Below, piece by piece: positions 1-64,000 of a stretch of DNA of 64,000 nucleotides. The DNA lies in the NCBI GenBank assembly GCA_007693595.1, contig REDI01000034.1:1-64000 (forward strand), read 5' to 3'. The notes under the pieces were generated by a model. That model did no database searches, was not told the origin of the DNA, and was given only the letters and a program-made list of their open reading frames with translations. The DNA comes from Deltaproteobacteria bacterium. Its GTDB lineage: Bacteria > Myxococcota_A > UBA796 > GCA-2862545. Numbering within the stretch: position 1 is the first letter of the stretch; each line of letters begins with the position of its first letter. The position numbers and the translations under genes are program-made.

Positions 1-1068
1 TTCTGGCTCGACGGCGACGGCGACGGGTACGGTCATGCGGACGAGAGCGTGCGCGCCTGCGTTGCGCCCACGGGGTACGTGAGCAACGCCGAGGACTGCG
101 ACGACAGCGACGCGAGCGTGCACCCCGGGGCGCCGGACGACCAGTGCAACGGGGTCGACAACAACTGCGACGGGGTGGCGGACTCCGAGGCGGAGCAGGT
201 GACGCGCTATCCGGATCGCGACGGGGACGGCTGGGGCGTGCTGGAGGAAGAAGAGCAGGGGTGCCTGCCGTTGGACAGCGAGGTGTCGAACGGCTGGGTC
301 TCGCAGCCCGGGGACTGCGACGATGAGGACCCTTGGGTCTATCCTGGGGCGGCGCAGCGCTGCGACGGCAAGGCGAACCCTTGCGAGGGGGAGGTGGACG
401 AGGGTCTTCGTGGCACGGGCCCGGCCTGTCCGGCGCGTTCCTGCGACGACGTGTTTCACGACAGCGGGGGCGAGAGCGCAGACTACTGGCTCGCCGACGG
501 CGAGGAGTCCTACGAGGCGTGGTGCGAGATGCGGGCGGACGGGGGGTACACCGCCCTGACGGGTAAGCTGGTCGCGGAGCGGGAGTGGGTCAGCTTCTCG
601 CTCGTAGGCCTCGGCAGCCCCGACGGGGCGTGGAGCGCGGGCTTCGAGGGGGACACGTTCTGGTTGCGGCCGACGCGCCCGTCGGACTTCGCCGGCGATG
701 CCTGTCGGACGGTGGTGGTGCGCGCGAACCTGGACCTTCCGTTCACCTTCACCGCCTGGGAGGGCAGCTTCGAGGCGACGCACATGGGCAAGGACACGGT
801 CCCTGCCGAGTGGGCGCACAGCATGAGCGGCCCGCCGCCCTGCCAGGGGGCGGTCTTGTTTGGGGCTCAAAATGAGTTGCCCATCAAAGAGGGCGGTGAG
901 TGGGGCCATAACGTCGAACTCACGACCGGTCGCTCCGAGGCCTGGGGTTGGCGGGAGCTCGGGCGAGAGCGCTCCCGCATCACCTGGGAGGTAAACGACT
1001 TCGAGGTTGAGGGTGGGGGTGCGGATTCCTACCTACAGGTCGACGAGCTGTCGATCTTGGTCCGCTGA
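1..1068 (+). CDS. MopE-repeat / fibrinogen-like surface protein, copy A (5' end cut by window)
   Basis: The gene enters the window already open and stops with TGA at 1066-1068. It is identical in sequence to the C-terminal part of the next gene. It carries a DGDGDGYG calcium-loop-like segment, then two MopE-type (PF11617-like) Cys/Asp motifs, DCDDSDASVHPGA with CNGVDNNCDG and DCDDEDPWVYPGA. After these comes a C-terminal segment resembling the start of a fibrinogen-related domain (SCDDVFHDSGG, then WCEMRADGGYTAL). MopE-type motifs are associated with metal binding in secreted and surface proteins. The missing N-terminus should hold a lipoprotein signal as in copy B. Function on the surface is inferred; no substrate can be read from the sequence. 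Confidence 0.85.
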   Translation, partial: FWLDGDGDGYGHADESVRACVAPTGYVSNAEDCDDSDASVHPGAPDDQCNGVDNNCDGVADSEAEQVTRYPDRDGDGWGVLEEEEQGCLPLDSEVSNGWVSQPGDCDDEDPWVYPGAAQRCDGKANPCEGEVDEGLRGTGPACPARSCDDVFHDSGGESADYWLADGEESYEAWCEMRADGGYTALTGKLVAEREWVSFSLVGLGSPDGAWSAGFEGDTFWLRPTRPSDFAGDACRTVVVRANLDLPFTFTAWEGSFEATHMGKDTVPAEWAHSMSGPPPCQGAVLFGAQNELPIKEGGEWGHNVELTTGRSEAWGWRELGRERSRITWEVNDFEVEGGGADSYLQVDELSILVR

Positions 1069-1081
1069 GATGGGGGCTTTC

Positions 1082-2296
1082 ATGAGTAGCACACGGCGCC
1101 AGCGCGTTCTTTGGGTTCCCCGATGCGTGGCGCTCGCGCTGGTGTCGTGCGGGGGGGCTGATCCGGTCTCGTCTGCTGCGCTTTCGAGCGGGAGCTCGGA
1201 GGCCTGTGCGCCGTCTTCGGAGCAGGAGTTCTGGCTCGACGGCGACGGCGACGGGTACGGTCATGCGGACGAGAGCGTGCGCGCCTGCGTTGCGCCCACG
1301 GGGTACGTGAGCAACGCCGAGGACTGCGACGACAGCGACGCGAGCGTGCACCCCGGGGCGCCGGACGACCAGTGCAACGGGGTCGACAACAACTGCGACG
1401 GGGTGGCGGACTCCGAGGCGGAGCAGGTGACGCGCTATCCGGATCGCGACGGGGACGGCTGGGGCGTGCTGGAGGAAGAAGAGCAGGGGTGCCTGCCGTT
1501 GGACAGCGAGGTGTCGAACGGCTGGGTCTCGCAGCCCGGGGACTGCGACGATGAGGACCCTTGGGTCTATCCTGGGGCGGCGCAGCGCTGCGACGGCAAG
1601 GCGAACCCTTGCGAGGGGGAGGTGGACGAGGGTCTTCGTGGCACGGGCCCGGCCTGTCCGGCGCGTTCCTGCGACGACGTGTTTCACGACAGCGGGGGCG
1701 AGAGCGCAGACTACTGGCTCGCCGACGGCGAGGAGTCCTACGAGGCGTGGTGCGAGATGCGGGCGGACGGGGGGTACACCGCCCTGACGGGTAAGCTGGT
1801 CGCGGAGCGGGAGTGGGTCAGCTTCTCGCTCGTAGGCCTCGGCAGCCCCGACGGGGCGTGGAGCGCGGGCTTCGAGGGGGACACGTTCTGGTTGCGGCCG
1901 ACGCGCCCGTCGGACTTCGCCGGCGATGCCTGTCGGACGGTGGTGGTGCGCGCGAACCTGGACCTTCCGTTCACCTTCACCGCCTGGGAGGGCAGCTTCG
2001 AGGCGACGCACATGGGCAAGGACACGGTCCCTGCCGAGTGGGCGCACAGCATGAGCGGCCCGCCGCCCTGCCAGGGGGCGGTCTTGTTTGGGGCTCAAAA
2101 TGAGTTGCCCATCAAAGAGGGCGGTGAGTGGGGCCATAACGTCGAACTCACGACCGGTCGCTCCGAGGCCTGGGGTTGGCGGGAGCTCGGGCGAGAGCGC
2201 TCCCGCATCACCTGGGAGGTAAACGACTTCGAGGTTGAGGGTGGGGGTGCGGATTCCTACCTACAGGTCGACGAGCTGTCGATCTTGGTCCGCTGA
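1082..2296 (+). CDS. MopE-repeat / fibrinogen-like lipoprotein, copy B (complete)
   Basis: A 405-residue predicted lipoprotein. Residues 1-23 form a signal peptide ending in a lipobox (ALVSC, Cys23). A Ser-rich linker follows, then DGDGDGYG, two MopE-like Cys/Asp motifs and a C-terminal fibrinogen-related segment (SCDDVF..., WCEMRADGGY). I chose ATG 1082 because it gives a clean signal peptide; upstream in-frame codons at 1007 and 1070 lie in the end of copy A or just after it. The protein is probably displayed on the outer membrane and may bind Ca or Cu through its Asp/Cys loops. The family is common in Myxococcota and no specific role is known to me. From the CGG linker onward it is identical to copy A. 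Confidence 0.85.
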   Translation: MSSTRRQRVLWVPRCVALALVSCGGADPVSSAALSSGSSEACAPSSEQEFWLDGDGDGYGHADESVRACVAPTGYVSNAEDCDDSDASVHPGAPDDQCNGVDNNCDGVADSEAEQVTRYPDRDGDGWGVLEEEEQGCLPLDSEVSNGWVSQPGDCDDEDPWVYPGAAQRCDGKANPCEGEVDEGLRGTGPACPARSCDDVFHDSGGESADYWLADGEESYEAWCEMRADGGYTALTGKLVAEREWVSFSLVGLGSPDGAWSAGFEGDTFWLRPTRPSDFAGDACRTVVVRANLDLPFTFTAWEGSFEATHMGKDTVPAEWAHSMSGPPPCQGAVLFGAQNELPIKEGGEWGHNVELTTGRSEAWGWRELGRERSRITWEVNDFEVEGGGADSYLQVDELSILVR

Positions 2297-2309
2297 GATG
2301 GGGTCTTTC

Positions 2310-2384
2310 ATGAGGGGCACGCGGCGTCATTGGGGTCTTTGGGGCCCCGCGAACAACGGCGACGACGGGGACGGGAGCGGTTAA
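2310..2384 (+). pseudogene. Vestige of a third copy of the MopE-type lipoprotein start
   Basis: A 24-codon reading frame (MRGTRRHWGLWGP..., ending NNGDDGDGSG then TAA) sits exactly where the next repeat unit would begin. It resembles the start of copy B (MSSTRRQRVLWVP...), with the same TTTCATGAG context. It then jumps to a short Asp/Gly run like the DGDGDG loop. The simplest reading is a third unit that lost its body by deletion. A tiny real peptide is possible but I see no support. Confidence 0.5.
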
Positions 2385-2387
2385 GGG

Positions 2388-3461
2388 GTGCCGCCGGAGG
2401 CTCCATTGCTACGCCCTTCTCTCTTTGTCCTTTCCTTTCTGCCCCTGGTCCTCGCGTGCTCCTGCGATCCGTCCTCGAGTGAGGGCGCTGGCAGCTCGGG
2501 CACCGAAACCTCGTCGGCCGTCACGCTAGGGGGCTCCGTCGAGGGGCTCGCCGGCGAGGGCCTGGTGTTGGAGCTGAACGAAGGGGAACAGCGCCTCTCG
2601 GTCCCTGTGGGCGCGACCGACTTCGTCTTTCAGGAACCCCTGCGCCCTGGCTCGACCTTTGCGGTCTCGGTCTACCAGGCCCCCGAAGCGCCTTCCCAGA
2701 CCTGTGTCGTGGCGGGGGCGCAAGGTCAGATCGGCTCGGAGGATGTAGATGACCTCCGCGTCCTCTGCGAGACGAACGCCTATGCGGTCGGCGGTACGCT
2801 CGAGGGGCTGATCGACGGTTCGACCCTGACCCTGCGGCTCAACGATGCACACGAGCTCGACCTCACCCGAAACGGGGACTTCACCTTTCCGGTGGAGCTC
2901 TCGGATCAGGCCTCCTTCGAGGTCGAGGTCTTCGCGGAGCCCACCGATCCCCCTCAGCGTTGTCTCGTCCTAGACGGTTCGGGCGTGGTCGACGGGGCCC
3001 CGGTCTTGGCGACCCAGGTCACCTGCCAACGCCGCTGCTCCGACACCCTGGCCTGCGACGACGAGACCTACTGCGACGCGCCATGCGATGCGGACGGCGT
3101 GTGCGAGCCCCGTCCCACCGACTGCGGTGAAGCGGAGCAGCCGGTCTGTGGTTGTGACGGTGAAGCCTACTCCAATGTCTGCGAGGCTCAGGCCGCGGGG
3201 TTCAGCACCTCTGAAGACGAGACTTGCTTGCTGGAGGGGTGTCGCATGAACAGTGATTGCGATGAGCTCGCCAACGAGTATTGCGAGCGATCTTCGGGGG
3301 ACTGCGGAGGCGTGGGGGAGTGCGTCGTTCGCCCCGAGGTGTGTATGCACATCTATGATCCTGTCTGTGGCTGCGATGGTCATACCTATAGTAATCGCTG
3401 CGTCGCAGCCTCCAACGGGGTCAGTGTTCGGTACGCGGGGGCCTGCCTCTCGGCCATGTAG
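2388..3461 (+). CDS. Lipoprotein with two Kazal-type protease-inhibitor domains
   Basis: A 357-residue protein starting at GTG 2388. The signal peptide ends in lipobox LVLAC (Cys24), followed by a Ser/Gly/Thr linker. Two related beta-sandwich-like repeats begin GGSVEGLAGEGLVLELN and GGTLEGLIDGSTLTLRLN, each about 85 residues and each with a paired Cys. The C-terminal third is Cys-rich with two Kazal signatures, PVCGCDGEAYSNVCEA and PVCGCDGHTYSNRCVA. Kazal domains inhibit serine proteases, so the protein could protect the surface from proteases, including the cell's own. That role is inference. Its last 41 bases overlap the 3' end of the opposite-strand frame that follows. Confidence 0.85.
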   Translation: MPPEAPLLRPSLFVLSFLPLVLACSCDPSSSEGAGSSGTETSSAVTLGGSVEGLAGEGLVLELNEGEQRLSVPVGATDFVFQEPLRPGSTFAVSVYQAPEAPSQTCVVAGAQGQIGSEDVDDLRVLCETNAYAVGGTLEGLIDGSTLTLRLNDAHELDLTRNGDFTFPVELSDQASFEVEVFAEPTDPPQRCLVLDGSGVVDGAPVLATQVTCQRRCSDTLACDDETYCDAPCDADGVCEPRPTDCGEAEQPVCGCDGEAYSNVCEAQAAGFSTSEDETCLLEGCRMNSDCDELANEYCERSSGDCGGVGECVVRPEVCMHIYDPVCGCDGHTYSNRCVAASNGVSVRYAGACLSAM

Positions 3462-4225
3462 AGAGCCTCTCGGAGCACGCGATGGCCCCTCGCTCCGCCT
3501 CCGCGTCCTGCCAGAGCAGAGCCCACTGGTCGCGGCCTGGCCCTAAGATGGCCGCGCCCATCGCGTGCTGAAAATCCAAGGGGGCTGTGCGCCACTCCCT
3601 GGGCGGCCGCTCCCAGCTGGCGGGCTTGAGCTGCGCCCACGTCTTGCCGACGTAGGGCCGTGGGTTTTGGCTCACGAAGGTCAAGGCCATCAGGATCTGT
3701 ACCCAGACGGCGGGGTGGCCCTGCTGCGTCTCTTCCTCGTAGGCTTCCACGAGGTTGATCGAGCGGCTGCGATCCTCCAGGCCGGACAGGGTCACGAGCT
3801 CATCGCAGTGGTCCTGCTTGCGCCCTCGACCGAAAACCTTGGAGATACTGCCGGTCAGTCGCTTCAGCCCTCCTTTGTAGCCACGGACGACCTGGGGGAG
3901 GATCGCGCGCGCGTGGGCATGGCGGGCGATGACCAAGATCGCATCGGTGTCGTTCGCGCAGCAGAAGCCACTCTGGAGGACGTCGATCATCTGCGAGAGC
4001 TGCTCGGCGTCCTGACCGAGCTTGCCTTTCTCTCCACGCAGGAGCCCCCCTCCGTGGATCTCGGTCTTGAGCGAGGCTTCTGCGGCGCCGCGCATCCCCA
4101 CGCCGAGCTCCGCTCCCTACGCGCTGAGCTGAGCCGCCATCCAGGCGCCGACCCCCACGATGAGCTCCAGCCCAGTCCCCATCTCGAGCTCGGTGCTGAA
4201 GCTGGGAACCCTGATCTTTGGACAT
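3421..4225 (-). pseudogene. Disrupted gene of unknown function (in-frame TAG, N-terminal frame slip)
   Basis: A minus-strand frame from GTG 4101 to TGA 3421 gives 226 residues of ordinary-looking protein (LSQMIDVLQSGFCC, DDTDAILVIARHAHARAILP-like text; no family recognised). Immediately upstream in the same frame lie TAG (4119-4117) and, before it, 21 plausible residues starting at ATG 4182 with a hydrophobic stretch (GLELIVGVGAWMAAQL). Reading on across the stop continues naturally (GAELGVGMRGAAEAS). Further upstream, ATG 4225 (MSK) would join this frame if one base were removed near 4216. Two lesions suggest a decayed gene; sequencing error or a shorter real gene from 4101 are alternatives. 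The opposite strand also has a long frame, but its composition looks like antisense shadow. Confidence 0.5.
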
Positions 4226-4361
4226 AGACGCCATCCGCCACGGGGGGATGACTTCAGCAACGATGGACCGGGCGGAACTCCTCAGGTTTTTCAACCCGTC
4301 GCGCCGCGGCCTCGCCCGCTCTGAGGTGGGCCCGATCCAGAGGATCTAGCTTGGTCCAGGG

Positions 4362-5402
4362 TCAGGGCTCCCAGCCTCCGTAGGCATCGTTGCGGATCAG
4401 CTCCAGCTCTCGCTCCAACACGATGCGCTCGGACTGTGGAACGGTCACGACGGGACCCATCGCGAGGTCGAAGGTCCACAGGCCCTCTCGGAGCTCGTGG
4501 GTTCTTCGGTGAAGGAGGATGGTGTGGTCGCCTCGTCGGATCAAGAAGTCTTGTTCGAGATGCCGGTAGGTCAGCTCAAACTCCTGCGGCTCATAGTCAG
4601 GGTGAAGGGCGTAGAGCTTAGAGATGTCGGTGCAATCCTCGGTGCTGTGGTCGTGGCCTAGCTCGCTGCGGAGCGTGAACACGGTCCGTTCGTTGGATGG
4701 CCGATCCTTGCGGCCCTGCAAGGTGGTCTGGATGTCGCACTGGGACGAGCCGTCTTCGGCCCGTAGGTATGAAGAGGTCCCAGTCACGGTCTCGCCATCT
4801 TCCCCGACCAGGAGCTGAAGTGAGAGGTCGACCTCGAGGTTGCGCTCGATGTCGTACTCGAGATCAAACGCGATGGGTCCCGCCGAGCTCAGCCTTCCGC
4901 CGTCATAGTCGAAGTCCATGTCGGGGAAGGCCTCGGCGAAGGACACGCCGACGTAGACGGGTCCATGACCCGTGTAGAGCGTGGTGATCAGGCCGAGTCC
5001 GTCGCTGTCGGTGTTGAGGGCCCGCATGAGATCGAGCTCGCCCCGCTCGAAGGTCTCGCCTGTCAGCAGAGCGTACACGGCGTGGGTAGGGCTGAGCTCG
5101 CAGCTCTGGCTCGAGCGGTCCTCCTGGATGAAGCTCTCGTAGTCGTAGCGCCACTCCAGATCCTGCGGGCTCTCTTCGCGGCCGGTGCCTCGAAGGTAGA
5201 CCTCGAAGTCGCAAGCGTATGCGCGCGGGATGGATGGGCGAGACGCTTCGAGATCGGGACTCGTCTTGAAGAGCACGCGGCCGACGAGGTCATAGCCTTC
5301 GAAGAAAGGATCTCTGTGGAAGGGCTCCTGGTGGCTCCCACAGGCGGCGAGGGCGAGCAGCGCCGCGGTAGCCGGGGGCCAACGCCATGGATCCATCACC
5401 AC
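4362..5402 (-). CDS. Lipoprotein of unknown function
   Basis: A 346-residue protein with a short N-terminus (MVMDPWRW), a hydrophobic core and a lipobox ALAAC around residue 21, so probably membrane-anchored. The remainder is rich in acidic and aromatic residues with alternating patterns suggesting beta structure. Cysteines are spaced at CDFEVYL, CELSP, CDIQTT and CTDIS, which could pair in the periplasm. A second ATG two codons in (5396) is an equally possible start. A GAGG ribosome site precedes it. I do not recognise a family. It is followed downstream by the decayed gene above, with no shared operon evidence. Confidence 0.75.
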   Translation of the reverse strand: MVMDPWRWPPATAALLALAACGSHQEPFHRDPFFEGYDLVGRVLFKTSPDLEASRPSIPRAYACDFEVYLRGTGREESPQDLEWRYDYESFIQEDRSSQSCELSPTHAVYALLTGETFERGELDLMRALNTDSDGLGLITTLYTGHGPVYVGVSFAEAFPDMDFDYDGGRLSSAGPIAFDLEYDIERNLEVDLSLQLLVGEDGETVTGTSSYLRAEDGSSQCDIQTTLQGRKDRPSNERTVFTLRSELGHDHSTEDCTDISKLYALHPDYEPQEFELTYRHLEQDFLIRRGDHTILLHRRTHELREGLWTFDLAMGPVVTVPQSERIVLERELELIRNDAYGGWEP

Positions 5403-5543
5403 CTCGCATACGGTACAAGGTAGTGTAAAGCGCTCCTTGGGGCAAGGACGACACGGTGACGGCGGTGGTGATGGCTACAGCGCGCACGTCCTCTTTCGCC
5501 GAAGCTCTCCGACGAAGGCGTGGCGGGTGAACGCTCGGCGGGG

Positions 5544-6404
5544 CTAGCCGAAGATATTCATCGGCATCCGCAAGTACCGGATCCCGTTCGTATCCGCCTC
5601 CGGGAGGTGCCCCGCGTCGATGTTCACCTGCACCGACTGGAAGATCAGGTTGGGCGGACGCAGGGTCTTGTCCCTCTCCGACCTGAACTTCACGAAGTCC
5701 TCGCGGGAGCGGCCCGCGGGGAGCTGAATGTTCTTCTGCTTGCTCTCGCCGATCGTGGTCTCAAACTTGAGCTCGCGGCCGTTGGGCATGTAGTCGTGAC
5801 CTACGAAGACGCGGGTCTCATCGGGCAGGTGGTAGAGCTTTTCGTGAATGCTCTCGTACAGGTCCTCGGCGCTGCCGGCGGGGAAGTCGCAGCGCCCGGT
5901 GCCGAAGTCGGGCATGAACAGCGCATCGCCGGTGAACACCGCGTCGTCGATGAGGTAGCTCACGCAGGCTGGGGTGTGGCCTGGGGTGTGGATCACCTTG
6001 ATCTTGAGAGAGCCCGCGTCGAGGGTCTCGCCGTCGCGGACGAGGCGCTCGAACTGGCTGCCGTCGGTCTTGAACGGTTCGGGTAGGTTGAACACGCCCT
6101 TGAAGGTCTCTTGGACGGTCTGGATGTGCTCGCCGATCATCACGGGCGCACCGTAGCGCTCCTTGAGCCACTGAGAGCCCGAGAGATGGTCGGCGTGGGC
6201 GTGAGTCTCGAGGATGGCGTGTAGCGTGAGCTCGTGCTCGTCGAGGAAGGAGGCGACGCGCTCGTTCGAGGCGGTGTTCGTAGAGACCGCCAGAGGATCA
6301 TAGTCGAGCACGGGGTCGATGACGACCGCGTCGCGGGTCTCCTCGTCGTAGACGACATAGGTGAGCGTCCAAGTGGCGGGGTCGAAGAAGGTCTCGATCT
6401 TCAT
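5544..6404 (-). CDS. Persulfide dioxygenase-like metallo-beta-lactamase-fold protein (ETHE1/Blh type)
   Basis: A 286-residue MBL-fold protein. It shows THAHADH (His68, His70, Asp72, His73), a second-shell [12 protein letters not shown] (His143) and the acid FTGD (Asp160), the ligand set of the ETHE1/Blh branch. The [12 protein letters not shown] and VFVGHDY blocks are typical of Blh-like persulfide dioxygenases rather than glyoxalase II. These non-heme iron enzymes oxidise glutathione persulfide to sulfite, detoxifying sulfide-derived sulfane sulfur. No rhodanese or sulfide:quinone oxidoreductase gene is adjacent. AGGAG lies six bases before ATG 6404, and a sigma-54-type promoter and a palindrome lie further upstream, suggesting inducible expression. 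Confidence 0.88.
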
Positions 6405-6441
6405 GGGGTACTCCTGAGAGCCGAAAGGTGCTGTCGATGTA

Positions 6442-6460
6442 TTTGCAAGCGATGTGCCAA
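6442..6460 (-). promoter_or_regulatory. Sigma-54 (-24/-12) promoter of the persulfide dioxygenase gene
   Basis: Minus-strand TTGGCACATCGCTTGCAAA matches the RpoN consensus TGGCAC-N5-TTGCA at every conserved base, with GG and GC ten bases apart. It points at the dioxygenase gene. A start near 6433 would give a leader of about 30 bases containing AGGAG. No comparable sigma-70 element is evident in this 111-base gap. Confidence 0.8.
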
Positions 6461-6496
6461 GCTAACTCTCTAGGATAGAGCGCCACAGGCGGCCCA

Positions 6497-6520
6497 ACTG
6501 AAACATACGAATGTTTCAGT
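6497..6520. promoter_or_regulatory. Perfect 10-bp inverted repeat, candidate activator site for the sigma-54 promoter
   Basis: Arms ACTGAAACAT and ATGTTTCAGT are exact reverse complements around an ACGA spacer. The centre is about 75 bases upstream of the predicted RpoN start, a plausible enhancer position. It overlaps the stop codon of the pabA-pabB gene. A terminator role is less likely because no T-run follows on the minus strand. Binding by a FisR-like sulfane-sulfur-responsive activator is an inference from the target gene. Confidence 0.55.
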
Positions 6521-8552
6521 CAGAGCGGTCTGGTTCACCGCGAAATAGCGCGGCCTGCAAGACCTCGCCCTTGAGGCAGGCCTCGCGCCACTCGGCCTCG
6601 GGGCACGATAAGGAGGTAATCGCTCCTCCAACACCGACTTCGGTGGCCTGCTCGGTGAGGACGGCGGTGCGGATCACCACCGCGAGCTCTGCGGCGCCGT
6701 CGAAGGAGATCCAGCCGAGCGCGCCGCCGTAGGGGCCGCGGGGTGAGGGCTCCAGATGGTCGAGGATCTCGAGGGTGCGGTGCTTGGGCGCGCCGGTCAT
6801 GGAGCCGGGAGGGAAGGCGGCGAGGAGGGCGTCCCAGACGTCGGCGTCGGGGCGGAGCTGACCTTGGATGGTGCTCACGAGCTGATGTACGGTGGCGAAG
6901 CGCTCGACGGCCATCAAGCTCGGGACCTCGACGCTACCCCAGGTGCAGACGCGACCGAGATCATGACGGATCAGGTCGACGATCATCAAGTTCTCGGCGC
7001 GCTCCTTCTCGGAGGTGGCCAGGGCGTGGGCGGCCCGATCGTCATCGCTCGGATCGGCCTGACGGGCGGTGGTGCCCTTGATGGGTCTGGCGGTCAGCAG
7101 ACCCGTGGCGTTGGCGGAGAGGAAGAGCTCGGGGGAGGAGGAGAGGATCGTGAGGTCTTCGAGCTCGAGGAAGGCGCCGAAGGGTGCGGGGTTGGCGGTG
7201 CGCAGCCGACGATACGCGCTGAGAGGGTCGCGCAGCCGGGGTCCACGGAGACGTTGGGTCAGGCAGATCTCGTAGCTCTCGCCCTCGATAAGGGCTTCCT
7301 GGGCCCTGCGGATCTTGTCGAGGTAGGACGATCGAGGCAGCTCAGGGCGGAGCGCGCCGGGCTCGGGAGGGGTCGAGGGACGAGGTGGAGGCGGATCGCT
7401 CAGTCGGTGCGCCAGGTCGTACAGGGCGGGGCGCGGATCGGCATCCTCGGGCACCACCACGCCGATCCAGGCCTGGCCGGTGTCGTGATCGATGGCGGCG
7501 AAGCGATCGCAGAAGACCAAGGCGAGGTCGGGGACGCCAGAGGAGGCCGGCGGGGGAGGGGGATCCTCGCGGGACTCGTGGCCGAGGTATCCGACCCAGC
7601 CTCCGCGAAAAGAGAAGGGGACGGGGGGCGAGGAGGCGCGCACGCGCGGGAGGCGGAGGTAGTCCCAGATGGAGCCAAGAAGGGGCTCAGGGGGCTGACC
7701 AGGGCGCTGCGTCGTCGCACCATCGCCGCGGTGAAACCGTAGGATATGCCCAAGATCGCCGTCACCCGCCCCGATCAGGCTGAACCGCGAGGGGTTCGCG
7801 CCTTGTCGGCCGCTGCTGTCGAGCCAGAAGGCGCCGTGTCGGCCCGCGAAGGCGTGGAGGAAGGCGGCCTCGGGGTCGAGGGGGGTCTCCAGACGGCGCA
7901 TCGCGAGGCGAAGGGGCCGCCCTTTGGGAGCTGGTGGGCGAGCGGCGGCCGGTGCGGGGACCGCGTGAAGGCGAGCGCGCCCGGTGAGGCGCAGGAAGGC
8001 CTCGACCATCTGGGCGCCATGGGGCGTTCCGATGGACTCCGGGTGAAACTGGACCCCGACCCGGAGCCGGCCGAGCTCCCGGACGGCCATGACCGCACCC
8101 TGCGGATCGCGCGCGCTGACGTGGAGGTCCGAGGGCAGGGGCTCCTGGGCGACGAGGCTGTGGTAGCGCACGACGGGCAAGCCTTGAGGAAGGCCGGAGA
8201 AGATCCCCAGGGCGTCGTGCAGCAGGGGGGTGATGCGCCCATGCATGGGCTGTGCACCTCGCCTGATCGCGCCACCGAGCTGCCAGATCAGTCCTTGATG
8301 CCCCAGACAGATCCCGAAGATGGGGCGGTCGAGCTCCGCCAGGATCCGGGCTGAGAGGCCGAGGTCTCGGGGTGTTCCAGGGCGACCTGGGCCCGGCGAG
8401 ATCACGACGACATCGGGGTCGAAGCGCTGAACGTCGTCGAGGTCCCAGGCATCGTTGCGCACCACCTCGGGCGCGACGCCCGCGACGCTCGCGAAGAGGT
8501 GGGCGACGTTGAAGGTATAGCTGTCGTAGTTGTCGACGAGCAGAATGCGCAC
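6516..8552 (-). CDS. pabAB: Aminodeoxychorismate synthase, PabA-PabB fusion
   Basis: A 678-residue fusion. Residues 1-190 are the class-I glutamine amidotransferase (PabA), with SPGPG, GICLGHQG (Cys82) and FHPES (His170, Glu172), so the triad is intact. A Pro/Ala linker follows, then the chorismate-binding PabB domain with PIKGT and PPGSMTGAPK. The Lys in PIKGT is the mark of aminodeoxychorismate synthase rather than anthranilate synthase (PIAGT). It makes 4-amino-4-deoxychorismate for folate synthesis. No pabC (lyase) or trp gene is adjacent. The gene is followed on the same strand by the persulfide dioxygenase, which has its own promoter. Start ATG 8552 opens directly on the conserved ILLVDNYDSYT. 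Confidence 0.95.
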   Translation of the reverse strand: MRILLVDNYDSYTFNVAHLFASVAGVAPEVVRNDAWDLDDVQRFDPDVVVISPGPGRPGTPRDLGLSARILAELDRPIFGICLGHQGLIWQLGGAIRRGAQPMHGRITPLLHDALGIFSGLPQGLPVVRYHSLVAQEPLPSDLHVSARDPQGAVMAVRELGRLRVGVQFHPESIGTPHGAQMVEAFLRLTGRARLHAVPAPAAARPPAPKGRPLRLAMRRLETPLDPEAAFLHAFAGRHGAFWLDSSGRQGANPSRFSLIGAGDGDLGHILRFHRGDGATTQRPGQPPEPLLGSIWDYLRLPRVRASSPPVPFSFRGGWVGYLGHESREDPPPPPASSGVPDLALVFCDRFAAIDHDTGQAWIGVVVPEDADPRPALYDLAHRLSDPPPPRPSTPPEPGALRPELPRSSYLDKIRRAQEALIEGESYEICLTQRLRGPRLRDPLSAYRRLRTANPAPFGAFLELEDLTILSSSPELFLSANATGLLTARPIKGTTARQADPSDDDRAAHALATSEKERAENLMIVDLIRHDLGRVCTWGSVEVPSLMAVERFATVHQLVSTIQGQLRPDADVWDALLAAFPPGSMTGAPKHRTLEILDHLEPSPRGPYGGALGWISFDGAAELAVVIRTAVLTEQATEVGVGGAITSLSCPEAEWREACLKGEVLQAALFRGEPDRSD

Positions 8553-9010
8553 GGGGACCTCGGGGGTGCACGCCCTGTGGGCGCGCGGGGCGGTCGAGCG
8601 GTCCTCACGACACCCAGGCCGAGCCAGAAGACGCGCCGCTCTCCTCGGTGTGGCGCGTCATGCCTTCGTCTGTGCTGAACCTGCGGGGCACACCTGGGGT
8701 CGGGATCACCCCTCAACCAACGTGCTGGAGTCTGTATCGCGCCCGCGTGGACGTGCAGGGGGTCCAGGAACGGAGGGGAAGAAGGTCGTCCTGCTCGTTC
8801 CAGAAGACGTGGCTTCGATCGGCCTCCATCGGACTCATCGCCGCGAGCGCCTGCCCCTTGCGCTCCCAACTCGGCGAGCTCGCAGCCTGGGGCTTTCTCG
8901 GCTCGCTCATCGGGGCCCGGAGGGTTTGACCGCTTCGAGGGGTGCCGCTAAGGCCTGGGGACGGCGCCGCGGTTGGCGCGCCACGTCACCCTCTCGTCAC
9001 GGACAGGCTC
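8553..9010. other. Intergenic region, 458 bp, no gene found
   Basis: This lies between the divergent pabA-pabB fusion and the tail-anchored protein. Frames here are GC-rich, Arg/Pro/Ser-heavy and not convincing as proteins. It should hold the promoters of both genes, but I could not pick a clear -35/-10 pair and saw no strong hairpin or repeat. Confidence 0.6.
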
Positions 9011-10609
9011 ATGGGCTCCGATCTCTATCGCGTCAAGGTATCTGAAATCCAGACCAATATCGTATCGTTATTGGTAGAGGTCGTGCATCCGGACTCTAAC
9101 TATGTCTCTGAGAACCCAGGCTTCGCGCTCATGCTTCTGCACGAGGGCGCCCGCGACGACGGCGAGGCCGCGCTCAACGCGGAGCTGAGCTTCGACGATC
9201 TGATGGACCGGAGTTGGGTCGAGAAGTATGCGAAAGGCTTCATTGAGATGGTCTCGACCTCGGTCGTCGCCGGCTCCTCCGATGGGGAGGGCCCCGAAGA
9301 CTGGATCAAGGCCAAGGTTGAGATCACGGTGACCGATCCCGCGTGGATCGAGCACTTCAACCTGGGTCAGTCCTTCGATAGCCGCGCGTATGATCTGGGG
9401 TATGCCTTCCAGGACCACCCCCCGATCCACCCTGGGCAGATCGATCCCAACGCGCCGGTGCCCGAAGCCTTCGTCGCCCTACCTGGTGCTCTGTTCGGGG
9501 TGCCCGATGTGCCGACCGTCATCCGCGCAGCGGCCTACAGCGGCAGCTCCTACCGATGTGTGGATGAGCGGGAAGGCACCTTCAAGCCCGAAGAGCTGCA
9601 AGACCTCGACGGGCGGGTCGTGCTGTACCAAGGAAAGTGGGACAGCTCGATGCAGCCGGGCTTCCTTTACATCGCGGGAGAGAACATCTACCTGCTCACC
9701 GCCAGCAACGGCAGCCACGGCTCCTCCTCGTCCAAGCAGTTCGAAGGAAAGATCGGGCTGGCGGAGCTGATCCCGGGCAAGCGTTTGGGCGCCAAGCTCA
9801 AGGTCGGTGACATGATCCGCCGGATGCAGCCAAGGATCCTCCGGGCGACGGTCGAGGCCGATGTGGCGCGATTCACGATCAGCCTGCCCCCCGGAGGCCC
9901 CAAGCTGGTCGATCTCGACGCCGAGCAGCTCCCGGCGGCTGGGTTCTTGCTGCTGATGAGCCCTCTGGCCCCTACCAGCACGATGGCTTCGCCCCGGACC
10001 CTCGAACCCTCAAAGCTCTCGTGGACGATCGAGCGCGAGGTGCTGCGGCTCTTCGACCCGAAGGAGCGTCAGATTACGAAGTATATTGGAGGTGAGATGG
10101 TTCCTTCGGGCGACACGCTCCCCCAAGACTTCGCCCTCGCCCAGAAGCTCTCGTTGGGCTTCGTAGCCAAGGCCGAGATCGCCTCCCAGCCCGACATGAC
10201 GCCCATCGACTTCGACGCGCTCACCGAGGCAGAGCAGGCCGAGATCCTCGGTGAGCCGTGGCCCGAGCTCGTCTTGGACGTCACGCCGCACCACGCCGCC
10301 TATCTGGAGCACCTCACGGGTGCCTTCGAGCCTCGGGAGCTTCCCCACATCCCGCGACCGGACCCTTGGGAGGGCGACCTTCCCGAACCTGCGTCCGAGC
10401 CGACCGGCTTTGGGGAGGTCGAAGACCCGACGGAAGAGGTCCCCAAGGGTCTCACCGCTCCGGCCTCTGAGGGCGGCGCGATCGGCGGTGGTCAGGCAGG
10501 CGGGCCCAACAAGATCTTGATCGTGGCCGGCGTCGCGGTCGGCGCGGTGCTCCTGTTGTCGGTCATTGGCTTTGGGGCTTGCTGCTGCCTGCCCATGATG
10601 CTCGGCTGA
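9011..10609 (+). CDS. Tail-anchored cytoplasmic protein of unknown function
   Basis: A 532-residue protein from ATG 9011. The frame extends upstream to 8942, but those residues look non-coding. There is no signal peptide. The body is soluble and acidic, with a Pro/Glu/Thr-rich linker near 450-495. A single C-terminal hydrophobic segment follows (KILIVAGVAVGAVLLLSVIG), ending in a Cys triplet and a short tail (CCCLPMMLG). This topology is tail-anchored, with the bulk in the cytoplasm. A segment near 170-220 (YSGSSYRCVDEREG, WDSSMQPGFLYIAGENIYLL) may be a beta-rich domain. No family is recognised. The start has only a weak ribosome site. Confidence 0.75.
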   Translation: MGSDLYRVKVSEIQTNIVSLLVEVVHPDSNYVSENPGFALMLLHEGARDDGEAALNAELSFDDLMDRSWVEKYAKGFIEMVSTSVVAGSSDGEGPEDWIKAKVEITVTDPAWIEHFNLGQSFDSRAYDLGYAFQDHPPIHPGQIDPNAPVPEAFVALPGALFGVPDVPTVIRAAAYSGSSYRCVDEREGTFKPEELQDLDGRVVLYQGKWDSSMQPGFLYIAGENIYLLTASNGSHGSSSSKQFEGKIGLAELIPGKRLGAKLKVGDMIRRMQPRILRATVEADVARFTISLPPGGPKLVDLDAEQLPAAGFLLLMSPLAPTSTMASPRTLEPSKLSWTIEREVLRLFDPKERQITKYIGGEMVPSGDTLPQDFALAQKLSLGFVAKAEIASQPDMTPIDFDALTEAEQAEILGEPWPELVLDVTPHHAAYLEHLTGAFEPRELPHIPRPDPWEGDLPEPASEPTGFGEVEDPTEEVPKGLTAPASEGGAIGGGQAGGPNKILIVAGVAVGAVLLLSVIGFGACCCLPMMLG

Positions 10610-10662
10610 GGGGTAGAGGGTCGAGTCGGTGCGCCGACGAGCGATCCTCGCTTGGAGCCCTT

Positions 10663-11610
10663 GTGAGTCACGATCACGATCACGGACACCCCCGAACCCA
10701 TGGCCCTGGCTGCGGCCACGACCATGGGTTCGGTGCGCATGTCCACGCGCCGCCGGGCATGAAGCCGCGCACCGCCTTGCTCGTGTCGCTCGGCTTGGTG
10801 GGGGCCTACCTCTTGGTTCAGATCGTGGTCGGTGCGCTCACGGGATCGCTGGCGCTGCTCTCGGATGCGGCCCACTCCTTCTCGGACGTCGCCGCTCTAT
10901 CGGTGGCCCTCGCGGCGGCCAGCCTCGCGGTGCGCGCGGCACCGCCGGGGACCTGGGGCTGGGGTCGGGCCGAGGTCTTTGGGGCTTTCCTCAACGGCAT
11001 CGGCTTGCTCGTCGCGGTGAGCTTCATCGTGATCGAGGCGGTCGAGCGGCTGAGCGAAGGCGTGCCCGAGGTGCCTCCCTTGCCGGTCTTCGCCGTGGGG
11101 GGACTCGGGCTGACCATCAACCTGATCGGCGCCTGGTTCCTCTGGCGAGCAGGGAAGAACAACCTGAACCTCCGCGCGGCGCTACTCCACATGCTCGCCG
11201 ACGCCCTGGGCTCGGTCGGCGCCATGATCGCCGCGGGCTTCCTCTGGTTCGGCGTCGCTGAAGCCGACGTGGTGGTCTCGCTCTTCATCGCGACCCTCGT
11301 GCTGATCGGCGCGGTGAGGGTGCTCTGGGATGCCGGAAGGGTCCTGCTTGAGCTGCCTCCCCGCGGGCTCGACATCGCGGCGCTGCGCGCGGTGGTTCAG
11401 AACGATCCGGGGATCTCCTCCGTCGAAGAGCTCAGGATCTGGAGCCTGGATGGGCGCAGCCCTCTCGTGGCGGCTCGGATCCGCGCCGAGGTGCCGGTCG
11501 AGCCCGTTCGTCAGCGCCTCCGCGACAACCTGGCCGCCCTCGGCGTGGAGCGCGCCGTGATCGAGGTCGCCCCCCTCATCAAGGAGCCGAGACCGGACGC
11601 CGAGCGATGA
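10663..11610 (+). CDS. Cation diffusion facilitator (Zn/Co/Cd efflux) transporter
   Basis: A 315-residue protein from GTG 10663, with GGAG five bases upstream. The N-terminus is a His-rich loop (SHDHDHGHP, CGHDHGFGAHVH), followed by about six membrane segments. The metal site residues of CDF exporters are present: LLSDAAHSFSD (Asp68, His71, Asp75) in TM2 and LHMLADALGSVG in TM5. A C-terminal cytoplasmic domain (VVQNDPGISSVEELRIW...) has the usual CDF regulatory fold pattern. It resembles ZitB/CzcD proteins that export divalent metals for protons. The metal cannot be fixed from sequence alone, but the HHD-type sites favour zinc. Confidence 0.93.
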   Translation: MSHDHDHGHPRTHGPGCGHDHGFGAHVHAPPGMKPRTALLVSLGLVGAYLLVQIVVGALTGSLALLSDAAHSFSDVAALSVALAAASLAVRAAPPGTWGWGRAEVFGAFLNGIGLLVAVSFIVIEAVERLSEGVPEVPPLPVFAVGGLGLTINLIGAWFLWRAGKNNLNLRAALLHMLADALGSVGAMIAAGFLWFGVAEADVVVSLFIATLVLIGAVRVLWDAGRVLLELPPRGLDIAALRAVVQNDPGISSVEELRIWSLDGRSPLVAARIRAEVPVEPVRQRLRDNLAALGVERAVIEVAPLIKEPRPDAER

Positions 11611-11661
11611 GCTCGAGCCCCCTACGCCTGAGGCGGGGTAGAAGATCCTCTTCAAGATCGC

Positions 11662-12651
11662 TCACGGGTCGAAGCAGTCTGTCAGGCTTGTATGCTCCAT
11701 GCTGTCGATGGGCGTGAGGACGCCGCCTGGGTAGGAGAACCGCGCGACGCGCCAGACGTCGCCGTCGGTGTTCATGGGGGTGTTGAAGCTCTCCTGGATC
11801 TCCCCGTCGACGTAGAACCGAACCCTCGCCTCCGTGTCCTCATGACCGACCATCCGATGGACGCGGATCTCGTAGTTGCCCTCGACGGGGGTCGGAAGGT
11901 CGATGATCTCGGGCCCCAACGCCGTAGAGTTCCCATAGAACTCGGGGTTTCCTTGGGGGCCAGGAGGGCCCCACTCGGGCTCGGGGTTGCAGAAACAGGC
12001 ATCGCCAGGTCGCTCGAAGAGCTCTTCGGAGTTGTAGAGCAGGTGAAGGTCGAGGTCGACCTCGGAGGTCCAGACCAGCTCGACGGCGAAGGGTAGCAGC
12101 GGTGTAGCATCGGTCGCTGTTTCGGTGGTCGAGGCGCTATCCACCCCGGTCCCTGTGCTCGTGTCGGACTCGGACTCGAGATCTACGCGCTCGGCGGCGA
12201 AGGCGTAGCTGAAGGAGGCGGTGGTGGTCGTGGCGAAGCCATCCTCCACCTCGGTCTGGACCACGGAGAAGTCCTCGCGGCTCTGCGACCACCAGATGCT
12301 GGCGTCGGGTTGGTCCACTGCGATACCGACCGTGACGGGTACGAGAAAGCTCAGGCCATGGGGCGCGAAGGCGAGCAGGGGGCTGAGGGCGTCGGAGGCG
12401 TCGGGCGGGCCCAGATCCGTGACGACGAGGGTCACATCGGACTCCAAGGCCCCCGCGGGCACCTCGACGTAGGCGGAAGGGTGCTCGATCGTTCCGCCTG
12501 ATCGACCGATGACGGCTGTGACGTAGGTTTCGTCAGGCCCCGGGCCACATCCAACGAGGGCGCCTGCGAGCGAGGCCCCCGTGACGAGCCGGGCGAGGGC
12601 TGTGGTGTATCGGTTGTAGACCGGAGGGCGAGGGGGGCTGAGCGTGTTCAT
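11662..12651 (-). CDS. Lipoprotein with ZU5-like and metal-ion-independent beta domain
   Basis: About 329 residues from ATG 12651. A signal peptide ends at the lipobox ALVGC. Next comes a ZU5-like stretch (GGTIEHPSAYVEVPAGAL, a common surface-protein module), then a Thr/Ser/Asp-rich linker (STGTGVDSASTTETATD). The C-terminal domain begins LVWTSEVDLDLHLLY and includes YEIRVHRMVGHEDTEARVRFYVDG, typical of DUF2135-like or YfaP-type extracellular beta domains. A TTG codon at 12690 extends the frame, but the added residues do not form a signal. Its role is unknown; surface localisation follows from the signal. Confidence 0.8.
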   Translation of the reverse strand: MNTLSPPRPPVYNRYTTALARLVTGASLAGALVGCGPGPDETYVTAVIGRSGGTIEHPSAYVEVPAGALESDVTLVVTDLGPPDASDALSPLLAFAPHGLSFLVPVTVGIAVDQPDASIWWSQSREDFSVVQTEVEDGFATTTTASFSYAFAAERVDLESESDTSTGTGVDSASTTETATDATPLLPFAVELVWTSEVDLDLHLLYNSEELFERPGDACFCNPEPEWGPPGPQGNPEFYGNSTALGPEIIDLPTPVEGNYEIRVHRMVGHEDTEARVRFYVDGEIQESFNTPMNTDGDVWRVARFSYPGGVLTPIDSMEHTSLTDCFDP

Positions 12652-12827
12652 CGTGGTATCGGGTAGTTGGTGTGATTTGGGGCTTCTCAACTTATCAGAG
12701 ATCTTGGATTGTGGAGACGGGCGGTCTCGTCCGGCCCGGGTCCACCGCGGAGGGACTGGAACGACCGCGAGGCAACGCCGGAGAGCTCGCGGACGAGTCG
12801 CGCGACGGGAGGTCTGGCGCTGGACTC

Positions 12828-13685
12828 CTAAGGCCTAGCTTCGGTCGAGGTCCCTAGCGCCAGCGCCAGAACCGGCGGTGCGCCTTCGCCGAACCGCGCG
12901 GCGACCTCGTGTGCGCTGGACTGGGCGGTGAGGGTGAAGCCGCAGGCCGAGAAGAGATCGCCGACCTCGCCTTGCTCGATCTGAAAGCGAAGCGGCTCCC
13001 CCAGCACCTTGAGTCCGACCTGGCTGGCCCTGGCGCCGATCCCGATCAAGCCCGAGGCGGGGATCCAGAGATCCATACAGATCTTGGAGCCCGGCGCAGC
13101 CCAGGCGCGCAAGGCGCGCAAGGTGGTCGTCACCGCTTCGCGGGGCAGGTACATGCTCACGCCCTCCCAGATGATGAAGGTCGGGATCGACCCGTCGAGG
13201 GGACCGGCGGTGAGGACCTCGATCAGCGGCTCTCGGGCGAGGTCGGCGGGGAGTGAAGGGGCAGGCTCGAGACCGGCCCGCTTAGAGAGGCGGACCTTCC
13301 GTGCGGCGGTGGCGGGATGGTCGAGCTCGACCAGGGGTCGGTTCTGTAGGGGGGCGCGCAGGCGCCACGCGCGGCTGTCGTAGCCTGCCCCGAGGATTAG
13401 GACCTGACCCACCTCGGGGAGGGCGGCCAAGAGCTGGTCGTCGATCCATCGGTGTCTGGCGGTGATGACCGCAGCCATATCGAGCCCGAAAGACGAGGCT
13501 CGAAGCGCTTCTCGGGTGGTTGGCGCGCGGGCCGCCGCCCTCAGCAGCGCGCGGCTGGGCCGGTGCAGGAAGAGCTGGGCATAGGGGTCGTCGATCACCC
13601 GCGCCTCGGGCGGACGAAGGTGCTCCAGGGCGCGAGCGAAGCAGACGGCATCCGCGGTGAGGCTGGCTTGCCGAAGGGTGTTCAT
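12828..13685 (-). CDS. SAM-dependent methyltransferase, LCMT/PF04072-like family
   Basis: A 285-residue class-I methyltransferase. The SAM-binding glycine motif is LILGAGYDSRAWRL, followed by ELDHPATAARK and IIWEGVSMYLPREAV, the hallmark string of the leucine-carboxyl-methyltransferase-like family (often annotated as O-methyltransferase involved in polyketide biosynthesis). The substrate is not predictable: related bacterial members act on small molecules. ATG 13685 is preferred over an in-frame TTG at 13697, but no clear ribosome site precedes either. No biosynthetic cluster adjoins it. Confidence 0.85.
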   Translation of the reverse strand: MNTLRQASLTADAVCFARALEHLRPPEARVIDDPYAQLFLHRPSRALLRAAARAPTTREALRASSFGLDMAAVITARHRWIDDQLLAALPEVGQVLILGAGYDSRAWRLRAPLQNRPLVELDHPATAARKVRLSKRAGLEPAPSLPADLAREPLIEVLTAGPLDGSIPTFIIWEGVSMYLPREAVTTTLRALRAWAAPGSKICMDLWIPASGLIGIGARASQVGLKVLGEPLRFQIEQGEVGDLFSACGFTLTAQSSAHEVAARFGEGAPPVLALALGTSTEARP

Positions 13686-13890
13686 GAGCTGAAACAAGAG
13701 CGACTCCGGGGTGTCGGCGACTCGGGGAGACGCAGTCTATCGCCGCGCGTCCTGCCGCTCCTCTACCGCCTGGAACCGCGACGGACCACGAGCTTGCACG
13801 CGCCCGCGGAGCGATCCCAGCGGCCCGAGCCGTCGTGGCGTCCGCCTCGGCCGCCTCCGACCCTTCGAGTCGCTCGGGGGGAGGTCTCGC

Positions 13891-14676
13891 TCAGAGCTCG
13901 GCCTCGCGTACCGCCCATGGACCTTGGGAGCCGAGCAGGCGGATGCGGGTCTCGAGGGCCCGCCCGGCCCGGTCCTGGGGTCGCAGGGTGCGTCGAGCGT
14001 CCTCGTCGGCCGGTACGTCGGGCAGGGTGTCGACGAAGGCGAGGTCGAACCAGGCGCGAGGGTCTATCCCCACGGCGATCACCTGATCGTCCGTCAGGCT
14101 CAGCTCGGTGGGTAGCCCGCGTACCCGTCGAAGCAGGGTCGCGTTCACCCCCCCCTCTTCGTCGAGCCAAGGGGTGCGCCACGTGATCTCGGCGCGGAAG
14201 GGTAGGATCTGATCGATCTCGTGCACCTCGCCCTCGACCCGCAGGGTAGGCTCGGCGCCGGCGGGCTCAAGCCAGACGTCAGCGCTGCGCGCCTCGCCCT
14301 CGATGGCGGTTCCGGGGCCGAGGGGCACGATCGGATCGGCCAGGAAGTCGACGCGCACCTGGTGAGGCACCTCGCCGACGAGCTTGCCAGGGTTCACCTG
14401 ATCGGTGGCCCACGCGCGGGCGGGCCCGAGGTGGCTGGCCCAGTTCTCGCCATCCAGATCCGGAGGTAGGGTCCACAGGTAGAGCGGACCGACCGCGAGC
14501 TCGGCGCGGGTGAGCACGATCTCCGCCTCGGTCCCCTCCGGCGAGAAGGCGATGACGGGCTCGCCGCCGCGCTCCGTGACCTCGGCGTCGACGTGGACCT
14601 CGGCGGAGATGGCCACCTGTCGACCCCCCGTCGCGGTGGTGCAGGCAGCGAAGAGGAGGAGCGGGAGCAGGCGCAT
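13891..14676 (-). CDS. Lipoprotein in the TonB-receptor operon, unknown function
   Basis: About 261 residues from ATG 14676, which opens a short signal peptide with lipobox LFAAC near residue 11. It begins 16 bases after the TonB receptor stop, so the two are probably one transcript. The body has alternating hydrophobic residues (TEAEIVLTRAELAVGPLYLWTL) and negative charge, indicative of a beta-rich periplasmic protein. It could help present or bind the substrate imported by the receptor. That link is inferred from the tight spacing only; the family is not recognised. Confidence 0.8.
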   Translation of the reverse strand: MRLLPLLLFAACTTATGGRQVAISAEVHVDAEVTERGGEPVIAFSPEGTEAEIVLTRAELAVGPLYLWTLPPDLDGENWASHLGPARAWATDQVNPGKLVGEVPHQVRVDFLADPIVPLGPGTAIEGEARSADVWLEPAGAEPTLRVEGEVHEIDQILPFRAEITWRTPWLDEEGGVNATLLRRVRGLPTELSLTDDQVIAVGIDPRAWFDLAFVDTLPDVPADEDARRTLRPQDRAGRALETRIRLLGSQGPWAVREAEL

Positions 14677-14692
14677 GCGGGACTCCTTCGGG

Positions 14693-17029
14693 CTACCGAG
14701 CCGCGTCGGGGTGAAGCGTGAGGTTGACCATGATCGCCCGTGGCGGGCCGGGGCTGATCTGCCGGGTGGGCAAGCGGGTCGGAAAGCCGGTGCCACTCGT
14801 CTGGGGGAACCACGAGGCGTAGTTGTATTCAGCCAGCGCGTAGCGGGCGTCGAGCACGTTGGTGATCGCGAGGCCGACCTCGACAGCCCCCAGGCGGAGC
14901 TCGGTACCCGCGTCGAGGGTGAAGACCGGCTCGGCCCACGCCGAGAGCGGGAGAGGGCGAGGGCCGATGAAGCTGCCCGCGAGTCCGTGGCGCAGGCCCA
15001 GCTCGCCGAGCTTCCACGTATAGGTCAGATCGGAGCGCGCGATCACCGGCGGGACGTAGGGGATGAGTTGGCCTGGTTCGCGGTCATAGCGGGTGCGGCT
15101 GAAGGAAGGGGGCAGCTCCTCGCCGTAGACGGCATAGGTAGCCGTGATCGAGGTGTGGGCGCGGAAGGGGCCGTGGTGGATCTCGCTGATCACGGTCATT
15201 CCGGCGCGGGTGGAGGGGCCGCCGAGGATGTTGGTGCCGAGATCCTCGTCGAAGACTAGATCGCGCGCCACAGCCGTGACGAAGCCGACGACGCGATGGC
15301 TCGTGAAGAGACGCTCGCGGCTGGTCACCCCGTGCCAACCCAGGTCCACCGTCCAGAGATCGCCGAAGGGCGCGCGCTCGCCTTCGGAGAGGGAGGTCGC
15401 CTCGATGGATCGGAAGCCGCGGCCTCCGCCCGAGATCAGCTTGTGTCCGGGTGCGACTTCATAGGAGAGGCTACCCCGCGGAGCCAGGCCCAGGCCGGAG
15501 GCGGCGCTGAAGGCGTCTGTGCGGCGCACCCCGTTCCGGTCCAGGCGAGGGCAGTTCACGTCGTCCGTCACCGCGCCGGGGAACCACAAATCGAGGGCCG
15601 CACAGTGGTCGTGCAGGGCGTAGTGGAAGGCCTGGGCCCGCCCTCCCAGACGGGCCGTGAGGCGCCCTGTGTCGATCTGACCGCCCGCCCACAAGGCCAG
15701 ATCGGTCTGCCGAAGACCGAGATCGAGCTCGGTGCGGTAGGATACGTGGTCGACGGCACGCAGTCGCACGCTGCTCGCGTCGACATCGTCGTAGCGAGCC
15801 CAGATCCCGCCCTCGATGCGAGCCCCCACCGCGTCGGAGAGGTCCAGATCGCGTCGGACGGTGCCGTCGAGGTGGACCGTGGTGGACGCCATACGCTGCT
15901 CCAACAGGTCTCCGCGCTGGGGGTGGGGGGACTCGCCGGGGCGCCGATCGTCGGTGAGAAAGCCAGTGTAGTTGTACCGAACCCAGGAGTCCCTTCGGCT
16001 GGCGCTCGCTCGCAGGATGAGCTCGGTGCGGTCGATCTCTTCGCGGAAGCGCCCCACGGCCCAGCCGACGGTGCCCCCCATGCCCTGACCCGGATCGTTG
16101 GTGTCGAAGAAGTCTTGGCGGTCCTCCTCGACGTCGATCCGACGGATCAGGCCCGCGTGGCTGAAGTCGCTTCCGGCGATCCCGCCGGTGAGACGGAATT
16201 TTCCGCGCTCGACTCGGCCGAGCACCGAGCCCCTCATACCGCCGCGGGACTGCCCATAGCCCGAGGTGCGATAGAGCTCACCCACCAGGAAGGTCCCCCG
16301 TTCCTCGGGGTGCCGCCAGCCGAGCACGCCGCGGACGGTGTTGAAGGACCCGACGGTCAGGCCCGCGAGCAGGCCGGGCTCGGACAGGCCGAGCTCCATA
16401 TCCAGCGATCCCGCGACCGCGAAGTCTCCCTGGGAAGGGTCTGCCGCGCCGGGTCGGACCTCGATGGCGGCCAGCGCCTCGGGGGGAGCGAGGCGGAGGT
16501 CGACCAGTCCATGCCCGTGGGGGTTGCCAACCTGGTTGACCGGCATCCCGTCGACGCGAAAAGCCACGTCCTGGCCGTGTCGCGCGTCGAAGCCACGCAG
16601 AAATATCTGCATCGGCGCCCCCTCGCCGCCGGGGCGGGTCATGAAGAGGCCGGGGGCCATCGAGAGCGTGTTCTCGATGTCTTGAGTATGGACCGCTTGA
16701 GCTTCGGGCACGTCGATGCGCACGTCGCCGGCGGCGCGTAGATCCGGTGGGCGACCCTCGACGGTGATCTTCCAGTCTGCATCTGCGTGGTCGGGGAAGG
16801 GCTCGTCCGGGTCGTGGCGGTGCGGCACGAGCGAAGGTCCGTCCGGTTTCGAGTCATGGGTGGGCTCGACACCGGGCGTGTCGTGGACCTCTGGGGGAGA
16901 CTCCTCGGGGGCCTCGCCTCGCGATGGGGGTTCGGATTCGGCCTCTTCGACCGCCGCGGGAGCTGAGGACAGAGCGGGCAAGGGAGTGGCGAGCCCCAGG
17001 AGGGTCGCGATGGCGAAGGGCTGGCGCAT
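14693..17029 (-). CDS. TonB-dependent outer-membrane receptor, probable metal uptake
   Basis: A 778-residue receptor. A signal peptide (MRQPFAIATLLGLATPLPAL) is followed by an acidic, His-containing extension (VEPTHDSKPD, VPHRHDPDEPFPDH). The plug domain includes RAAGDVRIDVP, NTLSMAPG, MQIFLRGFDARHGQDVAFRVDG and HGHGLVDLRL. A large beta-barrel follows, ending in NLTLHPDAAR. The TonB box is not obvious. Substrate is not certain, but the His-rich N-terminus, the neighbouring ZIP transporter and the operator-like repeat upstream favour a divalent metal such as zinc. Energy would come from ExbBD/TonB elsewhere. Confidence 0.9.
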   Translation of the reverse strand: MRQPFAIATLLGLATPLPALSSAPAAVEEAESEPPSRGEAPEESPPEVHDTPGVEPTHDSKPDGPSLVPHRHDPDEPFPDHADADWKITVEGRPPDLRAAGDVRIDVPEAQAVHTQDIENTLSMAPGLFMTRPGGEGAPMQIFLRGFDARHGQDVAFRVDGMPVNQVGNPHGHGLVDLRLAPPEALAAIEVRPGAADPSQGDFAVAGSLDMELGLSEPGLLAGLTVGSFNTVRGVLGWRHPEERGTFLVGELYRTSGYGQSRGGMRGSVLGRVERGKFRLTGGIAGSDFSHAGLIRRIDVEEDRQDFFDTNDPGQGMGGTVGWAVGRFREEIDRTELILRASASRRDSWVRYNYTGFLTDDRRPGESPHPQRGDLLEQRMASTTVHLDGTVRRDLDLSDAVGARIEGGIWARYDDVDASSVRLRAVDHVSYRTELDLGLRQTDLALWAGGQIDTGRLTARLGGRAQAFHYALHDHCAALDLWFPGAVTDDVNCPRLDRNGVRRTDAFSAASGLGLAPRGSLSYEVAPGHKLISGGGRGFRSIEATSLSEGERAPFGDLWTVDLGWHGVTSRERLFTSHRVVGFVTAVARDLVFDEDLGTNILGGPSTRAGMTVISEIHHGPFRAHTSITATYAVYGEELPPSFSRTRYDREPGQLIPYVPPVIARSDLTYTWKLGELGLRHGLAGSFIGPRPLPLSAWAEPVFTLDAGTELRLGAVEVGLAITNVLDARYALAEYNYASWFPQTSGTGFPTRLPTRQISPGPPRAIMVNLTLHPDAAR

Positions 17030-17100
17030 CGCGCGCGTATAAGTGGGAGCCGATTTGGACGCAATCGAGTTGCATCAGTCCTCGCGCGCGGCCCTGCCCC

Positions 17101-17123
17101 TTGCAATTGCACCTCAATTGTAA
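17101..17123. promoter_or_regulatory. Candidate metalloregulator (Fur/Zur-like) operator
   Basis: Arms TTGCAATTG (17101-17109) and CAATTGTAA (17115-17123) pair at 8 of 9 positions across a 5-base spacer. The element is 23 bp, the size of a Fur-family box, and AT-rich in a GC-rich background. It lies in the divergent gap between the TonB receptor and the EF-hand lipoprotein, so it could repress both. No regulator gene is nearby and the sequence does not match a known consensus closely, so assignment to Zur is speculative. Confidence 0.45.
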
Positions 17124-17150
17124 TAGGGGTCGAGGCTTGGAGGTGGTGAC

Positions 17151-17954
17151 GTGAAGAGATGGGTCGTGGTTGTGCTGCTGGGTCTGGCTTGTGGTCAAGA
17201 CAGTGGCGAGGTACGGATCGTCGCCTGGGGCGAAGAAGCCGCCACGGTTGGCTACCGTGCCAGCCAGACCGACGGCTGGGACATCACCCTCGATCACTTC
17301 ATCTCCGCCCCCGCGCGCTTCGCGCTCTCGGATCGTGCCCGGGAGTCCGAGGTCGAGGTGGTCGACACCGCGTGGGTGATCGACTGGACCGAGTGGCCTG
17401 AGCCCGCCCCCCTCGACGTTCGGGTGCTGCCGGCGGAGCGCTACCGCGTGGGCTTTGACATGGTCGTGCCCTCGCTCGAGCACGGCGTCGTCGGCCAGGT
17501 CGATGCCGATGTCGTAGCCCTCATGCACGAGCAGGGCTGGGCGCACCACCTCGCGGGCTCCGCGACCGATGGCGAGACCACCGTGACTTTTGCATGGGGC
17601 TTTGACAACCCCACCCGCAACACCGAGTGTCGCAACGGCGAGGACCGGACCGATGGCGTGGCGATCCCGCCCGATGGCGTGGCCAGGGCGCAGGTCACCA
17701 TGCACATCGACCACGTCTTCTGGAACACCCTCCGCACCGAAGAGTCGCCCCTGGCGTTTTCGGCGATCGCTCTCGCTGACGCGGATGGTGACGGAGATGT
17801 GACCATCGAAGAGCTCGCGGCGGTCTCGGTCCTCGAGGCGGGCTACGAGACGGCGGGCGTACAGGTCGATGACCTCTATGCGTTCATCCGCTACAGCCTC
17901 GCGCGGGCATCCCACTTTAACGGCGAGGGCCTCTGCCGGGTCCAGGCCCTCTGA
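17151..17954 (+). CDS. Lipoprotein with EF-hand-like loop, metal-locus neighbour
   Basis: A 267-residue protein from GTG 17151, with GGAGG about six bases upstream. A short signal peptide is followed by lipobox LGLAC near residue 14. Notable elements are a His-rich patch (ALMHEQGWAHHLAG), HIDHVFWNT and an EF-hand-type calcium loop DADGDGDVTIEE near residue 210. It is transcribed away from the TonB receptor and 23 bases before the ZIP transporter, so probably co-transcribed with the latter. It could be a periplasmic metal-binding partner. That is inference from His content and context; I do not recognise the family. Confidence 0.82.
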   Translation: MKRWVVVVLLGLACGQDSGEVRIVAWGEEAATVGYRASQTDGWDITLDHFISAPARFALSDRARESEVEVVDTAWVIDWTEWPEPAPLDVRVLPAERYRVGFDMVVPSLEHGVVGQVDADVVALMHEQGWAHHLAGSATDGETTVTFAWGFDNPTRNTECRNGEDRTDGVAIPPDGVARAQVTMHIDHVFWNTLRTEESPLAFSAIALADADGDGDVTIEELAAVSVLEAGYETAGVQVDDLYAFIRYSLARASHFNGEGLCRVQAL

Positions 17955-17977
17955 TCCCCCTCGACCCTGGACCAGGT

Positions 17978-18700
17978 TTGCTTCTTCCCCTCCTTCTCTC
18001 GCTCGTGTCGGTCGCGCTCGGCATCGCCGTGGGCTTGGGGGTCGGGGTCCGGGCGGTCCGCCCCGCGTCGCTGCTGGCGGCTCTCGCGGCCTTGCTCGCG
18101 GTGTTCGTCCAGCTCATCCCCGAGGCCATGCACGAGCTGGGGTGGATCGCGATCGGTGTCGTGGCCCTCGCCTTCGTCTTGCCCCTCGTGGTCGAGCTGG
18201 GGGCGCGTCGACTGCAAGGTCAGGGTCGCTTCGGGCTCGAGATCGCCTTCGCAGGGCTGCTCGTCCATCAGTTCGCTGACGGGCTCGCCCTCGGCTCGCT
18301 GGGTCTCGTCGACCATGACCACAGCCACGACCTGTCCTTCGTCGCGATCGCCGCCCACACCGTCGCCCTCGTCGCCCTCTTCGTGTTGATCTATCGTCAG
18401 CGCTCCGGCCGCTGGCACGCGCTCTGGCGGGGGGTGGGCATGGCGATCGCACTGGTGGTGGGGGCCGCTGGGGTGGGCCTGCTCCCGCATGCGATCCTTG
18501 GGCTGGTCCACCCCTGGATCGTGGCTCTCGCAGCGGGCGTGCTCCTGCACGTCGTGGTTCACCCCTTCGTCGAGCGCTGGCTGCATGGCCCGGCCCACCT
18601 AGCGCCCGTCACCGAAGCCGGCGGGGCCTATCCCCCAGCGGTTAAGGAGTCGAGCGCGTCCGAAGGTCCCGACGCACGGGCCGTCTCCCAGGCGCGCTGA
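17978..18700 (+). CDS. ZIP-family metal transporter
   Basis: About 240 residues, with around seven hydrophobic segments and ZIP-like motifs: FVQLIPEAMHELG (His/Glu-containing, TM2-like), LLVHQFADGLALGSLG (the HxxxD/G pattern of TM4), HSHDLSFVAIAAHTVALV (TM5) and LHVVVHPFVE near the end. A His-rich loop (VDHDHSHD) lies between them. ZIP proteins bring zinc or related divalent metals into the cytoplasm. The start codon read here is TTG 17978, with the preceding gene's stop 23 bases before; an alternative start a few codons upstream in the same frame is possible. The gene is the likely inner-membrane partner of the TonB receptor. Confidence 0.82.
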   Translation: MLLPLLLSLVSVALGIAVGLGVGVRAVRPASLLAALAALLAVFVQLIPEAMHELGWIAIGVVALAFVLPLVVELGARRLQGQGRFGLEIAFAGLLVHQFADGLALGSLGLVDHDHSHDLSFVAIAAHTVALVALFVLIYRQRSGRWHALWRGVGMAIALVVGAAGVGLLPHAILGLVHPWIVALAAGVLLHVVVHPFVERWLHGPAHLAPVTEAGGAYPPAVKESSASEGPDARAVSQAR

Positions 18701-18724
18701 TCCCCTCTCCACCACGGAGCCGAT

Positions 18725-19150
18725 GTGCGATTTCTACACAGCATGATCCGCGTGCGTGATCTGGATGCCGCCCTGCACTTCTTCTGCGAGCTGCTCGGGC
18801 TGGTGGAGGTCCGTCGCAAGGAGGTCCCCAAGGGCGAGTTCACGCTCGTCTTTCTCAGCACGGGCGCGCCCGGCGATCCCGCTGAGATCGAGCTCACGTA
18901 CAACTGGGGCCAAGAAGAGGCATACAGCCAGGGGCGAAACTTTGGGCACCTGGCTTTCGAAGTCGACGACATCTACGCCGCCTGCGAGCGACTTCAAGCC
19001 GGCGGCGTGGTGATCAACCGCCCACCCCGCGACGGCCGCATGGCCTTTGTGCGCAGCCCCGATGGGATCTCGGTCGAGCTGCTTCAGAAGGGTGAGCCGC
19101 GACCAGCCCAGGAGCCCTGGCTGAGTATGGGCAATACTGGGAGCTGGTGA
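18725..19150 (+). CDS. gloA: Glyoxalase I (lactoylglutathione lyase)
   Basis: A 141-residue single-domain glyoxalase I. It begins at GTG 18725 with GGAG six bases upstream. The four metal ligands expected for GloA are in place: His5 (FLHSMIRV), Glu56 (EIELTYN), His75 (FGHLAFEV) and Glu118 (ISVELLQ). ELTYNWG is typical of GloA. It isomerises the hemithioacetal of methylglyoxal and glutathione to S-lactoylglutathione. Few of its neighbours suggest regulation; it follows the ZIP gene by 24 bases and may be co-transcribed. Confidence 0.95.
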
Positions 19151-19238
19151 GCCCTCGGCCCCCGATACGCTCGACGATCGCTCGCGAGCCAGCGCGGCGC
19201 TCGGGGGATGGGCCCAGCCTCTTTGCCCTAAACGATGA

Positions 19239-20939
19239 TTAAGGCTCGATAAAGGCCCGGAGCCGCTTAGACCGGCTCGGGTGACGTAGCTTTCGCAGCG
19301 CCTTGGCTTCGATCTGGCGGATTCGCTCACGGGTGACGTCGAAGTCTTGACCGACCTCTTCGAGGGTGTGGTCCTGATGCTGACCGATGCCGAACCGAAG
19401 GCGCAGCACGCGCTCCTCGCGGGGGCTCAAGGTGGCGAGCATCTTGTTCGTCGCCTCGTTGAGGGCGTTGGTGACTACGTTCTCGTCGGGAGAGGGGGTG
19501 TTCTTGTCTTCGATGAAGTCGCCGAGGTGGCTGTCTTCTTCTTCGCCGATGGGGGTCTCGAGGCTAATCGGCTCCTTGGAGATCTTGAGGATGCGGTGCA
19601 CCCGATCCACGGGGATCTCCATCTTCTCGGCGATCTCGTCGGGCGTGGGCTCGCGGCCGAGATCCTGGATGAGCTGACGCTGGGTGCGACCGAGCTTGTT
19701 GATGGTCTCGATCATGTGCACGGGGATGCGGATGGTCCGGGCCTGATCGGCGATCGCCCGAGTGATGGCCTGGCGGATCCACCAAGTGGCGTAGGTCGAG
19801 AACTTGTAGCCACGCCGATACTCGAACTTTTCGACGGCCTTCATGAGGCCGATGTTGCCCTCTTGGATGAGGTCGAGGAACTGCAGCCCGCGGTTGGTGT
19901 ATTTCTTGGCGATGCTCACGACGAGGCGCAGGTTGGCTTCGACCAGCTCGCACTTGGCCTGCTCGGCGATGGCTTCGCCCCGCTTGAGCTCCTGTGCGGC
20001 GGTGGCGAGCTCTTCGCGGCCCATGCCCACCCGCTTCTCGATCTTGCGGATCTTGCGCAGCTCGCGCCGGACGCGGCTGTCGAACTCTTTCCAGCGCTCC
20101 TCGGGGATGCCTGTGCGCTCGATAACCTCGCGCCCCGCGGTGTCGCCGTTCCGGCGGACCTGGCGGATCGAGCGGCGCAGATCACGGACCGGGAGCCGCG
20201 CGTCTCGCGCGACGAGCTCGATGGCCTTCTCGGACTTGGCGACGTGGGTCCAGGCCTGTTGAATATCCGCGCTGATCTCGGCGATCTGGAGCTTGGTGAG
20301 GTCGATGAGCTCCATGAAGGTCAGGAGCTCTGCGCGGGCGTCTTCGAGGGGCTCGGCGAGCTGTTCCCGCTTGCGCTTGGACTTGGCCTTCCGCCAAGCA
20401 TCCTCGGCCTCGGCGTAGGCATCGTAGAGGGTCTGGGCCCGCTCGCGCACCTGTCGCAGGTTGAAGTTGTACGTGCGGAGCTTGAAGGGCTTGGGCTTCT
20501 TGCCGGATCGGGTGGCCTTGGCGACGCGCTCATCATCGTGTTCGATGAGCTGGTCGATGTAGGCGACGGCGAGCTGGCTCGTGAGCACGATGTCTTTGAC
20601 TGTGGTCTCGCCGTCTTCGATGCGCTTGGCGATCTCGATCTCGCCTTCGCGCGACAAGAGAGAGACCGAGCCCATCTTTCGGAGGTAAGTGCGGACGGGA
20701 TCGGTCGATCGGTTGGCGTCGGTCTGGGTGGGGCCGGCCCGCTGAGCCTCGGCGCGCTTACGGGCTTCGTTGCGTACCTCGATCTCCATGTCGGAGAAGA
20801 GGATCATGACGTCTTCGAGGCGGTTGGCCTGCACCAACTGGCTCGGGAGAGCCTGGTGCATCTCTTCGTACGTGACGTAGCCGCGCTTCTTACCCAGGTT
20901 GATGAGCTCCTGGAGCTCGGAGATGTCCTTGATGGTCAT
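19239..20939 (-). CDS. rpoD: Primary sigma factor RpoD (sigma-70)
   Basis: A 566-residue housekeeping sigma factor. Region 1.1 is [20 protein letters not shown]; region 1.2 [11 protein letters not shown]; a non-conserved insert follows; regions 2.1-2.4 include [21 protein letters not shown] and [18 protein letters not shown]; region 4 ends with [23 protein letters not shown] 20939 is chosen because it opens on region 1.1; an in-frame GTG at 20987 would add an unrelated leader. AGGAG lies 11 bases upstream. Together with dnaG it forms the core of the macromolecular synthesis operon, here without rpsU and with murA upstream. Confidence 0.97.
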
Positions 20940-21109
20940 GGGACCGGCTTCTCCTGCGTCACGTGATGGAGGTGCCGGTCCGAGCACGCCTCGACCGACA
21001 CGGCAAGACGGCGGCGCGATGGTTCACTCCACGGATCTTGCTGAGCCGCGTTAACCCTCCTCCATCGACCTCGACAACCTCTTGTGGCAGGGTCGAGCGA
21101 CAAGCTCTT

Positions 21110-21196
21110 TGCCGGTATCGTTTTTCTGTGTGTCTCAGTGTGGAATAGTCTTGCTTTTAGGCGGAGTTTATTGATAATCAAGATATGCATTGCATG
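21110..21196 (-). promoter_or_regulatory. AT-rich dnaG-rpoD intergenic segment, candidate rpoD promoter
   Basis: The 257-base gap between dnaG and rpoD contains a markedly AT-rich stretch next to the dnaG stop. On the minus strand TTGATT (21181-21176) followed by TAAAAG (21159-21154) with a 16-base spacer is a possible -35/-10 pair. The -35 also sits in a short palindrome TTGATTATCAA, and an ATGCAATGCAT pattern lies beside it. This would give rpoD its own promoter, as is common for such operons. The call is tentative. Confidence 0.35.
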
Positions 21197-23086
21197 TCAG
21201 GAATTGTCGTAGTACTCGGGTTCTGTCGGGGCGGGCGAGGTGGCCTGGAGCGCCTCGACGGCGATCTTGGCCCAAGGCTCTGGCTCGTCGGCCCGGAAGG
21301 CTCGGGTGAGCTGATTGCGCAGGTTTCGGAGCGCCACCTGTTGCCGGGTCGCCGCTTGCTGAGTCTGCCACTCATGGCGAAGGACGGCGTCCCGGATGGT
21401 CTCGGAGAGGGATCGGATCGTGTGCTCGAGGCGGGCCTCGACCATGCGGTGCGCGATGTGGACGAGAGCTCTCGGCGCCTGGACTTCGGTGTAGAGCCCT
21501 TGTCGCGCCGCGATCTGGACCAACATGCGTCGCTGCAGATCGGAGGGGGACTCGTCGACCAGGGTGGCGACGGGCGTGCCTTGGAGCAGCGCCGAGACCA
21601 GGGGGGCGGCCTCTTCGAGCTCGGGCCAGCTCGCGAGGCCGAGACGCAGGGCCAAGGCGTGAACGCTGGCTTGGTGGTGGACGAGGAGCCAGAGCAGGTG
21701 CACGTGATCGCGGGTGGGCTTCCAGGGGGGAGGTTCTGGAGGGGCCTCGTCGAGATCAGGGGGGTCGGTCTGAGGCGCTGAAGATCCCCTGGAGCGTTGG
21801 CGTCGCAGCCGAGCCTGATCGACGCGGGCTTGCAGCACGGGCACGTGGACCTTGAGCCTCGCGGCTGCGCGCCCGACGATGTCGACACCCTCAGTCAGGG
21901 CGAGCAGCTCGACGATCTCTTCGGTCAGGCTCTCTCCTGCGGCGCGACCTCCGTTGGCGGTGATTCGCCGCTCGATGACCCAGTCGAGCAGGGGGCGTCG
22001 AGCCGCCAGGGCGCGCTTCATGGCCTCCGGGCCTTCTTCGCGGATGAGCTCGTCTGGATCCTTGGCGGCCGGCAGCTCGAGTCGCCATGGCTCGATCCCT
22101 GCGGAGAAGCAGAGGGGCAAGGCGCGCTCCGCGGCTCTTGCCCCCGCCTCGTCGCTGTCGAAGAGGGCGATGAGGTCATCGGTGAGACGTCGGAGGGACT
22201 CGAGGTGGTCGTCGGTGAGCGAGGTGCCACAGGTGGCGACCGCTTGGGGAAAGCCTGCCTGATGCAGGGAGATCACGTCGAAGTAGCCTTCGACCAGCAG
22301 CGCGTGGCCTTCGCGCTGGATCGGCTGTCGTGCTTGATGCATGCCGAACAAGATCTTGGACTTCTGATAGGTCGGGCCTTCTGCCGAGTTGATGTACTTT
22401 GGCCCATCGCCCTGTAGCAAGCGCGCCCCGAACGCGATGATCCGTCCCCGTTCATCGGTGATCGGGATGGTGATCCGCTCCCGGAAGGCATCGTAGATCC
22501 GGTCCCCCCGCTGGCTCTTACGGGCGATACCCGCGTCGAGCAGGAGCTGTGGGCTGAGCCCTTCGCGCTGTAGGCGATCGATGGTGGTGGTCCAGCCTTG
22601 AGGCGCGACCCCGAGTCGCCAGGTCCGGGCCGTGTCTTGATCGATCCCGCGATCGCGAAGATAGGCGCGCGCCTCGCTGCCCTCTGGGCGGGTGTGGAGG
22701 ATGGCCTCCCAGAATCGGCTGGCCTTATCGAGCGCCTCGAAGCGGCTCGCCCGCTGCTCGAGGTGCCGCCGCTCTTGAGGCGTGAGCTCTCGCTCCTCGA
22801 GGGTGACGCCGGCGGAGGAGGCGAGCTCGCGCACCGCCTCGATGAAGGAGAGGCCCTCGATCTCCATGAGAAACTTGAAGCAGTCGCCCGCCGCCCCGCA
22901 GCCGAAGCAGTGGTAGAGATCCTTTCGGGGGACGACGTGAAAGCTCGGGGTCTTCTCTTGGTGAAAGGGGCAGAGGCCGACGTGGCTGTTCCCCCGCTGC
23001 TTGAGCTTGACGTGCCGCTCCACCAGCGACACCAGATCGGTTCGCTCTCGGATCTCGTCGATGGTGTGGCGGGGGAGCTTGGCCAT
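21197..23086 (-). CDS. dnaG: DNA primase
   Basis: A 629-residue DnaG. It has the N-terminal zinc finger (Cys39-Pro-Phe-His42 ... Cys60-x2-Cys63), the RNA-polymerase core with the RIYDAFRERITIPI block, and TOPRIM motifs (VEGYFDVISLHQAG, IALFDSDEAGARAA). The C-terminal part (from about 430) is helical with a Pro-rich linker and would bind DnaB. It makes RNA primers for replication. It lies between murA and rpoD, all minus strand, and starts 37 bases after the murA stop. All catalytic acidic residues appear present. Confidence 0.96.
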   Translation of the reverse strand: MAKLPRHTIDEIRERTDLVSLVERHVKLKQRGNSHVGLCPFHQEKTPSFHVVPRKDLYHCFGCGAAGDCFKFLMEIEGLSFIEAVRELASSAGVTLEERELTPQERRHLEQRASRFEALDKASRFWEAILHTRPEGSEARAYLRDRGIDQDTARTWRLGVAPQGWTTTIDRLQREGLSPQLLLDAGIARKSQRGDRIYDAFRERITIPITDERGRIIAFGARLLQGDGPKYINSAEGPTYQKSKILFGMHQARQPIQREGHALLVEGYFDVISLHQAGFPQAVATCGTSLTDDHLESLRRLTDDLIALFDSDEAGARAAERALPLCFSAGIEPWRLELPAAKDPDELIREEGPEAMKRALAARRPLLDWVIERRITANGGRAAGESLTEEIVELLALTEGVDIVGRAAARLKVHVPVLQARVDQARLRRQRSRGSSAPQTDPPDLDEAPPEPPPWKPTRDHVHLLWLLVHHQASVHALALRLGLASWPELEEAAPLVSALLQGTPVATLVDESPSDLQRRMLVQIAARQGLYTEVQAPRALVHIAHRMVEARLEHTIRSLSETIRDAVLRHEWQTQQAATRQQVALRNLRNQLTRAFRADEPEPWAKIAVEALQATSPAPTEPEYYDNS

Positions 23087-23123
23087 GGGCCTACGAGGGT
23101 GCGGTCAGGGAGGCTTACCCGCT

Positions 23124-24428
23124 TCAGCGCGTCTCGCGCAACGAGGCTTGGACCGCCTGCTCATCCGCGTCGTCTGCCAGGCGCGCGATCGACGCCCCCA
23201 CCCCGCGCAGTCTCGCCGTCATGTCCTCATAGCCCCGGTCGAGGTGATAGATCCGGAGCACCTGGGTGACTCCCTGAGCCGCGAGGCCGGATAGCACCAG
23301 AGCGGCCGAGGCCCGTAGGTCAGAGGCCATCACCGACGCTCCGGTGAGCGAGGGCACGCCCCGGACGGTCGCGACCCGTCCTTGGACGTCGATGCGTGCG
23401 CCCATTCGGAGCAGCTCGGCGGCGTGCATGTAGCGGTTCTCGAAGATGTTCTCGCGGAAGGTGGAGGTTCCGTTCGCGATGCACGCCACCGCCATGAGCT
23501 GGGCCTGCATATCGGTCGGGAATCCTGGGTGAGGCTGCGTATCGACATGGAAGGGCCGCAGTTCGCCGGTGCGTGCGCAGGTGACGCGATCGTCGTCGAC
23601 GGTGATCTCGCAGCCCGCTTCGCGCAGCTTGTCGATCACCGCGGTCAGGGTGGAGGGCTCGCAGCGGGTCACGGTGACGTTGCCACCGGCGATGGCAGCA
23701 GCGCAGAGGTAGGTGCCCGCCTCGATGCGGTCGGGCAGGACGCGGTAGGGGCGGCTCGCGGGTGAGAGTCGAGGGACCCCGTGGATCGTGAGGGTTGAAG
23801 TGCCGGCTCCTTCGATCCTGGCTCCGAGGCTGATCAAGAAGTTGGCGAGATCGACGATCTCTGGCTCACGCGCCGCGTTGTGGATGACGGAGGTCCCCTC
23901 GGCCAGCGTGGCGGCCATGAGGATGTTCTCGGTGCCGGTCACCGTGGGCATGTCGAGGTTGATTTCGGCACCGCGGAGGCCGTCGGCCCGGCCGTTGATG
24001 TAGCCGCCGCTCAGCTCGAAGCGGGCGCCGAGGGCCTCGAGGCCCTTGAGGTGCTGGTCGATCGGGCGCACGCCGATCGCGCACCCGCCGGGCAAGGAGA
24101 CTTTGCAGGCGCCATGCCGGGCCAGCAGCGGCCCGAGCACCAAGACCGAAGCTCGCATCTTGCGAACCACGTCGTAGGGCGCTTCGGAGAAGGCGATGCG
24201 GGTGGTGTCGACGCGGGTGGACTCGGCTTGGAAGAGGCTCGGGCATCCGATCCGGCCCAGGAGCGACAGGGTAGATGAGATGTCGACGAGGTTCGGAAGG
24301 TTGGTAATCCGGTGCTCCCCAGGGGCCAGCAGGGTCGCGACCAGGATCGGGAGCGCGGCGTTCTTGGCTCCTGAGGTCTGGATCTCTCCGTTGAGGGGAC
24401 GGCCTCCAGCGACCACGATCTTGTCCAT
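23124..24428 (-). CDS. murA: UDP-N-acetylglucosamine 1-carboxyvinyltransferase
   Basis: A 434-residue MurA of usual length. N-terminal SGAKNAALPIL holds Lys22 and Asn23. The mobile loop SLPGGCAIGVRP carries Cys116, the residue modified by fosfomycin, so the enzyme is predicted to be fosfomycin-sensitive. PHPGFPTDMQAQLMA and the FENRYMHAAEL block are conserved. It catalyses the first committed step of peptidoglycan synthesis, adding enolpyruvate to UDP-GlcNAc. It heads the minus-strand murA-dnaG-rpoD run and starts divergently from the lipoprotein at 24566. The C-terminus is slightly longer than typical. Confidence 0.97.
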   Translation of the reverse strand: MDKIVVAGGRPLNGEIQTSGAKNAALPILVATLLAPGEHRITNLPNLVDISSTLSLLGRIGCPSLFQAESTRVDTTRIAFSEAPYDVVRKMRASVLVLGPLLARHGACKVSLPGGCAIGVRPIDQHLKGLEALGARFELSGGYINGRADGLRGAEINLDMPTVTGTENILMAATLAEGTSVIHNAAREPEIVDLANFLISLGARIEGAGTSTLTIHGVPRLSPASRPYRVLPDRIEAGTYLCAAAIAGGNVTVTRCEPSTLTAVIDKLREAGCEITVDDDRVTCARTGELRPFHVDTQPHPGFPTDMQAQLMAVACIANGTSTFRENIFENRYMHAAELLRMGARIDVQGRVATVRGVPSLTGASVMASDLRASAALVLSGLAAQGVTQVLRIYHLDRGYEDMTARLRGVGASIARLADDADEQAVQASLRETR

Positions 24429-24565
24429 GACGAGCTCCGAGCAGGGGTGCGATTGCGGCGCCTATCAAGCTCACGGTTGACGGCCACCGGCGAACGTGAC
24501 ACTTGCGGGCGGCGGATCGCTCGCCCATAGACTACAGTGGCGGCGCGTTCGATGTGGAGGATGTA

Positions 24566-25504
24566 ATGCGTTGGATGTACCTAGGTCTTCTGGCTATTGC
24601 CTGCGGCGGAGACGACTTCCAGCCGGGCCCAGGTGGTGGCACTGGCGGTGGGGAGTCGGGGAACTGGCAAGACCTCAGCGTGAGCAGCAGCGCCACGCTG
24701 AACGCGATCTACGTTGGAGGCACGGGCGCTTTCATTATCGGCGACTCAGGGACAGCCTGGGACGTCGCTCCGGGCCTGTCCTCGCCGATGACCACAGGGT
24801 CCACGGTCGCCATGACCGGGGTCTGGGGCACGGGCGCGGGACCCACCGCCCAGCTCCTCGCGGTGGGCTACGTCGGCTCGGTCTTCGAGCGCGCGGGCCG
24901 AACCTGGGCTCTCCAGGATCATCCCGCTCTCGGAACGGCCAACCTGGAAGACATCGATGGCGATGGCGAAGACTTCACCGCGGTCAGCAGCACGGGCATC
25001 TTCCGCCGCCAGGGTGGTAGCTGGTCCTTCGAGACGGGGCAGGGGGGCAACCTCCGCAGCGTGTTTGTCGAAGACAACGGCGACGCTTGGGCCGTCGGGG
25101 ACGGCGGCTCCATCGTGCGCCGGGAGTCGGGGATCTGGTACGCCGTGGACTCACCGGCGAACGTCGACCTCCGAGGCGTCCACGGCAACGGCGAGCACCT
25201 GGTGGTGGTGGGCCACGGCGGTACGCTGCTCCAGTGGGATGGCCGCGAGTTCATCGCGCACTCCCAGCGGATCCAGGTGAACCTGCAAGACGTCTGGATG
25301 GCGCCGAGCGGCGTCGCTTTTGTGGTCGGAAACAACGGAACCGTCTACCGTTGGAACCCCAGCGCCTCGGGCGGGGTGCAGGGCACCTTGACCGACATCT
25401 CGGCCGACACCAGCAGCCACCTCTACGCGGTCGCGGGCTCCGATGATCGCAACGTCTGGACGGTCGGTGCGCGGGGAACCGTGCTTCGGCTTCGTCCTCA
25501 GTAG
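24566..25504 (+). CDS. Lipoprotein with beta-propeller-like repeats
   Basis: A 312-residue protein from ATG 24566 with GGAGG upstream. A short signal peptide with lipobox LAIAC is followed by a Gly-rich spacer (GPGGGTGGGESG). The rest consists of about six repeats of roughly 40 residues with a recurring VGxxGSVxRxx-type turn (AVGYVGSVFERAG, AVGDGGSIVRRESG, VVGHGGTLLQWDG, VVGNNGTVYRWN, TVGARGTVLRLRP). This is typical of YCF48-like or related six/seven-bladed propellers. It probably sits on the outer membrane. No ligand or function is evident; it is divergent from murA. Confidence 0.82.
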   Translation: MRWMYLGLLAIACGGDDFQPGPGGGTGGGESGNWQDLSVSSSATLNAIYVGGTGAFIIGDSGTAWDVAPGLSSPMTTGSTVAMTGVWGTGAGPTAQLLAVGYVGSVFERAGRTWALQDHPALGTANLEDIDGDGEDFTAVSSTGIFRRQGGSWSFETGQGGNLRSVFVEDNGDAWAVGDGGSIVRRESGIWYAVDSPANVDLRGVHGNGEHLVVVGHGGTLLQWDGREFIAHSQRIQVNLQDVWMAPSGVAFVVGNNGTVYRWNPSASGGVQGTLTDISADTSSHLYAVAGSDDRNVWTVGARGTVLRLRPQ

Positions 25505-25547
25505 CCTTCCCTTCGGGCATGTCGCGTCGCGGGTCGCGATGGACGGC

Positions 25548-26381
25548 TCAGTCCTCGGGGTCGAGGAGCTCTGGCCGGTCGAGCACCAGCTCGACCTTGC
25601 GCACCATCCCGCGGAGGGCGTTGGCCTGGCGGGCGGTCAGCCGAGCCCGCTGCAGGCTGCCGATGGCGGTCTGCCAGACCTTCTCGGGTGGGGTTCCGCG
25701 GGTGTAGCCGACCCGAGCCAGGACCCTCACCAGATCATCGGTGACCCCGGTGAGTTGGGAGAGGTCGGCGAGGGGATCGTCGAGGGTGGATCGATCGAGC
25801 GCGCGGGTGGGGGCGGCGCGGCGGCCGCCGACGGTGCGGCCGGTCGCTTCGATCCCGAGGGCTCGACCCCGCTCGAACCATGCGTGGGCGATGACGAGCA
25901 CAGCCTGACCCAGGTTGAGACTGGCGTGTTCGGGCGTAGGGATCCGCAGGACCGCCTGACAGCGATCCACGTGTTCCTTGGACAGCCCAAAGTCTTCGCG
26001 GCCGAAGAGCAAGGCGGTCGTGTGCTCTGAGTCGTCGTCGGACCAGTGCTGCTGGGCAAAGGTCGCGGGGTCGAGGATGGATTGATCGCCCCGACGGTGT
26101 CGAGCGGTGGTGGCGACGGCCCGATGACAGCCTTGGAGGGCGTCATCGAGGGTCGCGACGATCCGAAGGTTCGCGATGAGACGGTCACACCCAGGGGCCA
26201 TCCACCGCGCGCGCTCGGGGTCGAAGCACGGAGGATCGACCAGCACAAGGCGGTAGAGGCCCATGTTCGCCATCGCTCTGGCGCACGCACCGACGTTGCC
26301 GGGGTGTTGCGGCTGCACCAGCACCACCACCAGCCTCGCGGCCTGCTGCTCAAGGCTTAGGTCGAGGTCGGACAGAGGCAT
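25548..26381 (-). CDS. trmJ: SPOUT RNA methyltransferase, TrmJ-like
   Basis: A 277-residue protein from ATG 26381. The frame extends upstream, but those residues are low-complexity antisense of the dnaK-like gene. It has the TrmH/TrmJ motifs: VQPQHPGNVGACARAMANMG (motif 1), ALLFGREDFGLS (motif 2) and ASLNLGQAVLVIAHAW (motif 3), forming the trefoil SAM site. TrmJ methylates the 2'-hydroxyl of tRNA position 32. The C-terminal 90 residues, with QLTGVTDDLVRVLARVGYTRGT, are an added helical domain. It follows the Hsp70 gene by 25 bases and is probably co-transcribed. Its exact target is inferred from family similarity. Confidence 0.87.
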   Translation of the reverse strand: MPLSDLDLSLEQQAARLVVVLVQPQHPGNVGACARAMANMGLYRLVLVDPPCFDPERARWMAPGCDRLIANLRIVATLDDALQGCHRAVATTARHRRGDQSILDPATFAQQHWSDDDSEHTTALLFGREDFGLSKEHVDRCQAVLRIPTPEHASLNLGQAVLVIAHAWFERGRALGIEATGRTVGGRRAAPTRALDRSTLDDPLADLSQLTGVTDDLVRVLARVGYTRGTPPEKVWQTAIGSLQRARLTARQANALRGMVRKVELVLDRPELLDPED

Positions 26382-26406
26382 GGGGGGCGTCGTGCTGGGG
26401 ATTGTC

Positions 26407-28293
26407 TCAGCGCTTACCGCCGAAGATCCAGCGGAAGAGTCGGGTGAAGAAGCCGAGCTTCTCGGGCGCTGGGGGCTGGGCGCTTTGGGGGGCGGTCGAA
26501 CCGGGGGCGTCGTCGCTCGACGGCTGCGCGCTGGGCTTGGGCTTGATGGGCGCGATCGGCGCGGCTTCTTCGGCCTTGCGATGCTCTTCTGCCGTGCTCT
26601 CGTCGCGCGCCGGGGCGGACTGGGCGGTCTCGTCGCGGTCCGCGTTGTCGTCGGCCTCGTCCTCGGTGGGACCGCCGCGGAGAGAAGAGGTCGGCATGTT
26701 GAGAGGCATGGGGGGGGGCTTGGGCGCCTCGGGTTCGTCCTTCTTCTTCTTCTTGACGCGGCGTTTGCTGCCGCCGTCATCGTCTTTGCCGAGCTTGATG
26801 CGCGACTCGACGAGTTCGCCGGTGTCGGTGTCGCGGGCCGAGAGGTTGAGGATGCCTTCGGAGTCGATGTCGAAGGTGACCTCGACCTTGACGTCGCCCT
26901 TGGGTGCCGGCCGCAACCCCTGAAAGACGAAGGTGCCCAAGAGCTCGTTCTCGGCCACGTGCTTGGACTCGCCTTGGTAGATCTTGAGCATGATCGAGCG
27001 CTGCTCGTTCTTGCTCGTGGTCAGGGTTCGGGTCTCGAAGTGGGGGAGAGGCTGGTTCTTGGGGAAGAGGGTGTGCATGGTGCCGTCGTTGCGGCTGATG
27101 CCGATCGCCATGGGCAGTACGTCGAGGAGCGTGACCTCGGCGTCGGCGCCCCGGGAGACCAGGCTGTGCGCCATGATCGCCGCCCCGATCCCGACCGCTT
27201 CGTCGGGGTGGACCTTCTGGCTCGGGGGGCGGCCGAGGAAGGCTTCGACCTTGCGGCGCACGAGCGGCATGCGTGACTGACCACCGACGAGCAGGATCTC
27301 GTCGAGCTGGTCACGGTTGCTGTTGGCTTCTTTGAGGATGCGCTCACAGGTACGAATGGAGCGCTCCACCAGGTCAGCCGTGAGCTTCTCGAGGTCTTCG
27401 CGGGTGACGCGTAGCTTGAGATCGAGGGGGTTGCCGTTGTCGTCGTCGCAGATGTGCTCGATGAAGATCTCTTCTTCGGTCGTAGAGGAGAGGTTGATCT
27501 TTGCCTTCTCGGAGGACTGCCGGACCCGTGTGACCGCCGATCGGTCGTAGGATAGGTCGATGCCGGTGTTGTCGAGGAAGGTGCTCAGCACGTGCTGCAT
27601 GAGCCGATCGTCGAAGTCGACGCCGCCGAGGAAGGTATCGCCGCCGGTGGCGATGACCTCGAAGATCTTGTCTTTGATGCGGATAATCGAGATATCGAAT
27701 GTGCCGCCGCCGAGATCGTAGATGGCCACGGTCTGGTCGAGCGTGCGGCCCAGGCCGTAGGCGAGGGCTGCCGCCGTGGGCTCATTGAGCACCCGCAGCA
27801 CCTTGATGCCCGCCAGCTTGCCCGCGGAGCGAACGGCTTGGCGCTGCTTGTCGTTGAAGTAGGCGGGAACCGTGATGACGGCGCGATCGACGGTCTCGCC
27901 GATCGCGTCTTCGGCGTTGTCGCGGATCCGCGCGAGGATGGCCGCCGAGATCTGCTCGAGGGTGAAGACCTGGTCTTTGACCTTGATCAAGACCTCGGAG
28001 GACTCGCCTTCGACGAGCTCGTAGGTGAAGACCTGCTTCATGGACTCCATTTGCTTGGAGCCATAGTTCCGCCCGATCAGACGCTTGGAGGCCGCCACCG
28101 TAGCGTCAGGGTTGGCGCTGGCTTGTGCCTGCGCTTCTTCGCCGACGAGCCGGTTGCCCGACTTGTCAATGGCGAAGACGGAAGGAATGGTCTTCTGACC
28201 GTTCCTATAGGTGATGACCTTGGGCTTTCCGCCCTCTATCAGGGCCGCGCACGAGTTCGTGGTGCCCAGGTCGATCCCGATCGCCCTTCCCAT
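26407..28293 (-). CDS. DnaK-like Hsp70 lacking the helical lid
   Basis: A 628-residue Hsp70 starting at ATG 28293 ([14 protein letters not shown]). The nucleotide-binding domain is intact, including [33 protein letters not shown] and [15 protein letters not shown]. The interdomain linker DVLPMAIG and the beta-sandwich substrate domain run to [18 protein letters not shown]. The usual helical lid of about 100 residues is absent. In its place is a charged, disordered tail (KKKKK, then Pro/Ala/Asp-rich) ending in an amphipathic, basic-aromatic 15-mer ([15 protein letters not shown]). It is probably a paralog specialised in holding or membrane targeting rather than the general DnaK; no grpE is adjacent. 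Confidence 0.9.
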
Positions 28294-28678
28294 GTGTTGT
28301 TTCTTCCTCTCGCAAGGGCTGGGGAGCCAGGCCGCTGAGCCCGCCTCAGGCGACCCCCGTTCGAACAAAGTGCTAGCACATGCGCGCGAGCAGTCCAAGG
28401 CGCTTGCTGGAACCCAGCTCGACCGACGGCGCGTCAAGCCGGGTACGCAGTCTGGATACCGGGCCTCACTCTAAGAAGATGCGCGCCTCAATGGGAGCCC
28501 TTGTGCTCGTGAGAGGGGCGCCGATCGGTACGTGGACGAGGGGTCGAGCTGCGCGCCGGGGCGGGGCGCCATCAGGGTCGGGGCGGTGGAGGGCTCACCG
28601 TGGCCCCCCTGGGGAGGCGCTGTGGTACAGACTGTGCTATGCCAGCCGAGAAGCGGATAACGACTCTCTGGAGGTTTT
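28294..28678. other. Divergent intergenic region, 385 bp
   Basis: It separates the minus-strand Hsp70 gene from the plus-strand coiled-coil gene. GTGCTAGCAC at 28370-28379 is a perfect 10-base palindrome about 75 bases before the Hsp70 start. Its CTAGCACT half resembles part of a CIRCE element, but the second half is missing, so I do not call HrcA control. No gene is convincing here. Confidence 0.4.
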
Positions 28679-29182
28679 ATGGATGACAGGGTTCAAGAGC
28701 TCGCGCGACGGTTCAAGCACGTCCTCGACGAGGTCGCGAGGGGGCGCGAGGCCGCCGAGGTCGAGCTGGAGCGCCAGCAGGCCGAGGCCCGAGCGGCTCG
28801 ACACAAGCTCCTCTCGGAACTGGCGGACTTCGGCGAGGCGGTCGGTCACATCGAGGTCACCCGCGCCGAGGATCGCGTCGCGCTCCGTCGCGACGAGCGC
28901 GAGCTGGTCTTCTCGGCTGAGGGCGTAGCAGACCGGGTGGTCGTCCAGCTCCTCCCTCACAGCCAGACCGAAGGCGCGCCTCCCATCCACATCTACCGTC
29001 ACCCCGACGCGGCGATGCGCTGGGTGCTGTCGGTCGGCGAGGGGCGCGCCGCTGCGGCGGAGTTGCTCTTTGACAGTGGCCTCATCCACCTCCTGACGGA
29101 GGGCCTGGGGCTGCCCGCCCCCATGCCCGCGCTCCGTGCTCCCCAGCCCGCCCTCGACGACCTCGTGCCCGACAAGGGCTGA
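28679..29182 (+). CDS. Coiled-coil protein of unknown function
   Basis: A 167-residue protein from ATG 28679 with GGAGG four bases upstream. Residues 1-55 form a charged heptad-rich coiled coil (RFKHVLDEVARGREAAEVEL, RQQAEARAARHKLL). The remainder is a small alpha/beta domain with the run ERELVFSAEGVADRVVVQLL and HIYRHPDAAMRWVLS. No signal or membrane segment is present. It is divergent from the Hsp70 gene, so a chaperone link is possible but unsupported. The C-terminus (PAPMPALRAPQPAL) is Pro-rich. No family recognised. Confidence 0.7.
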   Translation: MDDRVQELARRFKHVLDEVARGREAAEVELERQQAEARAARHKLLSELADFGEAVGHIEVTRAEDRVALRRDERELVFSAEGVADRVVVQLLPHSQTEGAPPIHIYRHPDAAMRWVLSVGEGRAAAAELLFDSGLIHLLTEGLGLPAPMPALRAPQPALDDLVPDKG

Positions 29183-29194
29183 GTCGTGGGGCCG

Positions 29195-30442
29195 CTAAGG
29201 GCTCCCGAGGGGCGTCACGACTCGGAGGCTCACGATCGATCGATCAGTCGACTCCTCGACGATCAGGGTTAGCCCTTCGATTTTCAGGGTCTCCCCTTTG
29301 ACGGGGATGCGGCCGGTGCGGGTGAGGACCAGCCCTGCGATGGTCTCGTAGTCCCCCTCGGGGAGGGGAAGGCCCAGGGCGTCCGAGACCTCCTCGATCT
29401 CGGCGCGCGCGGGCACCCGCCACTCCCGCTCCCCGAGCCGCTGGATCAGGGGCTCTGCTCCGTCGCGCTCGTCGCGGATCTCGCCGAGGATCTCTTCGAG
29501 CAGATCTTCGATCGTTACGATGCCGACGCTTCCGCCGTACTCGTCCACCACGACGGCGAGGGGATCACGCCGCTGCCGGAGCTCCGTGAGGAGGTGGTCG
29601 ACCCGCTTGAACTCCGGGACGAAGATCGCGGGCTCCATCAGGGAGGCGACGGGCCCATCGGGGTCGGGGGCGAAGAGCAAGCCGCTTACGTGCACGATCC
29701 CTACGATGTTGTCGACGCGATCCCGGTAGATCGGAAGCCGGCTGTAGCCGCTGGTCACCGCCATGGCGCCCGCCTCGGCGATGGTCGCTTCTTGGGACAT
29801 GGCCTGCACGTCGACGAGGGGAGTCATCACCTCTTCGACGGGGGTCTCGGAGATCTCGAAGACTCGCCGGATCAGTCGTCGATCCTCCTCGGCGATGCCC
29901 CCATCGCTCGTGTGGCTCTCGTCGCCGAGCAGATCGACGATCTCCTCGCGACTGACCGGCTTGGCCTGGCTCGGGCCCAAGAGTCGATCGAGCAGCCGCG
30001 TCCAGGCCCCGACGAGGAGCAGGGCGGGGTAGAAGAGCGTCTCGGCGACGTTCAGGGGGTAAGCCAGGAAGGGCACGATCCGGGTCGCGTGGTGCTGGAA
30101 GATCGTCTTCGGGAGACTCTCGCCAAAGACAAGGGTGAGCGGGGTATACACGACCCCCGCCAGCAAGCCGAGCTCAAGGTTGAGGGTGGTCATGATGGTG
30201 ACGACGAAGGTCGCGCCGGTGACGGTGCTGAGGTTTGTGCCGATGAGGCAGGTGCCCAGCAAGAGATCCTCGCGAGACAAGAGCTTGAGCGCTAGCCGCG
30301 CGCCATGGTTGCCCTCGTTGGACATCGTGGCGAGCTTCAGCCGATCGGCGTTGACCATGGCGATCTCGGATCCGCTGAAGAAGGCCTCGGCGATGAGGCA
30401 GACCGCGATCCCGACCCCCAGGAGCGTGAGCGTTGCGATCAT
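29195..30442 (-). CDS. CNNM/HlyC-CorC-family membrane protein (second of pair)
   Basis: A 415-residue protein. The N-terminal DUF21/CNNM domain has three or four membrane segments (LIAEAFFSGSEIAMVNADR; TGATFVVTIMTT; FGESLPKTIFQHH). Two CBS domains follow (PVEEVMTPLVDVQAMS; DPLAVVVDEYGGSVGIVT) and then a CorC/HlyC C-terminal domain (EGDYETIAGLVLTRTGRIP). The family is linked to magnesium or cobalt transport and is sometimes misnamed hemolysin. ATG 30442 overlaps the upstream paralog stop as ATGA, so translational coupling is likely. It belongs to the long minus-strand operon. The exact transported ion is not known. Confidence 0.92.
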   Translation of the reverse strand: MIATLTLLGVGIAVCLIAEAFFSGSEIAMVNADRLKLATMSNEGNHGARLALKLLSREDLLLGTCLIGTNLSTVTGATFVVTIMTTLNLELGLLAGVVYTPLTLVFGESLPKTIFQHHATRIVPFLAYPLNVAETLFYPALLLVGAWTRLLDRLLGPSQAKPVSREEIVDLLGDESHTSDGGIAEEDRRLIRRVFEISETPVEEVMTPLVDVQAMSQEATIAEAGAMAVTSGYSRLPIYRDRVDNIVGIVHVSGLLFAPDPDGPVASLMEPAIFVPEFKRVDHLLTELRQRRDPLAVVVDEYGGSVGIVTIEDLLEEILGEIRDERDGAEPLIQRLGEREWRVPARAEIEEVSDALGLPLPEGDYETIAGLVLTRTGRIPVKGETLKIEGLTLIVEESTDRSIVSLRVVTPLGSP

Positions 30443-31746
30443 GGGTCCCCCTCTCCCGACTCGAGCACGGGCCCGCCGCGGACCAGGACCTCTTCGATGC
30501 GGCGTCCCTCCATGCGCCGAACGATAAAGCGCACCCCGCCGTGGGTGATCGCGTCTCCGCGGTGGGGCAAGCGGCCGATGTGGTGGAAGACGAAGCCGCC
30601 GAGGGTGTGGTAGTCCCCCTCGGGGAGCGGGATCCCCGTGGTTTCCGCGAAATCCGAGAGGTCCATCCCCGCGTCGACGACCCAAGCTCCGGGACCGATG
30701 GCCTGCGCGTCGAGGTCTTCTTCGTCGTCGATGTCGGGAAACTCGCCGAAGAGCTCGGCGAGTAGATCGTCGAGGGTCACGAGCCCGACCAGGGTTCCAT
30801 GCTCGTCGACGATGAAGGCCATGTGGATGGACTTCTCCATGAAGGAGCGCAGCATGTCCTGGGCGGGCTTGGAGGGCGGAACGAAGACGGGCGGGAGGAG
30901 CAGCTCGCGGACGGCCTCGGGGGAGGTCGGGGGCGCGTGACGAAAGCGAAGCACGTCCTTGATCAGCAGCACTCCGATGATGTTGTCGGGGTCGTTCTCG
31001 TAGATGGGGACCCGCGAGTATCCCTGCTCGCGGCATGCGCTCAGCAGGTCGGGCCACGGGGTGTCGATGGCCAGCGAGAAGACGTCGGGCCGCGGGGTCT
31101 TGATCCGACCCACCGTCAGCTCTTCGAAGTCGAAGACGGCCTCGACGATGTCGCGCTCCTGCTGCTCGACGCTGCCATCCAGGGTGCCTTGATCGAGCAG
31201 CCCCATCAGCTCGGCGGGGCGAAGGCTATCTTCACTCGCGCCGGGTCGGACCTGGGCGGCGCGGGCCAGCAGGCCGACCAGACCCGAGAGCACGACGCGA
31301 AGCGGGAAGACCAGCCAGGAGAAGAGTGTCAGCGGCCAGGCGATAGTCTTGGACCAAAGCACGTTGTATCGGAACGCGATGATCTTGGGGGTCACCTCGG
31401 AGATCATGACCAGCGAGGGGGTAACGACCGCGATGTTGAGCCAGGGGTCGAGCCAGGGGTAGGGGGTCAGCCCCTCGAAGAGGTTGGCGCCGACGCTCGC
31501 GAAGGCGACGTTGACCGTCTCGTTACCGATGAGCAAGGTCGCGATGAGGGTCGTGCGCCGCTGGAGCAAGCCGACGACCCGTCCGCCGAGCCCCCCTGCC
31601 GACTCGAGGCGCTGCCGGTCGATCTTCTGAAGGCTGAACAGCGCGGTCTCGGTGCCCGAGAAGACGAAAGAGAGCACGAGAAGTCCAGCCGCCAGGAGGA
31701 CGGCGGCGGCCAAGGGGAGGCCGGTGGTGGTGGCGAGCATCGTCAC
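30439..31746 (-). CDS. CNNM/HlyC-CorC-family membrane protein (first of pair)
   Basis: A 435-residue paralog of the downstream gene with the same architecture: DUF21/CNNM membrane part (VLSFVFSGTETALFSLQKID; VMISEVTPKIIAFRYN), CBS pair (TVGRIKTPRPDVFSLAID; SIHMAFIVDEHGTLVGLVT) and the CorC C-terminal domain (EGDYHTLGGFVFHHIGRLP). GTG 31746 overlaps the thiL stop as GTGA. An ATG two codons in is also possible. The two CNNM proteins could form a heterodimeric transporter, since such proteins dimerise through their CBS domains. Pairing in tandem suggests duplication followed by divergence. Confidence 0.92.
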   Translation of the reverse strand: MTMLATTTGLPLAAAVLLAAGLLVLSFVFSGTETALFSLQKIDRQRLESAGGLGGRVVGLLQRRTTLIATLLIGNETVNVAFASVGANLFEGLTPYPWLDPWLNIAVVTPSLVMISEVTPKIIAFRYNVLWSKTIAWPLTLFSWLVFPLRVVLSGLVGLLARAAQVRPGASEDSLRPAELMGLLDQGTLDGSVEQQERDIVEAVFDFEELTVGRIKTPRPDVFSLAIDTPWPDLLSACREQGYSRVPIYENDPDNIIGVLLIKDVLRFRHAPPTSPEAVRELLLPPVFVPPSKPAQDMLRSFMEKSIHMAFIVDEHGTLVGLVTLDDLLAELFGEFPDIDDEEDLDAQAIGPGAWVVDAGMDLSDFAETTGIPLPEGDYHTLGGFVFHHIGRLPHRGDAITHGGVRFIVRRMEGRRIEEVLVRGGPVLESGEGDP

Positions 31747-32609
31747 CTCGCCCCCCCGGTGGGGTGATGGCTCCAGGGCGGGCTAGGCCATGGACCGTCG
31801 GTGAGCGTGACGGAGGGGTCGGCCTGGAACGTCCCGAGCTCGTGCAGGGCGATGCCGTGTCGATGAGCGAGCTCGTGCAGCTCGGGGAGCGCCTGAGGGG
31901 CGGCGCTGAAGAGCAGCTCGTAGTCGTCGCCGCCGCACAGGGCGAGGGTCCGAGGGTCGTAGCGCCCGCCCGCCAGATCAGGATCGCGGAGGAGAGAGGA
32001 CGGATCGAGCGTGATGCCGACGTTGCTGGCGCGGCAGAGCCGTGGAAGGTCGTGCAGGAGGCCGTCGGAGAGATCCATGACGGCGTGGAGCTTCGGGGCT
32101 GCTTCCAGGGCGAAGGCCAGCCGAGGGGCGGGCCGTCGGAGGGCGCGCAAGGCGCGCGCAGGAGGGGTCGGGTCGAGGTAGCCTCGGGCCGCGAGTCCTG
32201 GCGTGCCGGTGAGGCATAGCCGGTCGCCTACCCGCCCCGCGCTGCGGGTGAGGACCGGGCCGGGGCAGCGGCCAGCGAGCGCGACCCCTACGACCCTTGG
32301 GCCTGGGGTGCCTGTCGTGTCGCCCCCCACGACGCTGATCTGCCACTGTTCGCACGCCTCGGCGATCCCTTGAGCGAGCGCCTCGGCGTAAGGCAGGTCC
32401 TCGCCGAGGGCCAGGGTGAGGAGCATCCAGGTGGGGCGGGCCCCCATCGCCGCCAGATCGCTCACGCTCACGGCCACCGCCTTGTACCCTACATCGGCAG
32501 GCGAGAGGCGTTCGTTGAAGTGCACGCCCTCCATGAGCAGGTCGGTCGTGAGGACCTCGCCGGATCCTAGCACCGCCGCGTCGTCTCCGACCGGCACCTT
32601 GAGCGGCAC
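31743..32609 (-). CDS. thiL: Thiamine-monophosphate kinase (start uncertain)
   Basis: About 289 residues read from GTG 32609. Conserved ThiL motifs include VGDDAAVL, DLAAMGARP, SVVGGDTT and MDLSDGLLHDL with its catalytic acids. The reaction phosphorylates thiamine monophosphate to thiamine diphosphate. The N-terminal helix of ThiL is encoded in frame upstream of GTG (VESRIIAALLRRLPSSR, aligning with the E. coli start region), yet I find no ATG, GTG or TTG between there and the previous stop near 32756. The start may therefore be a rarer codon upstream. The gene overlaps the CNNM gene downstream by GTGA. Confidence 0.9.
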   Translation of the reverse strand: MPLKVPVGDDAAVLGSGEVLTTDLLMEGVHFNERLSPADVGYKAVAVSVSDLAAMGARPTWMLLTLALGEDLPYAEALAQGIAEACEQWQISVVGGDTTGTPGPRVVGVALAGRCPGPVLTRSAGRVGDRLCLTGTPGLAARGYLDPTPPARALRALRRPAPRLAFALEAAPKLHAVMDLSDGLLHDLPRLCRASNVGITLDPSSLLRDPDLAGGRYDPRTLALCGGDDYELLFSAAPQALPELHELAHRHGIALHELGTFQADPSVTLTDGPWPSPPWSHHPTGGAR

Positions 32610-32755
32610 GCGGCTGGATGGCAGGCGCCGAAGCAGCGCGGCGATGATGCGTGACTCGACGCTCGAAGGCTCGGGCTCAGGGTCGGGACTGGGGGGTTCC
32701 AGGGGTTCCTCTCCGAAGAAACGGAGTATATCAGGACCGGGCGAAGTCGTCCCGT

Positions 32756-34654
32756 TCAGGGATCGCTTGGGGGCGGCACCCGCACGCGTTCGATCTCGCG
32801 GATTCCTTCGTTATCGAGGGTGAGGATCCGAAGAAGGTGATCGACGCGATCCTCCGCGAGGCTGATCCGTCGGCCGCCCGTCGCGCTGGGCTCGCCTTCG
32901 AGGGTGCGCAGGGCCTCGAGGAGCTCGGTTCGATCTTCCACCTGGACCTTGCCTAGCGCGGCGAGGATCCGGCCGACCGTGAAGGCCTGCGCCTCGAGAG
33001 AGTTCGGCTTGCGGCGGGTCTGGGCTTCGTAGCGCCTAGAGAAGCTCTCGGCAGCAGGTGAAGAAGGCAGCCAGACATCGACGAAGACGCTGTCGCGGAC
33101 GTAGGGGCCGCCCGAGGTCACCAGCTCGGCGTTGTTCCAGCCGGACAGGCCGAGCAAGGGCAGAGGGTCGACCTCCTTGTCGAGCTTGAACTGGCCGATG
33201 GAGAACTCTTCGTAGGCCAAACCCGCGGCGGCGACCGGGATCCGGCGATGGTTATCCGGTAGGAAGATCGCGTCGTAGTCGATGACCGGGGGCAGCACGG
33301 CCCGCTTGGGATCCCCGCCTTTTTCTTCGATCTCTCTTTTGAGCTCACGGAACTCGGCGCGCCGGGCCTCGTAGTCCTTGCGGCCCAGGGCCTTGGCGTA
33401 GGGGATCAGATCGGCTTCATCGGCGGCGTAGTGCTCGCGGACCATGATCTCACCCCCCCGCTCCTTCACCTCCTCGGCGAAGAGGTCGGCGGCGGCGTTG
33501 CCATAGGGCGTGTCGGGCGCGAAGATCGCGAAGCGCTCGAAGGCCCGATCCTCGAAGACGTAGTCGAGCAAAGCGCGGATCTGGGCGCGTGGGGTCGCGA
33601 TGCCGTCGGAGACGAAGTCGCGGTTCGCCGAGGCGGTGCTGTCTTGATGCAAGCCGATCATGGGAACGCGTAGCGCCTCCGCGGCGGCGGAGACGGGCTC
33701 GGCGAGCTCGGAGCGCAGGGGGCCTACCACCATGCCGACCCCTCGCTTCAGCACCAGCTCCTCAAGCTGCTTCACGGTGGCGTCCTCACCGTCCATGGTG
33801 TCGACGAACTGGAGCTTAATCCCCGGCCCCACATCTTCGATGCCCTTCTCGATCGCGGTCTTGATCTGGGCGCCCACCCCCCGGTACTTGCCTGACATGG
33901 GCAGGAGCACTCCGACGAGCTTGGGATTCAGCGGCGCTGCACCCATTCGTGGGGTCAGATAGTCAAGGTACAGAGAGAGGTCGGAGCCGGGCTCGACCAT
34001 CGACCGGAGCTGATCCGCCAGCAGGCTGACCTTGTCGGCGTCGCCCTCGGCGAGGGCGCGCTCGATGGCGGCGACGTGATCGACGGGCTCGGGCTCGAGC
34101 GGGGGGAGCTCGCCTTCGAGGAGCCTTTGGAGTCGGCGGCGAACATCACGATCGACGGACGGATCGCTCGCAGCGAAGAGGAGGGCTTGTCGGCTGTGCT
34201 CGCCCGCGGGCCCCGCCTGGTTGGCCTTGGCGGCGACGGCGGCGAGGAGCAGGTGGCGCTCGGCGTTGAGGCTGTCGGGCAGGTCGGCTTCCGACACCGA
34301 ACGGAGCAGGGCCATTCCTTCGTCGTCGAGGTCGTGGAGTCCGTCGAGCACCACCAGGCCCAGCTCCCCCCCGCGCGAGAGGGCAGAGCTGCTGCGAGAC
34401 ACGGAGCGAAAGAGACGCTTGGCGGGTCGCTGCTCGTCGAGCAGTCGGTGCTGCTCCGCCAGGTAGAGCTCGATCAGCGGCGCCACGCTGGAGGGGGCGG
34501 ACTTGAGCAGGTTCTTGAGCTGCTGAATGCGTTGCTCTCGGTCCCCTTGGGTCTGCTCGAAGACCTCCCCGACGAGGTCGGCGCCAGGGGTGGACCAGGC
34601 GGTCAGGGGCAAGGCAGAGAGGGCGGCGCAGAGGGCCAGGGTTCGCAGGATCAT
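32756..34654 (-). CDS. Periplasmic binding-protein-fold, LpoA-like penicillin-binding-protein activator
   Basis: A 632-residue protein from ATG 34654, one base overlapping the dnaJ stop. A signal peptide ([21 protein letters not shown]) is cleavable rather than lipobox-type. Residues 25-240 are helical and TPR-like (EQRIQQLKNLLKSAPSSVAP). From about 250 a type-I periplasmic-binding domain follows (LVGVLLPMSGKYRGVGAQIKT; VGMVVGPLRSELAEPV; FAIFAPDTPYGNAAADLF). The TPR plus binding-domain order is that of LpoA-like proteins, which stimulate PBP1A. Direct PBP activation is inferred. An amino-acid-receptor-type role is an alternative. Confidence 0.8.
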   Translation of the reverse strand: MILRTLALCAALSALPLTAWSTPGADLVGEVFEQTQGDREQRIQQLKNLLKSAPSSVAPLIELYLAEQHRLLDEQRPAKRLFRSVSRSSSALSRGGELGLVVLDGLHDLDDEGMALLRSVSEADLPDSLNAERHLLLAAVAAKANQAGPAGEHSRQALLFAASDPSVDRDVRRRLQRLLEGELPPLEPEPVDHVAAIERALAEGDADKVSLLADQLRSMVEPGSDLSLYLDYLTPRMGAAPLNPKLVGVLLPMSGKYRGVGAQIKTAIEKGIEDVGPGIKLQFVDTMDGEDATVKQLEELVLKRGVGMVVGPLRSELAEPVSAAAEALRVPMIGLHQDSTASANRDFVSDGIATPRAQIRALLDYVFEDRAFERFAIFAPDTPYGNAAADLFAEEVKERGGEIMVREHYAADEADLIPYAKALGRKDYEARRAEFRELKREIEEKGGDPKRAVLPPVIDYDAIFLPDNHRRIPVAAAGLAYEEFSIGQFKLDKEVDPLPLLGLSGWNNAELVTSGGPYVRDSVFVDVWLPSSPAAESFSRRYEAQTRRKPNSLEAQAFTVGRILAALGKVQVEDRTELLEALRTLEGEPSATGGRRISLAEDRVDHLLRILTLDNEGIREIERVRVPPPSDP

Positions 34655-35712
34655 CAGCGTGCTCTCACGGCTTCGTCGAAGCTTCGTCGACGGGGGTGGG
34701 CATCCTCGGCGAGGGAACTGGACCAGCTCTGGAGGGCGTCGCGCTGATCGGCGGCGAGCTGCTCGGGGACCTCAAGGACGACTTGGAGGTGTAGATCTCC
34801 TCGGCCGGATCGCCCGATCCGCGGCAGACCGCGCCCGGCGAGTCGGAAGATCCGACCGGGGGGCGTACCCGGAGGTACGCGGATGGTGGTGCGGCCGTCG
34901 AGGGTGGGAACGTCGATGTCTGCGCCGAGCGCGAGCTCGGCGTAGGTGGTGGGCATCTCGACCACCAGATCCTCGCCTCGGCGCGCGAAGAGAGGGTGGT
35001 CCGCCACGTTGACGATCACGAAGAGATCGCCGACCGCGCCGGCGCCCAGAGGCGCGTTGCCCTTGCCCGAGACCCGCAGCTTCTGGCCGGTGGCGACGCC
35101 GCCGGGCACGTTCACGTCGATCTTGTCTTCGAGCTCCACGCGGCCTTCGCCGTGGCACTCCCCGCAAGGCTCGACGATGGTGAAGCCCTTGCCGTCGCAG
35201 TGGAAGCAGTCGGTGCGCAACAGAAGACCCTTGGTGCGGCCCGTGCCGTCGCAGATCTCGCACAGCGCCTTGCCCTGCGGCGCGGCGCCGTCGCCACCGC
35301 AGGCGGAGCACCGAGCCTTTCGGGGGACCACGACGCGCCGGGTGCTCCCCTTCGCGACCTCTTCGAGGGTGAGGGTGAGGGTGTAGCGGAGGTCTTCGCC
35401 CTTCTTTTCGTTCTTTCGGCCGAACCAGCGGCCGACGACGCTCGAGACGGTGTCGTTGAGGTCCTCGGGTCGGGGGGGGCGGCCGTCGGGGGTGTAGAGC
35501 GGGCCCAGCCGGTCGTACCGCGCGCGCTCGGTGGGGTCGGAGAGCACCTTGTAGGCGTAGGTGACCTCCTTGAAGCGCCCGGAGGCTTCGTCGTCGTTGC
35601 CGGTGCGGTCGGGGTGCCACTGAAGCGCGAGCTTTCGGTAGGCTTTCTTGATGTCGTCTTGGGATGCGCCGCGGGAGACGCCCAGGACGTTGTAGAGATC
35701 GCGGTGGGCCAC
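34654..35712 (-). CDS. dnaJ: DnaJ chaperone
   Basis: A 352-residue type-A J protein. The J domain (residues 4-70) has HPD at 33-35. A Gly/Phe-rich linker is absent: the segment after the J domain is instead acidic and Pro/Arg-rich ([15 protein letters not shown]). Four zinc-binding CxxCxGxG repeats lie between 135 and 190 ([32 protein letters not shown]). The C-terminal peptide-binding region is [20 protein letters not shown]-like. It stimulates DnaK ATPase. The overlap TGATG links it to the LpoA-like gene. Absence of a G/F region could shift its client choice. Confidence 0.93.
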
Positions 35713-35748
35713 CTTGGCTCCTAGCTCATGGGTCGGAACGCCCGCGTG

Positions 35749-36894
35749 TTAACGCGTTGGCGCGTCGATGCTCACCGCCGAAGCGAGGTGAGCGGCGATC
35801 GCGTCTGCGACGGGAACCCCCGAGTCGGTCAGGATCAGCCGGTCGGGATCGGAAGCGAGCAGCCCGGCGGACCGCAGACGAGCGATCTCGGAGCGGGCGA
35901 GGGTGACGCCCCAGCGCTCTATCGCGCGCAGCTCGATCCCCTCAAACCCTCGGAGTCCGCTGATCAGCCGATCGGTCGTGGCTTGGAGCAGGCTCGGTCG
36001 CTCCCGCTCGGCGATGGGGTCGTCCACAGTAAGGTAGCGGCTCAGATCGGCGACGTTGTGCCACCGTTGTCGATCCGGGGCGTAGCTGTGGGCAGAGGGT
36101 CCGAGCCCGAGGTAGGGATGATCGCGCCAGTAGAGCTGGTTGTGCTGGCTCTCGTGACCGGGGAGCGCGTAGTTGCTGATCTCGTAGCGGCGGAGCCCCA
36201 TCGCCCGCAGGCGCTCGGCGATGCGATCGTACATCGCACGCCAGAGCTCTTCGCTCGCCTCGACGAAGCGGCCCCGCGCCCTCGCCCGCTCGAAGGGTGT
36301 GCCCGGCTCGTAGGTCAGGCCGTACAGCGAGACATGCGGCGGACGAAGTTCTTCGATCGCGTCGAGGTCGACCTCGAGATCGCCAAGGCTCTGGCCCGGC
36401 AGCGCGAACATCAAGTCGACGCTGTAGGAGGAAAACTTCGCGTCTTGAACCGCCTTGATCGCCTCGCGAGCCCGCGCCACGGTGCTCGCGCGGTTGAGTA
36501 TCCTGGCGAAGTTCTGATGGAAGGTCTGAAGCCCGACAGAGAGTCGGTTGATGCCCGCCTGCCGGAGGTCTTGCAGTCGCTCGACGCTGAGGTCCTCAGG
36601 GTTGGCTTCGAGAGAGATCTCGGCGCCGGGGCGCGGCCTGATAGCCTGCACGAGGCGCGCGAGGAGCTGCGGATCCAGGCGCGAGGGCGTGCCTCCACCG
36701 AAGAAGACGGTCGATGGGGGGCCCAAGGACTCGAAGTCCACCCGTCGGAGCTCGAGCTCCGATTGGAGGGCGGCGACGTAGGGGCGCTGATCTTCTCCGC
36801 GGTCGACCTCGACATAGAAGGCGCAGTACGGACATCGACGGATGCACCAGGGCACGTGGACGTAGACGCCCCAGGGTTGGTCCGGCGCGCTCAT
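35749..36894 (-). CDS. hemW: HemW-like radical SAM protein
   Basis: A 381-residue radical-SAM enzyme. The iron-sulfur motif is CIRRCPYCAF (Cys17, Cys21, Cys24), the CxxxCxxC plus Phe pattern of HemW. Downstream are FFGGGTPSRL, EANPEDLS, GLQTFH and GLGPSAHSY, all typical. HemW was long annotated as oxygen-independent coproporphyrinogen III oxidase, but the family acts as a heme chaperone. ATG 36894 overlaps the M16 peptidase stop (ATGA). A frame reading far upstream was rejected because its residues are antisense to the M16 gene. Confidence 0.94.
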   Translation of the reverse strand: MSAPDQPWGVYVHVPWCIRRCPYCAFYVEVDRGEDQRPYVAALQSELELRRVDFESLGPPSTVFFGGGTPSRLDPQLLARLVQAIRPRPGAEISLEANPEDLSVERLQDLRQAGINRLSVGLQTFHQNFARILNRASTVARAREAIKAVQDAKFSSYSVDLMFALPGQSLGDLEVDLDAIEELRPPHVSLYGLTYEPGTPFERARARGRFVEASEELWRAMYDRIAERLRAMGLRRYEISNYALPGHESQHNQLYWRDHPYLGLGPSAHSYAPDRQRWHNVADLSRYLTVDDPIAERERPSLLQATTDRLISGLRGFEGIELRAIERWGVTLARSEIARLRSAGLLASDPDRLILTDSGVPVADAIAAHLASAVSIDAPTR

Positions 36895-39398
36895 GCTCTG
36901 GGCCGGACCTCTACGGTGGTTCGGGGCTGGCCGAAGAACTTCGCTGCGATCGTTTGAACGTCGGATGGGGTGACGCGATCCCAGGCGGCGGGGAGCTGGT
37001 CGACAGCCTGCTCCACGCCCAATGCCGTGATCCGCGCGAGCCGGGAGGCGCGTCGCCCGGCCTGCTGGGCGGCCGAGGCGCGCGCGCCGTGGAGGCTGCG
37101 GACGGTGCGGCGGAGCTCGTCGTCGGAAGGGGGGGTGTCCATCAGCCGGTCGAGCAAGCGGTGCAAGGCTCTGCGGGCCTCGCTGAGTCGGGCGGGATCG
37201 GTGGCCAAGCCCACGTGGACGAGACCCGCTCCCAGGGACGAGACGCTGTCGGCACCTACGGAGTACGCCAAGCCAAGCTTCTCGCGGAGCTCGAGGAACA
37301 GCGGTCCACTCTGGGCCGAGAGCCAGGTGATCAAGACCTGAGCCGCGGCTTGCTCGGGGTGACCCAGGGGGTGTCCCCGGACGCCCACCCCGACGTAGGC
37401 CTGCTCGGACAGCGCGGTGCGCCGCAGTCGTTGGGCCGGGGGGTGGGGGCCTGGCTTGGGCGGCACGAAGGCGCGCCCACTCTTGGGCAGGGGAGAGAGC
37501 CACTCGCGCACCAAGTGGGCGACTCGGCCGCTCGGCAGCGGCCCCGCGACACTGACGACGACCCGGCTCCCGAGCACGAGCCGGTCGTGGAGCTCCGCGA
37601 TGAGGGCGGGGCGGAGCCTCTTGAGGGTCGTGCGGGAGCCCTCCGGGGCCAGCGCCCAAGGATGATCCGGGAACAAGGCCTTCCACATCGCGTGGTTGGC
37701 TACGGTCGTGGGGTCTTCAAGCAGGCTGTCGAGGCCGTGGAGCAGCTCGTCGCGCTGACGCTCCCAGACGTCGGGGTCCCACTCGGGATCGGACAGGGTC
37801 ATCAAGGTGAGCGCCAGGCCCTCCGCGGCGGTATCGCGCGGGAAACGTCCGTGGATCTCGAGGGTCGCCCGGCCGCTCGCGCCCCAGACCACCCCCCCGG
37901 TCGCATCGACGCACGAGCTGTATCTTCCCGCGCTCATGCCGTCGGCCCCTGCGGTCACGAGGCTGGCCCAGGCCTCGGCGATGCCGGCGTGGGCGGGCTT
38001 GACCGCGAGCATCCCACCCAGGATGCAGATCGTGATCGCGACGACCTCGCCTTGGCCCTCCTCGGGGCGGACCCGGAGCCGTACTCCGTTCTCGAGGGTG
38101 AGATCGAGCGCTCGCCAGGGCTTGGGGGGGGTGTGCTCCAGACCGACGCGGATGGACTGCGAGAGGGCGCGCGCGTCGAGGGTCTTATCGTGACAGCCGA
38201 CGATGGCGCGCTCGGGGGTGAGGTAGGTGCGCAGCGCACGGTCGAGATCGTGGGTCGTGACCCCAGCGTAGCGCTCGCGCTGACCATCGCGCGCGGTGGG
38301 GTCGCCGTACCAGGCCCAGTGCAGCGCCAGCTCGTGGGCCATCCCGTCCACGGTTTCGGAGGCGAAGACGAAGTCGCTCACCATGCCAGCCTTGGCCCGC
38401 TCCACGACGTCGCTGGGCAAGCCCTCGGCGACGATCTCGGCCAGCACCGCCAGGGTGCGGGCGATGGCGGCCCTGGAGCGGTCCTTCCGAGGAACGAAGC
38501 CGAAGTTCACGGTGCCCCCCCGCTGCCGATGCCCAGCGCCGCCCCAAGGTTCAGCCATCAGCGCCTCGTCCCCAAGCCTCTCGGGGATCAGGGCACCGGG
38601 CCCGTCGAAGAGGATCAGCGCGATCAGGTCGAGGGCGGGGGCGTCGGGGTGGGTGGCGGCGACGGTCGGCCAGGCGAACTGGATCAGCCTCGTTCGTCGC
38701 TTCTTGGGATCGACGACGATCTGCTGGGTCTCGGGGACGCGGGACGCGGTCTGGGGAAAACGCCGGGCCGCGGCCGGCGCCCAGTCGCCGAAGAGGCGTG
38801 TGCAGCACTCGAGCACCCGCTCGGGATCGACCTCGCCGACGACGGATAGGATCGCGCGATCCGCGCCCCACTCTCGCCGCCAGAAGGTGCGCAGGTCCTC
38901 GGGAGTCAGGCCCTTGACCTCATCGATAGTGCCGGCGATCGGGCGTCCGTAGGGATCGCCTGGGTAGGCGGCGGCCCCCATCGCTTCGTGAAGCTGCTCT
39001 TCAGCCATCGCGTCGTAGCCGCGGATCTCTTCGATGACCACGTCGCGCTCCAAGGCGAGCTCCTTGGGGTCGAGGCTGCTATGGCGCGCCATATCGGCGA
39101 GCACATCCATCGCCACCTCGGCCCCCTCTGCGAGGACCGAGGCATGCAGGACGGTGTTGTCGTGGGTCGTGTAGGCGTTCAGATCGCCGCCCAGGGCCTC
39201 GATGGCGGACGCAGCCTCGCCCACCCCCCGCCGCGCGGTGCCTTTGAAGAGCATGTGCTCGAGGAAGTGCGCTGCGCCATGCTCGCCCGGGCGCTCGTCG
39301 GTGCTGCCCGCGTCGATCCAGAGGTAGAGCGCGGCTAACCCGACCGGCCGGGACAGCACGACGAGCCGAAGCCCATTGGGGAGGGTAGTCCTATACAT
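36891..39398 (-). CDS. Insulinase-type (M16) zinc peptidase
   Basis: An 835-residue protease with two M16 halves. The zinc site is HFLEH (His44, Glu47, His48) with the distal acid in ERDVVIEEI (about 120-125). The second half (about 420-835) is the inactive M16C-type domain (YVGVGVRGHPLG; LRERKLGLAYSVGADS-like text LREKLGLAYSVGADS). No signal peptide is seen, so the protein is cytoplasmic or uses another route. Such enzymes cleave small peptides. It is the first gene of the long minus-strand run ending at 29195, with ATGA overlap to hemW. A hairpin just upstream may end the previous gene. Confidence 0.92.
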   Translation of the reverse strand: MYRTTLPNGLRLVVLSRPVGLAALYLWIDAGSTDERPGEHGAAHFLEHMLFKGTARRGVGEAASAIEALGGDLNAYTTHDNTVLHASVLAEGAEVAMDVLADMARHSSLDPKELALERDVVIEEIRGYDAMAEEQLHEAMGAAAYPGDPYGRPIAGTIDEVKGLTPEDLRTFWRREWGADRAILSVVGEVDPERVLECCTRLFGDWAPAAARRFPQTASRVPETQQIVVDPKKRRTRLIQFAWPTVAATHPDAPALDLIALILFDGPGALIPERLGDEALMAEPWGGAGHRQRGGTVNFGFVPRKDRSRAAIARTLAVLAEIVAEGLPSDVVERAKAGMVSDFVFASETVDGMAHELALHWAWYGDPTARDGQRERYAGVTTHDLDRALRTYLTPERAIVGCHDKTLDARALSQSIRVGLEHTPPKPWRALDLTLENGVRLRVRPEEGQGEVVAITICILGGMLAVKPAHAGIAEAWASLVTAGADGMSAGRYSSCVDATGGVVWGASGRATLEIHGRFPRDTAAEGLALTLMTLSDPEWDPDVWERQRDELLHGLDSLLEDPTTVANHAMWKALFPDHPWALAPEGSRTTLKRLRPALIAELHDRLVLGSRVVVSVAGPLPSGRVAHLVREWLSPLPKSGRAFVPPKPGPHPPAQRLRRTALSEQAYVGVGVRGHPLGHPEQAAAQVLITWLSAQSGPLFLELREKLGLAYSVGADSVSSLGAGLVHVGLATDPARLSEARRALHRLLDRLMDTPPSDDELRRTVRSLHGARASAAQQAGRRASRLARITALGVEQAVDQLPAAWDRVTPSDVQTIAAKFFGQPRTTVEVRPRA

Positions 39399-39433
39399 GA
39401 CGGTGAGATGTATCCCGTTTGGGCGGGGACGCT

Positions 39434-39451
39434 AGACCCCTACCGGGGTCT
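39434..39451 (-). terminator. Terminator-like hairpin
   Basis: AGACCCC and GGGGTCT arms (7 perfect pairs) enclose a 4-base loop. It sits 19 bases after the stop of the TPR gene (39470) and 36 bases before the M16 peptidase start. No T-run follows on the minus strand, so it is not a classical Rho-independent terminator. It could end or attenuate transcription. Confidence 0.4.
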
Positions 39452-39469
39452 TCCAACAGGCTGCGAGTC

Positions 39470-40972
39470 CTAGCGGGCCTGGGTGGAGGGTCGTAGGTCC
39501 TCGGGGCAGTCTGGGCGGGCAAGCACCTGATAGTAACCGACCTCGTCAGCCCAGTATTCCCCTTGCCATGGCCAGACGCGGGCGTCGCGCTGCTTGCGCA
39601 TCTTGCGCAGTCGGCCGATCCGATCGCCTTGCTCCAGCACGCCGGTCTGGCTGGCACGCTCGAGTTGTTGTGCTTCGAACTGTAGAAGGTCCACACGGGT
39701 GATCTGGATGTTCGTGAGCATGTCCTTGAGCTCGTCGCGGGCTTGCTCCACCCGCTGCACGACCCGCGCTCCTTCGGTCGCGATCAGGGCCTCGCGACGG
39801 GCCTGAACCAAGGCCACCGCACGTTGGCTGAAGGGGTGGGTCGCGACGTTCTGCAGTCGAAGCAACTCGTCGTCGGCGCGCTCGAGGGTGTCGCGGGCGC
39901 CAAGGAAGCGCTCATCGCGGGTAAAGGACCGGAGGACGCCGAAGGGCGCTCGGGTGGTCTCGCCCCGCGTCGCTGCCAGCCCGTCGTTCCAGCCGGCCGC
40001 CGCGTCGTAGCCCTGGGTCGCGGTGACGAGCTGCTCGTGGATGGGTTTGTAGTGCTCTTCGAACTCATCGATGGACCGGGTCGCGTCGTTGAACTTGCAC
40101 ATGCTGAAGTAGGCGAAGGCGCGGAGCAGATCGGCTTCGGGGAGGTGCCAGCTCCGGTAGAAGGGGCTCTCGTGCACCATCAGAGCGGCGAGCGTGCCGT
40201 TCATGTCTTCGTAGCGGAAGTGAGCCCAGGCCTTCTCGAACCAGGCCTGAGGCCAGAAGTCGCTCTCGCGCTCGACCTTGGCGTAGTACTCGACGGCGCG
40301 AGGAAAGTTCTCGGCGCCGAAGTAGGATCGCGCCACGTTGAGCGTATTCACGTTGCGAAAGCGCGCGCCCTTGCCAGCCTTCTCGCCGAGAGCCTGGGCG
40401 GTGAGCAAGGGCGCGAGGGCGTCGTTATACCGGCCTTGTTGAGCCAGCACGACCCCACGAAGGGCCTCGGCCTCGGCGTAGGAGGGGTCGTCGTTCTTGA
40501 CGAGCATGAGCACCCCGAGCGCCACCCCGAAGTTGCCGTCTTGGGCGTTGTGCCGTGCGGCCTGAAGGGCGATCCGGCTGCGGGTGGCGTCGTCGACCTC
40601 GAGCCCGACCTTGTCGGCCAAAACTGGACCCAGGGCGCGTTCGTCGCCTAGCTCTACCGCCAAGTCGAGGGCTGCGCCGACGTGGTCCTTGACCCCGTTC
40701 GCGTCGGCCCGAATGGCCTCGACATAGGCCAAGAGGGCGGCATAGCGCATGTCGAAGCTCTCAAGAAGCTCGGCGAGCTTGACCCAGGCCTGCCCGTGAA
40801 GCTCGGACTTCGACGCGTCGTTGAGGATCTCGTGGAGCGCATCGGCCGCCTGGGTCTTCTGACCCTTGCTGAGCGCCTCTTCGACCTGAGCGAAGGGCTC
40901 TGAGGAGGCTGCGGCGAGGTGCACGGGTCCGAAGAGGCCCAGGAAGACCGGAAAGATGAGCCAGCGCGGCAT
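39470..40972 (-). CDS. TPR-rich periplasmic protein
   Basis: About 500 residues from ATG 40972. A signal peptide ends near AAASSEP. Roughly ten helical repeats of TPR character follow (VEEALSKGQKTQAADALHEI; RFRNVNTLNVARSYFGAENF; AVEYYAKVERESDFWPQAWF). The C-terminal 120 residues are a long charged helix (RVEQARDELKDMLTNI). Its start overlaps the barrel gene stop by one base (TGATG). TPR proteins scaffold complexes, so it probably joins the outer-membrane barrel. It resembles in position GltC of the Myxococcus gliding machine, but sequence similarity cannot be judged here. Confidence 0.82.
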   Translation of the reverse strand: MPRWLIFPVFLGLFGPVHLAAASSEPFAQVEEALSKGQKTQAADALHEILNDASKSELHGQAWVKLAELLESFDMRYAALLAYVEAIRADANGVKDHVGAALDLAVELGDERALGPVLADKVGLEVDDATRSRIALQAARHNAQDGNFGVALGVLMLVKNDDPSYAEAEALRGVVLAQQGRYNDALAPLLTAQALGEKAGKGARFRNVNTLNVARSYFGAENFPRAVEYYAKVERESDFWPQAWFEKAWAHFRYEDMNGTLAALMVHESPFYRSWHLPEADLLRAFAYFSMCKFNDATRSIDEFEEHYKPIHEQLVTATQGYDAAAGWNDGLAATRGETTRAPFGVLRSFTRDERFLGARDTLERADDELLRLQNVATHPFSQRAVALVQARREALIATEGARVVQRVEQARDELKDMLTNIQITRVDLLQFEAQQLERASQTGVLEQGDRIGRLRKMRKQRDARVWPWQGEYWADEVGYYQVLARPDCPEDLRPSTQAR

Positions 40973-41685
40973 CAGCGCCTCCGCTGGGGTTTGGCCGACC
41001 ACTTGGTCAAGCCGAAGGTGAACCCTACGTTCTGCTTGATGTGCGTGCTGCTCGTGAGCTGGCGGCGCTGGATGAGGATGTCGTCGCGCAGCTCGACTCG
41101 GAGGGCGAGGTTCTCGGCGATCCAGAGTCGAGATCCGACCCCAAGGGAGAGGGTTGGTGACAACCCGAAGCCCCCGCCGGGGATGATCGACTGTTCAAGG
41201 GTAACACCCGCCCTCGCGGTGCCATAGAGATCGTGGTGCAGGATGCGCGCACCTCCCAGGTTCAGCTTGCCGTAGATGGGGGCGTACGAGACGCCTGCCA
41301 GCGCGGAGCTGAGGTAGCGATAGGCATCGGGGATGGCGCCGAAGGAAGGCTTCTGCAGCTCCCGCAGGGTGGCGTTCTGCAGGCCGTAGCCCCCGCCGAC
41401 GAGCAGGCTGAACGAGGTGCGTTCGTTGATGTGCTTGTCGAAGCTGAGCTGGATCGACGGGGTGAAGAGGAAGGCGTCGAAGGGCATGAGCCCTAGGTGT
41501 GCCCCGAACTCGGTGCGGTCTTTGGTGGGGTAGAGCAAGCGCTGCACCACGACTCGGTCGTCGTCGAGGACGGTGCCGATGTCGATCGTGTCTTGGGCCA
41601 ACGCCGCCGCGGGGGTGAGGGCGAGGCAGGCGGCGGCCGCCCCGAGCAGGAGGGGCTGACGCAAGGTTTCGGGGAGCATGCGCAT
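40972..41685 (-). CDS. Outer-membrane beta-barrel protein (Myxococcota-type)
   Basis: A 237-residue protein with a cleavable signal peptide (LALTPAAALAQ). Alternating hydrophobic strands with aromatic ends, such as HINERTSFSLLVGGGYGLQ, LNLGGARILHHDLYGTARAG and NVGFTFGLTKW, suggest an eight- or ten-strand barrel. The residue KDRTEFGAHLG motif after the signal recurs in the OMP_myx-type family. It is 27 bases after the VWA gene and overlaps the TPR gene start. Together they look like an envelope complex. The role is unknown. Confidence 0.85.
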   Translation of the reverse strand: MRMLPETLRQPLLLGAAAACLALTPAAALAQDTIDIGTVLDDDRVVVQRLLYPTKDRTEFGAHLGLMPFDAFLFTPSIQLSFDKHINERTSFSLLVGGGYGLQNATLRELQKPSFGAIPDAYRYLSSALAGVSYAPIYGKLNLGGARILHHDLYGTARAGVTLEQSIIPGGGFGLSPTLSLGVGSRLWIAENLALRVELRDDILIQRRQLTSSTHIKQNVGFTFGLTKWSAKPQRRR

Positions 41686-41712
41686 GGGTGGGCACTCCGT
41701 GGGGAGTTGAGT

Positions 41713-43062
41713 TCAGAAGGGCAGCGAGCGCGGCATGCCCTCGAGAGGGAGGTAGTAGATCCGAACGCGGGCGCTGAAGTCTGGCACGGCGTCGCCGTGG
41801 AAGCGAACGGCGTTCTGTGTCGGGTCGTAGCTCCAGCCGTCAGAGAAGCTCGACCCCCCCGTCTCGTTGAGGACCTCCGCCGCTTGCTCTACCCGTCGAC
41901 CATCGACATACACTCGGATGGTCTCGACGTCGGGTAGGGCTTGCAGCGGGAAGGCCTCGAGCAGCCCGGCGAGCAGCTCGCCCAGGCGACGGAAGGACTG
42001 GCTGAAGTCTTCGATGTCGCAGTTGCCCTCGTCATCGGGCTCGGTCTCGATGTCGTCGTACATGCCGTTGGTGGCCTCGACCAGCCGGTGGAAGCGCTCG
42101 GTGCCCCAGCGGGTCGCACCGAAGCCGTTGCATCGGTCAGTGTTCGGCCCGATCACCGCCCAGGTCATGCGGGTGGGGAAGCGGCGGTACAGGTCGAGAT
42201 AGGGCTGAGGATCGGGATCCCCCTGCGTCAAGCGGCGTGAGCCATCTCCTTCGTCGGTGACGATGATCGCGACCAGGGTGCTGTTCTCGCGCAGCAGGCC
42301 GTCGTTGCTGAGCCCGTCGGCGTCGCGATCGAAGGGGGTGCGCTCCTCGCAGATGTCGAGTAGCTCCTGCACGTTGGCGGAAGAGTCGCTGGGGTCGAGG
42401 GTGCGGCACATGGCGAGCAGCGCGGCCTCGAGGGGCTCTTCTTGGCCGCTGCCGCAGTTGCCCATCCAGACTTCGCGGCCTCCACAGAGGCAGTCGTTGT
42501 ACTCGTAGAAGACCTCGTCTGAATCCAGAGGGTCCCCACAGGTCCAGGAGTCGCGACCGATGTCGAACTGGCTGGGGAGGCCGCCGTTGGGGCCGAGGTA
42601 GCAGGTGGCCTCGCACAGTAGGTGGTAGCGAAAGGCATCGCCCACGTCGGGGTCGGCTCGCCGGAGGATGTTGCTCCCCGAGCCATCGTACAAGGCGCCG
42701 TTGTCGCCGGGGCCGGGCGGCTCGGAGATGTCGATCGAGGTCATGGCGAGCTGGAAGTCGACCACCGCCCCGCGGTTGCTGACGTTGAGGATATAGTCGG
42801 CGGTCGCGCGGCTCACGGCCGAGGTCTCGTCGGGGTCCAGTCCGGAGGGACTGATCAGGCGCTCGATGAAGGCGTCGAAGTTGGCGGCGACCGAGCCCGC
42901 CTCGCGGTACATCGAAGGCGAGCTGTCGGCTAAGAAGAGCAGGTCAGCGCGGTTGCTAAAGTCTTCTTGGGCGAATCCGGCCAAGCGAAACATCTCGTAG
43001 TCGTTACAGCCCGACGCGAGCGCCAAGCCGGCGGCGAGCAGACATGAGACGAGCGGGCGCAT
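41713..43062 (-). CDS. VWA-domain lipoprotein
   Basis: A 449-residue protein from ATG 43062. Signal peptide and lipobox ASGC give Cys19. A von Willebrand A-type domain follows with the MIDAS start LLFLADSSPSM (DxSxS) and a distal VAIIVTDEGDGS. Many Cys pairs (CEATCYLGPN, CLCGGREVWMGNC, CEERTPF) and DRDADGLSNDG, a calcium loop, suggest a secreted, disulfide-stabilised protein. The C-terminal 110 residues form a beta domain (TIRVYVDGRRVEQAAEVL). The family recurs in Myxococcota surface proteins. VWA domains bind protein ligands with Mg. Partners are not known. Confidence 0.88.
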   Translation of the reverse strand: MRPLVSCLLAAGLALASGCNDYEMFRLAGFAQEDFSNRADLLFLADSSPSMYREAGSVAANFDAFIERLISPSGLDPDETSAVSRATADYILNVSNRGAVVDFQLAMTSIDISEPPGPGDNGALYDGSGSNILRRADPDVGDAFRYHLLCEATCYLGPNGGLPSQFDIGRDSWTCGDPLDSDEVFYEYNDCLCGGREVWMGNCGSGQEEPLEAALLAMCRTLDPSDSSANVQELLDICEERTPFDRDADGLSNDGLLRENSTLVAIIVTDEGDGSRRLTQGDPDPQPYLDLYRRFPTRMTWAVIGPNTDRCNGFGATRWGTERFHRLVEATNGMYDDIETEPDDEGNCDIEDFSQSFRRLGELLAGLLEAFPLQALPDVETIRVYVDGRRVEQAAEVLNETGGSSFSDGWSYDPTQNAVRFHGDAVPDFSARVRIYYLPLEGMPRSLPF

Positions 43063-43226
43063 GGAAGCTCCTGGGCCTGAATGCGAGGGCGGTGCCGGCG
43101 GGACATGGATCTTATCGCCAGCAAGCGGCAGGGTAGCACCGTCGCGCAGGATGCGCTGCGTGGAGAGATCGTCAAGCCTGAGCGGTGTAGGAGCCCTCGG
43201 GGCGCGCATGCCCCTTGGAGGGGCGT

Positions 43227-44660
43227 TCAGGGCCCGGCCAGGATGAGGTCGTTGAGCACGCGGAATCCATGGGCCACGCGAGGAGACACCGGAGCTTGAC
43301 GCTGTCGATGGTGGCGCAGGAGGTCGAGCCAGAGGGGGATGTAGAGCTGCTCCACCGCTTCGGGCCCTTCTTCGGCGGCTTGCAACAAGCCTTCGATGGG
43401 CTGGGGCGGGGTGTCGAAGCAGGCGCGAAGCTCGGAGATCTGGGTTCGGATCGACGAGGCCCAGGCCTCGACCTCGGGGCTTGGAGGGCGGCGCTCTCGC
43501 GGCGGGTTGACCATCGGGGTCGGGGCGCGGGGGGGGAGCGCGTGGGGCGTGTTCGTGATCCGATCGGGATCGCCCAGCGCCGAGGGCTCGCCTTCGCCAT
43601 CACGGATAAGCTCGAGCTCCAGGCCGAGTTCGACCGGATCGACGGTGTCGAGGTCGTCTTCGGATTCTTCAAAGTCGACGATCTCTTCGGTCTGCAGGTC
43701 GTCTTCTAGAGGTTCAGGTTCGACGGTGTCGAAGTCGTCGTCGAGCTCCTCGATCGCCTGAGGCTCGACCGAGTCGAGGTCGTCGACGATCTCTTCGAGC
43801 TCGAGCTCGAGCTCCGGCACATCGGGTGGCGCGACGACCGTCTCGACCGCGTCGAGCTCCTCGAACTCGTTGAGGTCGGGCTGGTCTTGGAGCATCTGGA
43901 TCTGCGCGCCAGGGGGGAACTCGGCGATCTCGGGCTCAAGCTCGAGCTCAGGTTCGATCTCTTCGAAGGTGTCGACCGGCCCGGGGCTCGCCGTGGATGG
44001 GTAGCCCTGTTGTTGACGCTGCTGCGAGGGCTCCATGCTGTGGCGCCTCGTAGCGATCTCGTCGACCCCTACCACAACCTCGGCGTCTTCGGAGTCCTCG
44101 TCTTCGATGGGCTCAATGAGATCCAGGTCGAGGGTGGGGGCTTGCTCGCCGGGCAGCCGGGCCACGCCGCGCTGAGCGAGGAAGGCGTCCGCATCGCCGA
44201 ACAGGTCTTCGTATTCGTTCAGGCTGAAGCCGCCCTTGATCTTGGTCAGCCCGCGCTGATTGTGAGACTCGATCACGGTGACGCGGCCGGTGGCCTCGGG
44301 GTGGATCTCGATGTAGGGGGCGATGATCACGTCGACCTTGAGCTCGCCCGGCCCGATGATGATGCGCTCTGAGGCCGAGATCGATCGAGCCCGGATCGAG
44401 GAACCCTCGATCACGACCACGGCGCCGTGGAGGTGGACCGCGTCGACGTTGCCGCTGAGCCGAAGGGAACCACCCGCACGACAGGTTCCGTGGACCGTCG
44501 TAAGGCGTAGCTCAAGGTCGCCGCCGATGTCGATCTCGCTGATCCGGCGACCGAAGGTCTGCTCCAGGGTGACTGAGCCTGGATAACGGAGGTCGATCGT
44601 GAGCTCATTGCTCAGATCAAGGTCGAGGTCAGCAGGGATGTGCAGAGGAGGCGAGGGCAT
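43227..44660 (-). CDS. Bactofilin-like N-domain with long acidic linker and helical C-terminus
   Basis: A 477-residue cytoplasmic protein. Residues 1-140 are repetitive short beta strands (DIGGDLELRLTTVHGTCRAG; IIIGPGELKVDVIIAPYIEI), resembling a bactofilin or polymer-forming right-handed beta-helix domain. Residues 170-370 are a highly acidic, Glu/Asp/Pro-rich low-complexity linker. The last 90 residues form a compact helical domain (VEAWASSIRTQISELRACFD; HRQRQAPVSPRVAHGF). Bactofilins polymerise into scaffolds for cell-envelope assembly. The C-terminal domain probably recruits a partner. No family name can be given with certainty. It precedes the VWA gene by 164 bases. Confidence 0.72.
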   Translation of the reverse strand: MPSPPLHIPADLDLDLSNELTIDLRYPGSVTLEQTFGRRISEIDIGGDLELRLTTVHGTCRAGGSLRLSGNVDAVHLHGAVVVIEGSSIRARSISASERIIIGPGELKVDVIIAPYIEIHPEATGRVTVIESHNQRGLTKIKGGFSLNEYEDLFGDADAFLAQRGVARLPGEQAPTLDLDLIEPIEDEDSEDAEVVVGVDEIATRRHSMEPSQQRQQQGYPSTASPGPVDTFEEIEPELELEPEIAEFPPGAQIQMLQDQPDLNEFEELDAVETVVAPPDVPELELELEEIVDDLDSVEPQAIEELDDDFDTVEPEPLEDDLQTEEIVDFEESEDDLDTVDPVELGLELELIRDGEGEPSALGDPDRITNTPHALPPRAPTPMVNPPRERRPPSPEVEAWASSIRTQISELRACFDTPPQPIEGLLQAAEEGPEAVEQLYIPLWLDLLRHHRQRQAPVSPRVAHGFRVLNDLILAGP

Positions 44661-44714
44661 GGAGGCTCCAGAGCTACGCCTTAGCGTACCGGAGGTGACC
44701 TCGATTGGGAAGCC

Positions 44715-45146
44715 TCAGACGTCGTCCTGCAGCACATCCTCGACGCGAAGGCCCCCGCCGACGAGCTGAAGCTCATCGTCGTAGTCGTCGCTCACTCGCG
44801 CGACGTAGCGGAGCGACTTCTCGAACTCGTCGTAGTCCAGATTATTTCCGAGCAGGGTGGCGCTGAAGGAGAGGGTGCTGTCTTCCATGAGCTGGAAGGC
44901 GCCGAAGAGGACCTCAGCGTTCAGGCGAAGGATGCGGTGCAGCAGCTCGAGGTTGGGCTGGAAGTCTTTGAGGACCATCGCGGTGAAGCGGCAGAAGGTC
45001 TCTTCGCCTTCCTCGAAGAGGGTAATCATGACGACCGTGGAGCCGTACTTGAACAGGTAGAGGCCGTCGGTGGACTGGCTAGGGTCGAGGTCCATCTCTG
45101 AGAGATAGGCTTTGACACGCTCTTCGAGGATGTGCAGGCGGCGCAT
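44715..45146 (-). CDS. YbjN-like (type III chaperone-fold) protein
   Basis: A 143-residue protein with the YbjN pattern: LEERVKAYLSEMDL, YLFKYGSTVVMITLFE, ETFCRFTAMVLKDFQP and ELLHRILRLNAEVLFGAFQL. This fold is similar to secretion-chaperone domains. YbjN-like proteins act as small cytoplasmic adaptors of varied role. It starts divergently, 61 bases from aroKB, and is followed by the acidic bactofilin-like gene with a 54-base gap. It could chaperone one of the neighbouring envelope proteins. That is speculative. Confidence 0.8.
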   Translation of the reverse strand: MRRLHILEERVKAYLSEMDLDPSQSTDGLYLFKYGSTVVMITLFEEGEETFCRFTAMVLKDFQPNLELLHRILRLNAEVLFGAFQLMEDSTLSFSATLLGNNLDYDEFEKSLRYVARVSDDYDDELQLVGGGLRVEDVLQDDV

Positions 45147-45207
45147 GGTCCCTCGGGGGGCTGGAAGGTACGGGGCGGAGTCGGGGCGAAGAGCTTATGC
45201 TCCGCTC

Positions 45208-46785
45208 ATGTGGATCGCCAGCACGAGACGACGAGCCGTGGCGCTCGGTGGGTTCATGGGCGCGGGCAAGTCGACCATCGGCGCCTTGCTCGCCGAACGA
45301 ATCGGACTGCCCTTCGTCGACACCGATGCGGTGCTCACCGAGCGCTTCGGACCGATCGCAGACCAGGTGCGGAGCGCGGGCGAGGCGGCGCTCCGAGCGC
45401 GGGAGCTGGCGCTGCTCAAGGAGCTCGATGATGGGGAGCCCAGGGTCCTCGCGACGGGTGGCGGGGTCTTCGCCGATCCGGGGCACCGCCGCATGCTTCG
45501 CCGACACCACGTCCTCGTGAGCCTCCAGGCGCCCCTCGACCTGCTGCGGCAGCGCGTCGGCCAAGGGGTGGGGCGGCCGCTCTGGGGCGATGATGTGCAC
45601 GCCCTGTTCGAGGCGAGAAAGGGGGCGTACCTCGATGTGGACCGCGTGGTCGACGCTGCCGCCCCCCCCCGCGAGGTCGTCGACGAGATCGCGCACTACC
45701 TACGCGTCTCGGGCGAGGTCCACGTCGCGGTCCCGCTGCACCGCTACCCGGTGGCGGTCCGCCCCGATCTGCGAGGCTTCGGCGCGGCGGTCAAGCGCAC
45801 GACCCGCGCCCGCCGCGCCGTGGTCGTCACCGATGATCAGGTCGGTCCGCGCTGGGGGGATGAGGTTGTTCATGAGCTGGTCGAAGCCCAGATTGAAGTC
45901 GACGAACCCGTCGTGCTCCCCTCGGGCGAGGAGCACAAGGATCTCTCCACGTGGAGTCGCTGTGTCGAGGAGCTCCTCGCTCGGAGGGTCACCCGAGATG
46001 TTCCTGTGATCGCGCTCGGGGGGGGCGTTCTTGGAGACATCGCGGGGTTCGCGGCGGCCACGACCTTGCGCGGGCTCTCCTTTGTGCAGGTCCCGACTAC
46101 ACTCCTGGCGATGGTCGACAGCGCGGTCGGGGGGAAGGTCGGGGTCGATCACGGTCTTGGCAAGAACCTCATCGGCGCTTTCCATCAGCCGGCGCTGGTG
46201 TGGGCCGCCTTGTCCACGCTGAGCACCTTGCCCGATCGGGAGCGGCGAGCGGGGCTGGCCGAGGTGGTCAAAGCGGCGATCATCGCCGATGCGGAGCTCT
46301 TCGCGACCCTCGAAGGGAGCGGCGCGTCGGTCGTCATGCGGCCCGAGCCCCTGTCGGACCTGATCCTGCGTGCCGTAGCCATCAAGGCCGAGATCGTCGC
46401 CCAGGACGAGCGCGAAGGGGGCATCCGCGCGGTGCTCAACCTGGGGCACACCGTCGCGCACGGCCTTGAGCGAGCGACCTCCTACCGGGCTTTTCGCCAC
46501 GGCGAAGCCGTCGCCATCGGCTTGGTCACCGAGGCTCGTTGCTCCGAGCTTAAGGGGCTTACGACACTGGGTACGGCGGATCGTATCGCGCGGGTTCTCG
46601 GCGCTCTGGGCCTGCCCGTCGCCTGGCCCGACGTCCAGATCCACGACGTCATCGAGGCCCTGTCGCTGGACAAGAAGCGTGACGGGGATATGTTGGTGTG
46701 GCCCGTGGTGGGCGATGTGGCAGACTGCCGCCTGGTCCGCCTCTCCCTTCCTGAGTTCTCCGAGTTGCTCCTCGAGGTCGTATGA
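45208..46785 (+). CDS. aroKB: Shikimate kinase / 3-dehydroquinate synthase fusion
   Basis: A 525-residue fusion from ATG 45208. Residues 1-165 are shikimate kinase: P-loop GGFMGAGKST (14-23), VDTDAVL, ATGGGVFAD and the lid GRPLW. Residues 175-525 are dehydroquinate synthase: IALGGGVLGDIAGFAAATTL, VPTTLLAMVDSAVGGKVGV and the zinc ligand GHTVAHGLE. Steps two and five of the shikimate pathway are thus joined on one chain, as in some bacteria. The gene overlaps the next gene by ATGA. aroQ lies 1.7 kb downstream. Confidence 0.95.
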   Translation: MWIASTRRRAVALGGFMGAGKSTIGALLAERIGLPFVDTDAVLTERFGPIADQVRSAGEAALRARELALLKELDDGEPRVLATGGGVFADPGHRRMLRRHHVLVSLQAPLDLLRQRVGQGVGRPLWGDDVHALFEARKGAYLDVDRVVDAAAPPREVVDEIAHYLRVSGEVHVAVPLHRYPVAVRPDLRGFGAAVKRTTRARRAVVVTDDQVGPRWGDEVVHELVEAQIEVDEPVVLPSGEEHKDLSTWSRCVEELLARRVTRDVPVIALGGGVLGDIAGFAAATTLRGLSFVQVPTTLLAMVDSAVGGKVGVDHGLGKNLIGAFHQPALVWAALSTLSTLPDRERRAGLAEVVKAAIIADAELFATLEGSGASVVMRPEPLSDLILRAVAIKAEIVAQDEREGGIRAVLNLGHTVAHGLERATSYRAFRHGEAVAIGLVTEARCSELKGLTTLGTADRIARVLGALGLPVAWPDVQIHDVIEALSLDKKRDGDMLVWPVVGDVADCRLVRLSLPEFSELLLEVV

Positions 46786-47297
46786 GCCGCCCCCTGCTCC
46801 TCGCTAGCCTCATGGTCGCTGCCAGCGCATGCGCGCTCGACAGCGACGAGCACGCCGACACCCTCTTGGTGCCCGCCTCGGTCGAGCTTCATTGGAATGA
46901 CGCCTTCAACGCTGTCGATGACGGCCTTGGGGCGGTCGTCCCCGTCGACATCATGGTCTACGATAGCGCGAGCGGTGAGCCCCGTTCCGATGTCTCCGTC
47001 CAGGTCCGCGCCCCGCTCGGCGTCGCCGCCCTCACCGAAGGTGAGCTGGTCAGGCTCCCTCCCGAGTGGTGTGTCGACTGCCTGCTCTTCTGGGATGCGT
47101 ACCGCGACCATTACTACGCCATGCTCGTCGACCCTTCCGACGCGGTTCGCACCGAGCTTCAGACCGACGACGAAGGCCTTGCGCGGGTATTTCTCGTGGT
47201 CGACAGTCTGGATGTCGAGGGAGGGAGCTTCGGATCGGCCAGCGTTCTGGTCGCAACCGAGGCTGCAGATGCATCGATCCGGTTGGTTCCACGCTAG
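46782..47297 (+). CDS. Small lipoprotein
   Basis: A 171-residue protein beginning in the ATGA overlap with aroKB. A signal peptide is followed by lipobox ASAC near residue 17. The rest is an acidic beta-rich domain with a paired Cys motif (PPEWCVDCLLFWDAY). Its start overlap makes translation coupling with aroKB likely, but a functional link to the shikimate pathway is not evident. Family not recognised. Confidence 0.82.
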   Translation: MSRPLLLASLMVAASACALDSDEHADTLLVPASVELHWNDAFNAVDDGLGAVVPVDIMVYDSASGEPRSDVSVQVRAPLGVAALTEGELVRLPPEWCVDCLLFWDAYRDHYYAMLVDPSDAVRTELQTDDEGLARVFLVVDSLDVEGGSFGSASVLVATEAADASIRLVPR

Positions 47298-47339
47298 GCG
47301 CGCTTGTTGCCTGCCCGGCATCGGCGCTAGAGTGATGCC

Positions 47340-48395
47340 ATGAGTACGCTGAACCCCGAGATCGATATCCTGCTGGAGTTCCTAGAGGACGAGCCAGCCG
47401 ACGAGGCCTACGCCCACGTCTCGCGAACCCTGGCCGCTGCTGGCGAGCTCGATCGTGCGGTCGACGTGGTGCTCCGCGCTCTTCAGCATGGGGTAGACAA
47501 CCCCGACGACGCGCGCTTGCTGGCGAGCTGGGCCGCGGACATCGGGCGTTACGATGCCATCGGTGCGGCTGCCGAGGTCCTCGACCCGAGTGACTTCGAG
47601 GAGGACCCCTCTCTCTCGCGCGCATGGGCGCTGTACCTCGAGAGCAAGGGCGAGCTCGTCAGGGCCAGTGAGCTCGCAAGACGGCTCCTGAAAGAAGGGA
47701 GTGATCCAGAGCTCCAGGGCGTCATCGATCGCAGCGAGGCGACCGCCCCCGACCCCCTGACCCGCGGTGTCGATCCCTTTCTGACCGCCAGCCGCGCCGA
47801 GGCCTATGTCGACATGGGTCGATGCGATCTCGCCATCAGGGTCTTGCGCCGGATCCTTGCTCACCGCCCCGACGACGTCGCGATCCAGGCGCGGCTGGTG
47901 CAGCTCCGGGCGCAGCAGATTGAGCCTCGCCCCTGGGTCGAGGATCTCTCCGAAGAGTATTGGGTCAATCGGCCGATGGGCCCGCTCATTATGCCGACAT
48001 CGCAGCTCTCCAGACCCCCGCCAGCCGCCGACCCTTTCGCCGAGGACGTCTCCACCGAGCAGCCCACCGATCCCGACGCCTCCAGTCCGGTCCACGCCAC
48101 GGAGCGGGTCTCGGCTCCTGGCCTCGCCGAAGACGAAGCCACCCAGGTCTTTCGACCCGAGGACCTCAAGGCCGTGGCGGCGCAGCTTCGCTCCGAGTCC
48201 GAGGGCTCCTCCTCGTCGGTTCCCGACGACGAGGAGTACGACGACATCGACGACGAGGCGACCCAGGTCTTCTCGCCCGAGGCTTTGGCCAAGCTCGCCG
48301 AGGAGCTGGCCCACCAGTCCTCCAACCAGGGTGAGGCGTTCGACCCCGACGAAGAGGCCACCCAGGTCTACCGCCCCCCTCGACTCGACGACTGA
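47340..48395 (+). CDS. TPR-like protein with three C-terminal EATQVF motifs
   Basis: A 351-residue cytoplasmic protein. The N-terminal 200 residues are helical repeats of TPR type (EDEPADEAYAHVSRTLAAAG; DMGRCDLAIRVLRRILAHRP). The C-terminal third is disordered and acidic and contains three nearly identical motifs: EDEATQVFRPE (about 265), DDEATQVFSPE (about 305) and DEEATQVYRPP (about 337). Each first two are followed by a short helix (LKAVAAQL, LAKLAEEL). Threonine followed by Gln-Val-Phe in acidic context is a known phospho-acceptor for FHA-domain partners of Ser/Thr kinases. No kinase or FHA gene is in the window. Function is unknown. Confidence 0.75.
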   Translation: MSTLNPEIDILLEFLEDEPADEAYAHVSRTLAAAGELDRAVDVVLRALQHGVDNPDDARLLASWAADIGRYDAIGAAAEVLDPSDFEEDPSLSRAWALYLESKGELVRASELARRLLKEGSDPELQGVIDRSEATAPDPLTRGVDPFLTASRAEAYVDMGRCDLAIRVLRRILAHRPDDVAIQARLVQLRAQQIEPRPWVEDLSEEYWVNRPMGPLIMPTSQLSRPPPAADPFAEDVSTEQPTDPDASSPVHATERVSAPGLAEDEATQVFRPEDLKAVAAQLRSESEGSSSSVPDDEEYDDIDDEATQVFSPEALAKLAEELAHQSSNQGEAFDPDEEATQVYRPPRLDD

Positions 48396-48450
48396 CCTCT
48401 CGGGGAGCGCCCTGGGGCTCTCTACCAAACTTTAACCTTCCGAGGTTCCG

Positions 48451-48909
48451 ATGAGCGGGCAGAGTCTAATCCGCATCCTCGTCCTGCACGGACCGAACTT
48501 GAACCTGCTCGGCATGCGGGAGCCCGAGATCTACGGCTCCGCCACGCTCGAAGAGCTTGACGCGCAGCTCGTGGTGCAGGCGCGATCGGTCGGGGCGGAG
48601 CTGCAGACCGTGCAGTCCAACCACGAAGGGGAGCTCGTCGACGCGGTGCACTCGGCGGCGCTCTGGGGGGCGCGAGGCGCCGTGGTCAACGCTGCGGCCT
48701 ACACCCACACCTCCATCGCGCTCCGCGACGCGCTGGCGGGGGTGGGGCTGCCCTTCGTCGAGGTGCACCTCAGCAATGTGCACTCGCGGGAGCCCTTCCG
48801 GCACCGCAGCCTATTGGCTGAGCACGCGGTCGGCGTGATCCAAGGTTTTGGGGCCGACAGCTATCGCCTGGGGCTCTTGGGGCTGGCCAGCTACCTGCGG
48901 GCCTCCTGA
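48451..48909 (+). CDS. aroQ: Type II 3-dehydroquinate dehydratase
   Basis: A 152-residue AroQ of normal length. It carries [19 protein letters not shown], with Tyr at the active-site position, [30 protein letters not shown] and [17 protein letters not shown]. It dehydrates 3-dehydroquinate in the third shikimate step. A GAGG ribosome site precedes ATG 48451. Together with the downstream accB and accC it keeps the common bacterial order aroQ-accB-accC. Confidence 0.96.
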
Positions 48910-49003
48910 GCGTTCGGGCGGCCGAGGGTCCGCGCCCCGAGAGGCTGGGGTGAGTCGCCCCGTTCGCAGGGGGTGCGTCAGCCGCTTCGCGGGAGATGAC
49001 GAT

Positions 49004-49027
49004 CAGCATTGTATGCGATGAATGCTG
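49004..49027. promoter_or_regulatory. Inverted repeat upstream of accB
   Basis: CAGCATT and AATGCTG, perfectly complementary 7-base arms separated by 10 bases, lie 86 bases before the accB start. The AT content is higher than around it. It could be an operator or form a leader hairpin for the accBC transcript. A known acc regulator motif does not match closely. Confidence 0.4.
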
Positions 49028-49112
49028 CTCGTGGTGGTCGCCTCGACCTCGGTGAGGTACACCTCTGGGCCATTCCCCCGACAGCCACGATGAACGGACT
49101 GGGAGATTCCGA

Positions 49113-49553
49113 ATGGATCTTGAAAAGATCGAGGCGCTGCTCAAGCTCCTCAGCGACAACGACGTACATGCTTTTCACTTCAAAGACAGCGAGATGGAGC
49201 TCGATCTGCAGCTCGGTGCCCCGGCCGTGGTCGCGCCGGTTTCGGCGCCTGCGCCCGCCCTGGCCCCTTCGACGCCCGCCACGCCCACCGAAGCCGAGCC
49301 GGTCGACGATGGCAGCGTCGCGGTCGAGTCCCCCATGGTCGGAACCTTCTATCGTGCGCCGAGCCCCGACGCGCCGCCCTACGTCGAGGTCGGCGCCACC
49401 GTCAAGGCGGGCCAGGTCCTGTGCATTGTCGAGGCGATGAAGCTCATGAACGAGATCGAGTGCGAGGTCGCCGGAGTCGTCACCGAGATCTGCGTCGAGA
49501 ATGCGCAGCCCGTTCAGTTCGGCCAATCCCTCTTCAAGATCCGCCCCGCCTGA
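49113..49553 (+). CDS. accB: Biotin carboxyl carrier protein of acetyl-CoA carboxylase
   Basis: A 146-residue BCCP. Residues 1-35 form the N-terminal helical part. A Pro/Ala-rich swivel linker spans 36-65 (VVAPVSAPAPALAP). The biotinyl domain follows with VESPMVGTFYRAPSP and the biotinylation site EAMKLM (Lys110). It carries the carboxyl group between AccC and the transferase. GGAG precedes ATG 49113. It is followed by accC after 41 bases. Confidence 0.97.
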   Translation: MDLEKIEALLKLLSDNDVHAFHFKDSEMELDLQLGAPAVVAPVSAPAPALAPSTPATPTEAEPVDDGSVAVESPMVGTFYRAPSPDAPPYVEVGATVKAGQVLCIVEAMKLMNEIECEVAGVVTEICVENAQPVQFGQSLFKIRPA

Positions 49554-49594
49554 GCGAGACGCTCCGAAGGGCACTTTACGACTAGGTCTACGAC

Positions 49595-50962
49595 GTGTTT
49601 CAGAAGATCCTGATCGCCAATCGCGGAGAGATCGCCCTCCGCGTCATTCGGACCTGCCGCGAGCTTGGCATCGAGACCGTCGCGGTCTACTCCAAGGCCG
49701 ACGAGAACGCGCTCCATGTGCGCTTCGCCGACGAAGCGGTTTGTATCGGACCGGCTTCGGCCACCGCCTCGTATCTCCACCAGCCCAGCGTCCTCTCTGC
49801 CGCCGAGGTCACGGGCGCGGATGCCATCCATCCGGGCTACGGCTTCCTTGCCGAGAATGCGACCTTTGCTTCCGCGGTTCGGCAGATGGGGCTCGCCTTC
49901 ATCGGGCCGTCGGTCGAGCACCTGCGCATGTTCGGCGACAAGCTCTCGGCCAAGCGGGCGGCCCGCCAGGCCGGTCTTCCGCTCCTCGAGGGCAGCGCCG
50001 GGGCGGTCGAGACCGTCGAAGAGGCGCTCGAGGCGGCCCGTGTCGCAGGTTTTCCCGTCATGATGAAGGCCGCCGCAGGTGGGGGTGGCAAGGGCATGCG
50101 GGTGGTCGAGTCCGAGCACGAGATGGAGCGCGCCTTTCGGCTCGCCCAGTCCGAGGCGCTGGCGTCCTTCGGATCCGGGCAGGTCTTCATCGAGCGCTTC
50201 TTGCGTCGCCCTCGCCACGTCGAGGTCCAAGTCGCCGGCGACGGGCGAGGCGGCGCGATCCATGTCGGTACGCGGGACTGTTCCATGCAGCGGCGACACC
50301 AGAAGCTCATCGAAGAGGCGCCCGCCGCAGGGCTTCCGGCGGATCTGGAGCATCGCATCGCGCAGGCGGCCGCGGAGCTGGTTCGAGCGGTCCGCTACCA
50401 GACGGTGGGCACGGTCGAGTTCCTCGTCGAGGGCGATGAGTTCTTCTTCCTCGAGGTGAACCCTCGGATCCAGGTCGAACACCCGGTCACCGAAGAGGTC
50501 ATGGGCATCGATCTGGTGCGCGAACAGATCCGGCTGGCAGCCGGGGAGCCTCTCTCGGTCGAGCAGGCGCAGATCCAGTCTCGGGGGCACGCCATCGAAG
50601 TTCGGATCAACGCCGAAGACCCCTGGACCTTCCTGCCTTCGCCGGGGCGAATCACGGGCTACCACGAGCCCGGAGGGCCTGGAGTTCGGGTCGACAGCGC
50701 GGCCCACGAGCTCGCGATGATCCAGCCCTACTACGACTCGCTCATCGGCAAGCTCATCGTCCGGGGCGACGATCGCGAGCACGCGATCCGCCGTCTCCTC
50801 GGCGCCCTCGACGAGTTCATCGTCGAAGGCATCAAGACGACCATCCCGCTTCAGCTCGAGCTGCTCAACACCCAAGCCTTTCGGTCCAACACCATGTATG
50901 TTCGCTTCGTCGACGACTGGCTCCGCGAGCGCAAGGAGCGGGCCGCTACAACGACCAGCTGA
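49595..50962 (+). CDS. accC: Biotin carboxylase of acetyl-CoA carboxylase
   Basis: A 455-residue biotin carboxylase of usual length, starting at GTG 49595. It has LIANRGEIALRVIR, HPGYGFLAENATFA, the Gly-rich ATP loop AAAGGGGKGMRVV, RDCSMQRRHQK and FLEVNPRIQVEHPVTE. It carboxylates BCCP with ATP and bicarbonate. Its 3' end overlaps by 17 bases the end of the convergent DUF481 gene. Confidence 0.97.
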   Translation: MFQKILIANRGEIALRVIRTCRELGIETVAVYSKADENALHVRFADEAVCIGPASATASYLHQPSVLSAAEVTGADAIHPGYGFLAENATFASAVRQMGLAFIGPSVEHLRMFGDKLSAKRAARQAGLPLLEGSAGAVETVEEALEAARVAGFPVMMKAAAGGGGKGMRVVESEHEMERAFRLAQSEALASFGSGQVFIERFLRRPRHVEVQVAGDGRGGAIHVGTRDCSMQRRHQKLIEEAPAAGLPADLEHRIAQAAAELVRAVRYQTVGTVEFLVEGDEFFFLEVNPRIQVEHPVTEEVMGIDLVREQIRLAAGEPLSVEQAQIQSRGHAIEVRINAEDPWTFLPSPGRITGYHEPGGPGVRVDSAAHELAMIQPYYDSLIGKLIVRGDDREHAIRRLLGALDEFIVEGIKTTIPLQLELLNTQAFRSNTMYVRFVDDWLRERKERAATTTS

Positions 50963-51716
50963 TCTGGTAGAGCGTCGTGGTGTCCAGCGGCAGGATCGTC
51001 TCGGGCGTCCACGTATTGTAGAGGATCTGCAAGCTCAAGTTGAGCGAGAGGTTCTCTTTGAACCGCACGGCCAGGGTGCTCAGCGAGAGCAGACGAAGGT
51101 CGAGCGGAGCGTCGACGCGCGGCTGAAAGTAGAGCGTCTGCTGAAGAGCGATGGGGTCGTCCGGCTTCCAGTTGAGGATGAAGTAGCTTCCAAGCCGATG
51201 GTTCAGTCGCCGAAGACCGCTGTCGCCGAAGTCCTCGCCCGTACTCAGCCGCTCGTGCTCGAGCATGTAGCCGAGGCCGCCGAAGAGCTCGACCTTTTCC
51301 TTCTCGACCAGATCGAAGCGGAGCCCGGCGCCGGTCAGCGCGCGGATCTTCAGTCGCCAGACTCGGTCGTTGGTGAGCTGCCCGTAGGCTTCCGCCACCA
51401 GCTCATCGGCGAGCTCATACTGATAGCGTAGGTGGGACGTTTGTCGGTTGAGGAAGGGCTCCCCTGAACCTCGGCCGAACTCTACCGCCGAGGACGAGGT
51501 GATGATGTGGCTCTCCTTGCGGTAGCGCATCAGGAGGTTTCCGCGGAAGGTCAGGAAGGGGATGTTTCCGGTCAGGTAGGAGCCGCCGCCGGCGAGCTCG
51601 AGCTGAAAGCCGTCCTCAGACTCTTGCCCTAGGACTGGAAGGACGTTGACGACCTGCGCGTGAGCTTTCGTGGGTAGGAGGCAAAGGACGAGGAAAAAGA
51701 GCACGATGAAGGGCAT
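50946..51716 (-). CDS. DUF481-like outer-membrane protein
   Basis: A 256-residue protein with signal peptide (LFFLVLCLLPTKAHAQ) and a beta-barrel pattern of alternating strands (FQLELAGGGSYLTGNIPFLT; LLMRYRKESHIITSSSAVEF; YQYELADELVAEAYGQL). The order and spacing resemble the DUF481 (YdiY-like) family, outer-membrane proteins of unsettled role. It converges on accC. Regulation and partner are not evident. Confidence 0.82.
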   Translation of the reverse strand: MPFIVLFFLVLCLLPTKAHAQVVNVLPVLGQESEDGFQLELAGGGSYLTGNIPFLTFRGNLLMRYRKESHIITSSSAVEFGRGSGEPFLNRQTSHLRYQYELADELVAEAYGQLTNDRVWRLKIRALTGAGLRFDLVEKEKVELFGGLGYMLEHERLSTGEDFGDSGLRRLNHRLGSYFILNWKPDDPIALQQTLYFQPRVDAPLDLRLLSLSTLAVRFKENLSLNLSLQILYNTWTPETILPLDTTTLYQISWSL

Positions 51717-51802
51717 CGGAACCTCCGAGAGTCGTGGGTCGGCCCCCTGGGGGCTCAGGCATGCGCGGTTGCGCTAGTGCGTCACGGTCTCGCTGGCCAC
51801 CA

Positions 51803-52090
51803 CTAGGGGTCGAGCACCGTCAGGGGGGCGCACCACGAGCCATGGTCGAGATCTTCGAGGCAGAGGCTCTCAAGGTCACAGTCTTCGTCGAAGCGGCACT
51901 CTACACAGCGCCCTGTCTCAGCGCCGGGAGTCTCGCAGTATCGGAAGCTGTCTCCGAACCAGCCGCGGCAGGAGTCGTCGGTCGTGCAGCAGTCCACGCT
52001 GGGATCGGAGGCCTCACAGGTCTCGATCTCGCGCACGTTGGGGCGAGGGACACAGGCGGTGAGGAGCAGAGAGAGGAGCAGGTTGCGCAT
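51803..52090 (-). CDS. Small Cys-rich lipoprotein
   Basis: A 95-residue protein with signal peptide and lipobox LLTAC (Cys13). The mature part holds ten further Cys in pairs (CEASDPSVDCC, CRGWFGDSFRYC, CVECRFDEDCDLESLC), probably disulfide-bonded like the Myxococcota Cys-rich surface lipoproteins. It follows the TamA-like gene on the same strand, 30 bases away, so it may be co-transcribed. Function is unknown. Confidence 0.75.
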   Translation of the reverse strand: MRNLLLSLLLTACVPRPNVREIETCEASDPSVDCCTTDDSCRGWFGDSFRYCETPGAETGRCVECRFDEDCDLESLCLEDLDHGSWCAPLTVLDP

Positions 52091-52120
52091 GGCGGGGGTG
52101 TATCCCGTCTGGGGGCTGGA

Positions 52121-55100
52121 TCAGAACAAGGTGCCCAACGAGAGGTGAAGCCGGGCGATTGGCTCGTACCACTCGCGCTGAGGCTGAGGGTTGAAGGCCA
52201 GGTCGGTCTGGAGGGGACCGACCGGGGTCAGGACGCGAAGCCCCACCCCTCCCGCGCCTCGGATCCATGGGGCGTCGCCTCGGGGGGGGGTGGCGGCGGA
52301 GGGGATGGAGAACCAGGTCTGTCCGATGTCGATGAAGACCGCGAGATCGTAGCCCTCCCAGTCGGCCAGCCCCAGCACGGGCAGGGGGATGAGCAGGTCG
52401 GCGGTGGCGCGGGCGAAGGTGTCGCCGCCGGTGGGGACCCAGCGGGAGTCGTCCGTGCGCAAGGTGTTGGCGACGGTCGGCCCGAGGGCGTCGGGCCAGG
52501 CGAGATCGAGCTGTCGGACCTGTTGATGAGGGCCGACCCCGTCGCGCCGGAAGCCGCGCAGGCTCGCCGTGCCGCCGAGGCGATAGCGCTCTTCGACGGG
52601 GACGGGCAGCGGGACGGGCTGCCCATCGACGGAGAAGGAGGCGATGTTGCCGAGGTTGAGGACGCGCTGGTGCCCGCCCTCGGCGTTGAGGCGCAGCGAG
52701 AGTGGACCCAGGGGGACGACGGCGGCAGCGCGGGCCTCGGCCGAGACCAGCGGGACGCGGAGATGCTGAGCGTAGCGCGGCTGGAGGAGCTGAGGCGAGA
52801 AGGCGAGACGGGTCGACCCGAGCACGCCTCGGGTGGGCTGGAGGGGGTTGTCGCGGTGGTCGTCGAGCCAGATGAACTCGATCTGGTCCACCAGGCGGCC
52901 GCGGGTGTCGACGGAGGGGGTGCTGGGCAGGCGTAGGGAAGGATCGGCCCAGACATCGGCCTTGAGCAGCGCGCCAGGATCGGCGCCGTTCAGGCGTCGG
53001 TGCTCCAGTCGCGTCCTGAGCTGAAGCAAGGTCGTTCGACGGGGCTGGTACGACCACTGCACACCGACCGCCCTTCGGAGCAGCCTCCAGTTCCGCTCCT
53101 GGATCTCTTCTTGGCCGACAAGGTTCAGGGCGAACTGGAACTCTCGCGAGAGGGGGACCGTGTACATGCTACCGAGCCGATACTCTGGCGCGCGAAAGAT
53201 CAGCCCTTGCCCGCTCGCGCCCACCCTCAGCCCAACCAGGGCGTTGGTGTCGATCTTGTCGGCGGAACCCAGCAGGTTTCGTACCGTCCAGCGTCCCAGA
53301 GCGCGCACACCCTGATCCGAGGCCAGGCCGAAGCCCGCTTCCACGGTGTGCCGCTCTCGCTCTCGGAGATCGACGATCAGGTCGCGCGTCACTTCGTCGC
53401 CCGCGAGGGTGAGCTCGACGCCGCCGAACATGCCGAGATCGTACAGACGTTGTCGAAGATCATCGAGGGTGCGCGTGTCGAGGGGGCGTCCGACGGGGGG
53501 AGCGAGGGTGCGTCGCAGATACCGGCTACTCACCCGCCGGTTGCCTCGGACCGCGAAGGAGCGAAGGAGGACCTGCTCTTCGGGGCGGATCGTGATCCGC
53601 GCGCGGTAGGTACGTTCGCCGGTGCTCGCGCTCTCGATCTCTGCCCGCGCATCGAGAAACCCTTCCTCTCGGTGGGTCTCGACGATCTGGTTGGCTAGGC
53701 CCTGCAAGGCCTGAGGGGAGTGAGGCCCGCCTCGCAGCTTGTTCAAGGTGGGTTCGAGGTGGCTGAGGTCGACCGCGTCTGCCGCGCCACGGATCTCGAG
53801 CTCTTCAAGGGTCGTCCGTGGACCTTCGTTGATCTTCACCTCCTGGATGAGCCACCGTCGGGAGCGATCGAGGCTGAGCCCCGGAAAGCGTGGTTGGAGC
53901 CTTGGGTCTCCGTATGAGAACCGGACCTCTTCGTGGCCGACAGAGCGATAGATGTCTCGGATGGCTTGGAGGCCACGCTCCAGCGCCGGTCGGGTGAGTC
54001 GACGACGACGGATGATGTCGGGAGAGGCTTGGTTCATCACCGTTCGGAGCTGCGTCTCCGATAGGGCCTCGTTGCCCGTGAAGCGGATGGGGCGGCGCCG
54101 ATGGCGCTTGCCCGGCTCGACGTCCACCCGCAGGGTTCGTGTCTTCGCGCCCTCGTCGAAGCGCACGGTGGCCTCGGCCAGCGGGTAGCCGCGCTGCTCG
54201 AGGTGGTGTTCGATGAGATCCTCGGCCTGTTCCATGAAGCCGCGCGTCAGGCGCAGCCGCTCATCGACCCCCAGAGCGTCGCGGGCCTCGGAGGTTCGCA
54301 TGCCTCGCGCATCGAGGACCAGGCGCTTGCCCGCGTCGATGTCGATCTCGACGCTGAGGTTGCCTTCGTTGACATCGCGGCTCTCAACGCGCACGTTCGC
54401 CTCGACCCAGCCGCCACGGGGGAGGAGGCCCTGCTCGGTGAGCCACTGAGCGCCACGGCTGGTCACCACGGTCTCGAGGGTCTGGCCGGCCCCGATCCGC
54501 GCGAGCTTCTGGCGGATCTGGTAGCGGGCGCGAGTCAGGGCGTCCTCGGCGACGGGTCGGGCGCGGAAGGGCCAGGAGCGAGGCTCGCGCAGGCCTGCCT
54601 TGCGTGCCCAGCGACGCACACGGCGCTCGCTGAGCTCCTGAGGCACACCGCGGATCTGAAGCTTCTCGAGCAGGCGCGGGGGGCCGGCGTCGATCCGGAT
54701 CCAGACCTCGAGGGCGAGCGGATCCGCAGGGTCTTTGGAGAAGGTCTCGACCTCGACCTGGGCCTCGGGGTAGCCCTCGGCGTTGAGGAAGCGTTCCAAG
54801 CGAGCCTCGACCGCGTCCGCGTCTTGATCGGGCTCGAAGGGATCCCCCTCCGCCAGGCGGGCTGCGGTGAGGATCCGCCTTCTTCTGAGGGTGCTGTCGC
54901 CTTGAACCCTCACGCCGGCCACCGTGGGAGCCCTGTAGATCACATAGCGGACCTTCACCCCCAAGGTGAGCTCCTCGATCCGCGGGTCGTAGACCGGCCA
55001 GGGCTCGACCTCGGCCTCGACGGCAGAGAGGGGGGTGACGCGAAAGAGGGTGCGCAGGTCGAGCTGGAGGGTGGCGGGATCCAGGGGTTTGTCTTCGGTC

Positions 55101-55258
55101 GCGCGGAGGAGGGGCCGGAGATCCTCATCGCGCAGCGCGCCGGCCCCGGCGACCAGCTCCACGGACGCGATCATCCGCCCCGCGTACCAGGTCGGATCGT
55201 CGTCGTCCTGGGCGTGGGCGGGAGCGAAGAAGAGCAGCAGGGCCAGGGCGTGCAGCAC
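52121..55258 (-). CDS. TamA/BamA-family Omp85 protein with many POTRA domains
   Basis: About 1045 residues from GTG 55258, which gives a signal peptide (LHALALLLFFAPAHAQ). The frame opens further upstream, but those residues overlap the opposite gene and lack a signal. The periplasmic part (about 25-650) reads as seven POTRA-like units (VAGVRVQGDSTLRRRRIL; PIRFTGNEALSETQLRTVM; LRSFAVRGNRRVSSRYLR). A 16-strand barrel follows with the Omp85 signature TASLRGFRRDGVG. It probably inserts proteins or transports with the nearby TamB. BamA and TamA cannot be separated by sequence alone. Confidence 0.85.
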   Translation of the reverse strand: MLHALALLLFFAPAHAQDDDDPTWYAGRMIASVELVAGAGALRDEDLRPLLRATEDKPLDPATLQLDLRTLFRVTPLSAVEAEVEPWPVYDPRIEELTLGVKVRYVIYRAPTVAGVRVQGDSTLRRRRILTAARLAEGDPFEPDQDADAVEARLERFLNAEGYPEAQVEVETFSKDPADPLALEVWIRIDAGPPRLLEKLQIRGVPQELSERRVRRWARKAGLREPRSWPFRARPVAEDALTRARYQIRQKLARIGAGQTLETVVTSRGAQWLTEQGLLPRGGWVEANVRVESRDVNEGNLSVEIDIDAGKRLVLDARGMRTSEARDALGVDERLRLTRGFMEQAEDLIEHHLEQRGYPLAEATVRFDEGAKTRTLRVDVEPGKRHRRRPIRFTGNEALSETQLRTVMNQASPDIIRRRRLTRPALERGLQAIRDIYRSVGHEEVRFSYGDPRLQPRFPGLSLDRSRRWLIQEVKINEGPRTTLEELEIRGAADAVDLSHLEPTLNKLRGGPHSPQALQGLANQIVETHREEGFLDARAEIESASTGERTYRARITIRPEEQVLLRSFAVRGNRRVSSRYLRRTLAPPVGRPLDTRTLDDLRQRLYDLGMFGGVELTLAGDEVTRDLIVDLRERERHTVEAGFGLASDQGVRALGRWTVRNLLGSADKIDTNALVGLRVGASGQGLIFRAPEYRLGSMYTVPLSREFQFALNLVGQEEIQERNWRLLRRAVGVQWSYQPRRTTLLQLRTRLEHRRLNGADPGALLKADVWADPSLRLPSTPSVDTRGRLVDQIEFIWLDDHRDNPLQPTRGVLGSTRLAFSPQLLQPRYAQHLRVPLVSAEARAAAVVPLGPLSLRLNAEGGHQRVLNLGNIASFSVDGQPVPLPVPVEERYRLGGTASLRGFRRDGVGPHQQVRQLDLAWPDALGPTVANTLRTDDSRWVPTGGDTFARATADLLIPLPVLGLADWEGYDLAVFIDIGQTWFSIPSAATPPRGDAPWIRGAGGVGLRVLTPVGPLQTDLAFNPQPQREWYEPIARLHLSLGTLF

Positions 55259-55359
55259 GTGCGCAGCGTAGCCCGAAGCGAGCCTTCGGGCGCGCTCGAC
55301 CTCCCCAGCGACGTACCGATGTGTCAGGAACTGGGATAGGGGGGGGACGCGGAGGATCG

Positions 55360-56157
55360 ATGAAGATCGAAGGGCGTGTGGCGCTGGTGACGGGTGCATC
55401 GGGTGGGATCGGGGCTGCGACGGCCCTCGCCTTGGCGCGGGCCGGGGCCTCGCTGGTGGTTCTGGTCGCGCGCACGGAGTCCGCCCTGGAGGCCGTCGCT
55501 GAGCGCGTCGAAGCCGCTGGGGGAAGGGCTCGGGTGGCGCCGTGTGACCTCTCGGACCCCACCGCCATCGGCGAGCTGGCCTCCGCGCTCGAAGCCGAAG
55601 CGATCCAGCCGCAGATCCTCGTCAACAATGCGGGAGCAGGCCGCTGGCTGGCCGTCGACGAGACCCCCCCCGAAGAGCTCCTGCCTATGATGCAGGCTCC
55701 TGCGCTCGCCGCCTTCTGGGTGACCCGCGCCTTCCTGCCTTCGATGCTCTCGGCGGGCCACGGCCACATTCTCTGTGTGAACTCGCCAGCCGCCTTGGTC
55801 AACTTCCCTGGCGCGACCGGCTACAGCATGTCGCGGTGGGCGCTCCGGGGCTTTACCGAGGGCCTGCGCGCCGACGTGGCGGGCACGGGGGTCGAGGTCT
55901 GCCACTTCGTCGTGGGCAAGGTCAGCAGCCCTTATTTCGACAACAACCCAGGCAGCGAGGACCGAGTGCCTGCGCTCTCCAAGCTCATCGGCACCCTGAC
56001 CCCCGAACAGACCGCCGACCGCATCGTGGCCTCGATCCGGGGGGGGCGCCGCTGGGTCTATACGCCGCTCATGCTCCGCCTCTTCCACATCCAGAACCAC
56101 TTCTTTCCGTGGTCGGTCCGCTGGATGCTCTACGCTTCGGGCTGGAAGCGAAGCTAG
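55360..56157 (+). CDS. Short-chain dehydrogenase/reductase with YxxxR active site
   Basis: A 265-residue SDR from ATG 55360 (GGAGG upstream). The Rossmann motif is TGASGGIG (11-18), and NNAG lies at 89-92. Ser142 and Tyr155 are in place, but the usual YxxxK reads YSMSR, so the catalytic lysine is Arg159. This could weaken or redirect activity. The C-terminus (RLFHIQNHFFPWSVRWMLY) is hydrophobic and may attach to the membrane. The cofactor and substrate are unknown. It lies opposite in strand to the TamA and TamB genes on its two sides. Confidence 0.9.
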   Translation: MKIEGRVALVTGASGGIGAATALALARAGASLVVLVARTESALEAVAERVEAAGGRARVAPCDLSDPTAIGELASALEAEAIQPQILVNNAGAGRWLAVDETPPEELLPMMQAPALAAFWVTRAFLPSMLSAGHGHILCVNSPAALVNFPGATGYSMSRWALRGFTEGLRADVAGTGVEVCHFVVGKVSSPYFDNNPGSEDRVPALSKLIGTLTPEQTADRIVASIRGGRRWVYTPLMLRLFHIQNHFFPWSVRWMLYASGWKRS

Positions 56158-56258
56158 CGGTCCGTGGGCAACCCTCCCGTCTCTCGGCTTGTTCCTGGGC
56201 CTCCCGTGTTGTCGGTCGGTCCACCATCCCAGCGGACGGCGAGGCCCCGTGGACCGGC

Positions 56259-59200
56259 TCAGTCGAACTCCAGCACCCAGCGCAGATCGACCCCGAGCGC
56301 CCCGCTGACCGGAATGCGCAGCCCCTCTCGTCGCCGGCTCGCCCACCAGCTCGAGAGGAGCAGGCTCTCTTCGGCCCGCCAGTCCAGGCGAGCGAAGTGG
56401 TCGTCGCGGACGAGGTTGATCTCGGCCTGGGTCGAGAGGGTGGGGCTCCACCGCTGCCGGATCAGGGCGCGTGGCTCGCTGCTGTACTCGCCCCGCAGGT
56501 TGACCCCCGTGTTGATCTCGATGCGGGGCAGCCGGTCGAAGAGGGTGGTGTCGCGTAGTCCGAGTCCCAGGTAGTCGTTGGCGACGAAGTCCTTGAACAC
56601 GAAGTCGGCGGCGGCCAGCCCAACGGCGCTGGTGAGCTCTCCCATGTCCTCGAGTTCATCGGCGGTGACCCCGAACCAGAGCAGGGCGTTGATGTCAGCC
56701 TGTGGGAGCCGGGGCTCGCTCATGGTGCGGCTGTTCCACGCGGAGTATGGGCCGGTGATCCGGTAGTTGATGCGATATTGCCGCGAGCGGGACTGAATGT
56801 CGGTGCGCAGGTCGAAGTCCAGCAGGGGGTCCCAGGCGTAGGGATTGTCGAAGCGCAGCTCCCCCCGGAGCACATCGAAGGCTCGATCTTGGACGAAGAC
56901 CATGCCCTCGTCGACCCGCACCCGCCCCGTCATGCCCATGCGGCTGGTGGTGCCGCTGAGCTTCAGATCGGCTGAAGCGGTGGCATCGCTGACGTTGTTG
57001 AGAAGCCGCACCGTCCGATCCGCCCGGATGTTGATGTCGAGGCCGAACCACGGGGGCTCGTCGGTGGGGGGCGCCTCGACGAGCAGGTAGTCCTCGAGGG
57101 CGACGACCCACTCCTCCCACTCGATGCGCTCGGTGAAGGCCATCTCGGTGACCCCGATGTCGGCGTGGAGGAGAAGATTATCGGCGGGGCCGTCAAAGGC
57201 GAGCCTGGCGTCGCCCACGGCAGGGGGGAGGTCCTCGACCCACTGCATCTGCACGTTCTCGGCGCTGGCGAGTAGGTCGAAGCGCTGGGGCACCCAGTCC
57301 TCGGCTTCGATGACCCCGAGGGGGCGACGCTCAGGCTGACTGGGCAAGGTTGCGCTCAGGCGGGGCAGTCTACGGGCATCGCCGACGACCCGGCCCCCCC
57401 CGAGATCCGAGGCGAAGTGGGTGAGCACGAAGCGGTCCGGTCCCAGGAAGGCATCGAGGTGCAGGTCTTCGAAGGCCGAGGGGACCGACTCGTGGCGAAG
57501 GAGGGCGGCGTCGAGGCTGAGGTCGATGCGGGTGGAGCGGCCTCCGCGCGAGGTGAAGTCCACGTCGAGGGTGCCGTCGGCCCGCTCCAGCCCCGGGACG
57601 AACATTCGCAGGAGGTCGGCGTCGAGCTGGCCGGTGCCGTCGAGGAGCGCGGCGTTGGCGTCGCCCGATCCCACGAGCCGGATCTGGCTCCGGCCCCCGG
57701 CGAGCTCTACATCCTTCAGCTCCCAGCGGTCTCCCTCGACCTGGAGTCGCCAGGGATTCTCGGGCGATGAGGCGAGCAGGTGGTCACCCCATTGAAAGCG
57801 CGCTTGGGGAAAGACGCCTAGGATCTCGACCGGCGAGGGGGTCTCGCCGCCATGACCCGACACGACCACGTCGCCCGAGAGGCGGAGCTCGATGGCCCGG
57901 CCGTCGGCGGCGACGGGGTAGAGCAGATCGATGGGGAGCTCGTCGAGCTGGGCGCGAAGGTCGTAGGGCTGCTCCCCCCAGAGTCCGGCCGAGAGGCTGA
58001 TGCTGACGCTCTCGTCGAGGAGCGCGCCGCGGCCCTGCACCACGCCGTCGAGGGTGTGGAGGTTGACCACGCTGTCGGGGAGCTGCACCTCGCCCAGCCG
58101 GGTGTTCCAGACTCGGATCCTGCCGTGGGGTGCGGGATCGAGCAGGGTGTTGTCGAGCTTGAACAGGAGGCTGGTGCGCCCGCCCAGATCCAGCCCGGCC
58201 TCTTGGAGTGCGTCGAGGGTGCTCAGCTCCAGCTCTCCGCTCGCGACCATGTCGAGGGCCCAGCCGCGCCCGACGCTGCCCCGTACGTCGAGCCCCTCCT
58301 CGGAGCCTCGACGGACGGAGAGCTCATCGAGGGTGAAGGTGCCTTGGTGCAGCCGTCCCCGCGCCCGCCCGGTCGGAAAGCGCTCGCACAGCAGCCCGAC
58401 GTCCGCCAGCAGCATGTCGGCCTCTCCGTCGAGGTCGTTGATCGGTCCGTCGAGCCAGAGCGTGCCTCGATCGACCTCGCCGACCACCCGATCGCCGAGG
58501 TCGAGGAAGACGCGGAGGAGATCCTCGATGCGCCCTCGCCGAAGCGCGACCTCGGTCTGCATGGGTAGACCTGGTCGGATGAAGTCCATGGCGAAGCGGC
58601 CGGTGTAGGTCGTCGATCCCTTGGTCGCCACCACCTCGTCGAGCTCCAGCACCTTGAGATCCGTGCGGATCTGGGCGTCGAGGGTGTCGGCATAGGCCAG
58701 GCCCCCGACCTCGAAGCCGCTCATCTTGCCATGGGCGCGGGCACGCAGGTCGTTGAAGTCCCCGTAGAGCCGACCCCTGAGGGTCCCCCGTCCGAACATC
58801 GCGCTCCCGCCGAGGGGCCGGATCTCGGAGAGGTCGGCGCGGCTGAGGTCGATCTGGAGGTCGAGGGGACCTTGGGGCTTGTAGCCGATCGACGCCCGGA
58901 CCGTCCCTCGGTTGCGCGCGCTGACGAAGCGCCGGGCGTCGAGGGTTAGGTTCTCTTTGGTGATCGACAAGGTGCCCGAGGTCTCGGCGTAGGGGATGGC
59001 GAGGTTGAGCTCGGAGGCAAGCTGGTCGACCGGGCCTTGGCGCACCTCGAAGTCCGAGACCTGAACGAAGAAGGGGCCTTCGAGGAGCAGCGGTGAGAGC
59101 GGCCCTTCGAGAGAGACCTGGGCATCGCCTCGAAAGTCCACCCAGGGGTTCGGGGCGGAGCCTGCGGCGCGGAGGATGGCGGCCAGGCTGACATGCTCGG

Positions 59201-60269
59201 CTTGAACCTCGCTCCGGGTCAGCTCCCAGGCGGGGCCCAAGCCGCGGTCGACGTTCGCGAGGACGCCGGTTGCGAACACCTCACCACCGTCTTCGTGGAC
59301 GAAGAGCTCGTGGATGGTCACTTCGCTCGGCGTGGCGGTGAGCTCAGCCCGGATCTGGTCCACGCGATAGCGAACGATGGGCCAGACGATGCCGGGCGCC
59401 TCGTAGGCGAGGTCGTCGATCTGCACCACGGCGTCCGCGCGGGGAGCGTCGAGGGTGCCTCCGACCTCCACGTCGATCGAGGCGGCCCCCCCGAGGTAGC
59501 GCGGTGGAGGCAAGAGCACAGAGAAGGAGGCCAGCGCTCCCCAGATCTGGACCCGTGCCTTGATCTCCTCATCGAGGGGCCATATCGCCGAGGCCTCGAC
59601 CTCGAGGCTGTCGAAGGGCAAACGGGCGGGGGGAAGCCCGATCCGATCCGGGCCCAGCTCAGCTCCGTACCAGGCGATGGGGGCATGGTCTGCGAAGTCG
59701 CGCCAGGTGACGTCGATCCGTCCCTCGATGTCCGTCGTTCCGTCGGCCCGAGGGACCAGGTCGAGTCGGGTGAGCCTGACGTGGCCTTCGGGAAAACCGA
59801 GGGTGAAGGAGCCCTGGTGCAGCTCGATTCGCTCGAAGGGCAGCGAAGAGGGGACCTCCATCGGACCGACCGTGCGCGGCTTGGGGGCCCGAAAGGCGTC
59901 GAGGCGGCCCCGCTCGTCGAGATCGAGCCGGACGACGGGCCGGACCAGCGCGACTCGGCCTAGTTTCACGCGGCCCGAACGGAGCGCGAGATCCGCCTCC
60001 GCACGCTCGACGATCACCAAGGGCAGCCCCGTCTTGTGGTGGCGGATCTGAAGGTCGAAGACCGTCACCCCTGCGCGCCACCAGGCCAGGCGGATCCGAT
60101 CGATCTCGACGCGCTCGTGGACTTGCTCTGCGATCCGGGGCGCCACCTGTGCTGCCAGCCAGCGCTCAAACCACGCCGTTCGGACCGTGATCGCGGCGGC
60201 TGCGAGCACCAGCACGAGCAGCAGGCTGGTCCCGGCCAAGATCTTCAGAGACGGTCGACGACGGCCCAT
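56259..60269 (-). CDS. tamB: TamB / AsmA-like envelope lipid-transport or assembly protein
   Basis: A 1336-residue protein. One N-terminal membrane anchor (ILAGTSLLLVLVLAAAAITV) is followed by AsmA-like start strands (VERAEADLALRSGRVKLGRV). About 1000 residues of repetitive beta strands make a long groove. The C-terminal DUF490/TamB domain includes NYRITGPYSAW and ADINALLWFGVTADELED. TamB proteins span the periplasm; current evidence favours phospholipid transport to the outer membrane with TamA. The length fits the family. A tRNA-Gly gene lies 107 bases upstream. Confidence 0.93.
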   Translation of the reverse strand: MGRRRPSLKILAGTSLLLVLVLAAAAITVRTAWFERWLAAQVAPRIAEQVHERVEIDRIRLAWWRAGVTVFDLQIRHHKTGLPLVIVERAEADLALRSGRVKLGRVALVRPVVRLDLDERGRLDAFRAPKPRTVGPMEVPSSLPFERIELHQGSFTLGFPEGHVRLTRLDLVPRADGTTDIEGRIDVTWRDFADHAPIAWYGAELGPDRIGLPPARLPFDSLEVEASAIWPLDEEIKARVQIWGALASFSVLLPPPRYLGGAASIDVEVGGTLDAPRADAVVQIDDLAYEAPGIVWPIVRYRVDQIRAELTATPSEVTIHELFVHEDGGEVFATGVLANVDRGLGPAWELTRSEVQAEHVSLAAILRAAGSAPNPWVDFRGDAQVSLEGPLSPLLLEGPFFVQVSDFEVRQGPVDQLASELNLAIPYAETSGTLSITKENLTLDARRFVSARNRGTVRASIGYKPQGPLDLQIDLSRADLSEIRPLGGSAMFGRGTLRGRLYGDFNDLRARAHGKMSGFEVGGLAYADTLDAQIRTDLKVLELDEVVATKGSTTYTGRFAMDFIRPGLPMQTEVALRRGRIEDLLRVFLDLGDRVVGEVDRGTLWLDGPINDLDGEADMLLADVGLLCERFPTGRARGRLHQGTFTLDELSVRRGSEEGLDVRGSVGRGWALDMVASGELELSTLDALQEAGLDLGGRTSLLFKLDNTLLDPAPHGRIRVWNTRLGEVQLPDSVVNLHTLDGVVQGRGALLDESVSISLSAGLWGEQPYDLRAQLDELPIDLLYPVAADGRAIELRLSGDVVVSGHGGETPSPVEILGVFPQARFQWGDHLLASSPENPWRLQVEGDRWELKDVELAGGRSQIRLVGSGDANAALLDGTGQLDADLLRMFVPGLERADGTLDVDFTSRGGRSTRIDLSLDAALLRHESVPSAFEDLHLDAFLGPDRFVLTHFASDLGGGRVVGDARRLPRLSATLPSQPERRPLGVIEAEDWVPQRFDLLASAENVQMQWVEDLPPAVGDARLAFDGPADNLLLHADIGVTEMAFTERIEWEEWVVALEDYLLVEAPPTDEPPWFGLDINIRADRTVRLLNNVSDATASADLKLSGTTSRMGMTGRVRVDEGMVFVQDRAFDVLRGELRFDNPYAWDPLLDFDLRTDIQSRSRQYRINYRITGPYSAWNSRTMSEPRLPQADINALLWFGVTADELEDMGELTSAVGLAAADFVFKDFVANDYLGLGLRDTTLFDRLPRIEINTGVNLRGEYSSEPRALIRQRWSPTLSTQAEINLVRDDHFARLDWRAEESLLLSSWWASRRREGLRIPVSGALGVDLRWVLEFD

Positions 60270-60375
60270 GGCCTATGCATGCCTCGGTCGACCGCGTCGC
60301 GCACCCCGTAGCCGCGTCACTTTGGGTCCACGCTCGACCGCCTCGGCCTGCACGCAGGCGACGAACGAGAGAAAA

Positions 60376-60451
60376 TGGAGCGGGAAACGGGACTTGAACC
60401 CGCGACCCCGAGCTTGGGAAGCTCGTGCTCTACCAACTGAGCTATTCCCGC
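60376..60451 (-). tRNA. tRNA-Gly (anticodon CCC)
   Basis: The minus strand folds into a complete cloverleaf. Acceptor GCGGGAA pairs with TTCCCGC; D stem GCTC with GAGC; anticodon stem CGAGC with GCTCG around loop TTCCCAA (anticodon CCC); T stem GCGGG with CCCGT; 3' TCCA is encoded. Length is 76 with CCA. It lies between tamB and the ppx/gppA gene, all on the minus strand. Confidence 0.96.
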
Positions 60452-60491
60452 TGACCACGGCGGCGTAACCCGTGCATGGTCGCTGGCAAGA

Positions 60492-61382
60492 TCACCCCAG
60501 CAGTCCGAAGCGCAGCCCGCGATCGCTCACGACCATCGCAGGTCTTCGCGCCTTGCCGAGCACCCGGTCCAAGATCAGCGCTCCGGCGAGCATGTAGTCG
60601 GCCCGCGCGGGCGACGTGGGCACCAGCTCGCGCCGCTGGGAAGCGTTGGCTGGAAGCAGGCGGTCGATCAAGGTGGCGAGGTCGGCGCGGGTGAGCTTGC
60701 CGCCGTGCACCAGGTCGGGCTCGTAGGTGCGCAGGCCGAGCACCATGCACCGAAGGGTGGTCGCGGTGCCCGCGACGGCGAGGACGGTGCGAGGGCTCGG
60801 TTGCAGGTCGATGGGGGCCAGGAGCTTGTCGACGTGACTCCGCGCCTTCGAGAGCATGCTTGGGTCCACCAGATCGCCGTGAAGAAAGGCCTCGGTCAGC
60901 CGGACGCTCCCGACCTCGAGGGAGGCGCGGGTCGAGGTGGCGAGGTGGGTCCCGCACACGAGCTCGGTGCTCCCACCGCCGAGGTCGACGACCAGTAGGG
61001 GGCCCTCGGGGAGCTCCAGGTCTCGAAGCGCGCCGGCCCAGGTGAGCCTCGCTTCTTCGTCGCCGGTGATGATGCGGATCTTCAGCCCGAGGTCGCGCTG
61101 GATCCTACGGAAGAAGGTCGAGGCGTTCATGGAGCGTCGCGCAGCGCTGGTCGCGACCGCCTTGATCGACCAGGGCTGGATCCCGTGGGTTCGGGCCAGG
61201 TCCACATAGGCGCGCAGGACCTCCTCGGCCGCTTCCATGCGATCAGGGCGAAAGAGGCCTTGATCCCCTAAGCCGCGCCCGAGGCCCACAACCTCGGCGA
61301 GGTCGACGACCACCTCGCCGGCATCGTCTACGATAGTGAGCAGCAGGGAGTTGCTTCCGATGTCGATGGCGGCGAGGGGCAT
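60492..61382 (-). CDS. Ppx/GppA-type phosphatase
   Basis: A 296-residue protein of the short Ppx/GppA type, with the ASKHA-fold motifs AAIDIGSNSLLLTI, TSAARRSMNASTFF, ITGDEEARLTW and LVVDLGGGSTELV. It would hydrolyse polyphosphate or pppGpp; the short form lacks the C-terminal HD-like domain. It starts 51 bases after the tolB stop, so co-transcription with the tol genes is likely. The tRNA-Gly gene follows. Confidence 0.92.
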   Translation of the reverse strand: MPLAAIDIGSNSLLLTIVDDAGEVVVDLAEVVGLGRGLGDQGLFRPDRMEAAEEVLRAYVDLARTHGIQPWSIKAVATSAARRSMNASTFFRRIQRDLGLKIRIITGDEEARLTWAGALRDLELPEGPLLVVDLGGGSTELVCGTHLATSTRASLEVGSVRLTEAFLHGDLVDPSMLSKARSHVDKLLAPIDLQPSPRTVLAVAGTATTLRCMVLGLRTYEPDLVHGGKLTRADLATLIDRLLPANASQRRELVPTSPARADYMLAGALILDRVLGKARRPAMVVSDRGLRFGLLG

Positions 61383-61433
61383 GGAGGACTCGAGGGGTGC
61401 GGTCGAGAGAGAGGGGTGGGTTTCCTGTCGCGG

Positions 61434-62732
61434 TTAGCGCACAGGCGAGAAGGAGGGCTGGAAGTAGCCCCCGCCCTCGGTGAGCTGGACCTGATGGCGA
61501 CCGTCGGCGGTCGAGAGCCACAGCTCGCTACGGCCGGTTCGGGTGCTCGAGAAGACCAGGTAGCGCCCATCGGGGCTCCAGCCAGGGTTCTCGTTATTCC
61601 CCATCTTCTGTGTGATCCGCCGGGTGACGCCGGACTCGACGTCGAGCAGGAAGATGTCGAAGGTCGGATCGCGGCCTACAAAGGCGATGGTACGCCCATC
61701 GGGGGACCAGGCCGGGTCGGTGTTGAAGCTCCCCTGTCGGCTCACGCGACGGGTCTCGCCGGACTCGAGATCCATGATGAAGATGTGCGAGCCCCCCGAA
61801 CGCTCGGACGAGAAGGCGAGCTGCTTGCCGTCGGGGCTGAAGCTGGGGGCCACGTCGATTCCGCCAGTACGGGTCAGCCGGCGAAGGACCTTGCCCGTGC
61901 CGCTGTCGAGCAGGAAGAGGTCTGCGTGGGCTCCATCGGACCGGGAGAGCGCGACCTTCGAGCCATCGGGAGAGAAGGTGGCGCCGACGTTGATCCCTTG
62001 GGCGGCGGAGAGGACGCGGGTGCGGCCGGTGCGCAGGTCCTTGATGTAGGCGTCGGGGTTGTCGCGACGATAGCTGGTCCATGCGATGGAGCGGCCATCG
62101 GGCGACCAGGCGGGCGAGATGTTGATGGAGCCGTTTCGGGTCACGGGTACGGTGCCCTGGCCGTCGATGTCGAGCACGACGATCTCTTTATTGCCGCGCT
62201 GGCGCACGGCGGTGAGCCGGGCCCCGAAGAAGCCGGGGTCGCCGGTGAGGGCCAGCAGGATCTCGCGGGCGAGGGCTTGCCCCAGGGCGCGCTCTTGTCC
62301 GGCGTTGCCCTCGAAGCGCTTGGCGGCCAGACGCTCGCCAGAGTTGACATCGTAGATCCAGACCTCTGCCGAGAGGGCGTCCCCGACGGCCCGCACGCCG
62401 GTCTTGGCCAGGGCGGCCGCCCGCACGGTCCGCCAGTCCTGCATCGAGAAGGTGCCGGGTTCCAGGCCGCCGGTGTCGATGGTGGCGTCAGGGTCGATGA
62501 GCCGGAAGTAGCCGGTGAGCTCGAGATGCCGCCGGGTCGACTCCCAGACCGCGCGGGCGGAGGACTCCCCGCCGGTGGCCTGGGAATACGGGAGGCCGAG
62601 CGGGAAGTCCTTGCGGCCGGGACCGACGTCGATCACAAAGCCGCTGCTCGCGAAGGCGGGCAAGCTGCCGATCAGGAGCAAGGCAAGGACCAGGAAGCGC
62701 AGCGCGGCGCGGAGGTGGCGGGTTGGGTTCAC
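61434..62732 (-). CDS. tolB: TolB periplasmic propeller protein
   Basis: A 432-residue TolB. A signal peptide (LVLALLLIGSLPAFASS) is followed by the N-terminal D1 domain. The six-bladed propeller has the repeated SPDG turns (ISPAWSPDGRSIAWTS; GATFSPDGSKVALS; APSFSPDGKQLAFSS; DPAWSPDGRTIAFV; NPGWSPDGRYLVFSS). It binds Pal and helps link the Tol complex to the outer membrane. It begins three bases after the TolA/TonB gene. No pal gene follows. Confidence 0.96.
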   Translation of the reverse strand: MNPTRHLRAALRFLVLALLLIGSLPAFASSGFVIDVGPGRKDFPLGLPYSQATGGESSARAVWESTRRHLELTGYFRLIDPDATIDTGGLEPGTFSMQDWRTVRAAALAKTGVRAVGDALSAEVWIYDVNSGERLAAKRFEGNAGQERALGQALAREILLALTGDPGFFGARLTAVRQRGNKEIVVLDIDGQGTVPVTRNGSINISPAWSPDGRSIAWTSYRRDNPDAYIKDLRTGRTRVLSAAQGINVGATFSPDGSKVALSRSDGAHADLFLLDSGTGKVLRRLTRTGGIDVAPSFSPDGKQLAFSSERSGGSHIFIMDLESGETRRVSRQGSFNTDPAWSPDGRTIAFVGRDPTFDIFLLDVESGVTRRITQKMGNNENPGWSPDGRYLVFSSTRTGRSELWLSTADGRHQVQLTEGGGYFQPSFSPVR

Positions 62733-62735
62733 GGG

Positions 62736-63575
62736 TCATCTCGCGTTGAATCGGACTAGGTATCCGTTGACGAACTTGTCGCGATGGCGGTCGGGGGGCA
62801 AGGGCACCCGGTCGACTGACTCGACCGCGCGCTCCGAGGCGCCATCCCACGAGGGGTTGCCGCTCCGGCTGACCCAGTCCCACGAGGTCACTCGGCCGGA
62901 GTCCAGATCGAACCGGACTCGGAGAACCCCCTCGATGTCGGGGTTGTTCTCGGCGATGGTGGGGAGGGGGTTGAAGCGGCTCATGAAGAGGTCTCGTACG
63001 CGCTGGGCGTAGCGCGCGAGCTCTGGGTCGGTGACCGCCCCGCTCCCGCCGAGATCGATGCGCTCGTCGGAGGTGCTGTCGGGGTCCGAGGCGACGCTGG
63101 CCTCGGCGCCGGTCGGGGCGTCGAGGTCTTGGAGAGCGAGCCGTCGTAAGGCCTCGCGGCGCTCTCGGTCTCGGCGCTCGCGGTCGGGGTCGCCCTTGGG
63201 CTCCGGGGTCTGGGTCTTGTCTTGTACGACCAGATCGCTCTGGGTGGTCGGGGTGGGCTCGACCTCGCCGATGTCGGCCACGCCTGGATCCTCTTGGGGG
63301 GCGGCGGCCTTGGGGTCGACCGGGGCCGGAGGGGCCGGGGGCGCGACGTCCATCTGAGCCATTCGGCTGTCGCTCTTGGGCAGAGAGACGAGGCTGACCT
63401 CGATGACGTCGTCGAGGTCGAGCGCGTCGTCTTGGCAGCTCGGGAGCATCGAGAAGAGGGTGAGCGCACCGAGCACGAAGACATGACCGAGGATCGACGG
63501 GACGATCCACAGCCCTAGCCTCAGAGCATCTCCCGTCCAAGACCAGGGGTTGAGGCTGGAGCGCGCCCGACTCAC
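62736..63575 (-). CDS. TolA/TonB-like energy-transduction protein
   Basis: A 279-residue protein from GTG 63575. One N-terminal membrane helix (SILGHVFVLGALTLFSMLPS) is followed by a Pro/Ala-rich and charged rod (APPAPPAPVDPKAAAPQEDP; ERRDRERREALRR). The C-terminal TonB/TolA-type domain (about 195-279) has GVLRVRFDLDSGRVTSWDWV and PSWDGASERAVES. It lies in the tol position between tolR and tolB and would act as TolA. The start overlaps the tolR stop as GTGA. It is shorter than most TolA proteins. Confidence 0.88.
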   Translation of the reverse strand: MSRARSSLNPWSWTGDALRLGLWIVPSILGHVFVLGALTLFSMLPSCQDDALDLDDVIEVSLVSLPKSDSRMAQMDVAPPAPPAPVDPKAAAPQEDPGVADIGEVEPTPTTQSDLVVQDKTQTPEPKGDPDRERRDRERREALRRLALQDLDAPTGAEASVASDPDSTSDERIDLGGSGAVTDPELARYAQRVRDLFMSRFNPLPTIAENNPDIEGVLRVRFDLDSGRVTSWDWVSRSGNPSWDGASERAVESVDRVPLPPDRHRDKFVNGYLVRFNAR

Positions 63576-64000
63576 TCTTCGTCCTCCATGCCTTCGAGGG
63601 CTCCTGGATTCGACACGAGGCCGACCTTGGGCATTCCCGCGTTCTTCAAGGCGGCCATGGCCCGGATGACATAGCGATACTCGATCGAGGCGTCGGCCCG
63701 CACGAAGACGGGCTGCCCGGGGGCCTCGCGGGCGATGGCCGCGAGGCGGGACTCGAGGTCTCGGACGGGGATCTCGTTGTCGTTGAGATAGTGCTTGAGA
63801 TCCTTGTCGATGGACAGGACGAGCTGGTCTTCGTCGCCCTCGAGAGGCTGCGCGGAGGCGCGGGGCAGATCGATCTCGACCCCTTGGTTCATCAGGGGGG
63901 CTGTGATCATGAAGATGATGAGCAGCACGAGCATCACATCGACCAACGGGGTGACGTTGATATCGCTCATCGTGCTGCCAGGGCCGCCGCCGGAGCTCAT
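63572..64000 (-). CDS. tolR: TolR/ExbD-family protein (at window edge)
   Basis: A 142-residue TolR/ExbD protein whose ATG sits exactly at the last base, 64000; the residue count suggests it is complete, but a longer form outside cannot be excluded. It has one transmembrane helix with the essential acid ([20 protein letters not shown]; Asp20) and a periplasmic domain ([21 protein letters not shown]). With TolQ (presumably upstream, outside) it forms the proton-driven motor. GTGA overlap joins it to the TolA-like gene. Confidence 0.93.

Follow-up and report, generated by a model that had tools for sequence, protein, structure and literature searches.

The 64 kb stretch of DNA analysed here (the window) contains a persulfide dioxygenase (PDO) gene that is preceded by a sigma-54 promoter and, farther upstream, by a perfect inverted repeat (Table 1). 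The predicted product of the gene has the metallo-beta-lactamase fold and belongs to the larger (type II) persulfide dioxygenases; it aligns nearly end to end with PDB entries 9g8t and 4ysk, the latter, over residues 2-282, being a protein that we take to be P. putida PDO2. The human ETHE1 protein (4chl) is a more distant match. The metal-site residues are intact, and the THAHADH motif, H143, D160 and H203 are invariant across 11 relatives. A second PDO gene, of the ETHE1 type, is found on contig C12 of the same genome, with no obvious sigma-54 site. No SQR gene lies beside the PDO gene of the window, and none was found elsewhere in the genome with a single query, which is a weak test. The gene upstream, read in the same direction, encodes a fused PabA-PabB-like protein and is not considered part of the circuit described below. 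At the beginning of the window, the plus-strand open reading frames 49-1068 and 1007-2296 overlap and share one 339-residue end, which marks a direct repeat of roughly 1.2 kb, either genuine or an artefact of the assembly.

Table 1. Position of the PDO gene, its neighbour and its predicted control elements in the window
Feature	Position	Strand	Remarks
Type II PDO gene of 286 codons	5544..6404	minus	Lactamase_B; full-length match to PDB 9g8t and 4ysk
Likely ribosome binding site, AGGAG	6411..6415	minus	read from sequence
sigma-54 promoter, TGGCACATCGCTTGCA	6459-6444	minus	exact consensus; kept before PDO genes of relatives
sigma-54 promoter elements	-24 element 6459-6454; -12 element 6448-6444	minus	
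Predicted upstream activator site, two TGAAACA half-sites	6497..6520	none	perfect 10-bp inverted repeat; centre at about -75
Fused PabA-PabB-like aminodeoxychorismate synthase gene, upstream and co-directional	6516..8552	minus	outside the circuit

A pattern search located TGGCAC-N5-TTGCA with zero mismatches 39 bp 5' of the PDO start codon (ATG at 6404), which bears out the full RpoN consensus that an earlier, sequence-only reading of this DNA had placed upstream of a PDO-like gene. The site has GG at -24 and GC at -12 at the correct spacing and RpoN is encoded in the genome, as expected of a sigma-54 promoter. Taking C6445 as -12, transcription is predicted to start at about 6433, giving a leader of about 29 nt. 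This is the sole match in the window with one mismatch tolerated, shuffled sequences averaging 0.92 such matches, and the whole genome contains 14 exact TGGCAC-N5-TTGCW sites versus 6 for the reversed control pattern. A good sigma-54 site is frequent upstream of PDO orthologues of the same genus, family and order: the site of a same-genus orthologue (74% identical protein) is TGGCACGACGCGTGCA, and TGGCACGCCCTTTGCT and TGGCACGTAGTTTGCT are found before the PDO genes of further relatives. Among 80 wider relatives, taken from named records, sites scoring at least 12 are present in 18.8%, versus 2.9% of random stretches from the same loci. The sigma-54 promoter is therefore a property of some lineages and not of every PDO gene.

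The inverted repeat, ACTGAAACAT-N4-ATGTTTCAGT (in full, ACTGAAACATTCGTATGTTTCAGT), is centred about 75 bp 5' of the predicted transcription start, without mismatch and at the distance given in the earlier reading. A scan for other copies, which that reading had proposed, returned none: the palindrome occurs once in the 4.9 Mb genome, even when up to three mismatches are allowed. An assignment of the repeat as a terminator was discarded, since no T-run follows it and no terminator was called. The stop codon of the PabA-PabB-like gene (6516-6518) falls inside the palindrome, whose predicted RNA fold is stable (-22.8 kcal/mol, z -3.8), and the repeat might thus act at the RNA level, as a hairpin terminating or protecting the pabBA-like transcript, with no role in PDO control. 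We regard this as very improbable, as relatives have the half-sites before other genes as well and in other contexts, often in arrangements that are not hairpins.

Loss of the palindrome in relatives that keep the promoter, which the sequence-only reading had named as evidence that would speak against its proposal, was indeed found for the perfect palindrome, but not for the half-site TGAAACA. The predicted conserved unit is the half-site, which varies in number, spacing and orientation, whereas relatives do not share the perfect inverted repeat; TGAAACATATCGAAACA, TGTTTCATagccTGTTTCAT and GTTTCATGAAAC are among the arrangements of relatives that differ from the palindrome. An unprejudiced word count covered 33 sigma-54 promoters, those of PDO genes or adjoining the REG-type regulator described below, each with 170 bp of upstream DNA; TGAAACA ranks first among all 7-mers (15 of the 33 promoters, versus 0.25 expected from dinucleotide shuffles). 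Likewise, TGAAAC precedes 10 of the 23 PDO genes with a sigma-54 site, versus 5 of the 80 without one (Fisher p = 7e-5). Among the 14 exact sigma-54 sites of the genome, all of which were checked, a single one has TGAAACA within 180 bp upstream, and it is the PDO site. Some promoters are at odds with this pattern: TGAAACA is missing from several sigma-54 promoters of PDO genes, from the REG-yeeE promoter of this genome and from the REG-SulP promoter of a same-genus genome. The two regulator-adjacent promoters of this genus are those at L130 (G000:C43) 7162 and L166 (G001:C43) 6133, and most relatives have the half-site. A TGAAACA located 17 bp before the start codon of REG was left out of the count because it overlaps the Shine-Dalgarno region.

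The genome contains 13 strong matches to sigma-54 activators, REG and 12 others. REG (443 aa, minus strand, L130:7225-8556) is encoded on contig C43, in agreement with the earlier observation that the regulator is absent from the window, and the genome scan for a FisR-like activator suggested there identified it as a relative of FisR. It is composed of a PAS domain, a Sigma54_activat domain (229.6 bits), an AAA lid and an HTH_8 domain (49.3 bits), and it is the best match in this genome for 9 of 9 activators encoded near the PDO genes of relatives. Directly after REG there is a sigma-54 site, AGGCACGGGCCTTGCA, followed by a Sulf_transp (YeeE/YedE) gene and a DUF6691 gene. The orthologues of REG adjoin genes for ETHE1-type PDO, type II PDO, YeeE-DUF6691, rhodanese and SulP permease, and in one case a TsdA-like cytochrome gene; many of the genes beside them are preceded by sigma-54 sites. 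We consider that REG is probably the regulator of the PDO gene in the window.

In Acinetobacter baumannii, fisR (A1S_1707) is found with A1S_1708-1711, and the sulfide induction of these genes is abolished in its absence (PMC7315123). Among the plasmid-collection matches listed, the top bit score for REG belongs to an A. baumannii activator that is divergent from genes for an MBL-fold dioxygenase, an SQR-like protein, a TSUP transporter and a homoserine dehydrogenase. This divergent layout is the published fisR arrangement (PMC7315123), and the activator is taken here as FisR. When FisR was compared with the genome studied here, REG was the best match (301 bits; the next reached 229) and the match was reciprocal within this genome. 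Quick trees built on the AAA+ and HTH part place REG, the PDO-linked activators and FisR in one cluster separate from other activators (SH-aLRT 99, and 93 with more activators), which also includes two Enhygromyxa proteins. The fisR-pdo intergenic DNA of A. baumannii contains ATGTTTCACAATCGTTTCATTGAAACATACTTGAGTTTCATAGAAACAT, then TGGCATCTTATTTGCA, and the spacing of its TGAAAC-N8-GTTTCA equals that of the window palindrome. On a plasmid of Acinetobacter junii, the FisR layout and the half-sites are kept, with an activator that is devoid of most of its N-terminal domain. N-terminally reduced relatives of FisR were observed at L250 4956-5939 and L251 5001-5924, on plasmids of A. junii and A. 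haemolyticus; that of A. junii is accompanied by pdo, sqr, tauE and cytochrome bd genes, and near that of A. haemolyticus a partial pdo gene is left, with an IS6-type transposase nearby.

The recognition helix of these activators is found in two types. In promoters picked by hand, TGAAAC is present upstream of the sigma-54 promoters neighbouring activators with SR.T(F/L)WR (Trp-type) in 23 of 27 cases, versus 0 of 10 for activators with SR.TLYR (Tyr-type), a difference (p = 3e-6) to be read with caution, as all Tyr-type activators form one branch and represent one evolutionary event; TGAGAC occurs in 1 of the 27 and in 5 of the 10, respectively. Helix type and half-site type change together, which supports direct binding of the DNA site by the activators. 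This covariation within the REG/FisR family, together with the agreement of FisR and of all nine PDO-linked activators of relatives in pointing to REG, speaks against a further explanation, in which the sigma-54 promoter is genuine and the palindrome is bound by another protein, either a repressor or a different sigma-54 activator. The 12 further activator matches in the genome would offer candidates for such a protein, and the absence of the half-site from the promoters next to REG in this genus is also consistent with it, but on balance we find it unlikely. Some details of the Tyr-type loci may be added: TGAGACA or GGTCA..TGACC takes the place of TGAAACA before PDO, yeeE and SulP genes at L187, L194, L186, L236, L238 and L241, and in genome G028 a second activator, divergent and with six cysteines in its N-terminal region (L194 10956-11789, minus strand), adjoins the Tyr-type activator, between PDO genes.

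The conserved sigma-54 site, the top-ranked half-site, the presence of a FisR relative and the half-sites of A. baumannii all agree with the FisR-type sigma-54 control that the sequence-only reading had predicted. Such control of this PDO gene is thus well supported by the combined evidence from the half-site, REG and A. baumannii FisR, as far as sequence comparison can indicate it.

The PAS domain of REG contains four cysteines, C61, C67, C70 and C74. The C61/C67 pair (Cys-x5-Cys) is retained in 15 PAS-bearing members of the family, C67 alone is found in four PDO-linked Myxococcota-type forms, and many members have nearly no N-terminal domain. Cupriavidus pinatubonensis FisR senses via three cysteines, according to a review (PMC9774590). 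Those cysteines are missing from A. baumannii FisR (PMC7315123), whose N-terminal domain has no cysteine at all. The Cupriavidus protein was sought in 60 and then 299 Ralstonia-family genomes and none was found at the first cut-off; the two matches obtained at a second cut-off were rejected as FisR because they are NtrC-type response regulators. In the lineage of REG, C61 and C67 could plausibly form a thiol switch, but this is no rule for the whole family. The cysteines missing in A. baumannii FisR and the reduced N-termini indicate that the sensing chemistry is not common to the whole family, which leaves some room for REG to control the PDO gene in response to a signal other than sulfane sulfur. 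Sulfide, sulfite or some other redox signal might serve, or the PAS domain might contain a metal centre, which the four cysteines of REG could hold. Nevertheless, the targets predicted in the various genomes are genes for PDO, rhodanese and sulfur transport, and the Cys-x5-Cys pair is kept in 15 PAS-bearing members, so that we rate a different signal as rather unlikely, if clearly worth keeping in mind.

These elements can be assembled into a circuit. Sigma-54 RNA polymerase would read the PDO gene from its exact-consensus promoter, which would be opened, using ATP, by the FisR-family activator REG bound, as we infer, to the TGAAACA half-sites of the palindrome. The signal would be sulfane sulfur (persulfide or polysulfide), whose reaction with PAS cysteines C61 and C67, and perhaps with C70 and C74, would switch REG on; the PDO would then clear the inducing persulfide. 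REG would probably also drive the adjoining yeeE/DUF6691 sulfur-transport pair. The promoter, the half-site with its conservation, and the presence and family of the regulator were computed here. For the circuit as a whole, with REG acting at the half-sites, sulfane sulfur as the switch and the yeeE pair as a second target, we estimate a probability of roughly 0.78.

The general mechanism is known already. What is new is the lineage, in which the regulator is unlinked and carries a cysteine-bearing PAS domain, and, on the predictions made here, the TGAAACA site and its change alongside the recognition helix. FisR-type control of persulfide removal would thereby reach a lineage with mostly Myxococcota among its relatives, with a likely regulator named; no paper on sigma-54 and PDO in Myxococcus came up in a literature search. 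Similarly, no description of a FisR DNA site was found in the accessible literature, and TGAAACA is now a concrete candidate for the family. The sensors found in the family comprise four-cysteine PAS, two-cysteine PAS, single-cysteine and cysteine-free domains, and some members with nearly no N-terminal domain. The occurrence of several sensor types, and of nearly sensor-free members, over a single conserved output bears on a question raised in PMC7315123, namely by what means FisR of A. baumannii detects sulfide when it lacks the Cupriavidus cysteines. The chances seem even that FisR represents a broad family, extending from Myxococcota to Gammaproteobacteria, in which TGAAACA, the sigma-54 promoters and the sulfur-detoxification targets were kept, the sensor was exchanged or dropped, and, in one branch, a Trp-to-Tyr change in the helix turned the half-site towards TGAGACA.

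Regarding the known systems, C. pinatubonensis FisR resembles the proposed circuit in the sigma-54 control of sulfide-oxidising genes and in its cysteine-bearing sensor (Li et al. 2017, as summarised in the same review, PMC9774590), and its three cysteines may have counterparts among C61, C67, C70 and C74 of REG. The BigR-controlled yeeE/yedE-pdo2 operon of A. baumannii likewise combines YeeE/YedE transport with a second PDO, but it is governed by an ArsR-family repressor, whereas sigma-54 promoters and an activator are found here (PMC7315123). The closest counterpart, the A. baumannii FisR system, shares with the present one the same activator branch and a sigma-54 site with TGAAACA half-sites before a PDO gene. 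In A. baumannii, however, the regulator has a cysteine-free N-terminal domain and is divergent from a pdo-sqr-tauE operon (PMC7315123) that encodes SQR and a PDO of the ETHE1 type, whereas here a type II PDO gene on its own is the predicted target and the regulator, encoded on another contig, carries a four-cysteine PAS domain.
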